From the NCBI GenBank assembly GCA_022822665.1, contig JAJEAR010000030.1:1-64000 (forward strand): DNA of 64,000 bases, read 5' to 3'. The stretch's first letter is position 1; each line of letters starts with the position of its first letter. The notes beneath the pieces are model-generated. The model was not told the DNA's origin. It worked only from the letters and a program-made list of their open reading frames with translations, and searched no databases. A program made the translations under genes and the position numbers. The stretch is from Alphaproteobacteria bacterium. GTDB taxonomy: Bacteria > Pseudomonadota > Alphaproteobacteria > Thalassobaculales > Thalassobaculaceae. Positions 1 through 64,000 of the stretch are shown one piece after another.

Positions 1-645
1 ATGCATAATCGGCACTTGCTGTCAACAGATAAAGTCATATTTACATGGGTACAATCAATGGCCCAAAAGCCCGAAAAAATCCCGCCAGGTCACTGACTTG
101 GCTCGAATGTCAGCTGGGATTCAGGGGGAACTTCGGCCTAGTGGCGCCGAGTACAGCGGTCAAGTGGCGACCGGCCCGGCCCGCGTCTCAGGCGAGGTGC
201 AAGCACACGTGCGAGAGCCGACGCGGGCTGCAGAAGGTGGTAATTCCATTAAAGGGAATGGTGATTCTTACGGTTATGACGACAATGCCTTGTTGGCGTC
301 TACGCGTAAGCCAGCAGCGTTCAACTCGCGCAAGAGCCGGAATTGCCATCCATCATTGCTATCCAGAGGGATATAGAGGAGGCCATCGGAATCCGAGGGC
401 CGCTCCATAACTCTGTTTCCACGTTGCTCTGACTCAATCTTGTGGGGCCGTTAATTTACTGTCGCACTCTGCACATTACGCGCAATGTCTTCAAGCGTGC
501 GATTTCAATGGCAAAGGTGGAACCTTCACTGTCAACATTGTGGAGACACCAGCTTGCCGTGAAACTGCTGCAGGGTCGTGATGTCATCAATGACGATAGC
601 AGGGAAAGGCCCGAAGAAGGGGGGAGTGGACGCAAGAGACCGGTG
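1..645. other. Stretch without a recognisable gene
   Basis: Open frames are present on both strands, but none of their translations resembles a family I know and none has a convincing ribosome binding site. Base composition is more AT-rich at roughly 1-60 and 440-560 than in the neighbouring coding DNA. The interval could be decayed DNA or a true intergenic region downstream of the dehydrogenase gene that ends at 646. Confidence 0.4.
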
Positions 646-1629
646 TCAGTACCAGGCAGCCTTGTCGACGACATTCTCGAAGGTGTCGAGCGGTTCTCCC
701 CCGACGAACCGGCGCGCGTTTTCCACCAGGATCCGGTAGCGCCGCTCGGCGAGATCCTCCGCGTCGGCGACCGCGATGTGCGGTGTCAGGATCACGTTTT
801 CCATCGACCAGAGCGGGTGACCGTCGGGAAGCGGCTCGATCTCGAACACGTCAAGGCCGGCGCCGGCAATGGTCCCGTTCGCGAGCGCGGCGACCAGGTC
901 GTCGAGGCTGGTGGTCATGCCCCGGCCGATGTTGATGAAGTACGCCTCGGGCTTCATGCGCGCGAAGCGGTCCGCGTTCCACATGAGCTCGGTTTCGGGC
1001 GTGTGCGGAACCGTGGTGACCACGAAGTCGGCGTCAGGCAAGGCCGCGTCGAGATGCGAGGGCGGATGGATCTCGCCGGGACAGTCATGCTCGCGCCTCG
1101 CGTCGATACCGACGATCCGCGCGCCCATGGCCCCGCACAGCCGCGCTGTCTCGGCCCCGATGCCGCCGACCCCGTGGATCAGCACGGTCGAGTTCACGAT
1201 GTTGCGGTACCCGCGCCTGCGCGCGTCCTTCGTCCACCGTCCTGTGCGCTGCGCATCCATCCAGTAGGGCAGGCCGCGCGAGAGCGCGAGCATGAACATG
1301 AGGATATGGTGGGCGATGTGGTCCGAATAGATGCCACGCAGGTTGGTGATGACCACCGGGTGGTCGATCAGCTCCTGGTGATAGTAGCCGGCAAAGGGTG
1401 CGGCGAACGGGCATTGCAGCCAGCGTATGCGTTTCGCGGCGTGCATCGCACCGGGCGGGATCCAGCCGAGCGCCGCGTCGGCGCGTTCCAGCACGGCGGG
1501 AACGTCGGCCTCGGTCCCGGCACAGGCAACCTCGAGCCCGGGCACGTCTTCGCGCAGCCGGTCCGCGAGCCCGGGAACATTGTCTGCAAACGGAGGCAGG
1601 ATCGCGAAGACCAGCCGGTTGTCGCTCAT
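646..1629 (-). CDS. D-2-hydroxyacid dehydrogenase, NAD(P)-binding
   Basis: A 327-aa cytoplasmic oxidoreductase of the D-isomer 2-hydroxyacid dehydrogenase family, expected to interconvert a 2-oxoacid and a D-2-hydroxyacid. The Rossmann motif GVGGIG is at residues 153-158. The catalytic triad is visible as Arg236 in NIGRG, Glu265 in the DVFEIEPLP loop and His284 in LTPHIA. The longer open frame upstream reads through the end of the CoA-transferase gene in another frame, so the ATG at 1629 (MSDNRLVF) is chosen because family similarity begins there. The gene lies 19 bases downstream of the CoA-transferase B subunit on the same strand and probably shares its transcript. The substrate cannot be told from sequence. 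Confidence 0.88.
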   Translation of the reverse strand: MSDNRLVFAILPPFADNVPGLADRLREDVPGLEVACAGTEADVPAVLERADAALGWIPPGAMHAAKRIRWLQCPFAAPFAGYYHQELIDHPVVITNLRGIYSDHIAHHILMFMLALSRGLPYWMDAQRTGRWTKDARRRGYRNIVNSTVLIHGVGGIGAETARLCGAMGARIVGIDARREHDCPGEIHPPSHLDAALPDADFVVTTVPHTPETELMWNADRFARMKPEAYFINIGRGMTTSLDDLVAALANGTIAGAGLDVFEIEPLPDGHPLWSMENVILTPHIAVADAEDLAERRYRILVENARRFVGGEPLDTFENVVDKAAWY

Positions 1630-1648
1630 CGGTCGTCTCGCTCCCGGG

Positions 1649-2278
1649 TCAGTCGACGAGTGCCGCCTCGGTGACCGCCTCGATATCGGCCAGGCTGACA
1701 TCGGGCGCCCGTTCGACCACCCTGATGCCGCCCTCGACGACATCGAACACGCCGAGATTGGTGATGATGCGGTCCACCACTCCCTGGCCGGTGAGCGGCA
1801 GGGAGCATTCCCGGAGCAGCTTCGGCTCACCCTTCCTGTTGGCATGGTCCATGATCACCACGATCCGCTTGACGCCGGCCACCAGGTCCATCGCACCGCC
1901 CATGCCCTTGACCAGGCGGCCCGGGATCATCCAGTTGGCAAGGTCGCCGGTCTCGGACACCTCCATGGCTCCGAGGATCGAGAGATCGATGTGCCCGCCC
2001 CGAATCATGGCGAAACTGTCAGAAGACGAAAAATAGCTCGTCTTCGACAGTTCGGTCACTGTCTGCTTGCCGGCATTGATCAGGTCTGGATCGACCTCGT
2101 CCTCGGTCGGAAACGGGCCCATTCCCAGCATGCCGTTCTCGGACTGCAGGGTGATGTTGTAGTTGGCCGGCACGTAGTTCGAGACCAGGGTCGGGATACC
2201 GATCCCGAGATTGACGTAGAATCCGTCCTGCAGTTCGGCCGCGGCCCGTTCGGCCATCTGGTTCCTGTCCCAGGGCAT
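1649..2278 (-). CDS. 3-oxoacid CoA-transferase, subunit B
   Basis: A 209-aa beta subunit of a family I CoA-transferase (succinyl-CoA:3-ketoacid type), which moves CoA between an acyl-CoA and a 3-oxoacid in ketone-body or aromatic-acid breakdown. The family signature SENGMLG is at residues 46-52, with Glu47 as the expected catalytic residue that forms the glutamyl-CoA intermediate. The N-terminal part reads GFYVNLGIGIPTLV, typical of the subunit. The start at 2278 (MPWDRNQMAERAA) fits homologues, whereas the upstream extension is a shadow of the A subunit. It follows subunit A after 31 bases. Whether the acceptor is acetoacetate or oxoadipate is unclear. Confidence 0.93.
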   Translation of the reverse strand: MPWDRNQMAERAAAELQDGFYVNLGIGIPTLVSNYVPANYNITLQSENGMLGMGPFPTEDEVDPDLINAGKQTVTELSKTSYFSSSDSFAMIRGGHIDLSILGAMEVSETGDLANWMIPGRLVKGMGGAMDLVAGVKRIVVIMDHANRKGEPKLLRECSLPLTGQGVVDRIITNLGVFDVVEGGIRVVERAPDVSLADIEAVTEAALVD

Positions 2279-2309
2279 GGGTGCATTCCTCCGTGCGACG
2301 GCGCGCGTG

Positions 2310-3005
2310 TCAGGCCGCGCGCGTGGTCCTGTTCTCGATCCGTTTCTCGTGGCTGCCCTGAAAGAGACGCTGGACATACACGCCCGGGGTGTGGATCGCC
2401 ATCTTGTCGAGTGTTCCGACCGGAACCAGTTCCTCCACCTCGGCAACGGTCACGGTTCCGGCGGTGGCGCACTCGGGATTGAAGTTCATCGCGGTCTTCC
2501 GGTAAGTCAGGTTGCCCTCGGCATCACCCTTCCACGCCTTGACGATACCGAGATCCATCCTGAGACCGCGCTCGAGGATGTAGGTCCTGCCGTCGAATTC
2601 CTTGTGCTCCTTGCCTTCGGCAATCAGCGTTCCCACCCCGGTCGCGGTGTAGAAGCCCGGGATGCCGGCCCCTCCGGCGCGGAGCCGTTCGGCAAGTGTG
2701 CCCTGGGGATTGAACTCGATCTCGAGTTCACCGGCGAGAAACTGCTGCATGAACAGGTCGTTCTCGCCGACGTAGGACGAGATCATCTTCGTCACCTGCC
2801 GATCCTGAAGCAGCAGGCCGAGGCCGAAATCGTCGACGCCGGCGTTGTTCGAGGCGATGACAAGGTTCTTCACGCCCGACTCGCGGATCGCCTGGATCAG
2901 GTTCTCGGGAATGCCCGAAAGACCGAATCCTCCGGCCGCGATGCTCATTCCGTCCCGCAGCAGACCATCCAGCGCCGATTGCGCATCCGCATAGACCTTG
3001 CTCAT
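2310..3005 (-). CDS. 3-oxoacid CoA-transferase, subunit A
   Basis: A 231-aa alpha subunit of the same CoA-transferase. The glycine-rich oxyanion/CoA motif GGFGLSGIPENL occurs near residue 25-36, as in ScoA/AtoD-type subunits, and the body SNNAGVDDFGLGLLL is highly typical. The start at 3005 (MSKVYADAQSALDGLL) is placed where family similarity begins. It is the upstream gene of the pair, so A is translated before B, the usual order. It lies 25 bases downstream of the PhyH-family gene, so all four minus-strand genes from 3873 to 646 may form one operon for a catabolic route using an oxygenase, CoA transfer and a dehydrogenase. That route is inference. Confidence 0.93.
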   Translation of the reverse strand: MSKVYADAQSALDGLLRDGMSIAAGGFGLSGIPENLIQAIRESGVKNLVIASNNAGVDDFGLGLLLQDRQVTKMISSYVGENDLFMQQFLAGELEIEFNPQGTLAERLRAGGAGIPGFYTATGVGTLIAEGKEHKEFDGRTYILERGLRMDLGIVKAWKGDAEGNLTYRKTAMNFNPECATAGTVTVAEVEELVPVGTLDKMAIHTPGVYVQRLFQGSHEKRIENRTTRAA

Positions 3006-3030
3006 GTTCCGGTCATCTCCCGTCCGGCGG

Positions 3031-3873
3031 TCAGTACCTCTGACCTTTCCTGTCCTCGGCCCCCGCGTAGAGAACCCGGCGCTTGATCTCGGTATCGCGC
3101 CGGCACAGGTCGAAATCCTCGTTGGCGAGCCGGCCACGGGGCGATCCCGCGACGGTGAAATGCCCGAAATCGTCCGTGCCCGCAACCAGTGCGACCAGGG
3201 AACGGTCCCCAGTCTGCTGCTTCATTGACGGTCGGATGTAGCGGACGGCCGCGCCGATGCGCCGGTTACCGGTCCGGTTGGGGCCGGAGGAATGGAACAG
3301 GTGACCGTGGTGCATGGACGCTTGGCCCGGCTGCAGGACGATGTCGACGGCGTCGTTCTCGTCGACCTCGACCGCTACCTCCTGGCCGCGGGACAGCAGG
3401 TTGTTCGCATCGAAGGTGTCGGTATGCGCCACCTGCCGGTGGCGGTGACTACCGGGGACAAACCGCATGCAGCCGCTCTCCACGGTGGCCGGCGAGAGCG
3501 CAACCCACACCGTGAGCTCGTCGGCATCGTCCAGGCCCCAGTAGGTGAGGTCCTGGTGCCAGGTGACGATGTTGGTTGAATTTGCCTCCTTGATGAAGAG
3601 ACCGCTGCTCCACACCATCAGGTCGGGGCCGAGGATACGGGAGACGGCGTCGATGACGTGCGGCTTGCGGATCATGGCGTCAAACGACGGCAGCAGCCGG
3701 TCCGGGTAGGAACGGAGCATCGAGAGCCGCGTCGGGTCTTCGGCGAGTTCCGCTTCCGCCGCCTCGAGGTCGGAGCGTACGGCGCCGGCCTCGTCCGCGC
3801 TCATGACGTCAAGCGGGAAGGCGAAACCGTCTTGTTCGTAGGAAGTCGCAAGCTGCTCGGCTGTTGCGGTCAT
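3031..3873 (-). CDS. Phytanoyl-CoA dioxygenase (PhyH) family oxygenase
   Basis: A 280-aa Fe(II)/2-oxoglutarate-dependent oxygenase of the PhyH superfamily. The iron-binding HxD motif is His106-Asp108 in TWHQDLTYW. The conserved block GCMRFVPGSH follows, and the distal histidine and 2-oxoglutarate arginine probably lie in the later HSSGPNRTGNRR segment. No signal peptide is seen. An in-frame ATG at 3888 would add five residues, and neither start has a strong Shine-Dalgarno sequence. Members of this family hydroxylate very varied substrates, so the substrate is unknown. It is the first gene of a probable operon with a CoA-transferase and a hydroxyacid dehydrogenase. Two further PhyH genes occur in this window (4478 and 26684). 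Confidence 0.88.
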   Translation of the reverse strand: MTATAEQLATSYEQDGFAFPLDVMSADEAGAVRSDLEAAEAELAEDPTRLSMLRSYPDRLLPSFDAMIRKPHVIDAVSRILGPDLMVWSSGLFIKEANSTNIVTWHQDLTYWGLDDADELTVWVALSPATVESGCMRFVPGSHRHRQVAHTDTFDANNLLSRGQEVAVEVDENDAVDIVLQPGQASMHHGHLFHSSGPNRTGNRRIGAAVRYIRPSMKQQTGDRSLVALVAGTDDFGHFTVAGSPRGRLANEDFDLCRRDTEIKRRVLYAGAEDRKGQRY

Positions 3874-4060
3874 CGAAGTGCCTGCCATTCGGGGATAGGG
3901 GATGTCCGGGAGTATTTCCGTCTTGGACCGCTCCTGCAAGCGTGAGCCGCCGTGATCCCGGCATCCGCGTTCGAATGCTCCTGTCCTGCGAAGGTACCCG
4001 CCTCCGGCGCCGGTCACGCCACGGGTTGCAAGGGTCTGAATGCAGAGTGTTCAGGGCGTC

Positions 4061-4372
4061 CTACGTGACGTCACGCCAGGTGTCGGGCTTTCCGTCCCGG
4101 GTGCCGGGCAGTGGCAGTTCGCCGGGCCGGGGTAGCCGTTCCTCGTCGGGATCGACGGTCTCCGGCGCGGCGTACTGGGCAAACCAGGTCGCAAGCAGAA
4201 AGCAGCCGAAACCGAAGATCAGCACCATCTTCAGAGCGTCCGGCGACCAGGAGATCCACAGCAGCAGCGGAGTGACAAGCGCTCCGAGCCCGGAGATGCC
4301 CATGCCGATCTCGGCCCGGTTCCGGGTGATGTGCCTGCGCAGAAACGCGCTCATGAAGTCGAACAGTCCCAT
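4061..4372 (-). CDS. Small membrane protein, two predicted helices
   Basis: A 103-aa protein of unknown function. Two hydrophobic segments are visible, about residues 24-41 (ISGLGALVTPLLLWI) and 49-66 (MVLIFGFGCFLLATWF), joined by a short polar turn. The last 35 residues are acidic and proline-rich, so a soluble tail is expected on one side of the inner membrane. It sits between two PhyH-family genes on the same strand, 105 bases downstream of the gene at 4478-5281. I do not recognise the family. Coding potential is supported by the clear membrane pattern and consistent codon use, but homologues were not checked. Confidence 0.6.
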   Translation of the reverse strand: MGLFDFMSAFLRRHITRNRAEIGMGISGLGALVTPLLLWISWSPDALKMVLIFGFGCFLLATWFAQYAAPETVDPDEERLPRPGELPLPGTRDGKPDTWRDVT

Positions 4373-4477
4373 CGCGTTTCCGGCCAGCCTTCAGGAGTGC
4401 CCGGATCAGCTATACCACCGCTCCGCGCGGCCTGTACAGCACGGGGCCGGATCAGGCCGTGCCCATGCGGGGCATGG

Positions 4478-5281
4478 TCAGCCCGAAGGCGGCCACAGCT
4501 GCGGGAACTCGTCGCCTTCGAACGGGTCGCCGTCGCGGTAGACAAGGTCCGGGAACGCTGGCGAGGTGGTGCCGGCCCGTTCGACGAAGCGCGCCCCGTC
4601 GCCCACCCACCTGACCGAGGTCACGCGGCGGCGCAGTTCGGAGTGATTGGCGTCCGCCCGGTGAAGGGTTGAGAAGTCAAACGCGATCGCGTCTCCGGGC
4701 TCGACGTCCCAGCTCCTGATTTCGAGGGCGTCGCGGTCGGCGTCAAGGTCCGGTACGGGGTCGGACGGGTCGTCGGCATAGAGCGGGGTGCCGTCGAACC
4801 GGGTTGGCCGGAAACTCCTGCCCCAACGGTGCGATCCGGCGACGTACTCGATCCCGCGTTCCCGCGGCACCGGATCGGCGGGGACCCAGAAACTGACCGT
4901 GCAGGGACCGTCGACCAGGTAGTAGGGCAGGTCGTGGTGCCATGGGGTCTCGGTGGAGTTGCCCGGTTCCTTGACCAGCACGTGGTCGTGAAACACCCGT
5001 GCGGTGCCCGATCTCATCAGGCGGGCCGCGACCTCGGCCATCGGTGACGCGACAACCAGTGCACGGTAGCCGTCGAACCGGTTCCACACGCAGTAGTCCT
5101 GGAAGAATGGCGACCGGCCGTCTCCGGGCCGGTAGGTCCGTTCACGCCAGCTGGGCGCGGCCTTGTTCTCCTCGATCGCCGAACGCAACCCCTCGATCCA
5201 CGGCTCGAACAGGCCGCGCAGCAGGACGACGCCATCGCGGTGGTACTGCTCGACCGTCTCCTCGGTCACGGTGCTCGCCAT
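4478..5281 (-). CDS. Phytanoyl-CoA dioxygenase (PhyH) family oxygenase
   Basis: A 267-aa Fe(II)/2-oxoglutarate oxygenase. The HxD iron motif is in TPWHHDLPYY, followed by the typical block GIEYVAGSHRWG, and the distal His and Arg region reads STLHRADANHSELRRR. The start at 5281 (MASTVTEETVEQYHRDG) is preceded by GGAAGGA at good distance, whereas the longer frame runs into the divergent trmJ control region. It is not closely similar to the PhyH protein at 3031-3873, so it is a distinct paralogue. The substrate is unknown. The gene is transcribed divergently from trmJ, with about 140 bases between the two starts. Confidence 0.88.
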   Translation of the reverse strand: MASTVTEETVEQYHRDGVVLLRGLFEPWIEGLRSAIEENKAAPSWRERTYRPGDGRSPFFQDYCVWNRFDGYRALVVASPMAEVAARLMRSGTARVFHDHVLVKEPGNSTETPWHHDLPYYLVDGPCTVSFWVPADPVPRERGIEYVAGSHRWGRSFRPTRFDGTPLYADDPSDPVPDLDADRDALEIRSWDVEPGDAIAFDFSTLHRADANHSELRRRVTSVRWVGDGARFVERAGTTSPAFPDLVYRDGDPFEGDEFPQLWPPSG

Positions 5282-5424
5282 GTCCGGTTCCTTCCGGTCA
5301 GCGTTGGGCCATGATCTCGCCACGAATCGGGCCGGTACGGCAAGTCCCTCGCGTCGGGCGGTTGCCATGCCCGGGCGGGCTTCACATGATGACGCCGCAT
5401 GCACCCGAGGAGCCGACCCGACCC

Positions 5425-6201
5425 ATGGCCGGAACCAACCAGAGCCTGCGAGCCGAAGCCGGACCCGGACCGGAGATCATCCTCGTCGAACCGCAGCTCG
5501 GCGACAACATCGGCGCCGCAGCCCGCGCGATGCTGAACTGTGGGCTGAGCCGGATGCACCTGGTGCGCCCCCGCGACGGCTGGCCCAATCCCCGGGCCAC
5601 GGCGATGGCGTCTGGAGCGGAGGACGTGTTGCGGAGGGTCGCGGTGCATGAAACCACCGGGCAGGCCGTGGCCGGACTCGACCTGGTTCTCGCCACCACG
5701 GCGCGCCAGCGTGACATGGCAAAGATCGTGCTTACCCCGCGCCAGGCCGCAGGGCGCATGCGCGCACGCCTCGCGGCGGGCGGTCGCGCCGGCATCCTGT
5801 TCGGTCCGGAGCGGGCCGGACTGGTCAACGACGATGTCGCCCGGGCCGACGCGGTGATCAACGTGCCGCTCAACCCCGCGTTCTCGTCGCTCAATCTCGC
5901 GCAGGCAGTCCTCCTGGTCGGGTACGAGTGGTTCCAGGCCGGACACGAGCCAGAAGTCGCGGCGTCATGGGGCCCGTCACCTCCGGCGACACACGCGGAA
6001 CGCGAGTATTTCATGACCCGTCTCGAACGCGAGCTGGAGCGGGCGGGGTTCCTGTTCCCGTCCAACCTCGCACCCACCATCAGGAGGAACCTCCGCGCAC
6101 TGTTCGCACGCGCGGACATGACGGCGCAGGAAGTTCGCACCCTGCACGGGGTGATCAGTGCCCTGACCGCGCGCAAGGGTCCGCCCGAGAGTTCGATTTG
6201 A
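5425..6201 (+). CDS. trmJ: tRNA (Cm32/Um32) 2'-O-methyltransferase, TrmJ type
   Basis: A 258-aa SPOUT-class RNA methyltransferase. The N-terminal block IILVEPQLGDNIGAAARAM and the knot motifs GILFGPERAGL and NPAFSSLNLAQAVLL are characteristic of TrmJ, which methylates position 32 in the anticodon loop. The C-terminal extension (SNLAPTIRRNLRALFARADM) is the helical domain usual in this subfamily. ATG at 5425 has GAGGAG 12 bases upstream; an in-frame ATG at 5386 would add 13 residues. It is followed 123 bases later by rpsD. The stop codon at 6199-6201 lies inside the presumed -35 element of the rpsD promoter. Confidence 0.9.
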   Translation: MAGTNQSLRAEAGPGPEIILVEPQLGDNIGAAARAMLNCGLSRMHLVRPRDGWPNPRATAMASGAEDVLRRVAVHETTGQAVAGLDLVLATTARQRDMAKIVLTPRQAAGRMRARLAAGGRAGILFGPERAGLVNDDVARADAVINVPLNPAFSSLNLAQAVLLVGYEWFQAGHEPEVAASWGPSPPATHAEREYFMTRLERELERAGFLFPSNLAPTIRRNLRALFARADMTAQEVRTLHGVISALTARKGPPESSI

Positions 6202-6224
6202 CAATCGACCCGGGTCGCTATAGT
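6198..6224 (+). promoter_or_regulatory. Candidate sigma-70 promoter for rpsD
   Basis: TTGACA at 6198-6203 and TATAGT at 6219-6224 are separated by 15 bases, shorter than the ideal 17. The -35 hexamer overlaps the trmJ stop codon. About 100 bases separate the -10 element from the rpsD GTG start, leaving room for an untranslated leader. Confidence 0.45.
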
Positions 6225-6324
6225 GCTCCGCCCATCCTGGGGAACGCGGAGTGTGCCGATGGTGCGCATTCCCGGCCGCATGGCCCTACCCGGGCATGAA
6301 CAATAATCGGCAGGGAGCTGCCAG

Positions 6325-6942
6325 GTGAGCAATCGTATCGCTTCAAAGCACAAGATCGACCGCAGGCTGGGTGTCAACCTGTGGGGACGGGGCAAGTCCC
6401 CGATCATCCGGCGGGAATATGGCCCGGGACAGCATGGCCAGCGCCGCCGCAAGCCGTCGGATTTCGGCGTTCAGCTGATGGCCAAGCAGAAGCTCAAGGG
6501 CTACTACGGCAACATCGGCGAAAAGCAGTTCCGCAAGTACTATCGCGAAGCGGTACGCCGGCGCGGCGATACCGGCGAGAACCTCGTCGGTATCCTCGAA
6601 TGCCGCCTTGATGCCGTGATCTACCGGATGAAGTTCGTCCCGACCGTGTTTGGCGCGCGGCAGTTCGTCAGCCATGGCCATGTCACCGTCAACGGCACGC
6701 GCGTCACCATCCCGTCCTTCCTGTGCAAGGAAGGCGATGTCGTCCGTGTCCGCGAGAAGTCGCGCCAGATCCCGATGGTGCTCGAGGCGATTGCCTCGCC
6801 CGAGCGCGACATTCCCGACTACGTCGAGGTCGATCACGACAAGATGCAGGGAACCTTCCTGCGCCAGCCCAAGCTCGAGGACGTGCCCTATCCGGTCCAG
6901 ATGGAGCCCAATCTGGTGGTGGAGTTTTACTCCCGGACCTGA
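6325..6942 (+). CDS. rpsD: 30S ribosomal protein S4
   Basis: A 205-aa primary 16S rRNA-binding protein of the small subunit. The sequence carries the expected landmarks: an N-terminal segment [36 protein letters not shown], the RNA-binding S4 domain with [20 protein letters not shown], and a C-terminal [16 protein letters not shown]. Length and sequence match alphaproteobacterial S4 without the zinc-binding cysteines. The start is GTG at 6325, just after the purine-rich CAGGGAGCTGCCAG. As in other alphaproteobacteria it stands alone rather than in a large ribosomal operon. The last 16 bases overlap the end of the convergent ybaK-like gene. Confidence 0.98.
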
Positions 6943-7433
6943 TCGGGCAGGGGCCGCGCCAGCCCCTCGACGACCTCCGCTCCCCCCTGCCGCTCGAGCA
7001 GTTCCGGCAGCACCTTCAGCTTCGAACCCCGGTTTCCGCCGCCGAGGATGATGTGCTCGCGTCGCATGACGTCGGCGTCGATCCACAGCGGCAGGCCATC
7101 CGGCAGGGCGAGCGGTGTCACCCCGCCGATTTCCATGCCGGTGAGCTCACGGGTCTCCTCGGCGGTGGCGAACGAGACCTTGCGGGCTCCCAGCTTCTTG
7201 CGCACGGTTCGGTTGACGTCGAGCCGGTGTGTGGCCAGGACCACGCAGACCGCGAACTTCAGCGGACCGGTCTTCGATCGCACCAGGATCGTATTGGCCG
7301 AGTCCTCGGGCGCCACTCCGTAATGGGCACAGAAGGTTGCGGTATCGGCCAGTTCCGGGTCGCAGTCCCAGACTTCGAAGTCGAGACCCGACGCTTCGAG
7401 CAGCGAGCGGATCCGGGGGAGGGTATCGGTCAT
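6927..7433 (-). CDS. YbaK/EbsC-family aminoacyl-tRNA deacylase
   Basis: A 168-aa single-domain protein of the YbaK/ProX editing family, which hydrolyses mischarged aminoacyl-tRNA (for example Cys- or Ala-tRNA-Pro) in trans. The core block [20 protein letters not shown] and the glycine loop [13 protein letters not shown] are typical, and the C-terminal [15 protein letters not shown] strand is also conserved. It is convergent with rpsD, and the two coding regions share 16 bases at their 3' ends. No partner gene precedes it within the 265-base gap upstream. Substrate preference among deacylases cannot be told from sequence. Confidence 0.88.
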
Positions 7434-7698
7434 GACTGTGGATCGATGCGGTTGAATTCGGGAACGTCGGGAGCCGTCAGGTGTTGACCGCCGGTTCTCC
7501 GGTCATCCGGGCGACCGGAACCGGGCGGATCCCGTGTCGGGTGGTTGACGGCCCCCCGAGTGCGTTGGGCACTATAGGAAGAGCGATGCGTCCGATCAAC
7601 GGACCCCGGACCGCGTGCGCCGCGGTGCGTCGGGAACTCCCGTGCCGCCGGCCCGGACCTTCGGGACCTGGCAGTGATGCCACGCACGACACTTGCCG

Positions 7699-8223
7699 TT
7701 ACCGTCTGCTTGCTCGCTTGCGGGTGCGCGCACGCCGGGTTGCGCGGGCGGCCTGGCCGGTGGCCTGGGCGGCAGTACCGGAGCTGTCCTCCTTCGCGGG
7801 GCGGGTACGCTCGCGCATGGCGAGACCGAAAGCCGCCAGGGCGACGATGGCAAGCCAGATGCTGCGGGACCACGGAGCGAAGAGCTCGACCGCGAGCATG
7901 CTCGCCGGATGGTCGCGGCGATAGAACACCGCGATCACCTGGCCAGGCTCGATCCCGTAGCGGTCCGACTCGACAATTCCTTCCGGCGCGGGCTCGATGT
8001 GGCCCTGCAACCGGACCCGGTAGCGGGCCGAACCGCCATCCGCGGGCAGCGCCTCGACGATCTCCGCCGACCCGCTCGAACCCCGGACCAGGAAGACGAC
8101 ATGAGGATAGCCGTAGTAGAGCGCACCCGTGAACGCGAGAAAGGCGACTGCGAACAGGGTACGGGCGGACGGGTCGAGAAGCCGCTTCAGCAGCGGCCGG
8201 CCGCTCGATGTGCGAAGCAGCAT
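7699..8223 (-). CDS. DUF3592-like membrane protein
   Basis: A 174-aa protein with one hydrophobic segment near residues 22-42 (TLFAVAFLAFTGALYYGY) and another near 136-152 (SIWLAIVALAAFGLAM). Between them lies a beta-rich stretch ending in GQVIAVFYRRDHPASM, the pattern of DUF3592 proteins, in which a small extracytoplasmic domain sits between two helices. The tail is very rich in Arg, Ala and Thr. The start at 8223 is chosen because the upstream frame overlaps grxD. It lies 29 bases downstream of grxD and is the last gene of the minus-strand purQL run. Function is unknown. Confidence 0.6.
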   Translation of the reverse strand: MLLRTSSGRPLLKRLLDPSARTLFAVAFLAFTGALYYGYPHVVFLVRGSSGSAEIVEALPADGGSARYRVRLQGHIEPAPEGIVESDRYGIEPGQVIAVFYRRDHPASMLAVELFAPWSRSIWLAIVALAAFGLAMRERTRPAKEDSSGTAAQATGQAARATRRARTRKRASRR

Positions 8224-8252
8224 CGGCGACGTGCCGACGGACAGGGATCCCG

Positions 8253-8588
8253 TCAGGCCGCGGGGGTGACGCCCTTGCTTTCCAGGTACGGCACCAGTTC
8301 GCCGGACTCGTACATCTCGCGGATGATGTCGCAGCCGCCGACGAACTCGCCCTTCACGTAGAGCTGGGGAATGGTGGGCCAGTCCGAGAACTCCTTGATG
8401 CCGTCGCGCAGGTCGGGATCTTCGAGCACGTTGACGCCGCGGAACTTGACGCCGAGGTGGCTCAGGACCTGAACCACGACGGCCGAGAACCCGCACTGGG
8501 GAAAGACCGGCGTACCCTTCATGAACAGCAGCACCTCCGATCCGTCGACTTCGGTCTGGATGCGATCACGTGTGGCGGTATCGAGCAT
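8253..8588 (-). CDS. grxD: Monothiol glutaredoxin, Grx4 (GrxD) type
   Basis: A 111-aa CGFS-type glutaredoxin that binds a [2Fe-2S] cluster with glutathione and hands it to target proteins. The active-site CGFS is at residues 32-35, preceded by the conserved LLFMKGTP, and the glutathione-binding WPTIPQLYVKGEFVGGCDI block is intact. It lies 43 bases downstream of a bolA-family gene. Grx4 and BolA proteins form a known mixed cluster-bound complex, so the adjacency fits a shared role in iron-sulfur trafficking or iron sensing. Confidence 0.95.
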   Translation of the reverse strand: MLDTATRDRIQTEVDGSEVLLFMKGTPVFPQCGFSAVVVQVLSHLGVKFRGVNVLEDPDLRDGIKEFSDWPTIPQLYVKGEFVGGCDIIREMYESGELVPYLESKGVTPAA

Positions 8589-8631
8589 TGTTCACTGTCC
8601 CTGTCTGGATGGGCCTGGAATTGATGCGGCG

Positions 8632-8862
8632 CTACGGTGTCGACGTCTGCAGCGCAAGCGCATGGAGTTCGTTGCCCATGCGTCCCTTCAGTGCCGCATA
8701 GACCATCTGGTGCTGCTGCACCCGGGTCTTGCCGGCAAACGCCGCGGAAACCACATGTGCGGCATAGTGGTCGCCGTCACCACGCAGATCCTCGATCGTG
8801 ACCGCCGCGTCCGGAAAATCTTCCTTGATCAGGCGCTCGATCTCGCCGGCATCCATGGGCAT
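8632..8862 (-). CDS. BolA family protein
   Basis: A 76-aa BolA/IbaG-type protein. The class II KH-like fold is indicated by MDAGEIERLIKEDFPDA at the N-terminus, the GDGDHYAAHVVSAAF strand-helix segment carrying the conserved histidine, and the closing helix QHQMVYAALKGRMGNELHAL. GAGGAG lies just upstream of the ATG at 8862, with a second in-frame ATG two codons later. It stands between purL and grxD, an order common in alphaproteobacteria. The likely role is partner of the glutaredoxin in iron-sulfur cluster delivery. Confidence 0.92.
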   Translation of the reverse strand: MPMDAGEIERLIKEDFPDAAVTIEDLRGDGDHYAAHVVSAAFAGKTRVQQHQMVYAALKGRMGNELHALALQTSTP

Positions 8863-8884
8863 GGTGCAGATCTCCTCGCCTGGT

Positions 8885-11086
8885 TCAGCCTCCCTGCATG
8901 TACCGCGGCAACCACGCCTCGTGCAGCGAGCGCAACACGTCAACCGGTATGGGGCTATCGCTATCGGGTGTCAACAGCCCGTCATCGGTGGTCCGGCCGA
9001 TCACCGCCGCAGACACTCGTGCCGATCGGGCACGAACGAGAACCTCCCCGGGCCCGGGTGTTGCCAGCAGATAGCGGCCCTGGTCCTCGCCGAACAGGAA
9101 GGAATGCAGCGGCAGACCGGTACCGTTGCCCAGTTCGGCTCCGATCCCGTCCGACGCGATCAGCATCTCGGCAACCGCCACGACGAGGCCGCCGTCGGAC
9201 AGATCATGGCACGCCGTGACCAGGCCATCGGCAATCAGGGCTCGAACGAGGTCGCCGTTCGCCCGTTCCGAGGCGAGGTCGACCGGTGGCGGCGCTCCGT
9301 CTTCGCGCCCGATGACCTCTCGCAGGTAGAGGGACTGCCCGAGCCAGCCGGTGGTCTCCCCGACCAGGACAAGGGCCTCTCCGGCGCTCGCAATCCGCAG
9401 CGCGGCGCGGCGCGAGATATCGTCGAGCAGGCCGACGCCGCCGATCACCGGGGTGGGCAGGATCGCCTCGCCGTCGGTTTCGTTGTAAAGCGAGACATTG
9501 CCCGAGACCACCGGGAAGCCGAGTTCTCCCGCGGCCCTGCGCATGCCGGCGATGCAGCCCACGAGCTGGCCCATGATCTCCGGGCGTTCGGGATTACCGA
9601 AATTCAGGTTGTTGGTGATCGCAAGCGGCCGCGCGCCGGTTGCGGTGATGTTGCGCCAGGCCTCCGCCACGGCCTGGGCTCCTCCGGTCTCCGGATGGGC
9701 GGCACAGTAGCGCGGCGTACAGTCGACCGTCAGCGCCAGTGCCCGCGCGGTGTCGCGCACCCGGACCACCGCGGCGTCGCCGCCGGGTTCGCCCAGGGTG
9801 TCGTTCATCACCATCCAGTCATACTGTTCCCAGATCCACCGCCGGCTTGCGAGATCGGGTGAGGCGATCAGGGTCTCGAGCGCCTGCCTGGTCGAGGACG
9901 GCGGCGGCGCGTCAACATCAAGTGGGCCTGGCATCGGAGTCGCGGTCCAGGGCCGGTCGTACTCGGGAGCCTGGTCGACCATCGGATCGATCGGAATGTC
10001 CGCCTCGACGCGTCCGTTCCTGCTGACAGTGAGCCGCCCGGTGGTGGTAAGCGCGCCGATGACCGCGAAATCGAGCTCCCAGCGCCGGAAGATCTCGCGT
10101 GCCGTCCGCTCGGCCTCGGGCCTGATCACCATGAGCATGCGTTCCTGGCTTTCCGACAGCATCAGCTCGTAGGCGGTCATGGCCTCCTCGCGCACGGGAA
10201 CCGCGTCGAGATCGAGCGCCATTCCGAGCCCGCCCTTGCCGGCCATCTCCACCGAGGACGAGGTCAGACCGGCAGCGCCCATATCCTGGATCGCGATGAT
10301 GGCGTCCTCGGCCATCAGCTCGAGACATGCCTCCAGCAGCAGTTTCTCCACGAACGGGTCGCCGACCTGGACCGTCGGCCGGCGCGCCTCCGCTTCCTCG
10401 GAAAACTCGGCCGACGCCATGGTGGCCCCGTGGATGCCGTCGCGCCCGGTCCGGGCGCCCACATAGATCACCGGGTTGCCGGGGCCGTGCGCCGCCGACC
10501 GGAAGATCCGGTCGGTCCTGGCGAGCCCGACGGTCATGGCGTTGACCAGGATGTTGCCGTTGTACGCGGGGTGGAAGTTGACCTCTCCGGCCACCGTGGG
10601 CACGCCGACGCAGTTGCCGTAGCCGCCGATCCCGGAGACGACACCCGAGACGAGATGGCGGGTCCTGGGGTGATCCGGATCGCCGAAGCGGAGCGCGTTC
10701 AGGTTGGCGATCGGGCGCGCGCCCATGGTGAACACGTCGCGCATGATGCCGCCGACGCCGGTTGCGGCGCCCTGTTTCGGCTCGATGAAGCTCGGATGAT
10801 TGTGGCTCTCGATCTTGAACACGGCAGCGAGACCGTCACCGATGTCCACCACGCCGGCGTTCTCACCCGGCCCCTGGATCACATGCGGCGCCTCGCTCGG
10901 CAGCGTGCGCAGCCAGCGGCGTGAAGACTTGTAGGAACAGTGTTCCGACCACATGGCCGAGAAGATGCCGAGCTCGGTCAGCGTGGGTTTCCGGCCCAGG
11001 ATCTCCGGGATCCGCCGGTACTCCTGCGCCGACAAACCGTGTTCGGCCGCGAGTTCCTCGGTGATGACCGTTTCCTGTTCCCTCAC
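8885..11086 (-). CDS. purL: Phosphoribosylformylglycinamidine synthase subunit II
   Basis: A 733-aa small-type PurL, the ATP-dependent synthetase subunit that converts FGAR to FGAM in purine biosynthesis. The conserved [14 protein letters not shown] stretch is close to the N-terminus, the [20 protein letters not shown] block follows, and the ATP-binding glycine-rich segments of AIRS/GARS-type domains occur in both halves. The start is GTG at 11086, overlapping the purQ stop codon as GTGA, which points to translational coupling. No purS, the third subunit of the small-PurL complex, is present next to purQ, so it should lie elsewhere, often beside purC. Confidence 0.97.
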
Positions 11087-11751
11087 CGGAACAGCCCTGC
11101 CAGGGAACGGAACAGCACCAGTCCGTCCTCGCCGCCGGTCTCCCTGTCGATCGCGTTCTCCGGGTGCGGCATCAGGCCCAGAACGGTGCGCTCCGGATTC
11201 AGGATCCCGGCTATCCGTCGCACCGATCCGTTGGCCAGGGTCGGATCGGCGTAGCGCAGGGCGACCAGGTCTTCGCCCTCGAGCCGGTCCAGGGTCGCTT
11301 CGTCGGCGTGGAAGTTCCCGTCGTTGTTGGCAACGGGCAGGGTGATCGTGCGCACGGCGCCGTAGCCCGCCGTGAACGGCGATGAGGTGGTGGCGACATC
11401 GAGCGCGACCGTGCGGCAGGTGAAGGCGAGGCCCGCGTTGCGCATCAGTGCGCCGGGCAGCAGCCCGACCTCGGTCAGAACCTGGAAGCCGTTGCAGACC
11501 CCTAGCACCATGACGCCGCGCCGCGCCTGTTCGACCACCGCGCGCATGACCGGGGCCCGGGCCGCCATTGCACCGGCCCGCAGGTAGTCCCCGTAGGCAA
11601 ATCCACCCGGCAGCACGATCAGGTCCGTCGGCGGCAGGTCGGTCTCGTGGTGTCTCACCAGTCTGGGGGCATGTGGCGATACCTGCCGGATCGCCATCGT
11701 CATGTCACGGGAGCGGTTGGTCCCCGGAAAGAGGATGATAACGGACCTCAT
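11083..11751 (-). CDS. purQ: Phosphoribosylformylglycinamidine synthase subunit I (glutaminase)
   Basis: A 222-aa class I glutamine amidotransferase that supplies ammonia to PurL. The nucleophilic cysteine is in [11 protein letters not shown], and the catalytic His-Glu pair is in [10 protein letters not shown] near the C-terminus. The N-terminal [14 protein letters not shown] is typical of PurQ. It overlaps purL by four bases and lies 39 bases downstream of an alpha/beta hydrolase gene. The absence of purS immediately upstream is unusual compared with the common purS-purQ-purL order but is known in alphaproteobacteria. Confidence 0.97.
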
Positions 11752-11790
11752 GCGCCGGTTCCGATCCTGTTGCGGCGCGGGGCCTTCGGT

Positions 11791-12456
11791 TCAGGACGCC
11801 GGCGGGCGGGCATATTCCGGCGGCAGGCGCGAATCGAGGTAGGTATCAACGGCGCTGATCATCTGGGGAACGTGCTCGGAGAAGAAATGGTCGGCGCCGG
11901 GAATGAGCGTGTGCTCGATGACGATTCCCCTCTGGGTCGACAGCTTGTCCACGAGCTTTCGGACCGAGTCGGGCGGAACCAGGTGGTCTGCCGCGCCCTG
12001 CAGCATCAGTCCGGACGCCGGGCAGGGGGCGAGGAAGCTGAAGTCGAAGGTGTTGGCGGGAGGAGCGATCGACAGGAAACCCGAGACCTCCGGGCGCCGC
12101 ATGAGCAGCTGCATGCCGATCCAGGCCCCGAACGAGAATCCGCCGACCCAGAAATACGGTGCGTTCGACTGGGTCTGCTGCAGCCAGTCGAGTGCGGAGG
12201 CGGCATCGCTGAGTTCTCCCTCGCCTCTGTCGAAGGCTCCCTGCGACCTGCCGACGCCGCGGAAGTTGAAACGCAGGGTCGCGAACCCGCGCGCGACAAA
12301 GCTCTGGTAGAGCGCGTAGACCACCTTGTTGTTCATGGTGCCGCCGAGCTCGGGGAGCGGATGCAGCACCAGGGCCCCGGGTGCATGATCGTCGTGGCCG
12401 GGCATGAAGCGTCCTTCCAGCCGGCCGTCGGGACCGTTGATGATCACTTCGGGCAT
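11791..12456 (-). CDS. Alpha/beta hydrolase of the dienelactone/YcfP-like type
   Basis: A 221-aa cytoplasmic alpha/beta hydrolase. The nucleophile elbow is GFSFGAWIG, with Ser in G-F-S-F-G. An oxyanion-type strand LHPLPELGGTMNN, the acid in the AADHLVPP segment and the terminal histidine in PGADHFF complete the triad. The start at 12456 (MPEVIINGPDGRLEG) is where similarity begins; the longer upstream frame runs into the divergent cysteine desulfurase. It appears to be the first gene of the minus-strand run ending with the DUF3592-like gene. Substrate is unknown. Confidence 0.85.
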   Translation of the reverse strand: MPEVIINGPDGRLEGRFMPGHDDHAPGALVLHPLPELGGTMNNKVVYALYQSFVARGFATLRFNFRGVGRSQGAFDRGEGELSDAASALDWLQQTQSNAPYFWVGGFSFGAWIGMQLLMRRPEVSGFLSIAPPANTFDFSFLAPCPASGLMLQGAADHLVPPDSVRKLVDKLSTQRGIVIEHTLIPGADHFFSEHVPQMISAVDTYLDSRLPPEYARPPAS

Positions 12457-12576
12457 CGGTGCGGTCCCCGTGTAACGCTCGGATTGACGGTAGGATACCG
12501 GCGCGACTATTGCATCGGCAACGCGGTGCAGCAATCGTTGTGTTCCCGGCAGCGGGGTTGCGGGAGGCTTCGGGCC

Positions 12577-13713
12577 GTGAGTGTCTATCTCGACTTCAAC
12601 GCGACGACACCACTGCGCCCCGAAGCACGCGCCGCCATGCTCGAGGTCATGTCGCGAACCGGGAATGCCTCCTCCGTGCACCGGCCGGGGCGCGATGCGC
12701 GCCGGTGCCTAGAGGCCGCGCGCCGCGATATCGCCGCCGCGCTCGGGGCCGTGCCGGAGAACCTCGTCTTCACCAGTGGCGGTACCGAAGCGGACATCAT
12801 GGCCCTGCGTGGCTGCGGCCGACGGCGCGTTCTCGCCTCCGCCATCGAGCACCCCGCGGTGCTCGAGGCGGTTGCCGGCGTTGAGCGGATACCGGTGCTC
12901 GGGACCGGTCAGGTCGATCTCGAGGCGCTTGACGTGATGCTTGCGCGACCGGGACCCGCCGCGCTCGTCTCGGTCATGTGGGCCAACAACGAGACCGGCG
13001 TCATCCAGCCACTGGACGAGGTGGTGGCCCGTGCCCGCCGGCGGGACGCGCTCGTGCACTCGGACGCGATCCAGGCCGCGGGCAGGGAACTGGTCGACTT
13101 TGCCTCGAGCGGTCTCGACATGATGTCGGTCTCCGCCCACAAGCTCGGCGGACCGCCCGGCACCGGAGCCCTGCTGGTCTCCGACCGGGTGCGACTCGAC
13201 CCGGTGGTGACCGGTGGCGGACAGGAGAGGGGACGGCGCTCGGGCACCGAGAACCTGCCTGGCATCGCCGGCTTTGCCGCCGCGCTCGGAGCCGCACTGC
13301 GTGATCCGGGCGAAGGAGAAAGGGTTCGCCGTTTGCGTGACCTGCTCGAGGACCGGATTGGGGAAGCGGCACCCGGGGCCCGGATCCTCGGACGGGACGC
13401 GCCCCGGCTCGGCAATACCAGTTGCATCGTTATGCCCGGGGTCGCGGCGGAAACCCAGGTCATGGCCCTGGACCTCGCCGGCGTCGCGGTCAGTGCCGGG
13501 TCGGCCTGTTCGTCCGGCAAGGTCGAGGCGAGCCACGTGATTGCCGCAATGCGCCCTGGCAACGACGATGCGCGCTGCGCAATCCGGGTGAGCCTCGGCT
13601 GGACCACCGGGCGGCAGGATGTCGAGCGGCTGGTCGACGCATGGCTCGCACTGTACAACCGGGCCGCATCCGGAACCGGGACCAGTGGAGCAGCCGCATC
13701 ATGCCCCGCGTGA
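12577..13713 (+). CDS. Cysteine desulfurase (IscS/NifS family)
   Basis: A 378-aa PLP enzyme that takes sulfur from cysteine. The sequence opens with YLDFNATTPLRPEARAAM, and the PLP lysine is in SVSAHKLGGPPGTGAL. The persulfide cysteine is in the loop SAGSACSSGK near residue 310. The start is GTG at 12577 behind CGGGAGG; the longer frame upstream is non-coding extension. It overlaps the following ferredoxin gene by 13 bases. No iscU, iscA or hscA is adjacent, so it is an isolated desulfurase-ferredoxin pair. Its 378 residues are close to the usual length for class I/NifS-like enzymes. Confidence 0.93.
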   Translation: MSVYLDFNATTPLRPEARAAMLEVMSRTGNASSVHRPGRDARRCLEAARRDIAAALGAVPENLVFTSGGTEADIMALRGCGRRRVLASAIEHPAVLEAVAGVERIPVLGTGQVDLEALDVMLARPGPAALVSVMWANNETGVIQPLDEVVARARRRDALVHSDAIQAAGRELVDFASSGLDMMSVSAHKLGGPPGTGALLVSDRVRLDPVVTGGGQERGRRSGTENLPGIAGFAAALGAALRDPGEGERVRRLRDLLEDRIGEAAPGARILGRDAPRLGNTSCIVMPGVAAETQVMALDLAGVAVSAGSACSSGKVEASHVIAAMRPGNDDARCAIRVSLGWTTGRQDVERLVDAWLALYNRAASGTGTSGAAASCPA

Positions 13714-14024
13714 CCCTCATCCACCGTGACGGCCGGCACCATGACCTGGATGTGCCCGCAGGCTGGACCTTTCTCGATGTGGCGCGTGTTCATGACATCG
13801 ACATCGAGGGGGCATGCGAGGGGAACATGGCCTGTGCAACCTGCCATGTCGTGGTCATGCCCCCCTGGTACGACCTGCTGCCGGAGCCGGGAGACGAGGA
13901 GGAAGACATGCTGGACATGGCCCAGGGCCTGACAGAGACCTCCCGGCTCGGCTGCCAGATCACGCTCACCGACACGCTCGACGGGATGGTGGTGCGGTTG
14001 CCCGACAGCGGCGAGAACCGGTAG
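13701..14024 (+). CDS. 2Fe-2S ferredoxin, ISC/adrenodoxin type
   Basis: A 107-aa soluble ferredoxin of the vertebrate/ISC type. The first three cluster cysteines are in GACEGNMACATCHVVV (C-x5-C-x2-C spacing) and the fourth is in SRLGCQITLT. The tract PPWYDLLPEPGDEEEDMLD is typical of Fdx proteins in iron-sulfur biogenesis. ATG at 13701 lies inside the end of the cysteine desulfurase frame, so the two are probably translated together. The likely role is electron donor in cluster assembly next to the desulfurase. Confidence 0.93.
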   Translation: MPRVTLIHRDGRHHDLDVPAGWTFLDVARVHDIDIEGACEGNMACATCHVVVMPPWYDLLPEPGDEEEDMLDMAQGLTETSRLGCQITLTDTLDGMVVRLPDSGENR

Positions 14025-14043
14025 CGCCGGGCAGCCGGCGGCT

Positions 14044-15021
14044 TCAGCGTAGTCCGGTGAGCAGGGGCATCACCTCGCCAGCGAACCGTTCGAGCTGTTC
14101 CAGGCGCCGTTCGTACGGCCCGACCAGGTCGACGATGACATGGCGGACGCCGGCATCGTGAAACGCACCGATGACCTCGGCCACGTCCGCGGCCGATCCG
14201 AGTGCGCCGTACCGGTCCGCCGCCCGGCGGAAGTCCATGCCGTAGCGCTTGGAAAGCGAGGCTGCCGCCACGTCGAGGGCCTTCTCGCGGGTGTCGTCGA
14301 CCCGGGTGAACAGCAGGTGTCCGGTCCCGAAGGCCTCGATCGTGCGCCCGGCCTCGTCTGCCGACCGGGCGATGCTGGCGAGAGCGCTCCGGTACATCTG
14401 CGGCGTGACCACGTAGGACACGTAGCCGTCTGCGAGCCGCCCCATGCGGCGAAAGGCCGCCTCCTGGCGGCCGCCGAACCAGATCGGTGGCCCCCCGGCC
14501 TGGCGCGGCGGCGGACGCATCAGCACGTTGGAGAACCGGAAGAACCGGCCCTTGTAGCTGGCGGGCTCGCCGGTCCACAGCGTGCGCAACACCTCGACGC
14601 TCTCGCCGAGGCGCGCGCCGCGTTCACCGATCGGCACCCCGGCCACCTCGTATTCCTTCGGGAACTCTCCGCCGATCCCGACGCCGAAGATGAACCGGCC
14701 CTCGCTCAGGTGATCAAGCGTCTTGACCTGTTTGGCGACCGGGCCGGGATGACGCAGCGGCAGGAGGTAGACCGAGGTTCCGAGCAGCAGGCGACGGCTG
14801 GCGACGGCCGCCTGCGCGAGAAGCTGGAACGGGTCGAGGAACGGCAACGGCATCGAGAGGTGGTCCCCGACCCAGAGCGAATCGAACCCGGTCCGGTCGA
14901 CCGCCTGTACGAAAGTGACAAGGTCTTCGATCCGGGGTTCCCACGGACCCGACAGCTCGTCGGGTTCACGGTGAATTGTCATCATTCCGAGCCTGAGCCG
15001 GCTGGCGAGTGGGAGTGTCAT
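14044..15021 (-). CDS. LLM class flavin-dependent oxidoreductase
   Basis: A 325-aa luciferase-like monooxygenase (bacterial luciferase/F420 reductase superfamily) with a TIM-barrel fold. It shows FDSLWVGDHLSMPLPFLDPF near residues 45-65, GRFIFGVGIGGEFPKEYEVAGV in the middle and GGPPIWFGGRQEAAFRRMGR thereafter, all characteristic. The start at 15021 follows GAGGTG. It is convergent with the ferredoxin gene and divergent from tenA. Whether FMN or F420 is used, and the substrate, cannot be deduced. Confidence 0.88.
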   Translation of the reverse strand: MTLPLASRLRLGMMTIHREPDELSGPWEPRIEDLVTFVQAVDRTGFDSLWVGDHLSMPLPFLDPFQLLAQAAVASRRLLLGTSVYLLPLRHPGPVAKQVKTLDHLSEGRFIFGVGIGGEFPKEYEVAGVPIGERGARLGESVEVLRTLWTGEPASYKGRFFRFSNVLMRPPPRQAGGPPIWFGGRQEAAFRRMGRLADGYVSYVVTPQMYRSALASIARSADEAGRTIEAFGTGHLLFTRVDDTREKALDVAAASLSKRYGMDFRRAADRYGALGSAADVAEVIGAFHDAGVRHVIVDLVGPYERRLEQLERFAGEVMPLLTGLR

Positions 15022-15196
15022 GTCACCTCGACCTGTTGAGTGTCCTGCCACGCGTCATGGCCTCCGTCCGCGGAGACCATGGTACAATGTTCCAGGCGGT
15101 GCCACAGGCGCCTGCATGTCGGCGGGCCGGGGCGCGGGTCGCAATTCGCGTCCGGTGCGGCTAGAGTGCCGGCCTTTCGCGAAAGGGCAAGGCGCC

Positions 15197-15904
15197 ATGT
15201 CGCAGGAACTCGTGCCTACCGACAGCCTCATGGGACGGCTCTGTGCGGCCTGCCCGCGGGAATGGGCCGACTACATCGGCCATCCCTTCGTGCGCGGGCT
15301 CGCGGACGGCTCCCTGCCGGCGGCGGCGTTCCGGCACTACCTTGCCCAGGACTACCTGTTCCTGATCCACTTCGCGCGGGCGTGGGGGCTGGCGGTCTAC
15401 AAGTCGGAAACCCTTGAGGACATGCGCGCCGCCGCCGGGGCGGTCTCGGCCATCATCGATGTCGAGATGGGCCTGCATGTCAGCTATTGCGCCGACTGGG
15501 GTCTCGACGAGGCCGCGATGCAGGCCGTCGACGAGGATCCCGCGTGCGTCGCCTATACCCGTTTCGTGCTCGAGACGGGCATGGCCGGCGACCTGCTCGA
15601 CCTGCTCACCGCGCTCTCGCCGTGCACGGTCGGCTACGGAGTGATCGGCCGGTCGCTCGCCGCGGACCCGGCGACCCGGCGGGATGCAAACCCCTACCTC
15701 TCGTGGATCGAGATGTATTCGGGAGACGAGTACCTCGACCTGGTGCGCGCGTCGGTCGCCCAGCTCGACCGGGTGGCGGAGCAGCGCGGCGGTCATGCCC
15801 GGCTACCCGGGCTCGCCGCCACCTTCCGTTCGGCGACGGTCCTCGAATCCGGTTTCTGGCAGATGGGACTTGATGCAGCCGGTCGCGGGCAGGCGGCACG
15901 GTGA
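15197..15904 (+). CDS. tenA: TenA family protein (thiaminase II / aminopyrimidine aminohydrolase)
   Basis: A 235-aa all-helical TenA-type protein, which in thiamin salvage hydrolyses amino-HMP or thiamin. Conserved positions are visible: Asp52 in YLAQDYLFL, Cys143 in ALSPCTVGYG and the aromatic site around IEMYSGDEY. The C-terminal glutamate is in LESGFWQMG. ATG at 15197 follows AAGGCGCC. The stop overlaps the start of mnmA. No thiamin riboswitch or other thi gene is adjacent, so the thiamin role rests on family membership. Confidence 0.88.
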   Translation: MSQELVPTDSLMGRLCAACPREWADYIGHPFVRGLADGSLPAAAFRHYLAQDYLFLIHFARAWGLAVYKSETLEDMRAAAGAVSAIIDVEMGLHVSYCADWGLDEAAMQAVDEDPACVAYTRFVLETGMAGDLLDLLTALSPCTVGYGVIGRSLAADPATRRDANPYLSWIEMYSGDEYLDLVRASVAQLDRVAEQRGGHARLPGLAATFRSATVLESGFWQMGLDAAGRGQAAR

Positions 15905-17103
15905 TGCACGGGCTTGATCTCGACTCGCCGCCGCACGCCACCCGCGTGGTCGTCGCCATGTCGGGCGGTGTGGATTCATCGGTAACCGCCGCCCTGGTCG
16001 CCGAGGCGGGCTACGACGTCGTGGGCGTGACGCTGCAGCTCTATGACCATGGCGCCGCGGTTCGCCGGCCGGGAGCCTGCTGCGCCGGACAGGATATCCA
16101 CGACGCGCGCGACGTTGCCGAACGGATCGGTATCCCGCATTACGTTCTCAACTACGAGAACAGGTTCCGCCAGTCGGTGATCGACGGATTTGCCGACAGC
16201 TACCTGCGAGGCGAGACACCGATCCCGTGCGTCAGCTGCAACCAGACCGTGAAGTTCCGCGACCTGCTGGCAACGGCGCAGGATCTTGGCGCGGCGGCGC
16301 TGTGCACCGGGCACTACGTGCAGCGGGTTGCCGGTTCGGATGGCGTGAGGATGCGGATGGCGGCGGACCGGTCCCGCGACCAGAGCTACTTCCTGTTCGC
16401 AACGACACGCGCCCAGCTCGAGTTCCTGCGGTTCCCGTTGGGGGCGATGGAGAAACGGGAGACCAGGGAGCACGCCCGACGGTTTGGCCTGGCAATCGCG
16501 GCAAAGCCCGACAGCCAGGATATCTGTTTCGTGCCGAACGGCCGTTACGCCGACGTGGTGCGCCGGCTGCGGCCCGGATCCGTGACACCGGGCGAGATCG
16601 TGCATGTCGACGGGACGGTTCTCGGGACCCACGACGGCGTGATCGACTACACGGTCGGGCAGAGAAGGGGGCTTGGCATCGGTGGCCGGAGGTCGGGTGC
16701 CGGACAGAGCGAACCGCTCTACGTGGTGCGGATCGAGCCCGAGACACACCGTGTCGTGGTCGGACCCCGCGCCGCCCTGGCCTGTCACGAGGTTGCGCTT
16801 GATGCGGTCAACTGGCTCGATCCCCGGCCACCGGATCGCGCGGGGATGCGCTGCCTGGTCCGGTTCAGGTCAACCCAGGAACCGGTCCGGGCCGAGGTTC
16901 GGTCCACACCTGGCGGCGGCGGCCATGTCCGCTTCCCGGTTCCGCAGTATGGCGTCTCCCCGGGACAGGCGCTGGTGTGTTACCGCGACGACGGCACGGT
17001 ACTGGGCGGCGGATGGATCCGGGTACGCCGGGACCGGGTGCGGGCCGGTCCCGGCGGGCTACCCGGCCGCACGGCCCCGCTGGACGCCGGTCTGGTCAGT
17101 TGA
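15904..17103 (+). CDS. mnmA: tRNA-specific 2-thiouridylase MnmA
   Basis: A 399-aa ATP-dependent enzyme that thiolates U34 in tRNA for Lys, Glu and Gln. The PP-loop motif SGGVDSS is at residues 20-26. The two catalytic cysteines are in PCVSCNQTVKF and SQDICFVPN. The C-terminal beta-barrel that binds the acceptor stem contains YTVGQRRGLGIGG. The start overlaps the tenA stop as TGATG, and a GTG at 15901 (GTGA overlap) is an alternative one codon upstream. The stop codon at 17101-17103 lies inside the -35 element of the next promoter. Confidence 0.96.
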   Translation: MHGLDLDSPPHATRVVVAMSGGVDSSVTAALVAEAGYDVVGVTLQLYDHGAAVRRPGACCAGQDIHDARDVAERIGIPHYVLNYENRFRQSVIDGFADSYLRGETPIPCVSCNQTVKFRDLLATAQDLGAAALCTGHYVQRVAGSDGVRMRMAADRSRDQSYFLFATTRAQLEFLRFPLGAMEKRETREHARRFGLAIAAKPDSQDICFVPNGRYADVVRRLRPGSVTPGEIVHVDGTVLGTHDGVIDYTVGQRRGLGIGGRRSGAGQSEPLYVVRIEPETHRVVVGPRAALACHEVALDAVNWLDPRPPDRAGMRCLVRFRSTQEPVRAEVRSTPGGGGHVRFPVPQYGVSPGQALVCYRDDGTVLGGGWIRVRRDRVRAGPGGLPGRTAPLDAGLVS

Positions 17104-17129
17104 CAATCGCCGCGTTCTCTCCCTATACC
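17100..17129 (+). promoter_or_regulatory. Candidate sigma-70 promoter for tRNA-Met
   Basis: TTGACA at 17100-17105 and TATACC at 17124-17129, with an 18-base spacer. The predicted start is about 7-8 bases after the -10 element and a few bases before the mature tRNA 5' end at 17144, as expected for a tRNA promoter. The -35 element contains the mnmA stop codon. Confidence 0.6.
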
Positions 17130-17143
17130 CGCCCGTTCGACGG

Positions 17144-17220
17144 GGCGGAGTAGCTCAGCTGGTTAGAGCAGCGGAATCATAATCCGCGTGTCGGGGGTTC
17201 GAGTCCCTCCTCCGCTACCA
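17144..17220 (+). tRNA. tRNA-Met (CAT), elongator
   Basis: A complete 77-base cloverleaf. The acceptor stem GGCGGAG pairs with CTCCGCT (one G-U at the end), followed by TA, a D-arm GCTC/GAGC, an anticodon stem GCGGA/TCCGC enclosing the loop ATCATAA with anticodon CAT, a T-arm with GGTTCGAGT, discriminator A and an encoded CCA. The body matches alphaproteobacterial elongator tRNA-Met. It lacks the unpaired first base of an initiator and is unlike the lysidine-modified tRNA-Ile2. Confidence 0.93.
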
Positions 17221-17286
17221 GTCCCGTCCCCCTTGCGCGCATGCCCGCGGGAACACCCCGGCACCCATGCTCGAGCGGAGATCCTG

Positions 17287-17892
17287 ATGAAGGTCTACCA
17301 TGCGCCCAATTCCCGTTCGGTCAGGATCCTCTGGCTGCTCGAGGAACTCGCCATTCCCCATGAGGTCGTCGACTTCAAGCTCGGCGAGAAGGCGATGCGC
17401 GACGTGCCATACCTCAAGGTGCACCCGATGGGCCGGGTGCCGGCGCTGGAAGACGGCGACGTCATCCTGTTCGAGTCCGGAGCCATCGTCGAGTACCTGC
17501 TTGCCCGCCACGGCAACGGGCGCATGGTTCCCGCCCAGGACTCTCCAGAGTTCCCGGTGTACCTGCAGTGGCTGCACTACGCCGAAGGCATGATCATGCC
17601 GCAGGTCAACATCATCGTGGTCGAAACCGTGTTCCTGCCGCCGGAACGCCGCAACCAGACCAATGTCGACCGGGCGACACGCCTGCTGACCCGGATGCTG
17701 GCCGCGGTCGATACGGGCCTCGAGGGGCGCGAGTATCTCGCGGGCGACTTCTCGGGCGCCGACATCATGACCGGGCATGCCTGCTACGCTGCCAGCAGGT
17801 TCGGCGCCGACATGACCTCGTTCCCGCGGGTGGCCGCCTATGTCGAACGGCTGAGTGCCCGACCCGCATTCCAGCGTGCGCTTGCCCGCTGA
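17287..17892 (+). CDS. Glutathione S-transferase family protein
   Basis: A 201-aa GST-like protein. The N-terminal thioredoxin-like domain starts MKVYHAPNSRSVRILWLLEE, with a Ser-rich active-site loop (NSRSVR), and it includes the cis-Pro segment GRVPALEDGDVILFESGAI and the glutathione contact Glu-Ser. The C-terminal helical domain carries the N-capping segment LAGDFSGADIMTGH. The start at 17287 follows GCGGAG. It lies 66 bases after the tRNA gene and may be co-transcribed with it. Substrate is unknown. Confidence 0.9.
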   Translation: MKVYHAPNSRSVRILWLLEELAIPHEVVDFKLGEKAMRDVPYLKVHPMGRVPALEDGDVILFESGAIVEYLLARHGNGRMVPAQDSPEFPVYLQWLHYAEGMIMPQVNIIVVETVFLPPERRNQTNVDRATRLLTRMLAAVDTGLEGREYLAGDFSGADIMTGHACYAASRFGADMTSFPRVAAYVERLSARPAFQRALAR

Positions 17893-17899
17893 GTCCATC

Positions 17900-17913
17900 G
17901 TCGTGATCACGAC
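17900..17913. repeat. Perfect 14-bp palindrome
   Basis: GTCGTGATCACGAC is its own reverse complement. It lies in the 80-base gap between the glutathione transferase stop and the EamA start and is a plausible repressor operator. No adjacent regulator gene is present to name the factor. Confidence 0.45.
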
Positions 17914-17937
17914 CACCCCGGCGTCGGGGACGCAGTA

Positions 17938-17961
17938 GGAAGCCCGCAGGGCCGGGCTTCC
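17938..17961 (+). promoter_or_regulatory. Hairpin ahead of the EamA gene
   Basis: Perfect 9-bp stem GGAAGCCCG / CGGGCTTCC with a six-base loop, 11 bases before the EamA start codon. There is no T run, so it is not a standard intrinsic terminator. It could attenuate read-through from the tRNA/GST unit or influence access to the GGGAAGGG ribosome binding site that follows directly. Confidence 0.5.
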
Positions 17962-17972
17962 GGGAAGGGCGC

Positions 17973-18860
17973 ATGACAACTGTCGACAGCCAGCGCGGAG
18001 TCCAGGCGAAGGGCCTGCTGTTCGCCCTGTTCGGTATCCTGCTTCTGTCGCCGGACACCCTGATCATTCGCCTAGTCGATACCGATCCCTGGACCTTCAT
18101 CGCCTGGCGCGGAGCGCTGATGGCGGTTGGAATGACCGTCATCATCGTCGCTCTGCATGGTCTGGCGACACCGGCGCGGGTCATCGCGATCGGATGGCCA
18201 GGGATCGTGATTGCCGTGCAGTTCGCGGTCAACAATGCCGCCTTCCAGCTCTCGGTACAGAGCACGTCGGTGGCCAACACCCTTGCGATCATTGCCACCG
18301 CGCCACTGTTTGCCGCCATCTTCTCCGTGATCCTGCTGCGTGAACGGGTCCCGCTGCGCACCTGGGTCGCGATCGGCCTGTCGCTTGCGGGAATTGCACT
18401 TGTATTCGCCGGCGACTGGCAGACCGGCGCCAGCCAGTTCGGCAATGTCGCCGCCCTGGTAACGGCGATCGGGCTTGGCGGGCACTTCGTTCTGGTGCGG
18501 CTGGCGCGACCCAGGGACATGACCCCGGCGATCGCCGCCGGCGGGGTGCTGATCTGCCTGAGCGGCCTGGTCATGGCCGAGTCGATCTACGTGGCACCGG
18601 TCGGGTTCGGACTGCTGGCGGTGCTCGGCCTCATCCTGCTGCCGGTCTCCTTCCTGCTGCTGACCCGCGCGCCGCGGTACATTTCCGCGCCGGAGGTCAG
18701 CCTGATTCTGCTGCTCGAAACCATCCTGGGCCCGCTTTGGGTGTGGCTGGCGATTTCCGAGACACCGCCGCTGCTCACGCTGGTCGGCGGCGGCATGATC
18801 ATTGTCGTGCTGGCTGTTCACGCCATGATTGCACTAAGGGCCACGCCTCCGGGAAGATGA
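17973..18860 (+). CDS. DMT superfamily (EamA) transporter
   Basis: A 295-aa inner-membrane permease with ten predicted helices in two EamA repeats. The first repeat begins LLFALFGILLLSPDTLIIRL with the typical PWTFIAWRGALMAVGM; the second begins around residue 155 (NVAALVTAIGLGGHFVLVRL). The end of repeat two, SLILLLETILGPLWVWLAI, contains the conserved Glu-x3-Gly-Pro found in most EamA proteins. Such proteins usually export amino acids or metabolites, and the substrate here is unknown. The ATG follows GGGAAGGGC. Hairpins flank the gene on both sides (17938-17961 and 18869-18940). Confidence 0.9.
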   Translation: MTTVDSQRGVQAKGLLFALFGILLLSPDTLIIRLVDTDPWTFIAWRGALMAVGMTVIIVALHGLATPARVIAIGWPGIVIAVQFAVNNAAFQLSVQSTSVANTLAIIATAPLFAAIFSVILLRERVPLRTWVAIGLSLAGIALVFAGDWQTGASQFGNVAALVTAIGLGGHFVLVRLARPRDMTPAIAAGGVLICLSGLVMAESIYVAPVGFGLLAVLGLILLPVSFLLLTRAPRYISAPEVSLILLLETILGPLWVWLAISETPPLLTLVGGGMIIVVLAVHAMIALRATPPGR

Positions 18861-18868
18861 AGAGCCAT

Positions 18869-18940
18869 GGGGACTTATATCGATGACTGGTGCGACATCC
18901 CACCAGTTAGCCTGGCGCACCAGTCATCGATATAATCCCC
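18869..18940 (+). repeat. Long inverted repeat (hairpin) before the amidohydrolase gene
   Basis: The arms 18869-18894 and 18916-18940 are reverse complements over 25 bases with a single extra C (18874) in the left arm; the loop is 21 bases. The right arm ends five bases before the ATG at 18946. No T run follows, so it is not a classic terminator, although it could end EamA transcription. It could also be a small mobile repeat or an RNA structure that controls the downstream start. Confidence 0.7.
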
Positions 18941-18945
18941 GAGCC

Positions 18946-19851
18946 ATGCAGATCGTCGACGCGCATCATCATTTCTGGGATCTTTCGGCCGGCCGCCACC
19001 CGTGGCTGGTCGGTGATCCCGAACCCGGGTTCTTTCTCGGCGACTACTCCGCGATCAGGCGGACGTACCTGCCGGACGACTATCGCCGCGATGCGGACGG
19101 GTTCGATGTCGTTGCCACAGTGCATGTGGAGGCCGAGTGGGACCGGTACTCGCAGGTCGCGGAAACCGAGTGGCTCACCGGTCTCAACCGGGAGTACGGG
19201 CTTCCCAGTGTCATCGTCGGCCACGTGTGGCTCGCTGCGCCGGACTGCGAGAACATCCTGCGCGGCCACATGGCCCACCCGCTGTTTCGCGGCGTACGCT
19301 CGAAGCCGGTGACCTCGCCGGACGGGAACCCCGCGTCACTGCCGGCGGCAGGCACCATGCGGGACCCGGCCTGGCGTGCCGGTCTCGCCGTGCTCGAGCG
19401 GCTCGGGCTGACCTATGATCTCAGGGTTCCGTACTGGCACCTCGAGGAGGCGGCCGATGCCATCGGACCGCACGGCGACCTGCCGGTAGTCCTCAACCAC
19501 ACCGGGTTTCCCTGGGATCGCAGCGAGAACGGACTTGCCGCGTGGCGAACCGCGATGAAGACGCTTGCAGCCCTGCCGAATGTCCATGTGAAACTGTCGG
19601 AACTCGGGTTGAAGGACGCGCCGTGGACCGTCGACGGCAACCGGCGCGTCGTGCGCGAGGCGGTGGAGATATTCGGGACCGAGCGCTGCATGTGGGCGTC
19701 GAACTTCCCGGTCGCCGGCCTGCGGATCGGCTACCGCGAACAGCTCGAGGGGATGTTCGAGATACTGGGCGACCTGTCGGCAAACGAGCGGGACCGGGTG
19801 TTCCGCGGGAACGCCGCGGCCTTCTATCGCATCGACGGCGTCGAGCCGTAA
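18946..19851 (+). CDS. Amidohydrolase 2 family (PDC lactonase-like) protein
   Basis: A 301-aa TIM-barrel metal-dependent hydrolase of the amidohydrolase-2 group, whose members include 2-pyrone-4,6-dicarboxylate lactonase and L-fuconolactonase. The N-terminal metal motif is VDAHHHFWDL at residues 4-13. Further barrel landmarks are VLNHTGFPWDR, NVHVKLSELG and MWASNFPV with a closing Asn/Ser site, while AAAFYRI ends the barrel as in fuconolactonases. The start at 18946 matches the conserved MQIVDAHHH, but it has no obvious Shine-Dalgarno sequence because the hairpin arm occupies the space upstream. Substrate is unknown; a lactone is most likely. Confidence 0.85.
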   Translation: MQIVDAHHHFWDLSAGRHPWLVGDPEPGFFLGDYSAIRRTYLPDDYRRDADGFDVVATVHVEAEWDRYSQVAETEWLTGLNREYGLPSVIVGHVWLAAPDCENILRGHMAHPLFRGVRSKPVTSPDGNPASLPAAGTMRDPAWRAGLAVLERLGLTYDLRVPYWHLEEAADAIGPHGDLPVVLNHTGFPWDRSENGLAAWRTAMKTLAALPNVHVKLSELGLKDAPWTVDGNRRVVREAVEIFGTERCMWASNFPVAGLRIGYREQLEGMFEILGDLSANERDRVFRGNAAAFYRIDGVEP

Positions 19852-19855
19852 GGGA

Positions 19856-20506
19856 TCAGACCATGGGGTAGGCGGCCGCGACCAGGGAAGTCTGGATGTC
19901 CCAGACCGACTGGGAAACCGCCTGGCCGATCAGGTCCATCCTGCGGATCTGCTCGATCCGGTCCTGCATCTGCTTGAATTCGCGCTGCGGCACCAGTTCC
20001 TGGAGGATTCCGCATTCGTACGTCAGGCAGATGATCACGATGTCGCGCGGTTCCGGGATTTCGTCGGAGAACAGCACGCCCATGATCCGCAGCTTGACCT
20101 CGCGTTCGGCGGTTCCGTCGATCACCGGGTAGCGACGGGACCGGAACACCCACAGGAACCGTTCGTCCTGTCGTTCGAGAATGCCGCGCTGAACCAGTCT
20201 CGCGAGCGCGGTTTCGCGGATGTCGACTGCATCGTTCGCGATGGTCTCGACCCAGTAGCGTGGCGTGTGCCGCTCGCCGCTGGCGACGATCAGCGCGAGC
20301 GCCGGATCCAGAAGGTCGTCATCCATCGGTGTCGGGTCGATCAGGGTCAGGGAATCAAGATCGGTGTCGATCCGGTTTGCCAGCGCGAGGTCCATCAGGA
20401 CCGCGCCGGACAGTGCGTAGCGGATGGCACCCTCGGCGACCGGCAGGAAGTCGCCATCGGTGTCATCCAGCAACAGCAGCATCAGCTCTTCCGGAAACGT
20501 CAGCAT
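19856..20506 (-). CDS. GPP34 (GOLPH3/Vps74-like) family protein
   Basis: A 216-aa protein whose N-terminus LTFPEELMLLLLDDTDGDF is the signature opening of the GPP34 family, which includes the eukaryotic Golgi phosphoprotein GOLPH3 that binds PI4P. The remainder follows the family pattern: GAVLMDLALANRID, a middle region with LVQRGILERQDERFLWVF, then YPVIDGTAEREVKLRI. Bacterial homologues are best known from actinobacteria and function is unsettled; peripheral binding to acidic lipids is the usual guess. It lies convergently behind the amidohydrolase, with its stop four bases from that gene's end, and is not obviously linked to a secretion system. Confidence 0.8.
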   Translation of the reverse strand: MLTFPEELMLLLLDDTDGDFLPVAEGAIRYALSGAVLMDLALANRIDTDLDSLTLIDPTPMDDDLLDPALALIVASGERHTPRYWVETIANDAVDIRETALARLVQRGILERQDERFLWVFRSRRYPVIDGTAEREVKLRIMGVLFSDEIPEPRDIVIICLTYECGILQELVPQREFKQMQDRIEQIRRMDLIGQAVSQSVWDIQTSLVAAAYPMV

Positions 20507-20651
20507 GGTCCTGGTACCTCGTTGCCACCTGTGTTCCGGACCGGCCCGGGGGTTCCGGGAACCGACCCCTTCATCATATCTGCAGTCTTTGTGCGTGTTT
20601 GTCCACAGGGTTGATCGTGACTGCGTGCACCGCCATCGGCAAGGTAAGCGG

Positions 20652-21866
20652 TCATGTCTGCTTGCGCAGCAGAAACTCCCGTCCGACCTTCACCGCGGGT
20701 TGACCGCCATAGTCGACGATGTCAGCCGTCGCGTAGGTCTCGCTCCACTTCTCGGGCAGGTATGAACCTGTCCCGACCACGTCGATCGGTGCTTCGGCGA
20801 GTGCCATGATCCGGCATTTCGCGGGCGAGAACCCGCTCGACGCCACGATCCGGGCGCCCTCGAAACCAGCGGCATCAAGCTGTTCGCGCAGGTGCCAGAT
20901 CGCCGCGGCGGAGACACCGGTCCCGATCAGGTGCCGCAGTTCCGGCTCCGAGCGGTAGCCGCGGATTGCACGCGGCGCGTTGCGCTCGATCGCCGCGTAG
21001 GACCGTCCCATGTCGAGGCCCTCGATGTAGCGCCCGCCGTGGGTGTCGAGCCGGATCGAGAGCCGGCCCTGCTGCACGAGATCCGGGAACCGGGCGCAGA
21101 CCGCGATCGCGTCGGAGATTTCCCGGCCGAAGTAGTCCACCAGCACCGTCAGGTCCTGGTCTGGGTGGGTGTTGCGGAACATCTCGGCGGCACGCACCGT
21201 CGAGCCGGCATAGCCGATCAGCGCGTGCGGCATGGTGCCGAGCCCGCGCTCGCGGCCGAAGAAGTGGGCGGTGTTGTCGGTGGCGCTGCCGACAAAGCCG
21301 ATGGCTCCGACCTTCTTGCGCGCCTTCTGCGAGCCGACGCTGGCGCCGTAGGCCATGAGTTCGCCCATCTCGTTGCCGGCGCAGTGGCGTGCGTCCATGG
21401 CGAGAAATGCCACCTTCGGCAGTTCGACACACATGACGTAGGCGTTATAGGCCGCCACGCAGGCTCCGCCCAACTTCTGCAGGAACTGGGTTTCGAGGTC
21501 GACAAGATCGTGGAATGACCCCGAGACGTAGAGGATCGGCTCGCCGGCACCGACCCAGGCTCCTTCCCTGTACTTCAGGTCAATCTCGATCCCGGAGCCG
21601 CGCTCGCGTGCCATGTTCTCGAGCCAGGCGATCGCCAGCCTCGGCGCCGAGGTCACCGGACGGCGCATGAACACCGCGTAGGTGACCGGCTTGTCGCCGA
21701 AGCGGGCAACGATTGCCTTGGTTCGCAGGAAGTAGCTGTCGACGTAACGCGACAGGCTGGTCTCGCCCGGCTCGACCGTCATGCGGGGCACGGGTGTCCC
21801 GTGCCCCGCATCTGCGTCCGCATGTCCTGGACCGGCCGGCGGCCGGTCTTGCGCACGTCTGCTCAT
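20652..21866 (-). CDS. Nicotinate phosphoribosyltransferase family protein
   Basis: A 404-aa protein of the NAPRTase superfamily, which makes nicotinate mononucleotide in NAD salvage. The segments VTYAVFMRRPV, SGSFHDLVDLETQFLQKLGG, the barrel strand VLVDYFGREISDAIAV and the phosphate-binding stretch VASSGFSPAKCRIMALAEAP IDVVGTGSYLP are compatible. It is shorter than typical enzymes. GGAGG lies 11 bases before the ATG at 21866; an alternative ATG at 21782 would drop 28 weakly conserved residues. The assignment is to the family, and the substrate could differ from nicotinate. Confidence 0.75.
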   Translation of the reverse strand: MSRRAQDRPPAGPGHADADAGHGTPVPRMTVEPGETSLSRYVDSYFLRTKAIVARFGDKPVTYAVFMRRPVTSAPRLAIAWLENMARERGSGIEIDLKYREGAWVGAGEPILYVSGSFHDLVDLETQFLQKLGGACVAAYNAYVMCVELPKVAFLAMDARHCAGNEMGELMAYGASVGSQKARKKVGAIGFVGSATDNTAHFFGRERGLGTMPHALIGYAGSTVRAAEMFRNTHPDQDLTVLVDYFGREISDAIAVCARFPDLVQQGRLSIRLDTHGGRYIEGLDMGRSYAAIERNAPRAIRGYRSEPELRHLIGTGVSAAAIWHLREQLDAAGFEGARIVASSGFSPAKCRIMALAEAPIDVVGTGSYLPEKWSETYATADIVDYGGQPAVKVGREFLLRKQT

Positions 21867-21938
21867 GGAAACGGGCCCGCCTCCAAGGGGGCAGTTGCCA
21901 CCATCAGTCTTCGCTTTTGCCGGTCAGCCGGCACGAGG

Positions 21939-23309
21939 TCAAGACGCGACGGCCCGGCGTGCCCCCAGCATGTCGGAAATCAGAAACGCGAGTTCGAGCG
22001 ACTGCGACGCGTTCAGCCGCGGATCGCAGTGGGTGTGATAGCGGTCCGCGAGCGACTGTTCGGTGATCCTGTTCGATCCGCCGCCAAGGCACTCGGTGAC
22101 GTCCTGTCCGGTCATCTCCAGATGCACTCCGCCGGCGTAGGTGCCCTCGGCGGCGTGGGTCTCGAAGAAGCTCCGCACCTCGGCAAGGATCCGGTCGACG
22201 GGACGGGTCTTGTAGCCGTTCGACGAGGTGATCGTGTTGCCGTGCATCGGGTCGCACGACCAGACCACGGTTCGTCCCTCACGTTCGACCGCGCGGATCA
22301 GCGGCGTCAGTTTCTCGGCCACCTGGTCGGAACCCATTCGGCAGATGAGCGTGAGCCGGCCCGGTTCGTCGTCGGGATTGAGGATGTCGATCAGCCGTAG
22401 CAGGCCATCGGGATCAAGCGAGGGCCCGCACTTCAGGCCCAGCGGATTGTGCACACCACGGGCGAACTCGACATGGGCCCCGTCGGGTTGCCTGGTCCGG
22501 TCGCCGATCCAGATCATGTGGGCCGACGTGCTGAACCAGCCGCCGTCATCGGTGATGGTGTCACGCCGGGTCATCGCCTGTTCGTAGCCGAGCAGCAGGG
22601 CCTCGTGCGAGGTATAGAACTCGGTCTCCCGCAGCTGCTGGGTGGACCCGGCATCCACTCCGCAGGCGCGCATGAAGCGCAGGCACTCGTCGATGCGCGT
22701 GGAGATCTCCTGGAACCGGTCGCTCTGCGGCGTGCTGGAGACAAAACCCAGCGTCCAGCGATGGATTTCTTCCAGGTCGGCGAACCCGCCCTGGGCAAAG
22801 GCGCGCAACAGGTTCAGGGTTGCCGCCGATTGGGTATACGCGCGCAGCTGCCGGTCGGGATCGGGCTCGCGCTCATCGCTGGCGAAATTGATACCGTTGA
22901 TGATGTCGCCGCGGTAACTCGGCAGTTCCACCCCGTTCTGGACCTCCACCGGGCTCGATCGCGGCTTGGCGAACTGGCCCGCCAGGCGTCCGACCTTGAC
23001 CACCGGCATGCCGGCGGCAAAGGTCATGACCACCGCCATCTGCAGCAGGACGCGAAAGGTGTCGCGGATGGTGTCGGGGGAGAACTCGGCGAAACTCTCC
23101 GCGCAGTCGCCGCCCTGCAGCAGGAACCCCTTCCCCTGTGCGACCCGCCCAAGCGATTCCTTCAGGCGCAGTGCCTCGCCGACAAAGACCAGCGGGGGGT
23201 ATCCCGACAGTTCCTTCTCCACCCGGCCGAGGTGATCCGTATCCCGGTACTCGGGGACCTGAAGGATCGGAAATTGCCGCCAGGAACTGGGACTCCAGTT
23301 CTTCTCCAT
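21939..23309 (-). CDS. 3-deoxy-7-phosphoheptulonate synthase, class II
   Basis: A 456-aa plant-like (class II) DAHP synthase, the first enzyme of the shikimate pathway, condensing phosphoenolpyruvate with erythrose 4-phosphate. Conserved blocks are [13 protein letters not shown] at the N-terminus, [13 protein letters not shown] with the metal-binding Cys, [12 protein letters not shown], and the later [26 protein letters not shown] and [15 protein letters not shown]. The start at 23309 follows GGAAGGA. It is far from aroK and aroB (62-64 kb), so the pathway is dispersed. It is divergent from the MFS gene at 23486. Confidence 0.96.
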
Positions 23310-23485
23310 CGGGGAGGGTCCTTCCTCTCGGTCTCAACGTGGCGGCACTCCTACCAGCATGACCGGGACAAGTGAAGCCGAATACCGGACGCAAGGGTGC
23401 GCAGCGCGGCGGGACTGTGCGAAACTGCGGCCCGTACGGTCACTTCCGGGGCGGGCTTGCAGTCGTGCACGGACACACGTTTTCC

Positions 23486-24784
23486 ATGTTGGGACTGCCG
23501 GGGGCCGCGTCGGTCCGCCGGATCACCGGGCCCGGGGCGCAGTCCGCGCTCGTGCGCGCCATCGTGCTGGTATTCCTGCCGTTTGCCGCCGGTTACTATC
23601 TTTCCTACTTCTACCGCTCGACCAACGCGGTCATCGCACCGCAGCTGGTCTCCGAGGTGGGGCTGAACGCCGGCGACCTCGGGTTCCTCACCTCGATGTA
23701 CTTCCTCACCTTTGCGGCCTTCCAGTTGCCGCTCGGGATTCTGCTCGACCGCTACGGGCCGCGGCGGGTGCAGAGCTGCCTGCTGCTTGCGGCTGCCGCC
23801 GGCGCGCTGCTGTTCTCGCTTGGTGACGACATCGTCACGCTTGCCGTCGGACGCGGATTGATCGGGCTCGGGGTCGCCGGTTGCCTGATGTCAGCGATCA
23901 AGGCCGGCACCATCTGGTTCGATACCCGGCACTGGCCCGTGGTCAACGGTTGCCTGCTGGCGGTCGGGGGTCTCGGCGCGGTATCGGCCACCGCACCGCT
24001 CGAGGCGGCCCTGGGGGTAGTCGACTGGCGCCACATCTTCGTCGCACTCGCCTGTGCCACTGTCCTGGTGTCCGCGCTGATCCTTGTCGTGGTTCCCGAG
24101 AGCCGCACGGCGGTCGTGCGCTCCGGGCTGATCCAGCAGGTCCGGGAACTCGGACGCATCTACACCAACCGCGTGTTCTGGCGCCTGGCGCCGCTCACGG
24201 TGGCCGGGATGTCGGCGAACCTCGCGATCCAGGGCCTGTGGGCCGGTCCGTGGCTGCGGGACGTCGCCGGGTTCGGACGTGACGGGGTCGCGCTCTACCT
24301 GCTGGCGCTCGCGCTGGCGCTCACGGTCGGTTCGGTGTTGCTCGGCGTGGCGGCGAGTTGGGCCGAGCGCCGGGGTTTTCCGCTGCTCTCGTTCTTCGTC
24401 ACCTTCTCGATCGCCTTCCTGCTGGTCCAGACCGTGATCCTGACCGGGGTGTTGCCCCAGGCCCTGTGGACCTGGGTCGGCTTCGGCCTGCTCGCCAACA
24501 TCGCCATGGCCACCATCGCCTACCTGACGCGCTACTTCCCGCCCGAGCAGTCCGGCCGGGTGATCACCGCGATGAACATGCTGATCTTCTCCGGCGTGTT
24601 TCTCACCCAGTACCTGATCGGCGAGGTGATCGACCTGTGGCCGAAGGACGCGGACGGCGGCTACCACCCGCAGGCCTACATGGCGGCCTTTGGCGCGGTC
24701 GCCGCAGCACAGCTGGCAAGCCTCCTGTGGTTCGCGTTGCACAGACCGCGCGACACGGCGGACCGGCTGGCATCCCCGGCCTGA
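23486..24784 (+). CDS. MFS transporter
   Basis: A 432-aa major facilitator permease with twelve predicted helices. The motif between helices 2 and 3 is GILLDRYGPRRVQ (loop D-R-x-G-x-R-R), and the central loop near residue 200 is followed by RVFWRLAPLTVAGM. It resembles phosphate/organate or nitrate permeases only in general. The start at 23486 (MLGLPGAASVRR) is chosen since similarity begins shortly afterwards; an earlier frame start at 23372 would add 38 basic residues. No partner gene suggests the substrate. Confidence 0.85.
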   Translation: MLGLPGAASVRRITGPGAQSALVRAIVLVFLPFAAGYYLSYFYRSTNAVIAPQLVSEVGLNAGDLGFLTSMYFLTFAAFQLPLGILLDRYGPRRVQSCLLLAAAAGALLFSLGDDIVTLAVGRGLIGLGVAGCLMSAIKAGTIWFDTRHWPVVNGCLLAVGGLGAVSATAPLEAALGVVDWRHIFVALACATVLVSALILVVVPESRTAVVRSGLIQQVRELGRIYTNRVFWRLAPLTVAGMSANLAIQGLWAGPWLRDVAGFGRDGVALYLLALALALTVGSVLLGVAASWAERRGFPLLSFFVTFSIAFLLVQTVILTGVLPQALWTWVGFGLLANIAMATIAYLTRYFPPEQSGRVITAMNMLIFSGVFLTQYLIGEVIDLWPKDADGGYHPQAYMAAFGAVAAAQLASLLWFALHRPRDTADRLASPA

Positions 24785-24915
24785 CGGAACCAGGCGGCGG
24801 CAGCGGGGAAAACCACATCGGGCAGGCGTGCCGGCCGGCCTGGCACACAGACATGGGTGGGCAGGTTTGCCCTGACACGATATGCGCAACTGTCCACAGA
24901 CCGCTCCATGACGGC

Positions 24916-24999
24916 TCGACCAAGTGGCGCGCTACGTTTCACTTTGACGACAGCAACACCGAGGATGTCGACTATCCAAATGACTACCAGGGGATCTGA
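24916..24999 (+). pseudogene. HigB-type toxin, C-terminal remnant
   Basis: In the frame ending with the TGA at 24997-24999 the translation reads STKWRATFHFDDSNTEDVDY and a few residues more. This is the end of a HigB/RelE-like toxin, in which family members show W-R-x-T-F-x-F and D-V-D-Y. The usual 65-70 preceding residues are absent: the DNA before about 24916 does not translate to a toxin. The stop ends one base before the antitoxin ATG, which is the normal higBA arrangement. The toxin therefore appears deleted and its antitoxin left behind. Confidence 0.55.
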
Positions 25000-25000
25000 T

Positions 25001-25288
25001 ATGTCCATGCACACCCCGGTGCACCCCGGAGCGATAGTCCGAGAGGACTGCCTGACCTCCCTGGGTTTGTCCGTGACGCAGGGAGCGCGGCACCTTGGTG
25101 TCGGCCGGAAGGCACTGTCCAACCTGGTGAATGAGAAGACATCCATTTCCATCGAAATGGCCTATCGTCTGTCCAAGGCATTCGGATCCACTCCGGAACC
25201 CTGGCTGAGGATGCAGCTGGCCTTTGACCTGGCACGATCTCGACACCTTGAACAGGAGATCCAGGTCAAGAGACTCGAGGCCGACTAG
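25001..25288 (+). CDS. higA: HigA-family addiction module antitoxin
   Basis: A 95-aa Xre-type helix-turn-helix antitoxin. The family-specific opening is HTPVHPGAIVREDCLTSLGL, and the DNA-binding segment SVTQGARHLGVGRKALSNLV spans residues 24-43. The conserved SISIEMAYRLSKAFGSTPEPWL closes the HTH region. The longer frame upstream includes the toxin remnant in another phase, so the ATG at 25001 is used. With its toxin truncated, it is an orphan that may still repress its own promoter or counter HigB toxins encoded elsewhere. Confidence 0.88.
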   Translation: MSMHTPVHPGAIVREDCLTSLGLSVTQGARHLGVGRKALSNLVNEKTSISIEMAYRLSKAFGSTPEPWLRMQLAFDLARSRHLEQEIQVKRLEAD

Positions 25289-25677
25289 CTCTAGAACTTC
25301 TCCATGGTTAGATTTGGGGGGCTACTGCCAACCAATAGGCTGCGGTTCCCTTGCCGCCAGAATGGCCCGTGCCGCACCGACTCGCGGCCGGCGGGGTGAA
25401 TTCTTCAACGCCGGGAGCGGAGCCGGTTAACGGGCTCCCCTACCGCGGTACATTGGATAGCGGCGCCGAACTCATCGTGCCGCGCATTTCCCCGGGTCAG
25501 CGAGATAGCCGGCCGCGAGGGCGTGCGCCGCGTAATCCGGGAAGGCGGCCGGATCACGGTAGCCGGCGGTGCACGCGCGAGGAGAGCCGGCATGGTCCAT
25601 GTCGCCGCGGGCGGGGGCAGCCGGGCACTGGACAGACCGGCGCGCGCGGCCAGCTTTCCCAGTTGGGTGGGCGGCGC
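25289..25677. other. Stretch without a recognisable gene
   Basis: Several overlapping open frames exist on both strands, but I recognise none. The interval separates higA from the DUF1640-like pair on the opposite strand. It may hold decayed sequence of a mobile or transferred segment. Confidence 0.4.
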
Positions 25678-25785
25678 TCATCGGAACGCTGTTACCAGAA
25701 CGGCGGCGAGCGTCACGAGACTGAGGGCCAGACTGGCACTCGCCAGCCACAGCGTCCTGCGCATGGTACGCCATACGGCCGTCAT
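25678..25785 (-). CDS. Small single-helix membrane peptide (35 aa)
   Basis: An ATG-to-TGA frame of 35 residues with a basic N-terminus (MTAVWRTMRRTLW) followed by a hydrophobic run (LASASLALSLVTLAAVLVTA) that would span the membrane once. Its ATG is five bases after the stop of the DUF1640-like gene on the same strand, so the two probably share a transcript. No Shine-Dalgarno sequence is evident, and translation may depend on reinitiation. Homologues are not known to me. It could be a random frame, though the membrane pattern makes this less likely. Confidence 0.45.
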   Translation of the reverse strand: MTAVWRTMRRTLWLASASLALSLVTLAAVLVTAFR

Positions 25786-25790
25786 GGCAG

Positions 25791-26039
25791 CTACTTCAGC
25801 AGCGCGACGATAAACCCGCCTTGCGCCGCCTGGGCAAGCACGATCCGCCAGGTCATGCGAGCCTCAACCGCGGCCAGGTCCGCCTGCGTCGCATTCTGCA
25901 ACACGTCCAGGTCCGCTTTGGTCGCGTGCTCCCCTTGCCCGGCCCGGATTGCGTCGGCGACGGCTTCCGCCGCCTCGTGGGACAGCCCCGCGTTCTCCAT
26001 GTCGTGGGCAACGGCCAGCGTGTCGAACGTGGCCGCCAT
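25791..26039 (-). CDS. DUF1640-like coiled-coil protein
   Basis: An 82-aa protein resembling the DUF1640/CCDC90 family of short bacterial coiled-coil proteins. It starts MAATFDTLAVAHDMENAGLS, continues with an alanine-rich helix HEAAEAVADAIRAGQGEHAT, and has a heptad-like helix KADLDVLQNATQADLAAVEA before a C-terminal hydrophobic anchor (GGFIVALLK). The start at 26039 is set by the typical opening sequence. Such genes occur in many alphaproteobacteria, often with other short genes, and function is unknown. The anchor appears short here, as the next frame supplies a separate membrane peptide. Confidence 0.6.
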   Translation of the reverse strand: MAATFDTLAVAHDMENAGLSHEAAEAVADAIRAGQGEHATKADLDVLQNATQADLAAVEARMTWRIVLAQAAQGGFIVALLK

Positions 26040-26683
26040 CACGCGCCCCTCCCGGCTCTGGCGGCAGCCCCCCCTGGCAGCGCGCTCGCGCTGCTCGCAG
26101 AGGCTCTCGGCCCGCTCGCAGTGCTTGCGGGACGCGGCGCGGACGAACTCCGGAACTGACAACCCTTCCGGACTCGCGCAGACCTCGGCGCGCGAGCGCA
26201 GCCGGCGGGCGAACTTGACGATGATTCCGGTGCGAGTATCTCGCCTGTCCTGGCCGTCCATGGAAATCTCACTCCAGTCATGGCGGCTCGAATTGTATCT
26301 GCTGTGGGAAAGGTCGGGCAATTGGGTGAGGTGGGCAGGGTGGACATCCGTCCACGTCGGATGGCCTCAATTGCTGATTAGAATCGCAGGGGATTACATC
26401 CAGCAAGACCATCGATCGAAAAGAGCCCGACCGGCTCGGGGTTGATTTCTCTGACGCCGCTTCCGGATGGCGGCTGTCCCCGGCACGACAAGCTTCTGTA
26501 ACGGCACCTGTACTGCGCCCCCGGTTCAAGCCGATTACACGACGGCTTGCATCCCCAAGCGCATGTGCGGCCGGGGAAGCACAGGCGGGACTTTCTTCAG
26601 CGTTCGGTTCTCGAACGCCGCTCGGCACGTTCCGCCACTTGATACCGCGTACGCCTGAAGGTCGCTCGCGGTGGGACGTCGGT
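26040..26683. other. Stretch without a recognisable gene
   Basis: About 640 bases between the DUF1640-like gene and the PhyH gene on the same strand. Frames on both strands are open but give no familiar protein. It is probably intergenic or decayed DNA within the accessory zone. Confidence 0.4.
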
Positions 26684-27604
26684 TCAGTCCGCGTCCTCGA
26701 GCACCCGCTCTGTTGCCCGCGGCGCCGCGTTCGGGTCGGGATCGAAATCGAAGGCACGGTTCGCAAGTGCGCGCTGGTTCTCGTAGATCGACCCCTCGTG
26801 TCGTGCCGGAGGGTAGGGAAGGCGGACAGGACACGGCACCATCCGGGGCACGAGAGTGGACTGTCCGGCGATCATTCGGTCCTCGCGGATCTCCCAGTCC
26901 TCGTTGAAGCGCCGCATGTCCCAGGCATCCGCTGCCGCCACCTGGTAGAGCAGGAGCATGCGGTCCCGTCCCGAACGGTTCTGCTCCGACCCGTGAACCG
27001 CGCGCACGTGGTGGAAGCTGCAGGCGCCGGCCCTGCCGGTCACGCGGGCGGAGGACGCGATGTCGATCGGGTCCCTGACCGGATCCATGGCGCCCGCGAA
27101 CACCCCGTCGACATGGTGATCGTAGGTCGGTCCCCTGTGCGAGCCCGGAACGATCAGCAGCGGTCCGTTCTCCTCGGTCATGTCGTCGAGCATGACGCCG
27201 ACAGCCAGCACGTCATCGTTGGTGTGCGGATAGAATGCCCAGTCCTGGTGCCACTCCACCGGCGATCCGTACTCGGCCGCCTTGATGTTGATCTTGCCGC
27301 CGTGCAGCCGCAGGTTCGGTCCGATCAGCTTCTTCATCACCGCGATCAGCTTCGGGTGTTCCGCCATCTGGCGGAACAGCGGATGAACCAGGTAGGGTTC
27401 CTTGATCCGCCGGACCCGCGGGCGCTCCGCAGTGTGTGACGGCTCGAGGTCATAGACCGAATCGTGATCATTGATGCCTGCAGCCTTCCCGACCAGGTCG
27501 TCAACCACGGCACGCATGGCGGCCACCTCGTCATCGCTGTAGATTGCATCGACGACCAGGTACCCGTTTTCGTTGTAGAATGCGACGTCCCGTTCATCGA
27601 TCAC
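26684..27604 (-). CDS. Phytanoyl-CoA dioxygenase (PhyH) family oxygenase
   Basis: A 306-aa Fe(II)/2-oxoglutarate oxygenase. The HxD motif is in VEWHQDWAFYPHTNDD, followed by NGPLLIVPGSHRGPTYDHH, and the distal His-Ser region is HHVRAVHGSEQNRSGRDR with the 2-oxoglutarate arginine. The start is taken as GTG at 27604 (VIDERDVAFYNENGYL), which overlaps the stop of the upstream membrane-protein gene as GTGA. The much longer frame is artefactual. It resembles ectoine-hydroxylase-type and mitomycin-type PhyH enzymes generally, and the substrate is unknown. It is the third PhyH gene of the window. Confidence 0.88.
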   Translation of the reverse strand: MIDERDVAFYNENGYLVVDAIYSDDEVAAMRAVVDDLVGKAAGINDHDSVYDLEPSHTAERPRVRRIKEPYLVHPLFRQMAEHPKLIAVMKKLIGPNLRLHGGKINIKAAEYGSPVEWHQDWAFYPHTNDDVLAVGVMLDDMTEENGPLLIVPGSHRGPTYDHHVDGVFAGAMDPVRDPIDIASSARVTGRAGACSFHHVRAVHGSEQNRSGRDRMLLLYQVAAADAWDMRRFNEDWEIREDRMIAGQSTLVPRMVPCPVRLPYPPARHEGSIYENQRALANRAFDFDPDPNAAPRATERVLEDAD

Positions 27605-27885
27605 TTGTCGTTCTCCCCGTGTGAGGCGTCGTTGCGACCGTCCTGGCGAGTCCTGCGCCGCTGGCGGTAGCCGGTCCAGATGTACATGATCACGCCGACC
27701 GCAAGTCCGTAGACCGAATAGATCATGATATTGTCGAGCGTGACCGGAGGTCCCGGCTCGATCAGCCCGAAATGCTGCGTGATCGCCAGCAGGATCACCA
27801 GGGTGACACCGTTGATAATGCCGCGACCCTGCGGGGTCTCGATCCAGCGCAACTGCGGCTGCCCGTTCCTGTCCTGATCGGTCAT
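27601..27885 (-). CDS. Small membrane protein, two predicted helices
   Basis: A 94-aa protein with a polar N-terminus (MTDQDRNGQPQLRW), a hydrophobic segment near residues 23-37 (IINGVTLVILLAITQ) and a second near 53-70 (NIMIYSVYGLAVGVIMYIW), and a basic tail. It overlaps the PhyH gene by four bases and must be co-transcribed and translationally coupled with it. An ATG at 27903 would extend it by six residues. I do not recognise the family. The coupling suggests a role linked to the oxygenase, for example localising it at the membrane. Confidence 0.6.
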   Translation of the reverse strand: MTDQDRNGQPQLRWIETPQGRGIINGVTLVILLAITQHFGLIEPGPPVTLDNIMIYSVYGLAVGVIMYIWTGYRQRRRTRQDGRNDASHGENDK

Positions 27886-28046
27886 TAGCGTTCCGTCCAT
27901 CAAGCCCGGCGCATTTCACGCTGTCCCGGTGCGGAACGCAAGAGCCCGGATGCGCAGGAGCCTGCAGGTGCCGGATCCCGGGCCCGCATCGTTGCACATG
28001 CGGCAGGTCGCCACCGGTCGCGGCGCGTGGAACCGGCCGGATGGCG

Positions 28047-28694
28047 TCAGTTCGCCGGGCCGGTTCTGTGGTACCGGGTGGCAAGCAGGCGCAGCCGGTC
28101 ACGGAAACACCCGCGTACGCGGGCACTCCACGGCGTGTCGACCGCACGCTTCCACGCATCGGACGAGGCCACGTCGGCCGACGCGAGGTGGTAGAGCGCC
28201 ACGTGGCGGTGGCTGCCGCCGGTCTCGGCCGAGATGTACCGCCTGGCCGCGAGGGTGCCTGGCACGGATGCGAGTGCCGGAATGTGCTCGGTATCGTACC
28301 AGGCATGGAAGTCGTGACTGTGTTCGGGCGCGATGTTGATCGCGTTCACCAGCACCGCACCGGCGCCCTCCGGTGTCGCCGCGTCGCCGGGCAGGGTCTG
28401 GATGCCCTCGAACCTGATCAGGAGCGTGGAAAGTGCGGCCAGCCGCTTCGTCCACGGGCTCACGTTCTCGTGCGAGACCGCCTGGTAGGCCTCGCCGCGC
28501 AGTGCTCCGATCGATGCGAGATCGTAGGTCGCGACGGCCTGTCGTGGGTTCTCCACGCTGATCCAGCGCTCACAGCTGTCAAACCCGGCGATCGCGGCGC
28601 GTTCGGGCACATGCTCGAGATCGTACCAGTCGTGAAACTCCCCGGCATCGGCGCCGGAAAAGTCGAAGGCGGCCAACAGCAGTCCCCGGGCCAT
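28047..28694 (-). CDS. Tandem dimeric alpha/beta-barrel (EthD-like) protein
   Basis: A 215-aa cytoplasmic protein made of two homologous halves. The motif HDWYDLEHVPERAAI occurs near residue 20, and HAWYDTEHIPALASV near residue 128. This H-x-W-Y-x-x-E-H pattern is shared with EthD and related dimeric barrel families, so the two halves may form an intramolecular barrel. The start at 28694 follows the strong ribosome binding site GGGGAGGA. It is transcribed divergently from gloA. Function is not known; EthD-type proteins are found in degradation pathways. Confidence 0.7.
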   Translation of the reverse strand: MARGLLLAAFDFSGADAGEFHDWYDLEHVPERAAIAGFDSCERWISVENPRQAVATYDLASIGALRGEAYQAVSHENVSPWTKRLAALSTLLIRFEGIQTLPGDAATPEGAGAVLVNAINIAPEHSHDFHAWYDTEHIPALASVPGTLAARRYISAETGGSHRHVALYHLASADVASSDAWKRAVDTPWSARVRGCFRDRLRLLATRYHRTGPAN

Positions 28695-28844
28695 GATCCT
28701 CCCCTTCCTCGCATTCGCGGCCAACGGGCGCAGTCTACCTGCGCAACGGTCCCCTGTCCCGCCTGTCCGCCGGCCCCTATGCAAATTCCGGCGAGACTGT
28801 AGACTGCGCGAAACCCGACAGACCGCTGCCAGGAGGAAGGCGTC

Positions 28845-29288
28845 ATGAAGTACCTGCACACCATGGTGCGTATCAGCAATGTAGAGGACTCGCTGGAGTT
28901 TTATTGCGGCAAGCTCGGGATGGTCGAGGTGCGCAGGACCGAGAGCGAAGCCGGCCGCTACACCAACATCTTCCTGTCCGCAGCCGAGGACGAGGACCGG
29001 GCCCGGTCCGATCGCTGGGCGCCGACGATCGAACTGACCTACAACTGGGATCCGGAGGTCTACACCGGAGGGCGCAACTTCGGTCATCTCGCCTACGAGG
29101 TCGACGACATCTACGCGTTGTGCCAGTCGCTCATGGACTCCGGCGTGACCATCAACCGGCCGCCGCGCGACGGGCGCATGGCGTTCATCCGCTCGCCCGA
29201 CGGTGTCTCGATCGAACTGCTGCAGAAGGGTGATGCCCTGCCGCAGGCAGAGCCATGGGCCAGCATGGGCAACACGGGCAGCTGGTAG
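28845..29288 (+). CDS. gloA: Lactoylglutathione lyase (glyoxalase I)
   Basis: A 147-aa VOC-superfamily protein. Metal ligands of glyoxalase I are in place: His5 ([10 protein letters not shown]), Glu63 (TIELTYNWD), His81 (GHLAYEVDD) and Glu124 (SIELLQK). The characteristic [12 protein letters not shown] follows the first strand. It should convert the methylglyoxal-glutathione hemithioacetal to S-lactoylglutathione. The His5/Glu63/His81/Glu124 set resembles the Ni-dependent E. coli type. AGGAGG lies upstream of the ATG. It is the first gene of a plus-strand run with the M20 genes, although related detoxification enzymes of similar fold cannot be excluded. Confidence 0.88.
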
Positions 29289-29316
29289 CGATACTTCGAG
29301 ACATGGAGAGACAGGA

Positions 29317-30504
29317 ATGACTGACGATTGTGCTGTGATACCCGCGCTTGCCGCCGATCAGGAGGAGATGACGGCGTGGCGCCGCGACATCCACGCCCAT
29401 CCGGAACTCGGCTTCGAGGAGCACCGGACCTCGGCACTGGTGGCCGAGAAACTGAGGTCATGGGGTCTCGAGGTCACTACCGGTGTCGGTCGGACCGGGG
29501 TGGTGGGAACGCTGCGCGTCGGCAACTCGACCCGGGCAATCGGCCTGCGCGCCGACATGGACGCCCTGCCGATCCCGGAGGCGAACGGCTTCGCCCACCG
29601 GTCGACCACGCCCGGCGTGATGCACGCCTGCGGCCACGACGGCCACACGACCATGCTGCTCGGGGCGGCGCGCCACCTTGCCCGGACCCGGGATTTCGAG
29701 GGCTGCGTGCACTTCATCTTCCAGCCGGCCGAAGAGGGGATCGGCGGCGCCCAGGCGATGCTCGCCGACGGGCTGTTCGAGAAGTTCCCCTGCGAGTCGG
29801 TGTTCGGGATGCACAACCGCCCGGGCCTTGCGATTGGGAAGTTCTCGAGCCGCCCCGGCGCGATGATGGCCGGCGGGGCGCTGTTCGACATCACGGTCCG
29901 TGGCAAGGGAGCGCACGGCGGACGGCCGCAGTCCGGGATCGACCCGGTGATGGTTGCGGCCCACATCGCGACCGCGGCGCAGACCATCGTTTCGCGCAAT
30001 GCCGACCCGCGCGAGGTCGCCGTGCTCTCGATCACCGCGATCACCTGTGCCGAGTCCTACAACGTGATCCCGCACACGGCCCACATGAAGGGCACCGCGC
30101 GAACCTTCTCGACCCCGACCATGGAACTGATCCGCGACAACCTGACCCGGGTGGCCACGGGGGTGGCGGCGGCGATGGGCGCCGAGGCGGAGGTCGACTT
30201 CCGGATCGTGTTCGCGCCACTGGTCAATGCCGGGGACGAGTTCGAGGCCGCCTGTGACACCGCGGCGTCCATCGTCGGCGACGACCGGGTCAACCGGGCC
30301 GGGGACCTGATCTCGGCATCGGAGGACTTCTCGTTCATGATGAACCAGGTCCCCGGCGCGTTCATCAACATCGGCCAGGGCGACCACGACCGGTGGGGAT
30401 GCGAGGTCCACAACCCGAACTATGACTTCAACGACGAGATCCTGCCGCTCGGCGCAAGCTACTGGGTGAAGCTCGTGGAGTCGCAGCTCGCCCCGGACGA
30501 CTGA
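29317..30504 (+). CDS. M20 family amidohydrolase (hippurate hydrolase-like), copy 1
   Basis: A 395-aa zinc-dependent amidohydrolase of the M20D group (hippurate, IAA-amino acid or N-acyl amino acid hydrolases). Visible metal and catalytic motifs are GVMHACGHDGHTTMLLGAA, PAEEGIGGAQAM, GKGAHGGRPQSG and the late HNPNYDFNDE with the final histidine ligand. The dimerisation domain lies between about residues 185 and 300. GGAGAGACAGG precedes the ATG. It is followed 32 bases later by a nearly identical paralogue of the same length. The natural acyl-amino acid is unknown. Confidence 0.93.
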   Translation: MTDDCAVIPALAADQEEMTAWRRDIHAHPELGFEEHRTSALVAEKLRSWGLEVTTGVGRTGVVGTLRVGNSTRAIGLRADMDALPIPEANGFAHRSTTPGVMHACGHDGHTTMLLGAARHLARTRDFEGCVHFIFQPAEEGIGGAQAMLADGLFEKFPCESVFGMHNRPGLAIGKFSSRPGAMMAGGALFDITVRGKGAHGGRPQSGIDPVMVAAHIATAAQTIVSRNADPREVAVLSITAITCAESYNVIPHTAHMKGTARTFSTPTMELIRDNLTRVATGVAAAMGAEAEVDFRIVFAPLVNAGDEFEAACDTAASIVGDDRVNRAGDLISASEDFSFMMNQVPGAFINIGQGDHDRWGCEVHNPNYDFNDEILPLGASYWVKLVESQLAPDD

Positions 30505-30536
30505 CCGGACCGGGCCTCGCCGCCGGAGGGACAGGG

Positions 30537-31724
30537 ATGCCGGACCGCCCTGCCGTCATACCCGCGCTTGCCGCCGATCAGGAGGAGATGACGGCGTGGC
30601 GCCGTGACATCCACGCCCATCCGGAACTCGGCTTCGAGGAGCACCGGACCTCGGCACTGGTGGCCGGGAAACTGAGGTCATGGGGGCTCGAGGTCACCAC
30701 CGGTGTCGGGCGGACCGGGGTGGTGGGAACGCTGCGTGTCGGCAACTCGACCCGGGCAATCGGCCTGCGCGCCGACATGGACGCCCTGCCGATCCCGGAG
30801 ACGAACGACTTCGCCCACCGGTCGACTAGGCCCGGCGTGATGCACGCCTGCGGCCACGACGGCCACACGACCATGCTGCTCGGAGCGGCGCGCCACCTTG
30901 CCCGGACCCGGGACTTCGAGGGCTGCGTGCACTTCATCTTCCAGCCGGCAGAAGAGGGGATCGGCGGCGCCCGGGCGATGCTCGCCGACGGGCTGTTCGA
31001 GAAGTTCCCATGCGAGTCGGTGTTCGGCATGCACAACCGGCCCGGCCTGGAGGCCGGGAGGTTTGCGTGCCGCCCCGGCGCGATGATGGCCGGCGGGGCG
31101 CTGTTCGACATCACGGTCCGTGGCATGGGCGCGCATGGCGGCCGGCCGCAGTCGGGGATCGACCCGGTGATGGTTGCGGCCCACATCGCGACCGCAGCGC
31201 AGACCATCGTTTCGCGCAATGCCGACCCGCGCGAGGTCGCCGTGCTCTCGATCACCGCGATCACCTGTGCGGAGTCCTACAACGTGATCCCGCACACCGC
31301 CCGCATGAAGGGCACCGCGCGAACCTTCTCGACCCCGACCATGGAACTGATCCGCGACAACCTGGCCCGCGTGGCCACGGGGGTGGCGGCGGCGATGGGT
31401 GCCGAGGCGGAGGTCGACTTCCGGATCGTGTTCGCACCGCTTGTCAACGCCGGGGACGAGTTCGAGGCAGCCTGTACCGCCGCGGCGTCGGTGGTCGGGG
31501 ACGGCCGGGTCGACCGCAACGGGGATACCATCTCCGCCTCCGACGATTTCTCCTTCATGATGAACACGGTGCCCGGCGCCTACGTGATCATCGGCCAGGG
31601 GACCGCGGAGAGGCCGGGTTCGGACTGGCACCACCCGGGTTACGACTTCAATGACGAGATCCTGCCGGTCGGTGCGAGTTACTGGGTGAAGCTGGTGGAG
31701 ACGCGCCTGGCTCCGGACAGTTGA
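30537..31724 (+). CDS. M20 family amidohydrolase (hippurate hydrolase-like), copy 2
   Basis: A 395-aa paralogue of the gene before it. By my manual alignment the first 310 residues differ at about 16 positions, whereas the last 85 differ at about 25. All metal motifs are kept: HACGHDGHTTMLLG, PAEEG, GMGAHGGRPQSG and HHPGYDFNDE. The C-terminal change alters the residues around the final histidine (GTAERPGSDW in place of GDHDRWGCEV), which could change substrate choice. It is followed 13 bases later by an MFS exporter gene on the same strand, so the four genes may be one operon. Confidence 0.93.
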   Translation: MPDRPAVIPALAADQEEMTAWRRDIHAHPELGFEEHRTSALVAGKLRSWGLEVTTGVGRTGVVGTLRVGNSTRAIGLRADMDALPIPETNDFAHRSTRPGVMHACGHDGHTTMLLGAARHLARTRDFEGCVHFIFQPAEEGIGGARAMLADGLFEKFPCESVFGMHNRPGLEAGRFACRPGAMMAGGALFDITVRGMGAHGGRPQSGIDPVMVAAHIATAAQTIVSRNADPREVAVLSITAITCAESYNVIPHTARMKGTARTFSTPTMELIRDNLARVATGVAAAMGAEAEVDFRIVFAPLVNAGDEFEAACTAAASVVGDGRVDRNGDTISASDDFSFMMNTVPGAYVIIGQGTAERPGSDWHHPGYDFNDEILPVGASYWVKLVETRLAPDS

Positions 31725-31737
31725 CAGGGCCCGGCAG

Positions 31738-33156
31738 ATGAACCTGGCGCGTCGCCGGATCGGGCTGCTGGCCGTTGCCCTGGGCACCCTGATCACGCCG
31801 CTCGATACCTCGGTCAACATCGCCTTTCCGTACATCGTGGGCGCGTTCGGCGAACCGCTCGCGATGATCAGGTGGGTGGTGATCTGCTACGTGCTGACCT
31901 ATGCCAGCCTGATGCTGGTGTTCGGCAAGCTCGGGGACCTGTTCGGCTACCGGCTGGTCTTTGCCGGCGGTCTCGTGCTCTCGATCGGTGCGCTGCTGCT
32001 GGTGTCGGTCGCACCGGATTTCGGCACCCTCCTGTTCTTCCGGTTCCTGCAGGGACTGGGAGCGGGGCTGCTCACCAGTGTCGGGCCGGCGCTGGTCATT
32101 GGCCTGTACCCGGCCGGGCAGCGAGCCCGTGCGATCGGGACCTTCACCGTGATCTTTGCGATCGGCAGCATGCTCGGCCCCAGCCTCGGCGGACAGCTGG
32201 TGGAATGGTTCGACTGGCGGGCCGTGTTCTGGTTCCGCGCGCCGATCGCGGCGGTCTCGCTGCTGCTGCTCGCGGCACTGCCGGCCCCGGAACGGGCAAG
32301 GGAGAGGCATCCCTATGACACCGCGGGCGCCGTGAGCCTGGTGCTGGCGATGACCAGCCTGCTGCTGGCGATCAGCCAGGTACAGGAAATCCCGGAACAC
32401 GGGGTGATCCCGGTGCTGGGCCTGCTCGCCGTGTTCGCCGTGGCCGCGGCCTGGTTCGTGCGGGCTGAACGCCGGGCCCGGGAGCCGATCCTCGAGCTTG
32501 GCCTGTTCCGCCGGTTTGACTTCATGATCGTGAACGCCGCGAGCTGTCTCATGTACTTTGCCGGCTTCTCGGTGATGCTGCTGATCCCGTTCCTGCTGCC
32601 GCGCATCGAGGGGCTGTCGGTGACCATGGCGGGGCTCGTCCTCGCCACGGGTTTCGTCGGCGTCGGCGTGGCGGCGCTCGCGGGCGGTCGGCTTATCGGC
32701 CGGATCCGCGCGCCCGTCCTCGCTTTCGTCGGCATTGCGCTGACCGGGTTCGGACTGTTCTCGATTGGTCTGATCGAGTTCCGGCCCTCGCTCGCATGGC
32801 TGGTCGCGGCACTCGCGGTCCAGGGCATCGGCACCGGCCTGTTCCAGGTCGCCTATCTCTACATCGTGACCGGGAGCCTGCCGGCCTCGCAGCGCGGTGT
32901 TGCCGGCAGCTTGGGAATGCTGACCAGGACCATCGGTGTCGTCTCGGGTGTCGCGACCCTGACCATGGTCTTCGTCGCGCTGCGCGGGTATGCCCGGTCC
33001 GAGGGCGCCCCGGAGCCCGAGAGTTTCGAGGCGGGGCTGCGGGGCGCTTTCCTGCTTGCAGGAGGCGGCGTTTTGGTGTTCCTGCTTGCCACCATGATCC
33101 GGTACCGCATTTGGTTCGGGCGCGAGCCCGCGGGCGGCACCGGCGAAATGTCCTGA
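31738..33156 (+). CDS. MFS transporter, DHA2 (EmrB/QacA) family
   Basis: A 472-aa permease with about fourteen predicted helices. Family landmarks are LGTLITPLDTSVNIAFPYI in helix 1 (L-D-x-T-x-V-N-x-A-x-P motif C of DHA2 proteins), GKLGDLFGYRLVF between helices 2 and 3, and FLQGLGAGLLTSVGPALVI with FAIGSMLGPSLGGQLVEW in helix 5. Members export drugs or metabolites by proton antiport. It directly follows the M20 genes and precedes the ThDP gene, so it may export or import their substrate or product. No matching membrane-fusion (EmrA) gene is next to it. Confidence 0.88.
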   Translation: MNLARRRIGLLAVALGTLITPLDTSVNIAFPYIVGAFGEPLAMIRWVVICYVLTYASLMLVFGKLGDLFGYRLVFAGGLVLSIGALLLVSVAPDFGTLLFFRFLQGLGAGLLTSVGPALVIGLYPAGQRARAIGTFTVIFAIGSMLGPSLGGQLVEWFDWRAVFWFRAPIAAVSLLLLAALPAPERARERHPYDTAGAVSLVLAMTSLLLAISQVQEIPEHGVIPVLGLLAVFAVAAAWFVRAERRAREPILELGLFRRFDFMIVNAASCLMYFAGFSVMLLIPFLLPRIEGLSVTMAGLVLATGFVGVGVAALAGGRLIGRIRAPVLAFVGIALTGFGLFSIGLIEFRPSLAWLVAALAVQGIGTGLFQVAYLYIVTGSLPASQRGVAGSLGMLTRTIGVVSGVATLTMVFVALRGYARSEGAPEPESFEAGLRGAFLLAGGGVLVFLLATMIRYRIWFGREPAGGTGEMS

Positions 33157-33171
33157 TATCGGAGCCGGTCG

Positions 33172-34779
33172 ATGAACAATTCCGACCTGATCGTGAAGAT
33201 CCTGAGGGAGGCGGGTGTCACCCACGGTTTCGGCGTGCCGAGCGGCAACGTTCTGCCCCTGATCGAGGCGATGCGCCAGGGCGGCATCGAGTTCGTGCTC
33301 ACCGCGCACGAGGGGTCGTCCGGATTTGCCGCCGACGTCATGGGACGCATGACCGGGGCCCCCGGGCTGTGCATTGCCACGCTCGGGCCGGGCGCCACCA
33401 ACCTAGCCACCGGCGTCGGCAGCGCCTGGCTCGATCGCTCGCCGATGATCGCGATCACCTGCACCCTGAACACGCCGCAGCTCGACCGGCGCATCCAGAT
33501 GCGCATCGATCACCACGCGCTGTTCGGCCCGATCTGCAAGGCGAGCCTCGCCGCGCGCGACGGAAACGTCGGCGAGGTCATGCGCACCGCGCTCAGGATC
33601 GCGCTTTCGGAGCCGCAAGGCCCGGTCCACGTCGACTTGCCCGAGGACGTGTCGCTTGCACCCGCCGTCGATACCGGGGCAGGGGCCGGGGGAGGAGAGG
33701 CGGACGGTCCCGCGCCCGCGGACGGGGCGCAGATCGATCGCGCCGCCGGGCTGATCGCCGCGGCACGGCGTCCGCTGGTGGTGCTCGGCTCCTCGGCGAT
33801 GCGCATGCGCAGGCCGGAACTGCTTCGCGCCTTCGTCGAGCATCACGGGATCCCGTTCGCGTCCTCGACAATGGCCAAGGGGATGATCGACGAGGACCAC
33901 GTGCTGTCAGTGGGCTGCATCGAGCGCGGATGCCGGCAGGTCCAGCGCCGGTTCATCCGGACCGCCGATCTCGTCATCGGGCTGGGCTTCGACGTGGTGG
34001 AGGTCGAATACGAGGCCTGGGTCGGCGATGTGCCCGTGCTCTCGATCGACATCGAGGATCCCGACGTCGACGCAACCGTGACGGTGGCCGGGACGGTCAC
34101 CGGGGACATCGCGGCGTCGCTCGAGCGTCTGCTCGAGCGCCCGGCGGTGGCCAACGAGTGGACGCAGGAGGAAGTCGGAGGTCACCGTACCGCCTTCCAG
34201 GCAGCACTCCGGCCCGCGTCCGCCGGATTCGTGCCGCACGAGGCGATCGACATCGTCCGCGAGCTGCTGCCGCGCGACGGGATCGTCAGCTACGACGTGG
34301 GCGCGCACACCCACCAGATCGCAAGCCAGTGGACCGCCCACGGCCCGCGCAGCTGCCATGTCACCAACGGCTGGTCGTCGATGGGCATCGGCCTGCCCGG
34401 CGCGATCGCGGCGAAGATCGCCCGACCGGACCTGCCGGTGGTGTGTGTCATCGGCGACGGCTGTTTCCAGATGACGGTGGGTGAACTGGCCACGGCGCGC
34501 CGGCTCGGCCTGTCGCTGCCGGTGGTGGTCCTGAACGACCGCTGGCTGTCACTGATCCAGATCAAGCAGGTGCGCAGGCAGTACCCCACCTGGGGATCGC
34601 AGGTGGAGATGGGGGAATACGGCGAGCCGCCGGAGCACTATTTCGGGGTGCCGGTGACCGGCGTGCGTGACGCGCGGGGACTGCGTGACGCCCTGCGCGA
34701 GGCACTGGCGGCTCCGGGTCCCACCGTGATCGAGGCGGTCGTCGACGCCGAGCACTACATGGACACGGTATTCGACTGA
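33172..34779 (+). CDS. ThDP-dependent enzyme, acetolactate synthase/benzoylformate decarboxylase-like
   Basis: A 535-aa thiamin-diphosphate enzyme. The PYR domain carries the catalytic glutamate in LTAHEGSSGFAADVMGRM, with GLCIATLGPGATNLATGVGS following. The PP domain has the cofactor motif GDGCFQMTVGEL ending in the ND of VVVLNDRWLSL. The three-domain size and the absence of an adjacent small subunit gene argue against an ordinary biosynthetic acetolactate synthase; a 2-oxoacid decarboxylase or carboligase is as likely. The start is 15 bases after the MFS stop. It ends just before the transposase relic. Confidence 0.88.
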   Translation: MNNSDLIVKILREAGVTHGFGVPSGNVLPLIEAMRQGGIEFVLTAHEGSSGFAADVMGRMTGAPGLCIATLGPGATNLATGVGSAWLDRSPMIAITCTLNTPQLDRRIQMRIDHHALFGPICKASLAARDGNVGEVMRTALRIALSEPQGPVHVDLPEDVSLAPAVDTGAGAGGGEADGPAPADGAQIDRAAGLIAAARRPLVVLGSSAMRMRRPELLRAFVEHHGIPFASSTMAKGMIDEDHVLSVGCIERGCRQVQRRFIRTADLVIGLGFDVVEVEYEAWVGDVPVLSIDIEDPDVDATVTVAGTVTGDIAASLERLLERPAVANEWTQEEVGGHRTAFQAALRPASAGFVPHEAIDIVRELLPRDGIVSYDVGAHTHQIASQWTAHGPRSCHVTNGWSSMGIGLPGAIAAKIARPDLPVVCVIGDGCFQMTVGELATARRLGLSLPVVVLNDRWLSLIQIKQVRRQYPTWGSQVEMGEYGEPPEHYFGVPVTGVRDARGLRDALREALAAPGPTVIEAVVDAEHYMDTVFD

Positions 34780-34807
34780 GGGCCGTGCCCGCCGCGGACG
34801 CCGGCGG

Positions 34808-35640
34808 CCATCCCGGCGCCGCACCGTGCCCACACGCTGGAGCGCATGCGTGCCGAGGTGATGGTGCCGCGCATCCAGGACGGAACCGACCTGAACCGTG
34901 CATCGCGTCCGGGCCGCGAGGGGCTCGGTGTGATCGGCACGAACCAGACCGGCGCCTTGGCGCTGGCCTGCATCTGCATTCGACCCTGGAGGCGAGCACG
35001 AGCGGCCTGCCGCCGGGAGTGGTCGGGCCCACCTTGATGCACCTTCGGCAAAGGACGAGGAGAAGACGCCCGGACAGGGCAGGACCGAACGCGGGCTCGA
35101 GGGGTACCGGAACTGTACCGCGACCTGCCGGATGGCCGGGCGGTCAGCGTGATGGTTCGGAGGGGGGCAGGTTCAAGGTCTTCGACGCACAACAGGCGCA
35201 CCCGCATGCCGACATCCTGGTGCGTGGCAGGAAGCCCCGCAAGGTGGCCGCTGTCGATGTGTCCGGCACCACAGGCCCGGCGGACCTGGTGCTGGAGACC
35301 CTGCAGGCGGCTCTGGTCCCCGGCATGATGATCGTCGTCGTCGACCGGCTTACCCCACGACCCGGGAGAAGCAGCGCCCGGTGAAGGCCGGGCGCAGGGC
35401 GCGCAGCGCCACACTGCTGGTGCATGGCTCGACAGTGGAACTCGCTCCCACGAGCCGTGAGCACCAGGGCAAGCCGCGGATCCGGTTGCAGGCGGTGATG
35501 GTCGAGGAGGAGCGTACGCCGACCGATGCAGACCCGATCAGCTCGTGCTGTTCACCACCCTTCCGGCAGGCTCCCTGGAGGACCGCAGGACGGTCCCCGC
35601 CGGCACAAAAGGCATGTCGCCAGTAGCGGGCGGCGCGGCA
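34808..35640 (+). pseudogene. IS4/Tn5-type transposase, multiply frameshifted relic
   Basis: Adjacent frames joined by several frameshifts give a recognisable IS4-family (Tn5/IS50-like) DDE transposase. In order: RMRAEVMVPRIQDGTDLN with its catalytic Asp at 34840-34900, GREGLGVIGTNQTGA, then in another frame LHLHSTLEASTSGLPPGVV, then FKVFDAQQAHPHADILVRG, then SATLLVHGSTVELAPTSREH and RLQAVMVEEERTPTDADPI, and finally in a third frame LVLFTTLPAGSLEDRRTV. The N-terminal fifth and the end with the catalytic Glu are missing, and no terminal repeats were seen. It is dead, and it may have carried or disrupted adjacent DNA at this site. Confidence 0.75.
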
Positions 35641-35702
35641 AGATGAAGAACGAAACGGGAGAAAGTCATCGGAGGCCACCAAGCCATTGGCTGGCGGCGG
35701 GA

Positions 35703-36113
35703 CTACTGGCCAGCGGTGGAAAGCGTCCAGTCCTCGCAAATCAGCCCCTCCACACGTTCGAACTCCCGGCTGTCGGCGGTGACGAGCACCAGTCTCCGGG
35801 CGCGGGCCTGGCCGGCGATCAGCAGGTCGTAAGACCCGATGGGAAGTCCCACTGATTCGAGCTCGCTGCGCACCGCGCCGGCCGCGCGCGCATCGCCGGC
35901 GTCGAACGGCACGATCTCGAACTCGAGTCGATCCAGAAGCCCGAGATTTCGGTCCGCATGCCGGCTTTTATAGGCGCCGTAGTAGAGCTCGTAGGCGACC
36001 GGTGCAGGCAATCCGACATCCGTGGGCACCAGACGGCGCAGACGTTCCCGCAGCGGCGGCGAAGTATCTTTGAGCAGCGCGATGCAAGCGTTGGTGTCGA
36101 ACAGGTAGCGCAT
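35703..36113 (-). CDS. vapC: VapC toxin, PIN-domain ribonuclease
   Basis: A 136-aa PIN-domain toxin of a type II module. The four acidic residues that hold magnesium are at Asp6 (MRYLFDTNACIALL), Glu42 (VAYELYYGAYKS), Asp96 (GSYDLLIAGQARA) and Asp114 (VLVTADSREF). Expected activity is cleavage of tRNA or rRNA, which slows growth when the antitoxin is lost. The start overlaps the vapB stop by one base (TGATG), so the antitoxin is translated first. The gene lies 63 bases beyond the end of the transposase relic and is intact. Confidence 0.93.
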   Translation of the reverse strand: MRYLFDTNACIALLKDTSPPLRERLRRLVPTDVGLPAPVAYELYYGAYKSRHADRNLGLLDRLEFEIVPFDAGDARAAGAVRSELESVGLPIGSYDLLIAGQARARRLVLVTADSREFERVEGLICEDWTLSTAGQ

Positions 36114-36361
36114 CAGTCGAAAACGCTGTCGAGTTCCGTTCGCGACGGAAGCTCCGGCTGGCAGCGCCCGGTGGCGAAGAAATCATCGGAAAATCGGCCC
36201 GCAATGGCGTCGAGCCACGCCCAGTCCGATGCAACGGGTTCGAGTACAACCGCCGCGCCCTGCCTGCGGATGCGGACTTCGGTGCCCTCCATCCGGAAAT
36301 CCCTGGGCAACCGCACCGCCTGAGAGCGGCCCGACCAGAAGAGCTTGGCCGTTCTCGACAT
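36113..36361 (-). CDS. vapB: VapB antitoxin, AbrB/SpoVT domain
   Basis: An 82-aa antitoxin. The N-terminal swapped-hairpin DNA-binding domain reads AKLFWSGRSQAVRLPRDFRM with EGTEVRIRRQGAAVVLEP, the usual VapB signature. The C-terminal part WAWLDAIAGRFSDDFF with a hydrophobic tail should wrap the VapC active site. GGAGGTG stands directly upstream of the ATG at 36361, and an AT-rich dyad (36381-36397) lies about 20 bases upstream, where VapBC complexes normally bind. It is immediately followed by vapC. Confidence 0.9.
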   Translation of the reverse strand: MSRTAKLFWSGRSQAVRLPRDFRMEGTEVRIRRQGAAVVLEPVASDWAWLDAIAGRFSDDFFATGRCQPELPSRTELDSVFD

Positions 36362-36741
36362 GGACACCTCCAAAAAAAAGATATGACATTGGAATATACC
36401 TCCGGACCCACTGACGGTCCAGATGCAGACGACAGGTGCACTCCTGCACCGCACTCGGACATGACCAGCACGTAGCCGGATGGGTGTGGAGCGGCGAAGG
36501 TTGAACCGGGGGGAGGCCACCGGGAGTCTGTACCGAATCGGCGATATCATGACAGGCACGATGTGATTGAAGTCCTGCAGGCAAATCCCATGGTCGGGGA
36601 CGACCGCAGCGTCGGCACCAGCCAGGAGAGTCCGTTACGCCTCATCCTCCGGATTACCCGTGGTGACAAACGGCGAATGCCAACCCGCGCCCTGCCGACA
36701 AGCAGGTCCGGACCACGCAGGCCCAGGGGTATGCCTGCGGT
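36362..36741. other. Intergenic stretch between vapBC and hemF, mostly featureless
   Basis: Apart from the AT-rich segment at 36370-36400, which should hold the vapBC promoter and operator, I see no gene. The remaining frames do not resemble known proteins. Confidence 0.45.
36381..36397. promoter_or_regulatory. Candidate vapBC operator (imperfect dyad)
   Basis: The 17 bases ATATGACATTGGAATAT form the interrupted dyad ATAT-nn-CA-n-TG-nn-ATAT centred about 28 bases upstream of the vapB ATG. Autoregulation through such a site is usual for VapBC modules. The site also covers the most AT-rich part of this control region. Confidence 0.45.
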
Positions 36742-37608
36742 TCACTCCGGTCCGGGCCAGGCGGCAAGTGGAGGAAGGCTCATCAGGATGGCCTCGATGT
36801 TGCCGCCGGTGCGCAGCCCGAAAAGGGTGCCGCGGTCGTGGATCAGGTTGAACTCGACGTACCGGCCGCGACGGACCAGCTGGTGCTGACGCTCCCCGTC
36901 GCTCCAGGACTCGTCCATGCGCCGCCTGACGATCGCCGGGTAGATGTCGAGAAACGTCAGCCCGACGTCGCGGGAAAACGACAGGTCGCGTACAAAGTTC
37001 CGTTCGAGGGTGTCGTAGAAGATCCCGCCGGCGCCGCGCGGCTCACCGCGGTGCGGCAGGTAAAAGTACCGGTCGCACCAGTCCCTGAACCGGCGATGGA
37101 ACTCCGGGTCGTGCCGGTCGCAGCACTCCTCGAACGCCTTGTGGAACATCGCGACCGCGTGGGCATCGTCCTGCATCGGGGTGAGGTCGGCTCCGCCGCC
37201 GAACCATGACCGGGTGGTTGCGATATGGCGGGTGTTCATGTGCACGGTCGGAATCCGCGGCGAGCGGGGATGGGCGACCAGGGATATTCCCGATGCCCAG
37301 AACGACGGGTCTTCCGCCGCACCGGGGACCTGGTGGCGAAACTCTTCGGAAAACTCGCCCATTACGGTCGAGACGTTGACGCCGACCTTCTCGAACACCC
37401 GCCCGTCACGCATGAGCGCCATGACCCCGCCGCCGCCGCCGCCGCCGTCACGCTTCCACGGCGTGCGCACGAAACGTCCGGCAGGACGTCCCGCTTCGGG
37501 ACCGGCATGGTCGTCCTCGATGGTCTCGAGCGCCGCGCAGATCCTGTCGCGCAGTTCCTCGAACCAGCGCCGGGCGTCCAGTCTCTGCTCCGGGTTCGAG
37601 AGATACAT
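36742..37608 (-). CDS. hemF: Oxygen-dependent coproporphyrinogen III oxidase
   Basis: A 288-aa heme-pathway enzyme that decarboxylates coproporphyrinogen III with molecular oxygen. Conserved blocks include [74 protein letters not shown] and [18 protein letters not shown], with the C-terminal [18 protein letters not shown]. The start at 37608 ([16 protein letters not shown]) fits the family length, and the earlier frame is unrelated. A run of seven glycines replaces the usual three or four. It requires an aerobic life style or coexistence with an anaerobic HemN elsewhere. Confidence 0.95.
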
Positions 37609-38318
37609 CGGCGCCTCAGGGCACCGGGCGCCCGCAAGGCGCCTCCATCGAGCGGTGCTTGAACCGGTTCCGGTTCCGGCTTGCGAACGCAACCGGCGAG
37701 AGCAAGACCGGCACATCGACGAGCACGGTCGCCGGCGCTGCGCCGCAGTCCGGTCCGAACAGGCCGGCCCCCATCCGGCCGGGCCCGGCGCCGGCAGCAA
37801 TGCAGGGAGCGACCCGGATGGCGGGATACCGTTCGAACAGGGGCATTGGCGAGGCACCGGTGCGAGGGTGGAACATCGGGCAGGGATGACCGGCGCACGG
37901 GCGGCGTGACGGAGCGCAGAACCTGTGCGACGGGATCCGTCGGACGTGTTGATCTGTTGATCGGGAGAGCGGACCATACTGTGTGGGTCCCCGCTTGTCA
38001 CCACCGCGACCCTCCGGGAACGGCGCTCGCAGGCCGGTCCCGGTCACATCGTCTCGACTGCCCAGAAGGCCGAAGTCCCGCCGCTACCGGGGCCACCGGG
38101 GCGGGCCAGGGCAGCGGCCCGCACGGACCGCGCAAACCGACATTCGGCGGAGCAAGATGCGGCGTGACGGGCGGCAAACCGGTGCGATAGGGTTGAGGTC
38201 CGGTGACCGGAACGGCCGGACATGCAGTTGAACGGCTGCGCATTCGGCCCGGGCCGTGCGGCGTGCCGCACGGGATCGAACGGCCGGCGACAACATTCGG
38301 AGCATTGGGGGACACGGC
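37609..38318. other. Intergenic stretch between hemF and a serine hydrolase
   Basis: About 700 bases with no familiar gene. A minus-strand frame at 37616-37846 (76 residues from [14 protein letters not shown]) ends seven bases before the hemF start and could be a small upstream gene, but it has no clear ribosome binding site and no resemblance that I know. The hemF promoter should be here. Confidence 0.4.
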
Positions 38319-39467
38319 ATGGCGAACATCAACGCGGTTCTGGAACAGGCGGTTGCCCGCCAGGATGTTCCCTTTGTGGTCGGCATGGTCGCCGACGCCG
38401 ACGGTACCCGGTTCAGCGGCGCTGCAGGCGAGGCTGCGGCCGGCCGCGCCTCCGGCGAGGACACGGTGTTCCGGATCTTTTCCATGACCAAGGCGATCGG
38501 CTCGGTCGCGGCCATGATCCTGATCGATCGCGGCAGGATCGAGTTCGACACGCCGGTCGTCGACGTTCTGCCGGAGTTCTCCCGCGTCCAGGTGCTGGAC
38601 GGGTTCGACGGCGATACGCCCGTCCTGCGGGCGCCGAGGGTGCAGGCCACCCTGCGCCACCTGGCAACCCATACCAGCGGCTTCGAGTACGAGTTCTGGA
38701 ACGCGGATGTGGCGAAGTACCTCGAGGTGACCGGTCACCCCACGATACTGTCCGGGCTCAAGCAGTCGCTGTTCTACCCGCTGACATCGGATCCCGGCAC
38801 CCGCTGGGGCTACGGCATCGGGATCGACTGGCTCGGCCAGGTGGTCGAGGCCGTCGACGGGCGGAGCATCGACGTGTTCTGCCGCGAGGAGATCTTCGAG
38901 CCGCTGGGGATGACGAACACGGGTTTCGAACTCGAAGGCGGCATGGCTGGGAACCTGGGCACGCTGATGGCTCGCGGCGAGGACGGCGTCTTTGTCCCGT
39001 TCGACCTCGCACCGCCGTCACGTCCCGAGATGTACGGCATGGGTCACAACCTCTACTCGACGGCGCCGGACTACCTGCGGTTCCTGCGCGCGGTGCTGCG
39101 CAGGGGCGAGCTGGACGGTGCGCGCATCCTCTCCGAGCAGGCTGTCGCCGACATGACCGTCGATCACATGCGGGGGCTCACCTTCCAGAAAATGGTCACC
39201 ATCGCGCCGCCGGTGACCGCGGATGTCGACCTGTTCCCGGGTACGCGGGTCACGCACAGCTTCGCCTTCGCGCGTAACGAGGAGGCGATTCCCGGAATGC
39301 GCAGCGCCGGATCTCTGACCTGGGCGGGTGTCTGCAACACCCACTTCTGGCTCGACCCGACCAAGGAAGTCGCCGCGGTGATCATGACGCAGTCGCTTCC
39401 ATTCGTTGAAGAGCGTTTCATGGCGACCTACGAGGCCTACGAGAAGGCGGTCTACGCGGACCTTTGA
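38319..39467 (+). CDS. Serine hydrolase, class C beta-lactamase/esterase family
   Basis: A 382-aa protein of the beta-lactamase-related serine hydrolases. The nucleophile motif SxxK is in FRIFSMTKAIGS (S-M-T-K), and the tyrosine motif is probably the YGIG of WGYGIGIDWLGQ near residue 168. There is no signal peptide, so it is likely a cytoplasmic esterase or peptidase of the EstB type and not a periplasmic beta-lactamase. GGGGGACA precedes the start at 38319; the earlier ATG would add 21 residues without similarity. It is followed about 100 bases later by a LysR-type gene on the same strand. Confidence 0.86.
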   Translation: MANINAVLEQAVARQDVPFVVGMVADADGTRFSGAAGEAAAGRASGEDTVFRIFSMTKAIGSVAAMILIDRGRIEFDTPVVDVLPEFSRVQVLDGFDGDTPVLRAPRVQATLRHLATHTSGFEYEFWNADVAKYLEVTGHPTILSGLKQSLFYPLTSDPGTRWGYGIGIDWLGQVVEAVDGRSIDVFCREEIFEPLGMTNTGFELEGGMAGNLGTLMARGEDGVFVPFDLAPPSRPEMYGMGHNLYSTAPDYLRFLRAVLRRGELDGARILSEQAVADMTVDHMRGLTFQKMVTIAPPVTADVDLFPGTRVTHSFAFARNEEAIPGMRSAGSLTWAGVCNTHFWLDPTKEVAAVIMTQSLPFVEERFMATYEAYEKAVYADL

Positions 39468-39569
39468 GACCGCGGCAGCGGGACCAGCCGGGTCGCGCAA
39501 CATGGGTCCCGGTGGCGGGCACAGCGTCGCCGGCTGCGGACCCGCCGATCCAGGGACCCAACGCTGACC

Positions 39570-40518
39570 ATGGCCCGCCCGTCCACCGGCCTGCACCGGG
39601 TTTCGGTCCGGCACCTGCGCCTCGTGGCCGCGATTGCCGAGAGTGGCAGTATGATCCGTGCGGCCGAACAGGTCGGGCGGACACAGCCCGCGGTCACAAG
39701 GGCGGTGCGGGACCTGGAACGGGACCTGGGGGTCACCCTGTTCGTGCGTGGCAATCGCAGGGTCTCGCCGACACCGTACGGAGAGGTGCTGGTGCGTCAC
39801 GCGCGCCGGGTTCTCGCCCAGCTTGCGAATGCGGGCGAGGAAATCGAGGACCTCGTCCGCGGCTCCGGGGGCCAGGTTGTCGTCGGTACACTCCTGGCCG
39901 CATTCTCGTGGCTCCTGACCATGGCGATCGTGCAACTGCGTCGCGACCGGCCGCGGGTCAGTGTCGACGTGGTCGAGGCGACCCACGGCCGCCTGTTGCC
40001 GATGCTGTTGCACGGTGACCTTGATATGGTGGTCGGGCGTCTCGGCGAGTTTCGCCACCGTGCCGGAATTCGTCAGGAACCCGTCTACTCCGAGGAGATC
40101 GTGACGGTCGCCAGGCCGGAGCATCCCCTGGTTCACCGCGGGGAGCTCGAACTTGCGGATCTGCAGGAAACCGACTGGATCCTGCCGCTGCCCGAGACCA
40201 CGCTGCGCCGGCAGATAGAGAAGGTGTTCTTTGATGCCGACCTGGATCCGCCCCGCTGCATGGTGCAGTCCGTGTCGCTGCTGACCAACCGGAACCTGCT
40301 GTACGCCAGTGATCTCGTCGGGGCCTGGCCAAAGGGGGGTGGCGGCGGATGACCTGGCGCACGGTCGCCTGGTCTCGCTTCCGGTTGACCTCGGAGGCAT
40401 CCTGTGGCCGGTCGGGGTCTCGACACGCAAGAACTCCCCGCTCTCGCCGACCGCCGAGGCGCTTCTCTCCGCGCTGCGCGCGGTCGGATCAGGCCCCGCG
40501 CCACGTGACCATGCATAA
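39570..40518 (+). pseudogene. LysR-type transcriptional regulator, frameshifted
   Basis: The first frame (39570-40352) starts with a winged HTH: SVRHLRLVAAIAESGSMIRA, TQPAVTRAVRDLERDLGVTL and FVRGNRRVSPTPYGEVLVRH. The effector domain continues to LYASDLVGAW and then fails in PKGGGGG and a stop. In the next frame (from about 40340 to 40518) the expected continuation appears: VAADDLAHGRLVSLPVDLGG and on to a normal C-terminus. One base removed from the six-G run at 40334-40339 would restore a protein of about 315 residues, so this is either a single recent mutation or a sequencing error. Confidence 0.82.
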
Positions 40519-40928
40519 ACCGCATACCAAATTGCGCTAATTTCAATTGAAGGCATAGCAGGAGCGCCGCACACTGCCTGCATGACCCAGCCGAAAGTGG
40601 ACGGCATGCACGCAGCAGGCAGAGGTCTGCGGATCCCGACGCGAGACGGGCGCCATGCTCCCGGAACAGGGGGTGCCCGTCATGGCGGCGGAGACCGCTC
40701 TCGTGACCTGTCCGCGGGAGATGTTCCCACGGAAAGGGGACAGGCGGGGCAGCGCGCCCCGGAAGCCGCGAACGGCCCGACCGCTGTCGACACCCCCGGG
40801 ACGAGGCAACCCGGAGACGGGTCCGCCGTCGAGGCGACGCCGCACGGAGATCCGTCGCCGACCCCCGGGCAGGCGTGGCAGGCACCGCGCGGGGCTGAAG
40901 GACAGGAGGTGCCGGGAGAACCGGAGCA
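40519..40928. other. Intergenic stretch before the DapA-like gene
   Basis: About 410 bases without a recognisable gene, starting with an AT-rich segment that includes the dyad at 40531-40547. The open frames over the rest are GC-driven and give no familiar protein. The promoter of the aldolase gene is expected here. Confidence 0.4.
40531..40547. promoter_or_regulatory. Candidate LysR-type operator
   Basis: ATTGCGCTAATTTCAAT carries the dyad ATTG-N9-CAAT, equivalent to the T-N11-A pattern of LysR-type operators, and nests a second dyad AAATT-N5-AATTT. It lies 12 bases after the LysR-type gene and nearly 400 bases before the aldolase start. Confidence 0.35.
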
Positions 40929-41903
40929 ATGGACTACTGTCGCAGCGAGGCCAAGGCATACGCCCGTGCCAACCTGAAGGGGATCTGGGCAGCTGCCCTG
41001 CAACCCTTCGCGCCCGACCTTTCGATCGACGAAGCGGGCATGCGCGCCAATCTCCGGCACTGGGTCGAGGACCTGGGGATCGACGGCGTGTTCATTGCCG
41101 GCAAGCAGGGCGAGTTCTTCTCCATGACGGTGGAGGAGCGCAAGCGGGTCTTCGAGATCGCGGTCGACGCCCTGCGCGGGACCGGCGCCGGCACCATCAT
41201 GTCGTGCTCGGACCAGAACCTGGACACGGTGATCGGGCTTGCGCGCCACGCCGAGACGATCGGGGCGGACTATGTCGTCGTGCACGCCCCCGTCCTTCAC
41301 TTCGTGACCGACCGGGACCGGATCCTGCTGGAGTACTACCGGACCATCAGCAACGCGATGGAGATCGGCATCGCCCTGTGGAGCCATCCCGACAGCGGTT
41401 ACCTGATGAGCCCGGATCTCTGCGCGCGGATTGCCGAACTGCCCAACGTCGTTGCGATCAAGTACAGCGTCCCGAGGCCGATGTACGCCGAACTCACCCG
41501 ACTGGCCGGAGACCGGTTGCTGGTCAGCACGGCATCGGAGGATGAATGGCTCGACAACATCCTCGAGCTCGGCTGGCAACTGTATCTCTGTTCGTCGCCC
41601 CCGTACCTGCTGCAGACGGCAGTGGATCGCCGGATGCGCGAGTACACCGATCTCGCCCTGGCCGGCGAGGCCGGGGAGGCCAGGCGGATCAGGGACAGCC
41701 TGGAGCCGGTCCGCCAGGCCCTGAAGCAGACACGTCCGGGACCCAAGCCGCACGCGCACCAGAAGTTCTGGCAGGAACTGCTCGGACAGGCCGGGGGACG
41801 GGTGCGCCCGCCGATGCTGGAACTGACCAGGGCCGAACAGGCGACGGTCCGGGCCGCGTTCGAAGGGTGCGGGCTGGGGCTGATGCGTGGTGCCGCCGAA
41901 TGA
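40929..41903 (+). CDS. Dihydrodipicolinate synthase (DapA)/N-acetylneuraminate lyase family protein
   Basis: A 324-aa class I aldolase-fold protein. Family landmarks are GIWAAALQPFAPDLSIDEAG at the N-terminus, GIDGVFIAGKQGEFFSMTVE in the glycine-rich pyruvate-binding region, YVVVHAPVLHF and the Schiff-base lysine in VVAIKYSVPRP. The usual T-G motif near residue 50 is replaced by the K-Q-G-E-F of this divergent branch. It is longer than standard DapA (about 290), with a C-terminal helix. It lies next to 3-hydroxyanthranilate dioxygenase, so a role in aromatic-acid or keto-acid catabolism is more likely than lysine synthesis. Confidence 0.86.
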   Translation: MDYCRSEAKAYARANLKGIWAAALQPFAPDLSIDEAGMRANLRHWVEDLGIDGVFIAGKQGEFFSMTVEERKRVFEIAVDALRGTGAGTIMSCSDQNLDTVIGLARHAETIGADYVVVHAPVLHFVTDRDRILLEYYRTISNAMEIGIALWSHPDSGYLMSPDLCARIAELPNVVAIKYSVPRPMYAELTRLAGDRLLVSTASEDEWLDNILELGWQLYLCSSPPYLLQTAVDRRMREYTDLALAGEAGEARRIRDSLEPVRQALKQTRPGPKPHAHQKFWQELLGQAGGRVRPPMLELTRAEQATVRAAFEGCGLGLMRGAAE

Positions 41904-41916
41904 AGAGGGAGAGGTG

Positions 41917-43565
<1,649 letters not shown>

Positions 43566-43690
43566 TCGGGGTCATGGTCCTGCCCGGTGCCCGACCACGG
43601 GTCTTTTCACGTCCGTTCGGTGTTGCCAGAATGGTGCCCTGTCGGAGTGCTCCCGGCGCTCTGGCCACGTGAACAACCGCGGCCTGCGCC

Positions 43691-45133
43691 ATGTCCCGTC
43701 CCCGAGTGCTGTTCTGCCTGTTTGACGGGCTGCGCCGTGACCTGGTCCGGCCCGAACTGATGCCGCGGCTGCACCGGTTCCGCAACTCCTGGTGCGAGTT
43801 TCCGAACAGCTCGGCCGCCTTTCCGTCCGAGACCCGGGTGCAGGTATCGAGCCTGGTCACCGGTGCCTTTCCCGAGGGTCACGGCATCATGGCCAACAGC
43901 TTCCTCGACCCGGCTCTCGGCCTTCCCGGACCACTCGACACCTCTGACCTCGAGGGCATGGCCCGGGCCCGGCGCGTCTACGGCCGGGTGCACATGGCCG
44001 AGACCCTGGGCGAGTGCCTCGCCCGCGCGGATCGACGCTACGCCGTCGTGACCGCCGGCACCCGGGGCAACGCGATGCTGCTCGACCTGCACGCGGACGA
44101 ACTCGGCCAGCCGGTGTTCTCGACCCAGTCGGACCTGGTTTCGAGCCGGGCCGCCGACCACGAGGCGATCGTCGGGCGTTTCGGTCCTCCGCCTTCCCGA
44201 ACCTTCCCGGATACGGGAATGACCGCCTACGTCGTCCGGGTGCTGCTCGAACACTTCATCCCGGACCATGACGCCGACCTGCAGGTGATCTGGTTCAACG
44301 AACCCGATCTCACCTTCCACTACCGCGGCATCGGTTCGCCGGAGAGCCTGGCGGCCCTGCGGGCGGTCGACGCGGCGTTCGGCCGCATTCTCGACTGGTG
44401 GGACGGCGAGGGCAGGGCGGCCGGCTGGCGCCTGGTCGCCGCATCCGATCACGGACAGATCACGGTGAACGGGCAGGTCGACGTGGTGGGCGCGCTGCGC
44501 GACGGCGGCTTCCGGGTCGGGCCCGGCGGCGACCTCGCGATCAGGTCCGGCTACAGCAGTCATCTCGTGGTGCGCGACCGTGATCCCGCCCTCGTTTCCC
44601 GGGTGGTCGGGTTCCTTGCCGAGCAGGATTGGTGCGGGCTGATCCTGAGCCGCACCGGCGTCGAGGGAACCCTGGCGATGGAGGCGGTCGGTGTGTCCAA
44701 CGATCGTTCCGCCGACGTCGCCTTCACGCTCCGGACCACCGACGCGGCCAACGACTGGGGCTACCCGGGCACCTGCCTTGCGGACAACCCCGACATTCCT
44801 CCGGGCGGCGGCCTGCACGGCGGTTTGCACGCGATCGAGCTCGGAACCCTGCTGGTGTTCGGAGGCGACGGGGTGGTGCCGTCGGGTCGTATCGACAGCC
44901 CGGCCGGCGTGATCGACATCGCCCCGACCATGCTCCACCTGCTCGGCGTCCCGGCCCCGGCAACGGCGACGGGCCGGGTGCTGCACGAGGCATTCACGGG
45001 CGCGGGCGCGGCGCCGGCCTGGCGCGAGGACATCCTGCGCTCGCGTACCGGCGGCCATGTCCAGCAGCTCACCGTCGCCCGGATCGACGGGCAACGGACG
45101 CCGCGGCTGCGCGGCGCAAGGAGGCTTGCATGA
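43691..45133 (+). CDS. Alkaline phosphatase superfamily (type I phosphodiesterase/pyrophosphatase-like) protein
   Basis: A 480-aa protein with the fold of the alkaline phosphatase/nucleotide pyrophosphatase family. It begins RVLFCLFDGLRRDLVRPEL, with the first metal Asp in FDGLRRD. The nucleophile region is FPSETRVQVSSLVTGAFPEG, in which Thr or Ser takes the position used in NPPs, followed by FPEGHGIMANSF. Later metal ligands are in QVIWFNEPDLTFHYRG and in VAASDHGQI (Asp-His-Gly) with GGLHG near the end. No signal peptide is present. It overlaps the next gene by four bases. The substrate, possibly a phosphate or sulfate ester, is unknown. Confidence 0.82.
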   Translation: MSRPRVLFCLFDGLRRDLVRPELMPRLHRFRNSWCEFPNSSAAFPSETRVQVSSLVTGAFPEGHGIMANSFLDPALGLPGPLDTSDLEGMARARRVYGRVHMAETLGECLARADRRYAVVTAGTRGNAMLLDLHADELGQPVFSTQSDLVSSRAADHEAIVGRFGPPPSRTFPDTGMTAYVVRVLLEHFIPDHDADLQVIWFNEPDLTFHYRGIGSPESLAALRAVDAAFGRILDWWDGEGRAAGWRLVAASDHGQITVNGQVDVVGALRDGGFRVGPGGDLAIRSGYSSHLVVRDRDPALVSRVVGFLAEQDWCGLILSRTGVEGTLAMEAVGVSNDRSADVAFTLRTTDAANDWGYPGTCLADNPDIPPGGGLHGGLHAIELGTLLVFGGDGVVPSGRIDSPAGVIDIAPTMLHLLGVPAPATATGRVLHEAFTGAGAAPAWREDILRSRTGGHVQQLTVARIDGQRTPRLRGARRLA

Positions 45134-46056
45134 CACGGACAATCCGGCTGCTGGAGAACATGCGCGCGCCGGTCTACATCCCCTACTACCTGGCGCAGGC
45201 ACGCGGCGCCTTCGCCGCCGAGGGACTGGACGTCGACATCCGGCTGTCTCCGGCTCCGACCCGCACTCCCGAGGCGTTGCTGGAAGGCGAGGCCGACGTC
45301 TCCTGGGGCGGACCGATGCGGGTCATGATGCACCATGACCGCGATCCGCTGTGCCCGCTGGTGTGTTTCTGCCTGGTGGTCGGGCGCGAACCCTTCACAC
45401 TGGTCGGGCGCGAACCGCGGCCCGGGTTCCGTTTTTCCGACCTGGCCGGCATGCGGGTGGCGACGGTGAGCGAGGTGCCGACGCCGTGGATGTGCTTCCA
45501 GGAGGACCTGCGCCGGGCCGGTATCGATCCGGCCTCGCTCGACCGCATCTCCGACAGCACGATGGCGGCCAACATCGAGGCGCTGCGCCGGGGTGACTGC
45601 GACGTGGTCCAGCTGTTCGAGCCTTGGCTCGATGTCGCGCTGGAGACGGCGGGTGCCCACGTCTGGCACCGGTTCGCCGACCGCGGGCCTGTCGCCTACA
45701 CCACCTTCTACACCACCGCCCGGTTTGCCGCCCAGGAGCACGCCGCCTGCCGGGCAATGGCCCGTGCCATGGAGCGGACGCTGGCGGCGCTTGCCGTGGA
45801 ACCCGAGACCGGGATAGCCGCCGAGGTCCGGTCCTTCTTCCCCGACCTCCCGGAGGCGGCGGTTGCGCGCATCATCGCGCGCTACCGGACTTCCGGTGTG
45901 TGGACACGGACTACCGAACTCGGTGTCGAGGCGATGGTGAGGCTCAAGCTGGGCCTGATTTCGGGCGGACTGATCAGCAGTGACGTGCCGTGTGAACGGC
46001 TGATCGCACCGAAACTCGCCGACATTCCGCCCCCGGACCGGCCCGCGCCGTCCTGA
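45130..46056 (+). CDS. NMT1/THI5-like protein (ABC substrate-binding fold)
   Basis: A 308-aa protein with the fold of ABC transporter substrate-binding proteins of the SsuA/THI5-like group. It shows MRAPVYIPYYLAQARGAFAA near the N-terminus, then EADVSWGGPMRVMMHHDRDP and the GREPFTLVGREPRPGFRFSD segment. Unusually there is no signal peptide or lipobox, and no ABC permease or ATPase gene is adjacent, so it is probably cytoplasmic. The start overlaps the phosphodiesterase stop as ATGA, so the two gene products should be made together. Cysteines 75, 79 and 81 lie close together. Confidence 0.72.
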   Translation: MTRTIRLLENMRAPVYIPYYLAQARGAFAAEGLDVDIRLSPAPTRTPEALLEGEADVSWGGPMRVMMHHDRDPLCPLVCFCLVVGREPFTLVGREPRPGFRFSDLAGMRVATVSEVPTPWMCFQEDLRRAGIDPASLDRISDSTMAANIEALRRGDCDVVQLFEPWLDVALETAGAHVWHRFADRGPVAYTTFYTTARFAAQEHAACRAMARAMERTLAALAVEPETGIAAEVRSFFPDLPEAAVARIIARYRTSGVWTRTTELGVEAMVRLKLGLISGGLISSDVPCERLIAPKLADIPPPDRPAPS

Positions 46057-46719
46057 CCGGGTGCGGTGTGCGCGAAACGTGCCCGGCCGTTGCCGCCCGG
46101 TTGCGAGTGCGTGACCGGTCCGGCCGCTCGACATGCCCCGGCGACGACGCACTCTGAGTATCGCGTCCTTCCGCCCGGACGATGGTGAGGGAGCCGGTCC
46201 GGAACAGCGGCGCCCGGAGCGCTTCGCAACGGACCGGGTCGATACGTGGCTGCAGGCGGGCGTCAGGGTGCGCACGCGGGTTCGGCACTGCAATCGTTTC
46301 CGCGTCGGCCGAAACGGCGGCAGCACCGGAACGTCGCGTTCCAGCCGCGCCCCCGTCTACCGGTGCAGCACCGGGCATTGACGGACACATCGGCTTCATC
46401 AATGGCAATGCCGGGGTCGACGACCTTCACGGCGGTTCCTGGAACGACACGATCATGGACGGGCAGAAGAAAGGCGAAGGCCAGCAGGGGCCACGGCCGG
46501 TGTCGTCGTGGAAGACTGTCCGGATCAGGGAGTGGGCCACACGCGGGTAAGAAATGGTTGCAGGGGCTCGCAACCACCGAGACCGACATTTGATCGAAGT
46601 GTCCGTCTGAATTGGCTTAACCGTCTGAGTAATAGGAATAAGTCTCTCCCCCGGATTCCGGGTATGGATGATGTTGGGGGCAGTTTCGCGATCGGGGTGG
46701 ACGAGGCGCGGGGCTTTCG
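46057..46719. other. Stretch without a recognisable gene
   Basis: About 660 bases after the NMT1-like gene. Frames are open in the GC-rich first half but give no known protein. The DNA after about 46540 is AT-richer and may belong to the helicase remnant that follows on the minus strand. Confidence 0.4.
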
Positions 46720-46951
46720 GGCCTGGTAGACGCTTGACATGTCAATCTCACCATTGCGCGGAATCTCGGCGAGGCGCCAGCCTTTTCCCTTGAGCAGGGC
46801 AACAGTTTGATCGGCAGTCTTGCCTTCGCCCGAGGCGGAACGGGGAACCGCTGGGGCACAGCAATTGGCTGGGACGGGTCATGGCTACATAGGTATGCAG
46901 CAGGCGCTGCAAATCTTGCTTGCCCACCCCTGCTCCATTGGTCGGTGGCAT
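46720..46951 (-). pseudogene. UvrD-like helicase, C-terminal remnant
   Basis: On the minus strand the frame starting near 46951 reads KQDLQRLLHTYVAMTRPSQL and LC, a sequence resembling motif VI of UvrD/Rep-type helicases (V-A-M-T-R-P). One frameshift later it continues as AVPRSASGEGKTADQTVALL and KGKGWRLAEIPRNGEI, the usual C-terminus after this motif in phage-defence-type UvrD helicases. Nothing earlier of the helicase is present. The segment is therefore a deletion remnant, possibly of a defence gene or repair helicase. The family reading is from memory and was not searched. Confidence 0.55.
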
Positions 46952-47176
46952 TCGGTTGATCCCGGTTATCGAGACCGCGCGCGGTCGGGACGGTGCCGCC
47001 GGTCATTGCGGAATCGCTCGCCAATCTCGATGACACAGGGACTTTCCGAGCGTCTGTCCGCACGCGGGCGCCGCGCGGCGCGTCTTCGCGGTCCGGACCG
47101 GCAAACGGCTTTCGATCCTGGCACTTCGTGATAGTCTCGCGGCCGTTTCGCTGCGTACCGTGTTCCCGGGAGTGAG

Positions 47177-48754
47177 ATGCAGGTCATGAACCCTTCAGCC
47201 AATGTTCCGCTCGAGACCTGGGCGTTGTCCAAACCGCCGCGCTCGAGCGCACGCGGCATTGTCGCAACCCAGGAAGCCGAGGCGGCCGAGGTCGGAGCGG
47301 CGACGCTGCGCGACGGCGGCAACGCGATCGACGCCGCGATCGCCACCGCGCTGGCGCTGACCGTTACCGAACCGTGGATGAGCGGACTGGGCGGCGGCGG
47401 CTTTCTCGTGGCCTGGATCGCACGTGAACGGGCGGTCCGGGTGGTCGACTTCGGCATGAAGGCACCCGCCAACCTCGATCCCGGCACCTACCCGCTGACC
47501 GGGGCTGCCGGAGGCGACATGTTCGCCTGGCCAGCGGTCCGGGACGATGCGAACATGCACGGTCCCCACTCGATCGCGGTTCCGGGCTCGGTTGCCGGCT
47601 ACGCGCTGGCGCTCGAGCGCTTCGGGACCAGGTCCTGGCAGCAGGTAATCGCGCCGGCGCTTGCGCTGGCCGAACGCGGTCACCGAGTCACCTGGTGGAC
47701 GACGCTGTCCGTCGCCGCCGAGGCCGGTGTGCTCGCCCGCTATCCGGCGTCGAGCGCACTGTGGTTGCCAGGGGGGCATCCGCCGGTGATGCCGGCCGAG
47801 GACAGGGTGCCAGTGCTGCCGATGCCCGCCCTGCAGCGCACGCTCGCACGGCTCTCCGCCGAGGGTCCACGCGCGTTCTACGAGGGTGCGCTGTCGCGGG
47901 ACATCGCCGGGGAGGTGCAAGCCGCCGGGGGCGTGCTTTCAAGCGATGATCTCGCGTCGTACCGGGCCCGCGTCGTTGATCCGCTCGCAATCGATCGCGG
48001 CGAGGCCCGCTACCACGTTCCGCCGGGCCTGACCGCCGGTCCGACCTTCGTCGACGCGGTCTCGCGCCTGCCCGAACTCGGGCCGGAGACGCCGGAAGAC
48101 GAGCGCTGCGCCGCCTATGCCCGGGTCCTGATCGAGGCCTACCGGCACCGGCTCGCCACCATGGGCCACGCCGGTGATGCGGGCGGGAAGAGCTGCACCA
48201 CCCACGTGAGTGCCGCCGACGGGGCGGGCAACCTGGTCATGCTCACCACCACGCTGCTGTCGCGATTCGGCTCCCGGCTGACCCTGCCCGAAACCGGCGT
48301 GTTGATGAACAACGGCATCTACTGGTTCGATCCGCGTCCGGGACAGGCAAACTCGATCACTCCCGGCAAGCGACCGCTTTCCAACATGTGCCCGATGGTG
48401 GCGACGAGGGGAGGGGAGCCCTGGTTCGGGTTCGGCGCATCCGGAGGACGGCGGATCATGCCAGCGGTCTTCCAGCTGGCCTCCTTTGTCAACGACCTCG
48501 GCATGGACCTTGGCAGCGCCATTGCCGCACCGCGCATCGACGTGTCGGGGATCGACCACATCGTCCACGACGACCGCCTCGGCGAGGCGGGCGTCGCGGC
48601 GCTGGAGGCGATTGCCCCGGTGCGGTCATGGCCCGCTACCGCCTGGCCGTCGCTCTACGCGACGGCGTCCGGCGCCATGGTGGACCCGGACGGGCAGGGG
48701 TGTATCGGGAGCATTCACATACCATCGCCAGCCGCTGCGGTTGCCGCGGCATGA
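47177..48754 (+). CDS. ggt: Gamma-glutamyltransferase family protein
   Basis: A 525-aa Ntn-hydrolase of the gamma-glutamyltransferase family. The N-terminal part has DGGNAIDAAIATALALTVTE and SGLGGGGFLVAWI. The catalytic threonine that becomes the N-terminus of the small subunit is in KSCTTHVSAADGAGN near residue 341. The substrate-binding TTLLSRFGSRLTLPETGVLM follows, but no signal peptide precedes it, so the enzyme may be cytoplasmic or, like cephalosporin acylases and CapD-type homologues, act on other gamma-glutamyl or acyl amides. The start is 17 bases after GGGAG. The GNAT gene begins 14 bases after its stop. Confidence 0.88.
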   Translation: MQVMNPSANVPLETWALSKPPRSSARGIVATQEAEAAEVGAATLRDGGNAIDAAIATALALTVTEPWMSGLGGGGFLVAWIARERAVRVVDFGMKAPANLDPGTYPLTGAAGGDMFAWPAVRDDANMHGPHSIAVPGSVAGYALALERFGTRSWQQVIAPALALAERGHRVTWWTTLSVAAEAGVLARYPASSALWLPGGHPPVMPAEDRVPVLPMPALQRTLARLSAEGPRAFYEGALSRDIAGEVQAAGGVLSSDDLASYRARVVDPLAIDRGEARYHVPPGLTAGPTFVDAVSRLPELGPETPEDERCAAYARVLIEAYRHRLATMGHAGDAGGKSCTTHVSAADGAGNLVMLTTTLLSRFGSRLTLPETGVLMNNGIYWFDPRPGQANSITPGKRPLSNMCPMVATRGGEPWFGFGASGGRRIMPAVFQLASFVNDLGMDLGSAIAAPRIDVSGIDHIVHDDRLGEAGVAALEAIAPVRSWPATAWPSLYATASGAMVDPDGQGCIGSIHIPSPAAAVAAA

Positions 48755-48768
48755 ACGGGGTGACAGGG

Positions 48769-49497
48769 ATGAACGAGAACGAACGTGCGAGCGCCGCCGG
48801 GCGGCGCGGAATCGATGGCCGACCCGTCGCGGACGCGGGTCGCGCCCCCATTACCGGTCCGGTCCTGCACGGGCGCTGTGCGACCGTCGAGCCGATCGAC
48901 CCGGCGCGTGATGCGGATGCGATCTTCAGGATCGGCCGCGAGGGCACGGACCCCGACCGGATCTGGGACTACCTGGCCTACGGACCGTTTGCCGAGGTGG
49001 CCGCGGTCGAGGACTGGCTTGCCGGCTGCGCCGCCTCCCGGGACCCGGTGTTCATGGTCTACCGCGACCGTGCCAGCGGCGAGCCGGGCGGCATGGGAAG
49101 CTTCATGGAACTGCGTCCGGCGGTCGGGGTCGGGGAGATCGGCAACATCTGGTTCGGCCGGGCGTGGCAACGCAGCCGGCATGCCACCGAGGTGCTGTGC
49201 CTGATGATGGAGCACGTGCTCGAAACCTGCCGCTACCGGCGGCTGGAATGGAAATGCAACGCGCTGAACGCGCCGTCGCGCTCCGCGGCACTCCGTCTCG
49301 GGTTCCGCTACGAGGGCATCTTCCTGAACCACATGGTGGTGAAGGGGTGCAGCCGGGACACCGCGTGGTTCTCGCTGACCGAGGAGGAGTGGCCGGCGGT
49401 GCGGGAGTGTCACGAGCGCTGGCTCGATCCGGGGAATTTCGACGCCGACGGAGCGCAGCGCATTTCGCTCGCGGAACTCACACGCGCATTGTGGTAG
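48769..49497 (+). CDS. GNAT family N-acetyltransferase (RimJ/RimL-like)
   Basis: A 242-aa acetyltransferase. The acyl-CoA binding region is GEIGNIWFGRAWQRSRHATE, and the downstream RLEWKCNALNAPSRSAALRL with GFRYEGIF is the closing pattern of RimL-like GNATs. The first 45 residues are polar and poorly conserved. An in-frame ATG at 48751 overlaps the ggt stop as ATGA; the one at 48769 is preferred because it lies behind a purine-rich GGGGTGACAGGG. It probably shares a transcript with the gamma-glutamyltransferase gene. Acetylated substrate is unknown. Confidence 0.88.
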   Translation: MNENERASAAGRRGIDGRPVADAGRAPITGPVLHGRCATVEPIDPARDADAIFRIGREGTDPDRIWDYLAYGPFAEVAAVEDWLAGCAASRDPVFMVYRDRASGEPGGMGSFMELRPAVGVGEIGNIWFGRAWQRSRHATEVLCLMMEHVLETCRYRRLEWKCNALNAPSRSAALRLGFRYEGIFLNHMVVKGCSRDTAWFSLTEEEWPAVRECHERWLDPGNFDADGAQRISLAELTRALW

Positions 49498-49510
49498 CAG
49501 TCTGTACGCC

Positions 49511-49538
49511 GTGACTGCCCGAAGCCGCGTGCTATATG
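49511..49538 (+). promoter_or_regulatory. Candidate promoter for fhs
   Basis: GTGACT at 49511-49516 and TATATG at 49533-49538 with a 16-base spacer, about 55 bases before the fhs start. The match is partial and the assignment is tentative. Confidence 0.3.
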
Positions 49539-49593
49539 CATGCGGCATGTCCATGCCGTCCGGACCGTTACCTGCGCAGGGGAGAGATCGATC

Positions 49594-51267
49594 ATGGTCA
49601 AGTCCGACATCGAGATTGCACGCGAAGCGAGGATGAAACCGATCCTCGAGGTGGGGGCCACCCTGGGAATCCCGGCGGACTCGCTCGACCCCTACGGCCA
49701 CTACAAGGCCAAGGTCTCCATGGACTACGTCCGCTCGCTGCAGGATCGCCCGGACGGCAAGCTGATCCTGGTCACCGGTATCAATCCGACGCCGGCGGGC
49801 GAGGGCAAGACCACCACCTCGGTCGGCCTGGGCGATGCGCTGAACCGGATCGGCAAGAAGGCGATCATGTGTCTGCGCGAACCGAGTCTCGGGCCGTGTT
49901 TCGGCGTCAAGGGTGGTGCGGCCGGCGGCGGCTACGCCCAGGTGGTGCCCATGGAGGACATCAACCTGCACTTTACCGGCGATTTCCACGCGATCGGGGC
50001 TGCCAACAACCTGCTCGCGGCCATGGTCGACAACCACATCTACTGGGGCAACGCCTGCGAGCTCGACGAACGCCGGATCAGCTGGCGCCGGGCGCTCGAC
50101 ATGAACGACCGCGCGCTGCGCTCGATCGTCGGATCGCTGGGCGGGGTGGCGAACGGTTTCCCGCGCGAGGACGGGTTCGACATCGTCGTCGCATCCGAGG
50201 TGATGGCGATCTTCTGCCTTTCCAGCGACCTCGACGACATGCGCCGCCGGCTCGGCAACATCATCGTCGGCTACACCAGGGACCGGAGGCCGGTCCATGC
50301 GCGCGACATCGAGGCCGATGGCGCCATGACCGTCCTGCTGAAGGATGCGCTGGCGCCCAACCTGGTGCAGACGCTCGAGAACAACCCCGCCTTCATCCAC
50401 GGCGGGCCGTTCGCCAACATCGCGCACGGCTGCAACTCGGTCATGGCGACCCGGGTCGGGCTGAAGCTCGCCGACTACGTGGTGACCGAGGCCGGTTTCG
50501 GAGCCGACCTCGGGGCCGAGAAGTTCTTCGACATCAAATGCCGCAAGGCCGGGCTGCGACCCGATGCCGCGGTGGTGGTCGGAACCATCCGGGCGCTGAA
50601 GATGCACGGCGGCGTCGAACGCGACGACCTTGGCGCCGAGAACGTCGAGGCGGCACGGCGCGGGGCGGTGAACATCGAGCGGCACGTGCTGAACACCCAG
50701 AAGTTCGGGGTCCCGGTGGTGGTGGCGCTGAACCGGTTCTCGGGTGATACCGACGACGAGATCGCCGCTGTTCAGGAGGTGCTCAGGGGCCACGGGGTCG
50801 AGGCGGTGATGTGCACCCACTGGGCCGACGGCGGCCAGGGTGCGGAGGACCTGGCCCACGCGGTGGTCGAGCTGGCAGAGAGTGGACAGGCCGACTTCCG
50901 TCCGATCTATCCCGACGACATGCCGCTGCTGGACAAGATCCGCGCCATCGCGACCACGATCTACCACGCCGACGACGTCTCGGCGCCGGCCCGGGTTGCC
51001 AGTCAGCTCCGGGAGTGGGAGGGGATGGGTCTCGGGCACCTGCCGGTCTGTATCGCCAAGACCCAGTACAGTTTCTCGACCGATCCCGCGGCCAAGGGCG
51101 CCCCGTCCGGGCACGAGCTGCCCATCCGCGAGGTCCGGCTGTCGAACGGTGCGGAGTTCGTGGTCGCGATCGCGGGCGACATCATGACCATGCCCGGCCT
51201 GCCGAGGGTCCCGGCGGCAACGAAGATCACGCTCAACGACGAGGGGCAGGTCGAGGGCCTGTTCTGA
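49594..51267 (+). CDS. fhs: Formate-tetrahydrofolate ligase
   Basis: A 557-aa ATP-dependent enzyme that makes 10-formyltetrahydrofolate for purine synthesis and formate assimilation. The nucleotide-binding loop [15 protein letters not shown] is at residues 66-80, followed by [19 protein letters not shown] and the conserved [20 protein letters not shown]. The later [17 protein letters not shown] and [20 protein letters not shown] are signature blocks. GGGGAGAG precedes the ATG at 49594; an earlier frame start at 49540 is unlikely. The last 35 bases overlap the convergent MFS gene. No folD or purU is next to it. Confidence 0.97.
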
Positions 51268-52513
51268 CCGGCGGCCGTGCCGCGAGCACCAGTGCGGCGG
51301 CAAGCAGGGAAACGGCGGCGAACAGCCACAGCGACAGCGTGTAGCTGCCGGTGAAATCGCGCAGCGCTCCGGACACCAGCGGTCCGGCGGCCTGCGCGGT
51401 CACCTGCACCGTGAGGACGACACCGCGGATGGCGCCGAAGCTCCTGCGCCCGAAGTAGTCGGCCCAGGCGATCGGCGGGATGGTCAGCAGCCCGCCGATG
51501 CCGGCTCCGAACAGGATCGAGGCGACCACGGCATCGGTCACCGTCTCGATACCGGGCATCAGCACGGTCCCGCCGGCGAGCAACAGCCCGGTCAGCGACA
51601 GGGTGAGGCGGACTCCGACCCGGCGAACGAGGAGGCCGAAGATCACCCCGGTCACGCCGGAGACGAAGGAGAACAGGCTCACCACAAGCGCGGTCGAGGT
51701 CGCGTCGAGGCCGCGTTCGAGCAGGTGCGGCGCCTGGTGCAGGCTCACCCCGGCCTGGACGGGATAGGCGAACATGATGAAGGCGAGCAGGATCCAGAAC
51801 GCCGGGGTCCTTATCGCCTCCGCGCGGCTGAATTCGGGGTCGCGGTGGGGACGGGTTCCCGCTGCGAGCCAGCTCTCCGGTGACCGTCCGTCGGGAACGA
51901 GCCCGAGATCCTCGGGCTGACGCGCCATCAGCACGAAGGAGGGTACGAAGCCGGTGACCAGTACGGTCAGGCCGACCGCGATCCAGCCGGTACGCCAGCT
52001 GCCGGCCTCGATCGCGGCGTGGGCGATCAGGGGCATGGCGGTCAGCCCGACCATCAGTGCCACCGTCACGATCGAGTTCGCCAGCGGCCGCAGATGGACG
52101 AACCAGCTGTTCACCGCGCCGTAGATGCCGAGGTCGAAGGGACCGGCGAAGTTGGTGCGCGCGATGCAGAACAGCAGGTAGAACATGAGGAGTGACGAGG
52201 TGAGCGACAGCAACAGCGCCGCGATCCCCGTCATCAGCACCGCAGCGCACAGCATCACCCGCGCGCCGCGCCGGTCGACCACGGGACCGAGCAGCGGCGA
52301 GCAGAGTGCCGCCAGCACACCGCCCAGCGATACCGCCCCGGCCATTTCCGACGCGGTCCAGCCGAACTCCACGGACATCGGCACGACGAAGATCGTGAGC
52401 GTGGCGACCGCCGGACCCTGACGGGCGAACCCGGCACAGCAGGTACAGGCGAGCACGATCCAGCCGTAGTAGAACGGCAGCCGGGCCGCCAGCCGTCGCT
52501 GGATATGCAGCAC
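51233..52513 (-). CDS. MFS transporter (OFA/monocarboxylate-like)
   Basis: A 426-aa permease with twelve predicted helices. The opening [20 protein letters not shown] is typical of the oxalate-formate antiporter and monocarboxylate groups, and the loop between helices 2 and 3 has [13 protein letters not shown]. The large central loop carries [17 protein letters not shown] monocarboxylate such as formate would fit its position beside formate-tetrahydrofolate ligase, but this is inference only, and the gene is convergent, not co-transcribed. Its 3' end overlaps the fhs end by 35 bases. Confidence 0.85.
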
Positions 52514-52546
52514 CGTGTCAGGCCGTCGGGGCCGGGTGGCGGAGAC

Positions 52547-52756
52547 TCAGAAGTCCGTGCACCGACCCTGGTGTTCCCAGTCCCCGTAGCGTGTCGGTTC
52601 CGGCCCGTCGACGCCGCCGATCTCCGGAACCTGCGCGCCTGTCGCAGGTGTGGTGTCCGCCGCCGGAGCGGATGCGGAATCAGATCTTTCGGTCCGCGTC
52701 CGGCCGGTGCTCGAGCGCACGACCGAGGCGGTGAAGCGGCGGGTTGATCTGGTCAT
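52547..52756 (-). CDS. Succinate dehydrogenase assembly factor 4-like protein (DUF1674)
   Basis: A 69-aa protein whose C-terminus EIGGVDGPEPTRYGDWEHQG with a final CTDF matches the DUF1674/SdhAF4 signature (E-I-G-G-x-x-G-P-E-P-T-R-Y-G-D-W-E). SdhAF4 binds the flavoprotein subunit of succinate dehydrogenase and promotes its assembly. The N-terminal 40 residues are a basic, Ser/Thr/Ala-rich region. The start at 52756 is the only ATG that keeps the usual short length. It is divergent from rsmB, with 91 bases between the starts; the two genes are commonly neighbours in alphaproteobacteria. No sdh gene is nearby. Confidence 0.85.
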   Translation of the reverse strand: MTRSTRRFTASVVRSSTGRTRTERSDSASAPAADTTPATGAQVPEIGGVDGPEPTRYGDWEHQGRCTDF

Positions 52757-52847
52757 GCCGGGCACTATGCTGGCAACGATCGAGCCTGGCAAGCAAGCTG
52801 GCCCCGGGGCGGATGTGCCGTTTTCCGTGGCCCCGGGGAAAGGCGGC

Positions 52848-54146
52848 ATGGCACGCGCGCAGGAAATCTCCGCGACCCGCAGTGTGGCATTCGACATGCT
52901 GCGCGGTGTGCTGGCCCGCCGCCGCACACTTGACCGGGAGATGACGACCCACAACGGCTATCGGCGGCTGCCGGCCCGGGACCGGGCGTTCGCGCGGCTC
53001 ATCGTTTCCACCGTGCTGCGGCGCGCCGGCCAGATCGACGCCGTGCTCGATGCATTCCTTGACCGGCCGCTGCCGCGAAACGGTGCCGCGGTCCAGGACA
53101 TCCTGCGGCTGGCGACGGCCGAGATGCTGTTCCTGGGCGTGGGCGCGCATGCCAGTGTCGACAGCGCGGTCTCGCTGACCACCTCGCGCGGGCTCGAACG
53201 GTTCAGCGGACTGGTGAACGCGGTGTTGCGTCGTGTGGCCCGGGAAGGCGGCGCGGCCCTGGCCGGGATTCCGGAAACGCGGAACCTGCCCGACTGGCTG
53301 CTTGCGAGCTGGACCGACAGGTTCGGGACCGAGGATGCCGAGCGGGCGGTTGCCGCGTCCCTTGCGATCCCGCCGCTCGACATCTCGGTGCGGGCTGACG
53401 CGGAGCGCTGGGCCCGGGAACTCGACGCGACGGTCCTGCCGACGGGAACCCTGCGCAGGAAATCCGGCGGATCGGTCAGCGACCTGCCGGGGTACGCCGA
53501 TGGCGCGTGGTGGGTGCAGGATGCGGCGGCGGCGCTGCCGGTGCGCCTGTTCGGCGATCTCGATGGCAGGACCGTGCTGGACCTGTGCGCGGCACCAGGC
53601 GGCAAGACCGCCCAGCTGGTGGCAGCCGGCGCCAGGGTGACGGCCGTCGACCGCGCGCGGTCGCGGCTTGACCGCCTGCGCCGCAACCTGGCCAGGCTCG
53701 GCATGAAGGCGCGCACCCTGGTGGCGGACGGGACCGCGTGGAGAGCCGGGCGTCCGTTTGACTGCGTGCTCGTGGATGCACCGTGCCTTGCGACCGGGAC
53801 TATTCGCAGGAACCCTGACAGCCTGCACAACAAGCACCCCGGCCATCTCGAGGGGCTGATCGCGCTGCAGGATGCGCTGCTCGATGCGGCGAGGGAGCTG
53901 GTGCGCCCCGGTGGACGCATCGTCTACTGTACCTGTTCGCTGCAGGTCGAAGAGGGCGAGGACCGGATCGAGGCGCTGCTCGGCCGGGCGCCGGGGCTAC
54001 GCCGTGTACCGGTGAGCGCCGGCGAGATCGGGGGCCTCGACGCGGCGGTGACCGGGACCGGCGACATGCAGACCATGCCGTTCCATCTCGCCGGGCACGG
54101 TGGAATGGACGGGTTCTTCGCCGCCAGGCTGGATCGCGAGGCCTGA
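52848..54146 (+). CDS. rsmB: 16S rRNA (cytosine-967-C5)-methyltransferase
   Basis: A 432-aa protein with an N-terminal NusB-like RNA-binding domain (TRSVAFDMLRGVLARRRTLD to about residue 140) and a C-terminal Rossmann methyltransferase. SAM motif I is VLDLCAAPGGKTAQLVAAGA. The two cysteines of RNA m5C enzymes are in VDAPCLATGTIRRNP and in IVYCTCSLQVEEGED. The start at 52848 follows GGGGAAAGGCGG; the longer frame enters the SdhAF4 control region. It is followed 60 bases later by rpe. Confidence 0.92.
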   Translation: MARAQEISATRSVAFDMLRGVLARRRTLDREMTTHNGYRRLPARDRAFARLIVSTVLRRAGQIDAVLDAFLDRPLPRNGAAVQDILRLATAEMLFLGVGAHASVDSAVSLTTSRGLERFSGLVNAVLRRVAREGGAALAGIPETRNLPDWLLASWTDRFGTEDAERAVAASLAIPPLDISVRADAERWARELDATVLPTGTLRRKSGGSVSDLPGYADGAWWVQDAAAALPVRLFGDLDGRTVLDLCAAPGGKTAQLVAAGARVTAVDRARSRLDRLRRNLARLGMKARTLVADGTAWRAGRPFDCVLVDAPCLATGTIRRNPDSLHNKHPGHLEGLIALQDALLDAARELVRPGGRIVYCTCSLQVEEGEDRIEALLGRAPGLRRVPVSAGEIGGLDAAVTGTGDMQTMPFHLAGHGGMDGFFAARLDREA

Positions 54147-54206
54147 TCCGTCGCCGCGAGGGCGAAGTCTTGCGAGGGCCGTGGCAAGCTGCTACCTGCA
54201 GGCGCA

Positions 54207-54869
54207 ATGACACGGGATGTTCGCATTGCGCCCTCGCTGCTGGCCGCCGACTTTTCGCGGCTGGGCGAGGAGGTGCGTGCGGTTGCCGGCGCCGGGGCCG
54301 ACTTCATCCATCTCGACATGATGGACGGCCACTTCGTACCCAACCTGTCGTTCGGCGCCCCGGTCATCCGCTCGCTCAGGCCGCATACGGAACTGCCCTT
54401 CGACGTCCATCTCATGATCTCGCCGGTCGACCCCTACATCGACGACTTCGTCGATGCGGGCGCCGACATGATCACGATTCACCCCGAGGCCGGCCCGCAC
54501 GCGCACCGTACCCTGCAACGGATCCGCGCCGCCGGGCTGAAGGCCGGAATCGCGCTCAATCCCGGCACAGGCCCGGAGTGCCTGGCGCCTCTCGCCGACG
54601 TGCTCGACCTGGTTCTGGTGATGTCGGTCAACCCGGGGTTCGGTGGCCAGGGTTTCCTCGAGAGCCAGTGTGCGAAGATCGCGGTCGTCCGGGAGTTGGC
54701 CGACAGGTCGGGCTGGCCGCTCGAGATCTCGGTCGACGGCGGCATCACGCCCCAGACCGCGCCGCGCGCCGTCGCCGCGGGCGCCGACATACTTGTCGCC
54801 GGTACCGCGGTGTTCGGTGGCGATGAGCGGGAGTACGCGCGGCGCATCCGCGCTCTCAGGACCGGCTGA
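54207..54869 (+). CDS. rpe: Ribulose-phosphate 3-epimerase
   Basis: A 220-aa TIM-barrel enzyme that interconverts ribulose 5-phosphate and xylulose 5-phosphate. Signature regions are RIAPSLLAADFSRLGEEV at the N-terminus, FIHLDMMDGHFVPNLSFG with the metal-binding residues, PFDVHLMISPVDPY, VMSVNPGFGGQGF and ISVDGGITPQTA near the phosphate-binding end. It is in the usual neighbourhood after rsmB. Length is normal, and the downstream creatininase-like gene begins 115 bases later. Confidence 0.96.
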   Translation: MTRDVRIAPSLLAADFSRLGEEVRAVAGAGADFIHLDMMDGHFVPNLSFGAPVIRSLRPHTELPFDVHLMISPVDPYIDDFVDAGADMITIHPEAGPHAHRTLQRIRAAGLKAGIALNPGTGPECLAPLADVLDLVLVMSVNPGFGGQGFLESQCAKIAVVRELADRSGWPLEISVDGGITPQTAPRAVAAGADILVAGTAVFGGDEREYARRIRALRTG

Positions 54870-54984
54870 GACCGCTTCCGGGGCGCTGTCGCGAAACCGG
54901 GCGGATCGCGGTAGGATCGGCGCTGGTGAGAGTGGGAGGGCCGCCAGGGTGCGGCGCCTTCCGCCAGGCAAGGGGAGCCCGGAC

Positions 54985-55800
54985 ATGGCTGAGGTGGAAT
55001 GGGCGCGATTGAAGGCGCATGAATTGCGCGAGCTGGCGCAACGCGACGCGGTGGTGATCGTGCCGGTTGCGGCACTCGAGCAGCACGGTCCGCACCTGCC
55101 GGTCATGGTCGATACCCGGCTGGCGGGAGAGGTCGGGCGCAGGGCCGCCGAACGTGCCACCGGGGACGGTGTTCCGAGCCTGGTGCTGCCGGTGATCTGG
55201 CACGGCCTGTCCGAGCACCACATGTCGTTTGGCGGCACCGTCACGCTTGATAGCCGCAGCTTCTGGCTGACGCTGCGCGGCGTGGTCGACAGTGTCGCGC
55301 GCCAGGGATTCTCCCGGATCCTGATCCTGAACGGGCATGGCGGCAACATCGTGGCGATACAGGTGGCGGCCCAGGACCTCGCGCTCGAGTTCGGCCTGCC
55401 TGTGGTGGCGACGACCTACTGGCTGGAAGCCGCGCCGCGATTTGCCGAGATTCTCGACGTGCAGGAGAACGTCCTGCACGCCTGCGAGGCCGAGACCGCG
55501 ATGATGATGGCGCTCGAGCCCGACCTGGTCGACGACAGCGACCTGGAGGCGGCGCGTGGTCCGCTGGAGTCCCGCTTCCTGAATGTCGGGACCAATTCCT
55601 ACCGCTGGCGGGCCCTTCACGAGGTCACGGGCAACGGCGTGATCGGGGACCCGTCCCCGGCCACGCCGGAGAAGGGCGAACGCCTGCTCGACGCGGCGGC
55701 ACAGGCGGTGTGCGACCTGATCTCCGGTCCGGACACCTTCGCGCCGCCGGATGACCTGCGGCCCGGGGCGGTCGGGGGCGTCGGGTTCCGACGCGGATAG
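54985..55800 (+). CDS. Creatininase family amidohydrolase
   Basis: A 271-aa metal-dependent amidohydrolase of the creatininase/FAPy-deformylase family. Metal residues are visible in ALEQHGPHLPVMVDTRLAGE (Glu, His and Asp) and in LILNGHGGNIVAIQV. A third set lies in CEAETAMMMALEPDL. AGGGGAG precedes the start at 54985. The family includes creatininase, mycofactocin peptidase MftE and ArfB-like hydrolases, and the specific role here is unknown; no mycofactocin genes accompany it. Confidence 0.88.
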   Translation: MAEVEWARLKAHELRELAQRDAVVIVPVAALEQHGPHLPVMVDTRLAGEVGRRAAERATGDGVPSLVLPVIWHGLSEHHMSFGGTVTLDSRSFWLTLRGVVDSVARQGFSRILILNGHGGNIVAIQVAAQDLALEFGLPVVATTYWLEAAPRFAEILDVQENVLHACEAETAMMMALEPDLVDDSDLEAARGPLESRFLNVGTNSYRWRALHEVTGNGVIGDPSPATPEKGERLLDAAAQAVCDLISGPDTFAPPDDLRPGAVGGVGFRRG

Positions 55801-55822
55801 CGACGGGGCGACAGCCGTGGAG

Positions 55823-56860
55823 ATGGTGGAACCCATCCGGCTGGCCATGGTTGCCGGTGTGGCACTCGCGGTCTCGCTCGCCGGGACCGGGATACTGGTC
55901 CGGGTGCTCAGGCACTTCAGGGTCGAGGACGTGCCGAACGACCGCAGCAGCCATGTCGCGTCGATGCCGCGCGGTGGCGGCCTGGCCGTGCTCGGGGCCG
56001 TCCTGATTGCCTGGACGGCAGGAATCCCGGTCACCGGCGAGGACACGGTGTTCCATCCCCTGATCCTCGGCGGCGCGCTTCTGCTGGTGCTGGTCAGCCT
56101 GCTCGACGACGTGTTCGACCTGCCGGCGGTTCCGCGACTGATCGCCCAGGTGGTTGCGGTCGTGCCCGGGATCCTGCTGCTGGAGGTCTCCGGCGGCCTG
56201 TTCGAGGGCGTGGTCAGCTGGCAGGCCGATCTTGCGCTTACCGCGCTGGTGTGGCTCTGGTTCATCAACCTGTACAACTTCATGGACGGAATCGACGGTC
56301 TCGCCGCGGTCGAGACCGTGAGCCTCGGTATTGGCCTTGCCGGCATGGCGGTCCTCGGACTCGCCATGCCCGGCGTGCTCGACCCGGCCATCGCGCTCAC
56401 CGCCGCCGCACTCGGCTTCCTGGTGCTGAACTGGCAACCGGCCCGCATCTTCCTGGGCGATGTCGGCAGCATTCCGCTCGGTTACCTGCTCGGGTGGCTG
56501 CTGATCCAGCTCGGCAGTGACGATTTCGCCGGGTCGTCCGCTTGGGCCGCCGCGCTCATCCTGCCCGGGTACTTCCTGGCCGACGCCACCATCACGCTTG
56601 TGCGCAGGGCGCTGCGCGGGCGCAACGTCATGCGGGCCCATCGCGAGCACTTCTATCAGCGCGCGCTCGATCTCGGCCGCAGCCACGCGACGGTCTGCCG
56701 CGGCGTCATCCTGGCGAACGCAGCCCTGGTCCTCGTGTCCTGGTGCCTTCCGGTGCTGCGGCCCGAGGTGGCGGTCGCCATGGCGGCCCTGGTCGTTGCC
56801 GCCACTCTCGTGTGGATGATCGCGCCCGGGAACGCGAGCCGGAGGCCCGATGGCCGGTGA
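55823..56860 (+). CDS. Glycosyltransferase family 4, undecaprenyl-phosphate sugar-1-phosphate transferase (WecA/WbpL-like)
   Basis: A 345-aa polytopic membrane protein (about 10 helices) of the MraY/WecA family, which transfers a sugar phosphate to undecaprenyl phosphate to start O-antigen or exopolysaccharide assembly. Landmarks are RGGGLAVLGAVLI, the Asp-Asp of LVSLLDDVFDLPA, the NFMDGIDGLAAVE catalytic loop, the FLGDVGSIPLGYLLG loop and HREHFYQRALDLG. GTG at 55817 is an alternative start. It lies directly before a CapD/FlaA1-type gene (36 bases), so the two act together in surface polysaccharide synthesis. Confidence 0.9.
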   Translation: MVEPIRLAMVAGVALAVSLAGTGILVRVLRHFRVEDVPNDRSSHVASMPRGGGLAVLGAVLIAWTAGIPVTGEDTVFHPLILGGALLLVLVSLLDDVFDLPAVPRLIAQVVAVVPGILLLEVSGGLFEGVVSWQADLALTALVWLWFINLYNFMDGIDGLAAVETVSLGIGLAGMAVLGLAMPGVLDPAIALTAAALGFLVLNWQPARIFLGDVGSIPLGYLLGWLLIQLGSDDFAGSSAWAAALILPGYFLADATITLVRRALRGRNVMRAHREHFYQRALDLGRSHATVCRGVILANAALVLVSWCLPVLRPEVAVAMAALVVAATLVWMIAPGNASRRPDGR

Positions 56861-56896
56861 TGCGGGCACAATTCGGCTCCGGTGCCGGAGGACATG

Positions 56897-58843
56897 ATGC
56901 CGAGCGGGCTCAGGCTGGCGATCACGCTCTGCCACGACGTGGTGATGCTTGCGGTCTCGTTCTTCGCGGCGCTCTACCTCAGGCTCGGCGAGGACCTGCT
57001 GCTGCTGCCCGGCGAGACCGTGATCCACGGCCTGGTGATCCTCGTCGTGGTCGGAACCCTGGTGCTGGTGTGGATGCAGGTGCACCGGATCGTGTGGAGG
57101 TACGTGTCGATCGGCGATCTCGGCCGCATCGTCCGCGCGGTGCTGCTCATCGTGCTCGTCTTCGTGGTCTGCCAGTTCATCTACAACCGGCTCGATGCCC
57201 TGCCGCGCTCGTTCCTGGTCATCGAGATCCTGGTACTGACCGGCCTGCTGGCGACACCCCGCCTGTTATACCGGCTGGTTCGGGACCGGGAGATCCGGAC
57301 ACTGTTCGAACGCGATGCCGGCGACCGGGTCCCGGTGCTCCTGGTCGGCGCCGGGGACGGGTCCGACCTGTTCATTCGCGAAATGAGCCGCGGGCACGAG
57401 GCGCCCTACCGGGTGGTCGGTATCGTCGACGACCGGGGAGACAGGGTCGGCCGGCGGATACGCGGCATCCCGGTGCTCGGCGGGCTCGACACGCTTGCAG
57501 GAGTGGCCGGGTCACTGCAGCAGTCCGGCGCCGCGCCGCGCAAGCTCGTCATCACGCGCCAGGACATGGACGGTGCGACGGTCCGCAGCATCGTCAGCGC
57601 CGCCGAACCGCTGGGCCTCGAGGTCTCGCGGTTGCCGCGCCTGACCGCGCTCGACCGTGCCGGGCAGGGCCAGGTGGCGCTGGCTCCCCGGCCGATCGAC
57701 GTCGAGGACGTGCTCGGGCGCACCCAGGCGGTGTTCGAGACCACTCCGGTCCGCGACCTGATCGCCGGGCGCCGCATCCTGATCACCGGGGCCGGCGGGA
57801 GCATCGGTGGCGAACTGGCGCGCCAGGTGGTCTCCTGGTCACCCCGGGCGGTGGCCCTGTTCGACTGCTCCGAGTACCTGCTTTACCGCATCGACCGGGA
57901 ACTTTCCGAACTGGCGCCGGATGTCGAGCGGCAGAGCCTGATCGGTGACGTGCGCGACCCGGACCGGGTCACGGAGGTCGTGGGCGAGTTTCGGCCCGAC
58001 ATCCTGTTGCATGCCGCGGCACTCAAGCACGTCCCCCTGGTCGAGGCCAATCCGCTGGAAGCGATCATGACCAACGTGATCGGGACCCGCAACGTCGCGG
58101 CCGCCGCTCGGGAAGCCGGCGTGCGGACCATGGTCCTGATCTCGACCGACAAGGCGGTCAACCCGGGCAATGTCATGGGAGCGACCAAGCGGCTGGCGGA
58201 GTCCTGGTGCCAGGCGCTCGACCGGGCCGGGGCGCAGGAGGGCGGGACCCGGTTTGCCACCGTCCGGTTCGGCAATGTGCTGGGCTCGACCGGCTCGGTG
58301 ATCCCGCTGTTCGAAAGGCAGATCGCGGCAGGGGGCCCGGTGACGGTCACCCATCCGGAAATGACGCGGTACTTCATGACCCTGCGCGAGGCGGTCTCGC
58401 TGGTGCTGCGTGCGGCCGCCATCACCGACGGCACTTCCACCAACGCCGCCGGCGGCATCTTTGTCCTCGACATGGGCGAGCCGGTGCGCATCCTCGACCT
58501 GGCGCGGCAGATGATCCGCCTGTCGGGCTATGCGCCGGACACCGGGATCGAGATCGTCTTCATCGGGCCGCGGCCCGGGGAAAAGCTGCACGAGGTCCTG
58601 TTGCACGACGACGAGACCCTGGTTCCCACCGAGGTCCCGGCCATCAGGATGGCGCTGTCGCGCAACGCCGATGGCAAGGAACTGGCGGCCGCTCTCGACG
58701 AACTCGAGCGCCGGGCGGCCGCGCGCGAGAGCGATGCCGCGCTCGCGTGTCTCGGCGCCTGCATTCCCGAGTTCTCCGCCGAGGGACCCTCGGGCCATGC
58801 TGGACGTCACTCATTGATGGCTCATCCGCCTGCGTGTAGCTGA
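56897..58843 (+). CDS. Nucleoside-diphosphate-sugar 4,6-dehydratase (CapD/WbpM/FlaA1-like), membrane-anchored
   Basis: A 648-aa protein. The first 120 residues contain four membrane helices, then a Rossmann-like region, and from about residue 295 a short-chain dehydrogenase domain opens with TGAGGSIGGELARQ. The catalytic region reads STDKAVNPGNVMGATKRLAE, with the Met replacing Tyr as in WbpM/FlaA1 dehydratases that make UDP-4-keto sugars. The domain ends at about residue 600, with ERRAAARES after it. GGAGG lies five bases before the start at 56897; GTG at 56882 is an alternative. It follows the WecA-like gene by 36 bases, completing a bacillosamine/QuiNAc-type precursor pair. Confidence 0.92.
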   Translation: MPSGLRLAITLCHDVVMLAVSFFAALYLRLGEDLLLLPGETVIHGLVILVVVGTLVLVWMQVHRIVWRYVSIGDLGRIVRAVLLIVLVFVVCQFIYNRLDALPRSFLVIEILVLTGLLATPRLLYRLVRDREIRTLFERDAGDRVPVLLVGAGDGSDLFIREMSRGHEAPYRVVGIVDDRGDRVGRRIRGIPVLGGLDTLAGVAGSLQQSGAAPRKLVITRQDMDGATVRSIVSAAEPLGLEVSRLPRLTALDRAGQGQVALAPRPIDVEDVLGRTQAVFETTPVRDLIAGRRILITGAGGSIGGELARQVVSWSPRAVALFDCSEYLLYRIDRELSELAPDVERQSLIGDVRDPDRVTEVVGEFRPDILLHAAALKHVPLVEANPLEAIMTNVIGTRNVAAAAREAGVRTMVLISTDKAVNPGNVMGATKRLAESWCQALDRAGAQEGGTRFATVRFGNVLGSTGSVIPLFERQIAAGGPVTVTHPEMTRYFMTLREAVSLVLRAAAITDGTSTNAAGGIFVLDMGEPVRILDLARQMIRLSGYAPDTGIEIVFIGPRPGEKLHEVLLHDDETLVPTEVPAIRMALSRNADGKELAAALDELERRAAARESDAALACLGACIPEFSAEGPSGHAGRHSLMAHPPACS

Positions 58844-59116
58844 AGCGGCGGGCTTCGACCGGACCCCGTTTCACCCTCTCCGGCGCCGATACCGCGCGGG
58901 CCCGGCAGCAACGGCCGCAGCTGCGGGCCGTCCCCAGCGCTGCCGCGCACCCGTCCGGCCCGGGCAAACGGACCACGGATCACCGCGGGACAGACCGGAA
59001 CCAGCGGTACCCGGCGATCAGGCCGGTGCGCCGGATCGCATCATCGAAGCCGTGGCCGTGCACCAGGGCGTGGAGGGCCGCGCAGACCCGGTGGCGGAGC
59101 GCGTCCGGTCCGAAAC

Positions 59117-60061
59117 CTACCCCTCCTCGAACGGCGTCGCGGATTGCGAGAGCGGGTGGTGGGCCTCGACGACCCGCTTCAGCCGCTCGGCCAGCACATG
59201 GGTGTAGATCTGGGTGGTCGATATGTCGGCGTGACCGAGCATCTGCTGCACGCTGCGCAGGTCGGCTCCGTGCTCGAGCAGGTGGGTGGCGAAGGCGTGC
59301 CGGAGCACGTGCGGCGAGACCGTCTCGGGTCTCAGCCCGGCCCGCTCCGCCAGCTTCTTCAGCAAGCCGGCGACCTGGCGCCGGGTCAGGTGGCCGTCCG
59401 CCCCGCGCGACGGGAACAGGAAGTCCCGTCCGCGCGTGCGACCTGCCGGGACCGGGGGCCTGGTCTCGAGCCATGCCTCGAGCGCTGCCGTCGCCGCCCG
59501 GGTGAGCGGAACCATCCGTTCCTTGCCGCCCTTGCCGCGGACGATGAGCAGGCGCCGGTCCGACGAGATCGCCGACATCGGCAGCCCGGCCAGTTCCGAG
59601 ACCCTGAGCCCGGTCGCATACAGCACCTCCAGCAGGCAGGTCAGCCGGACTGTCTTCGCACCGTTTCCCTCGCGCGCGGCGGCGAGCAGCGCCGCAACAT
59701 CGGCCTGCGACAGCGTCCCGGGCAATGACCGCCGGGCCTTCGGCGCCTCCAGCGGCGCGGTCGGGTCGTCGCGGCGTACGTCGTCGGTATACAGGAACCG
59801 GTAGAACTGGCGCATCGACGAGCGCCGCCGGGCCCGTGTCGCCGGTCCGAGCCCGGCATCCCGAAGGCTCGAGAGGTAGTCACGCAACTCCCCGGTTCCG
59901 GCGCCGGCAAGCGTGTGGCCGCGTCGGCCGAGGTAGGCCGCGAGGTCGCGCAGGTCGGTGCGGTAGGCGTTGATGGTCGCCGCGGCCGCCCCGCGTTCGA
60001 CCAGCATCATTTCGAGAAAGGCCTCGAGGTGGTAGCCGTCCTGTTCGTCCCGCCCCGTCAC
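59117..60061 (-). CDS. xerD: Site-specific tyrosine recombinase XerD
   Basis: A 314-aa tyrosine recombinase that resolves chromosome dimers at dif. The N-terminal SAM-like domain spans residues 8-90 ([20 protein letters not shown]). Catalytic residues are Arg153 ([11 protein letters not shown]), Lys177 (RGKGGKER), His251 and Arg254 ([10 protein letters not shown]), His277 (MLGHADIS) and Tyr286. The start is GTG at 60061, overlapping the preceding gene's stop as GTGA. Xer subtype (C or D) is judged from similarity and from the aroK-aroB neighbour. It is a chromosomal gene, not an integrase of a mobile element. Confidence 0.92.
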
Positions 60062-61890
60062 GGCCCTGCGATCGCGATATCGAAGGCAAGCCGCCGCGCC
60101 TCGTCCTCGAGACCGAGCGACCGCAGCGCCGCAACCGTGGTCACGAGGTCGCCGGTCGAACGCGTCCCGGGCTCGCCCGAGCCGGCCAGGACCAGGACCA
60201 GGACCAGTGCCTCGCCGGCACGCCCCGCCTCGAGGGCGGCCGCGAGCGCGCGCGGCAGGGAAGGCCCGGCCCCGACCTCTGCGGTCACCTGCAGGAGGTC
60301 GCGCCAGGCCGTTGACGGGACCTCGTCGCCGAGTACTTCGAGCAGGGCCAGCAGCCGCGCGGCCCGCAGGCGCTCCCCGGAGGTTTCGGCGCGCTCCAGC
60401 CATCCCTCGAGTCGGGGCGCGCTCCAGTCCAGGACCCCGTCGCCGGCGCCGATGCGGATCGCCGGCCAGACCCGGTGCCAGCTCGTCTCGCCGGCAGCGG
60501 AGGCGGCGCTCTCGCGCTCGGCGAGTGCAAGCCACGGACGGGCGCCCCGGGCATCGCCCGAAGCGACCTGCAGCAGTGCGGCGTCGGCCGCGAACCAGCC
60601 AAGGGCCGGGTCGGGACGGATCGGCGACTGCAGGGCGTGCAGCCGGCCCACCGCGGCGACGGTCCCGCGTGCGCGGGCCCGTTCCAGGACCTGCCCCGTG
60701 GCCTGGGCCCGGGCAACGGGCGACTCGTGCGAGAGCATCGCCAGCACGAGTTCGATCGATCGGCGCGCCTCGTCCTCCCCGCCGCCCTGGTCCGGCGCCT
60801 CCGTACCCGGTTCTTCCCGTTGCGTCGCGCCGCCCGGAGCCGGCGGGGCGAGGTAGGCCTCGACCAGGTCCTCCGTCGGCATGAGCCCGGCAAGTTCGGC
60901 CCTGCGCGCAAGAGCGATACGCCGGGCCTCCGGCAGCGGCGGCCGGGAATGCTGGTAGCCCGCGAGAATCCACGCAGGCAGGTGCTGCGTATCCGGATCG
61001 GCCAGCACCAGGCGGCCCAGGATCAGCATGGCGCCGTCGACGCCGTCCAGGTCCGCGGCCGCAAGGTCGACCGGTTCGTCGAGTTGCTGGAGTGCCGCGT
61101 CCGCGAGCAGGAGAAACCGGTCTTCCTCATGTCCGAGTTCAATGAGGATGCGGGTCGCGTAGTCGACACTGGACCAGTTGCCCGCCGCCGTCTCACAGGC
61201 GATCTTGGCCTTCTGCCAGAACGGGTCCAGGGATCGCGCCAGCCAGTGGGTGGCGTCGGAACAGGCGCGCCGGCGAGCCGTCCCGGACGGGTCGCGGACG
61301 AGAAGCCGGGCGGTCACGGCAAGCTGGTGCAGGTCTTCCCGGTCGTGGTCCGGCGGCAGCCGGTCCAGCAGGGCCGACAGCGCATCGAGGTCGCCGGAGC
61401 GGAACAGTGCGTCTGCCCGGGCGCGCAGCACCTGGCCCTCGCTTCCGGCCTCGCCCGTCGGCGCCGCCGCCGCCGTCAGCAACAGCCGGCGCCTCAGCTC
61501 GTTGAGCACGTGAAACCGCGATGGGCCCGGCACCAGGTCGAGCAGTCCCAGCACGGCCGGCCGTGACAGTCCGGCCCAGAGGTCGGCCGCGAAACCGCCG
61601 GTCCCCGGCGTGAGCGTGCCGATGTCGTCAACGGGGATGGCCAGCAACGGGTCGACCTGGATGCCGGTCTGCCCGGGGCCCGAATCGCCGGTGGCCGGCG
61701 GCGTGGCCCCGGCCTCGCCGTCTTCCGCCTCCTCCGCCCCGGTATCGTCCGGTACCTCGTCATCCGGGACCGGAGGCGCCGGCTCCTCGATGAGGCTTCC
61801 ATCCGGCAGGAGCGGGCGCGGCTCCCGGGCCGAAATCCCGACCGGGGCCAGGATCAGCACGATGGCGAGAAGACGCGCGAGGCGGCCCAT
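60058..61890 (-). CDS. Secreted or periplasmic protein of unknown function
   Basis: A 610-aa protein from the ATG at 61890; ATG at 61914 and TTG at 61923 in the same frame would lengthen it. A signal peptide is likely (RLARLLAIVLILAPVGIS then A-R-E). After an acidic, proline-rich linker (EEPAPPVPDDEVPDD), the rest is alanine- and leucine-rich alpha-helical sequence with repeat-like helices, resembling a helical-repeat scaffold. I do not recognise a catalytic motif. It overlaps xerD by four bases and follows the 45-aa membrane-protein gene. The stretch is conserved in position next to xerD in relatives by my recollection, which should be checked. Confidence 0.75.
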   Translation of the reverse strand: MGRLARLLAIVLILAPVGISAREPRPLLPDGSLIEEPAPPVPDDEVPDDTGAEEAEDGEAGATPPATGDSGPGQTGIQVDPLLAIPVDDIGTLTPGTGGFAADLWAGLSRPAVLGLLDLVPGPSRFHVLNELRRRLLLTAAAAPTGEAGSEGQVLRARADALFRSGDLDALSALLDRLPPDHDREDLHQLAVTARLLVRDPSGTARRRACSDATHWLARSLDPFWQKAKIACETAAGNWSSVDYATRILIELGHEEDRFLLLADAALQQLDEPVDLAAADLDGVDGAMLILGRLVLADPDTQHLPAWILAGYQHSRPPLPEARRIALARRAELAGLMPTEDLVEAYLAPPAPGGATQREEPGTEAPDQGGGEDEARRSIELVLAMLSHESPVARAQATGQVLERARARGTVAAVGRLHALQSPIRPDPALGWFAADAALLQVASGDARGARPWLALAERESAASAAGETSWHRVWPAIRIGAGDGVLDWSAPRLEGWLERAETSGERLRAARLLALLEVLGDEVPSTAWRDLLQVTAEVGAGPSLPRALAAALEAGRAGEALVLVLVLAGSGEPGTRSTGDLVTTVAALRSLGLEDEARRLAFDIAIAGP

Positions 61891-61894
61891 GATG

Positions 61895-62032
61895 TCAGCG
61901 CAGGAGCCGGTCATCGGGAACAACCTTTTCGACCTGCTGGATCGGCGGCGGGATATGCCAAACCGACAGGACCGCGAGCCCGCCGCTCGCGAGCAGGAGC
62001 ACGACGATCAGCGCGGTCAGCCACAGTTTCAT
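61895..62032 (-). CDS. Small membrane protein (45 aa) upstream of the xerD unit
   Basis: An ATG-to-TGA frame whose protein starts MKLWLTALIVVLLLASGGLA, a single membrane segment or signal anchor, followed by the conserved-looking periplasmic tail IPPPIQQVEKVVPDDRLLR. The tail resembles the V-E-K-V-I-P-D-D-R endings that I recall from short alphaproteobacterial proteins in this location. Its stop lies four bases before the ATG at 61890 of the next gene, with longer start choices overlapping it. It is likely the first gene of the run that ends with xerD. Function is unknown. Confidence 0.6.
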   Translation of the reverse strand: MKLWLTALIVVLLLASGGLAVLSVWHIPPPIQQVEKVVPDDRLLR

Positions 62033-62103
62033 ACGACGAAACCCGTTCCAGGTACCCCGTCCGCCGTCCGGGACCCGACCCGTGGCTGACGCGGCCGCGC
62101 ACT

Positions 62104-62132
62104 TTGGACGTCACAGGCAATCATGGTAGTGT
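62104..62132 (+). promoter_or_regulatory. Candidate promoter for aroK
   Basis: TTGGAC at 62104-62109 and TAGTGT at 62127-62132 with a 17-base spacer, about 90 bases before the aroK start. The -10 match is weak, so the call is tentative. Confidence 0.3.
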
Positions 62133-62224
62133 CCGCGCATGAACAATCGCCGGTACCATAGGCAACGGGGGCGTTCTGCTCAACAGGCCGGCGAACCGGG
62201 CGGGGAGCGGGCGGAGACCCACGG

Positions 62225-62782
62225 GTGGCAGGATCGCGCGTAACGGGTCTTCCATGGACCGTGGTGCTTGTCGGGTTGATGGGAGCGGGCAAGACGAGCG
62301 TCGGGCGGCGGCTGGCCGGTCGCCTCGGGGTTGCGTTCGTCGATGCCGACACCGAGATCGAGCGGGCGGCCGGCCTCACCATCCCGGAAATCTTCGCAAC
62401 CCACGGCGAGGCCGAGTTCCGCCGCGGCGAGGAGCAGGTGATCGCGCGTCTGCTGCGCGGGACACCGGGGGTACTGGCAACCGGCGGCGGGGCCTTCATG
62501 TCGGTGAACACCCGCCGGGCCATCCGCGACAGCGCGGTCTCGGTGTGGTTGCGGGCCGATCTCGATACCCTGGTGGAGCGTGTGTCGAGCCGGGTCGACC
62601 GGCCGCTCCTGCACGGGCGGGATGCCCGCGAGACCCTGAGGGCGCTGATCGACATCCGTTATCCCCAGTACGCCGAGGCCGACCTCGTGGTCGATTCCGG
62701 ATCGGATGCGATCGAGCCAACGGTTGAAAGGGTCTGGTGCGAGATCAGGAAACGGATGGCCGCGAAGCGGCACGGAGCGTGA
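62225..62782 (+). CDS. aroK: Shikimate kinase
   Basis: A 185-aa P-loop kinase that phosphorylates shikimate at the 3-hydroxyl. The Walker A motif is [15 protein letters not shown] at residues 17-31, and the substrate-binding Asp-Thr segment is [18 protein letters not shown]. The ATP lid with its Arg is in [13 protein letters not shown]. The start is GTG at 62225. The stop overlaps the aroB start (TGATG), so both are made from one message. This is the standard aroK-aroB order. Confidence 0.95.
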
Positions 62783-63918
62783 TGCGGCAGGAAACCCGGC
62801 GGACCATACGTGTCGCTCTGGACGAGCGCTCCTACGACATCCATGTCGGCGAGGGACTGATCGCCGGGCTCGGCACCCTTGCCCGCGACCGGTTCGGGCA
62901 GCGCCGAGCCTTTATCGTGACCGACCAGCCGGTGGCGGAGCGCTGGCTCGCGCCCGTGCGCGCCGCGCTCGAATCGGAAGGATTCGACGCCTCGCACCTG
63001 ATGATCCCTGGCGGCGAGGCCAACAAGTCGTTCGAGCGGTTGCAGGATATCGTGGGCTGGCTGCTGGACCAGCGCGTTGATCGGCGCGGACTGGTCATTG
63101 CGCTCGGCGGCGGCATCGTGGGCGACATTGCCGGGTTCGCTGCCGCCGTGACCCTGCGCGGTCTCGACTACGTGCAGGTTCCGACCACCCTTCTGGCACA
63201 GGTTGACAGCTCGGTGGGGGGCAAGACCGCGGTCAACACCGCGCACGGCAAGAACCTCGTCGGCAGCTTTCACCAGCCCGGCCTGGTGGTGATCGACACC
63301 CGCGTCCTCGACACCCTGCCGGAACGCGAGGTGCGGTGCGGTTATGCGGAGGTGGTGAAGTACGGCCTGATCCGGGATCACCGCTTCTTCGACTGGCTCG
63401 AGGTGAACGGGCCGAAGGTGCTTGCCGGGGACGCGGCGGCGCGGCTGCACGCGATCGTCACCAGCTGCTCGGTCAAGGCCGGGATCGTGGCCGGAGACGA
63501 GCGCGAGGAGGGGGGCAGGGCGCTGCTCAACCTCGGGCACACCTTCGGACACGCGCTGGAGGCGGCCGCGGGGTTCGACGGAACACTGCTGCACGGCGAG
63601 GCGGTTGCGGTCGGAATGGAACTGGCTCTCGGACTGTCCCACCGGCTTGGCCTGTGTCCGGGCCAGGATGCGGAGCGGGCGCGCCGCCACCTCGCGGCAA
63701 GCGGGTTTGCCACCCGGATCGCCGACATCCCCGGGGCGGAGTCATGGGACGCGGCCGGGCTGATCGCGCACATGCGTCACGACAAGAAGGTCCGTGACGG
63801 CAGGATGCGGTTCGTGCTGTCCCGCGGCATCGGCGATGCGTTCGTGACCGCGGACGTCGACGAGACCGTGGTCGCCGACTGTCTTGCCCGCTCGCTCGGC
63901 GCCGCGGAACCCGCCTGA
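62782..63918 (+). CDS. aroB: 3-dehydroquinate synthase
   Basis: A 378-aa NAD- and Zn-dependent enzyme of the shikimate pathway. The NAD-binding part includes ALGGGIVGDIAGFAAAVTLR with PTTLLAQVDSSVGGKTAVNT, a strong signature. Metal ligands occur in YAEVVKYGLI (Glu) and LNLGHTFGHALEAAAG (His), with a third in LLHGEAVAVGM. The start overlaps the aroK stop, and the stop overlaps the next gene's ATG. An earlier frame start at 62737 lies within aroK and is ignored. Confidence 0.96.
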   Translation: MRQETRRTIRVALDERSYDIHVGEGLIAGLGTLARDRFGQRRAFIVTDQPVAERWLAPVRAALESEGFDASHLMIPGGEANKSFERLQDIVGWLLDQRVDRRGLVIALGGGIVGDIAGFAAAVTLRGLDYVQVPTTLLAQVDSSVGGKTAVNTAHGKNLVGSFHQPGLVVIDTRVLDTLPEREVRCGYAEVVKYGLIRDHRFFDWLEVNGPKVLAGDAAARLHAIVTSCSVKAGIVAGDEREEGGRALLNLGHTFGHALEAAAGFDGTLLHGEAVAVGMELALGLSHRLGLCPGQDAERARRHLAASGFATRIADIPGAESWDAAGLIAHMRHDKKVRDGRMRFVLSRGIGDAFVTADVDETVVADCLARSLGAAEPA

Positions 63919-64000
63919 TGCTGGAACTCCTGCTGGAGGGCGAGGGGATCGCGATCGCGCTTGCGGCGATCCTGGTCCTGCTGCTGCTCTCGGCGTTCTT
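63918..64000 (+). CDS. Start of a HlyC/CorC-type (CNNM) transporter gene, truncated by the window
   Basis: The frame opens at an ATG overlapping the aroB stop (TGATG) and gives MLELLLEGEGIAIALAAILV followed by LLLLSAFF. This resembles the first transmembrane segment of CNNM/CorC proteins, which continue as SGSETAL just beyond the edge. In alphaproteobacteria a CorC gene normally follows aroK-aroB. The remaining 95 percent of the gene lies outside the window, so the call is inferred from position and 27 residues. Confidence 0.65.
   Translation, partial: MLELLLEGEGIAIALAAILVLLLLSAF

Follow-up and report, generated by a model that had tools for sequence, protein, structure and literature searches.

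A probable MITE-like derivative of a TnpB element, tipped with group II intron sequence, at the start codon of an alphaproteobacterial amidohydrolase gene

We find that a strong hairpin directly upstream of an amidohydrolase gene, in a 64,000-nucleotide stretch of alphaproteobacterial DNA (hereafter the window), is a 71-bp insertion with an 8-bp target duplication. What appeared to be a regulatory hairpin thereby becomes an insertion at a start codon, of a known general kind with unusual parts. Quite probably, it is a MITE-like deletion derivative of a TnpB-carrying element that also contains the tip of a group II intron. If ends bearing such intron tips remain mobile, DNA transposons and retroelements would swap parts at their tips. 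The features concerned are collected in Table 1.

Table 1 Features of the gene junction and of the inserted element (window coordinates)
Feature	Position	Strand	Basis or remarks
Upstream gene, EamA-family transporter	17973-18860	+	PF00892, 9.1e-18; stop TGA 18858-18860
Target-site duplication, copy 1, GAGCCATG	18862-18869		Holds ancestral start codon 18867-18869; empty site in congener G001, locus L022
22-codon frame from ancestral ATG	18867-18935	+	Ends at TAA 18933-18935 within the element
Inserted element (hairpin), 71 bp	18870-18940		Sequence, fold, inverted-repeat list
Terminal inverted repeat, right-end-type tip GGGA, then GTGCG	18870-18894	+	Likeness to L014 of G001
Group II intron (D1D4-6 type) nucleotides 1-29	18892-18920	-	28/29 identical to L099 and L106
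Terminal inverted repeat, left-end-type tip GGGG; intron tip begins after its 20th base	18916-18940	-	
Target-site duplication, copy 2, GAGCCATG	18941-18948		Contains the present start codon, ATG 18946-18948
Amidohydrolase (Amidohydro_2)	18946-19851	+	PF04909, 5e-41; 93% identical in G001

Insertion at the amidohydrolase start codon

The predicted fold of the hairpin (-48.8 kcal/mol) is far more stable than that of shuffled sequences (mean -21.7, sd 3.1; z -8.8), none of 200 shuffles being as stable, and it ranks first among the 16 inverted repeats that the window contains at a minimum length of 18 bases and a span of up to 150, with 89% complementarity where no other repeat on the list exceeds 86%. 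The second repeat on that list, at 52781-52859, has 30-nt arms that are 70% complementary. An earlier note on this DNA described arms matching over 25 bases with one extra base and a 21-base loop, a right arm that stops five bases short of the ATG, and no T run behind the hairpin, and reading the sequence bears out all of this. It missed two properties: when aligned ungapped, the arms (GGGACTTATATCGATGACTGGTGCG and GGGGATTATATCGATGACTGGTGCG) are 25 bases long and differ by two substitutions (23/25 identical), and the 71 bases are flanked on each side by an exact copy of GAGCCATG, the downstream copy including the start codon. A promoter and terminator scan of 18600-19100, which takes loops of 3-8 bases only and is blind to this hairpin, reported no such site.

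Identical 8-mers spaced 79 bases apart occur at 5 of 63,910 window positions, and one such pair coincides precisely with the tips of the hairpin; over all offsets from 40 to 399 the rate of identical 8-mers in the window is 6e-5. In the congener G001 (same genus), where the amidohydrolase is 93% identical, the site is uninterrupted and lacks the hairpin, the sequence passing directly from what by eye appears to be the same transporter stop to the ATG. Given the exact duplication at the tips together with this empty site, the hairpin is read as a 71-bp insertion with an 8-bp target duplication; it is the mere appearance of a pair of 25-bp terminal repeats separated by 21 bp, and no regulatory role is needed to account for it. 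Conservation of the stem among relatives, which the earlier note had put forward as a check, finds no footing in a congener from which the hairpin is absent.

The insertion has separated the start codon from the upstream stop, ending a tight 6-nt gene junction: the distance from the TGA to the ATG, formerly 6 nt, is now 85 nt. The element contains a further ATG, at 18883, that shares the reading frame of the amidohydrolase. As the 22-codon frame opened by the ancestral start codon terminates 10 nt ahead of the present ATG, reinitiation from it could preserve some amidohydrolase expression, and the element may incidentally alter that expression.

This assembly (87 contigs, 95.47% complete, 2.66% contaminated) contains the element once, so that mobility of the 71-bp form is presumed. 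No whole copy was detected in the other 97 genomes of relatives (E up to 0.1) or in the other 384 genomes of a sample of the class (E up to 1e-4), an exact 20-mer search of genome contigs (a set from which near records may be absent) returned 0 stretches, and blastn against plasmids and phages gave no match. Three weak matches in this genome (L003, L004, L005) turned out on reading to be no second copy and are taken as chance. With one copy in the genome and none whole in the relatives or the class sample, a multi-copy repeat is rejected. The earlier suggestion of a small mobile palindromic repeat is right as to kind, the element having terminal repeats, a target duplication and an empty counterpart site in G001; the many copies by which the earlier note would have recognised a repeat did not appear.

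Terminal repeats shared with TnpB-carrying elements

We searched six chosen genomes for the outer 20 bases of the element, allowing up to 3 mismatches and using the reversed pattern as control, and obtained 50 matches against 14. The excess is clear in G319 (13 vs 1) and G416 (16 vs 2), and smaller in the genome of the window (G000, 6 vs 1) and in G001 (7 vs 2), whereas G417 (4 vs 6) and G100 (4 vs 2) show little or none. As is seen with mobile elements, many of the good copies are close to the end of a contig, and several bound TnpB-type genes. L138 (G001:C11:22347-23726) is 1380 bp long, encodes OrfB_IS605 and Cas12f1-like TNB domains over cut-off, begins with GGGGCTTGTATCGAAAGG, has at its far end a decayed inverted form of that end (12/20 alike), and is flanked by an exact 8-bp duplication, AAAGGGTT. 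L141 (G319:C44:41359-41720), of 362 bp, has ends that are 11/20 alike and an exact 8-bp duplication, TAACATTT, and by eye looks like an internally deleted TnpB element.

These are the 2 of 13 other elements for which a second end was found together with an exact 8-bp duplication, a combination that never arose in 100 Markov control runs (mean 0.0, maximum 0). The remaining 11 gave no second end with duplication, the contig stopping within 650 bases in only 4 of them; L101, L103, L108, L139 and L144 are among the loci for which no second end was found. Of the first 20 bases of the + strand terminal repeat of the window element, 19 equal, by reading, the TnpB right end of L014 in G001, a fragment whose TNB match is below cut-off.

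The two ends of these elements appear to differ in their tips. Among ends classified by script, right ends begin GGGA (9/9) and left ends GGGG (5/5, or 4/4 without the doubtful L134, the left-end call for which was made from a subterminal motif alone), and the window element has one tip of each kind, GGGA and GGGG. Among the copies dropped by the classifier, L178 and L145 (GGGG) are in line with the rule, L104 (GGAG) and L183 (GGCG) are altered left ends, and L124, right-end-like but GGGG, is an exception. Of the two mismatches between the window arms, at positions 4 and 5, the one at position 4 alone obeys the left/right rule; an A at position 5 of a left-type end occurs elsewhere only in L134.

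Behind L134 there is no TnpB, and the sequence encodes an IS1182-type transposase fragment (PF01609, 3.3e-13); the NCBIfam IS1182 match to this fragment (1.9e-16) is far below cut-off, and its IS1182 relatives on plasmids stand at 47-53%. The IS1182-type transposase fragment behind a GGGGAGTGTACCGATGG end in G001:C51 (L188, 2142-2729, minus strand) could be another candidate mover. At L129 and L133 of G416 the repeat takes a second form, with ACATGGACACGGTCATGCC after it, which by eye is perhaps another TnpB-type family.

Group II intron sequence inside the repeat

Reading the minus strand of the element inward, the sequence after the 20th base of the left-type end is identical at 28/29 positions to nucleotides 1-29 of a group II intron, and an intron with this start is found in other Alphaproteobacteria. 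Rfam names it group-II-D1D4-6 (L106, 1.1e-43; L196, 5.3e-39; L102, 1.1e-37; L107, 1.4e-30), with a further match below the gathering score at L009 (35.9 of 49 bits), and the maturase frame of L197 matches RVT_1 (4e-33), GIIM (1.8e-6) and, over cut-off, TIGR04416, with a domain V/VI-like end by eye. The element shares with this intron the 5' end GUGCG and the ensuing family sequence; domains I-VI and a reverse transcriptase are absent from its 29 nt, and no intron family was detected in 18700-19100.

Half of the ten intron starts outside this genome (L099, L100, L101, L103, L108) follow a recognisable repeat. In these five, the intron or its 5' tip is situated approximately 20-21 nt inside the terminal repeat, reading inward. 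The other five (L102, L104, L105, L106, L107) lack a recognisable repeat, their preceding sequences ending in TTG (3), CTG (1) and TGG (1). The same repeat-intron junction is present in L009, L038, L099, L100 and L108, with 0-3 substitutions in the repeat, and in L099 and L100 the intron occupies the place where the repeat of the TnpB elements has ACA after TTG. L101, L103 and L108 resemble, by eye, intron tips of about 50-150 nt. Across the class sample of 385 genomes, the intron-start pattern is present in 3, among them the genome of the window, and its reversed control gave no match. Our first idea, that the outer arm is a mere 5' exon of the intron, was replaced, similar sequence being found to bound TnpB elements. 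At L144 (2916, minus strand) and L139 (489, plus strand), the repeat and GTGCG are followed by sequence unlike either this intron or a TnpB end, and no intron family was found there at E 0.01.

Origin, movement and alternatives

The explanation that we prefer, and hold to be quite probable, is as follows. A non-autonomous, MITE-like 71-bp element transposed between the EamA and amidohydrolase genes, duplicating 8 bp, as the duplication and the empty site show. By sequence likeness, it comprises hardly anything beyond a pair of terminal repeats of the TnpB-element kind, one end continuing into the first 29 nt of the group II intron found in this repeat elsewhere. Its origin would most likely be the internal deletion of a TnpB element with an intron already in its left repeat, and a DDE transposase acting in trans would have moved it; the IS1595 family is the likeliest source of that enzyme, and this choice of family is the weakest step. 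One intron alone leaves the presence of GTGCG at both ends unexplained; either both repeats may have carried introns, or the arms may have been evened out through copying of the hairpin, a step made possible by the CGC match at its turn.

An IS1595-type transposase is proposed because of the 8-bp duplication and the GGG ends, and these weakly suggest that such an enzyme moved the element. The family member ISApl4 has the left end GGGGCTGTACTAGA and 8-bp direct repeats (PMC12561309). Among our own genomes, G416 contains an IS1595 element (L150) of 2172 bp, with a 312-aa transposase (PF12762, 7.6e-41), GGGGATTATATACGTGTTTACCC at both ends and the duplication CTTCGAAA; IS1595 copies with GGGGATTATATACG ends thus occur in a genome other than that of the window. 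The end pattern gave 5 matches in 4 of 29 IS1595 loci (Markov controls, n=40: mean 0.4, maximum 2), the match at L154 lying farther out than those of the other three loci, and paired ends are complete in L150 only. Nine other loci, serving as natural background, yielded 3 matches in 151,037 bases, two of which are the window's own ends. The likeness between the ends of the element and those of IS1595 covers about 11 bases, and no transposase-bearing element with exactly the ends of the window element was found. There are four IS1595 transposase matches in this genome, for which no paired ends were found. One IS1595 transposase match (G000:C61:122941-123387) is on the same contig, outside the window and approximately 104 kb from the element. 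Nor does an IS1595 transposase accompany such ends in every genome: at E 1e-5, G319 yields no IS1595 match, despite having the most TnpB-type ends in the six-genome search apart from G416, although at 93% completeness it may have lost one, or one may not have been assembled.

An alternative means of producing the arms is fold-back copying, whereby a strand bearing the repeat and intron nt 1-29 snapped back on itself where three nucleotides match (CGC to GCG, at nt 3-5 of the intron), copied itself into a palindrome and was joined into a staggered break. By reading, the arms share 20 consecutive identical bases, GTGCG included, and the CGC match sits at the turn, both of which speak for such copying. 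However, copying would give like tips, and the tips differ at positions 4 and 5, the former in the way that left and right TnpB ends do. These differences favour two genuine ends over self-copying, though not strongly, and we consider fold-back copying unlikely, weighting it slightly higher because position 5 is explained only via the doubtful L134.

Explanations without a mobile element fare worse. A cis-acting RNA hairpin controlling the amidohydrolase, in keeping with the control structure suggested in the earlier note, would suit the very stable fold at the ribosome-binding region, yet the congener possesses the gene without the hairpin, and the three Rfam matches all fall far short of the gathering score of their family (the best, to a microRNA family, scores 23.4 bits where 83 are needed), and we regard this reading as highly improbable. 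An atypical intrinsic terminator serving the EamA gene, also raised previously as a rho-independent signal, could draw on a strong stem starting 9 bases past the stop codon; the T tract is absent, however, the stem is much longer than is usual for intrinsic terminators, and the target duplication and the intron homology would be left unexplained, so that its probability is close to negligible. Much the same slight chance attaches to an assembly artefact: the genome is indeed fragmented, incomplete and slightly contaminated (figures given above), but a chimera is not expected to give an exact duplication, intron homology and unlike tips, and a 144,159-base contig runs through the element.

The deletion derivative that we prefer resembles MITE-like elements in being short, in lacking a transposase gene in its 71 bp, in its terminal inverted repeats (23/25), in its target duplication with an empty site, and in sharing its ends with larger elements (here the TnpB-type L138 and L014). 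Many copies are usual for MITE-like elements, though not required. It differs from them in its single copy, in an interior consisting of a group II intron tip, and in that its larger relatives here carry TnpB, no transposase having been found in them. It is like the IS1595 family in having ends that start GGGGCT or GGGACT and 8-bp duplications, and unlike it in having no transposase and in agreeing at the ends over about 11 bases only. The OrfB_IS605 and Cas12f1-like TNB domains of its larger relatives ally them with TnpB elements (IS200/IS605, IS607), yet two of these relatives have terminal inverted repeats and 8-bp duplications, neither of which IS607 elements possess (PMC6188088). Among the titles and abstract openings listed in literature searches, we found no TnpB elements with IS1595-like ends, no TnpB-bearing elements described as having terminal repeats and 8-bp duplications, and no group II intron in such ends.

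With group II introns of the Rfam type group-II-D1D4-6, the element has in common the first 29 nt, directly after insertion-site sequence; without catalytic domains or a reverse transcriptase it is a fragment, not an intron. IStrons (PMC4227781) are the union of a group I ribozyme intron with an insertion sequence, whereas here it is a group II tip that lies 20-21 nt inside the end. A wider proposal, which we offer as speculative and rather doubtful, is that a group II intron lineage of Alphaproteobacteria uses the repeats of TnpB transposons as its landing site, and that intron-tipped ends might still be recognised by a transposase, so that 5' tips would travel as miniature DNA transposons, much as IStrons ally an intron with an insertion sequence but with group II introns as the partner.

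The most promising lead, the group II intron within a terminal repeat, comes from beyond the window. We also note, as a separate observation, a tandem pair of group II reverse-transcriptase matches at the end of a contig (L096, G001:C16), with a D1D4-6 signal between the two matches and, past the second, a domain V signal that stays below threshold.
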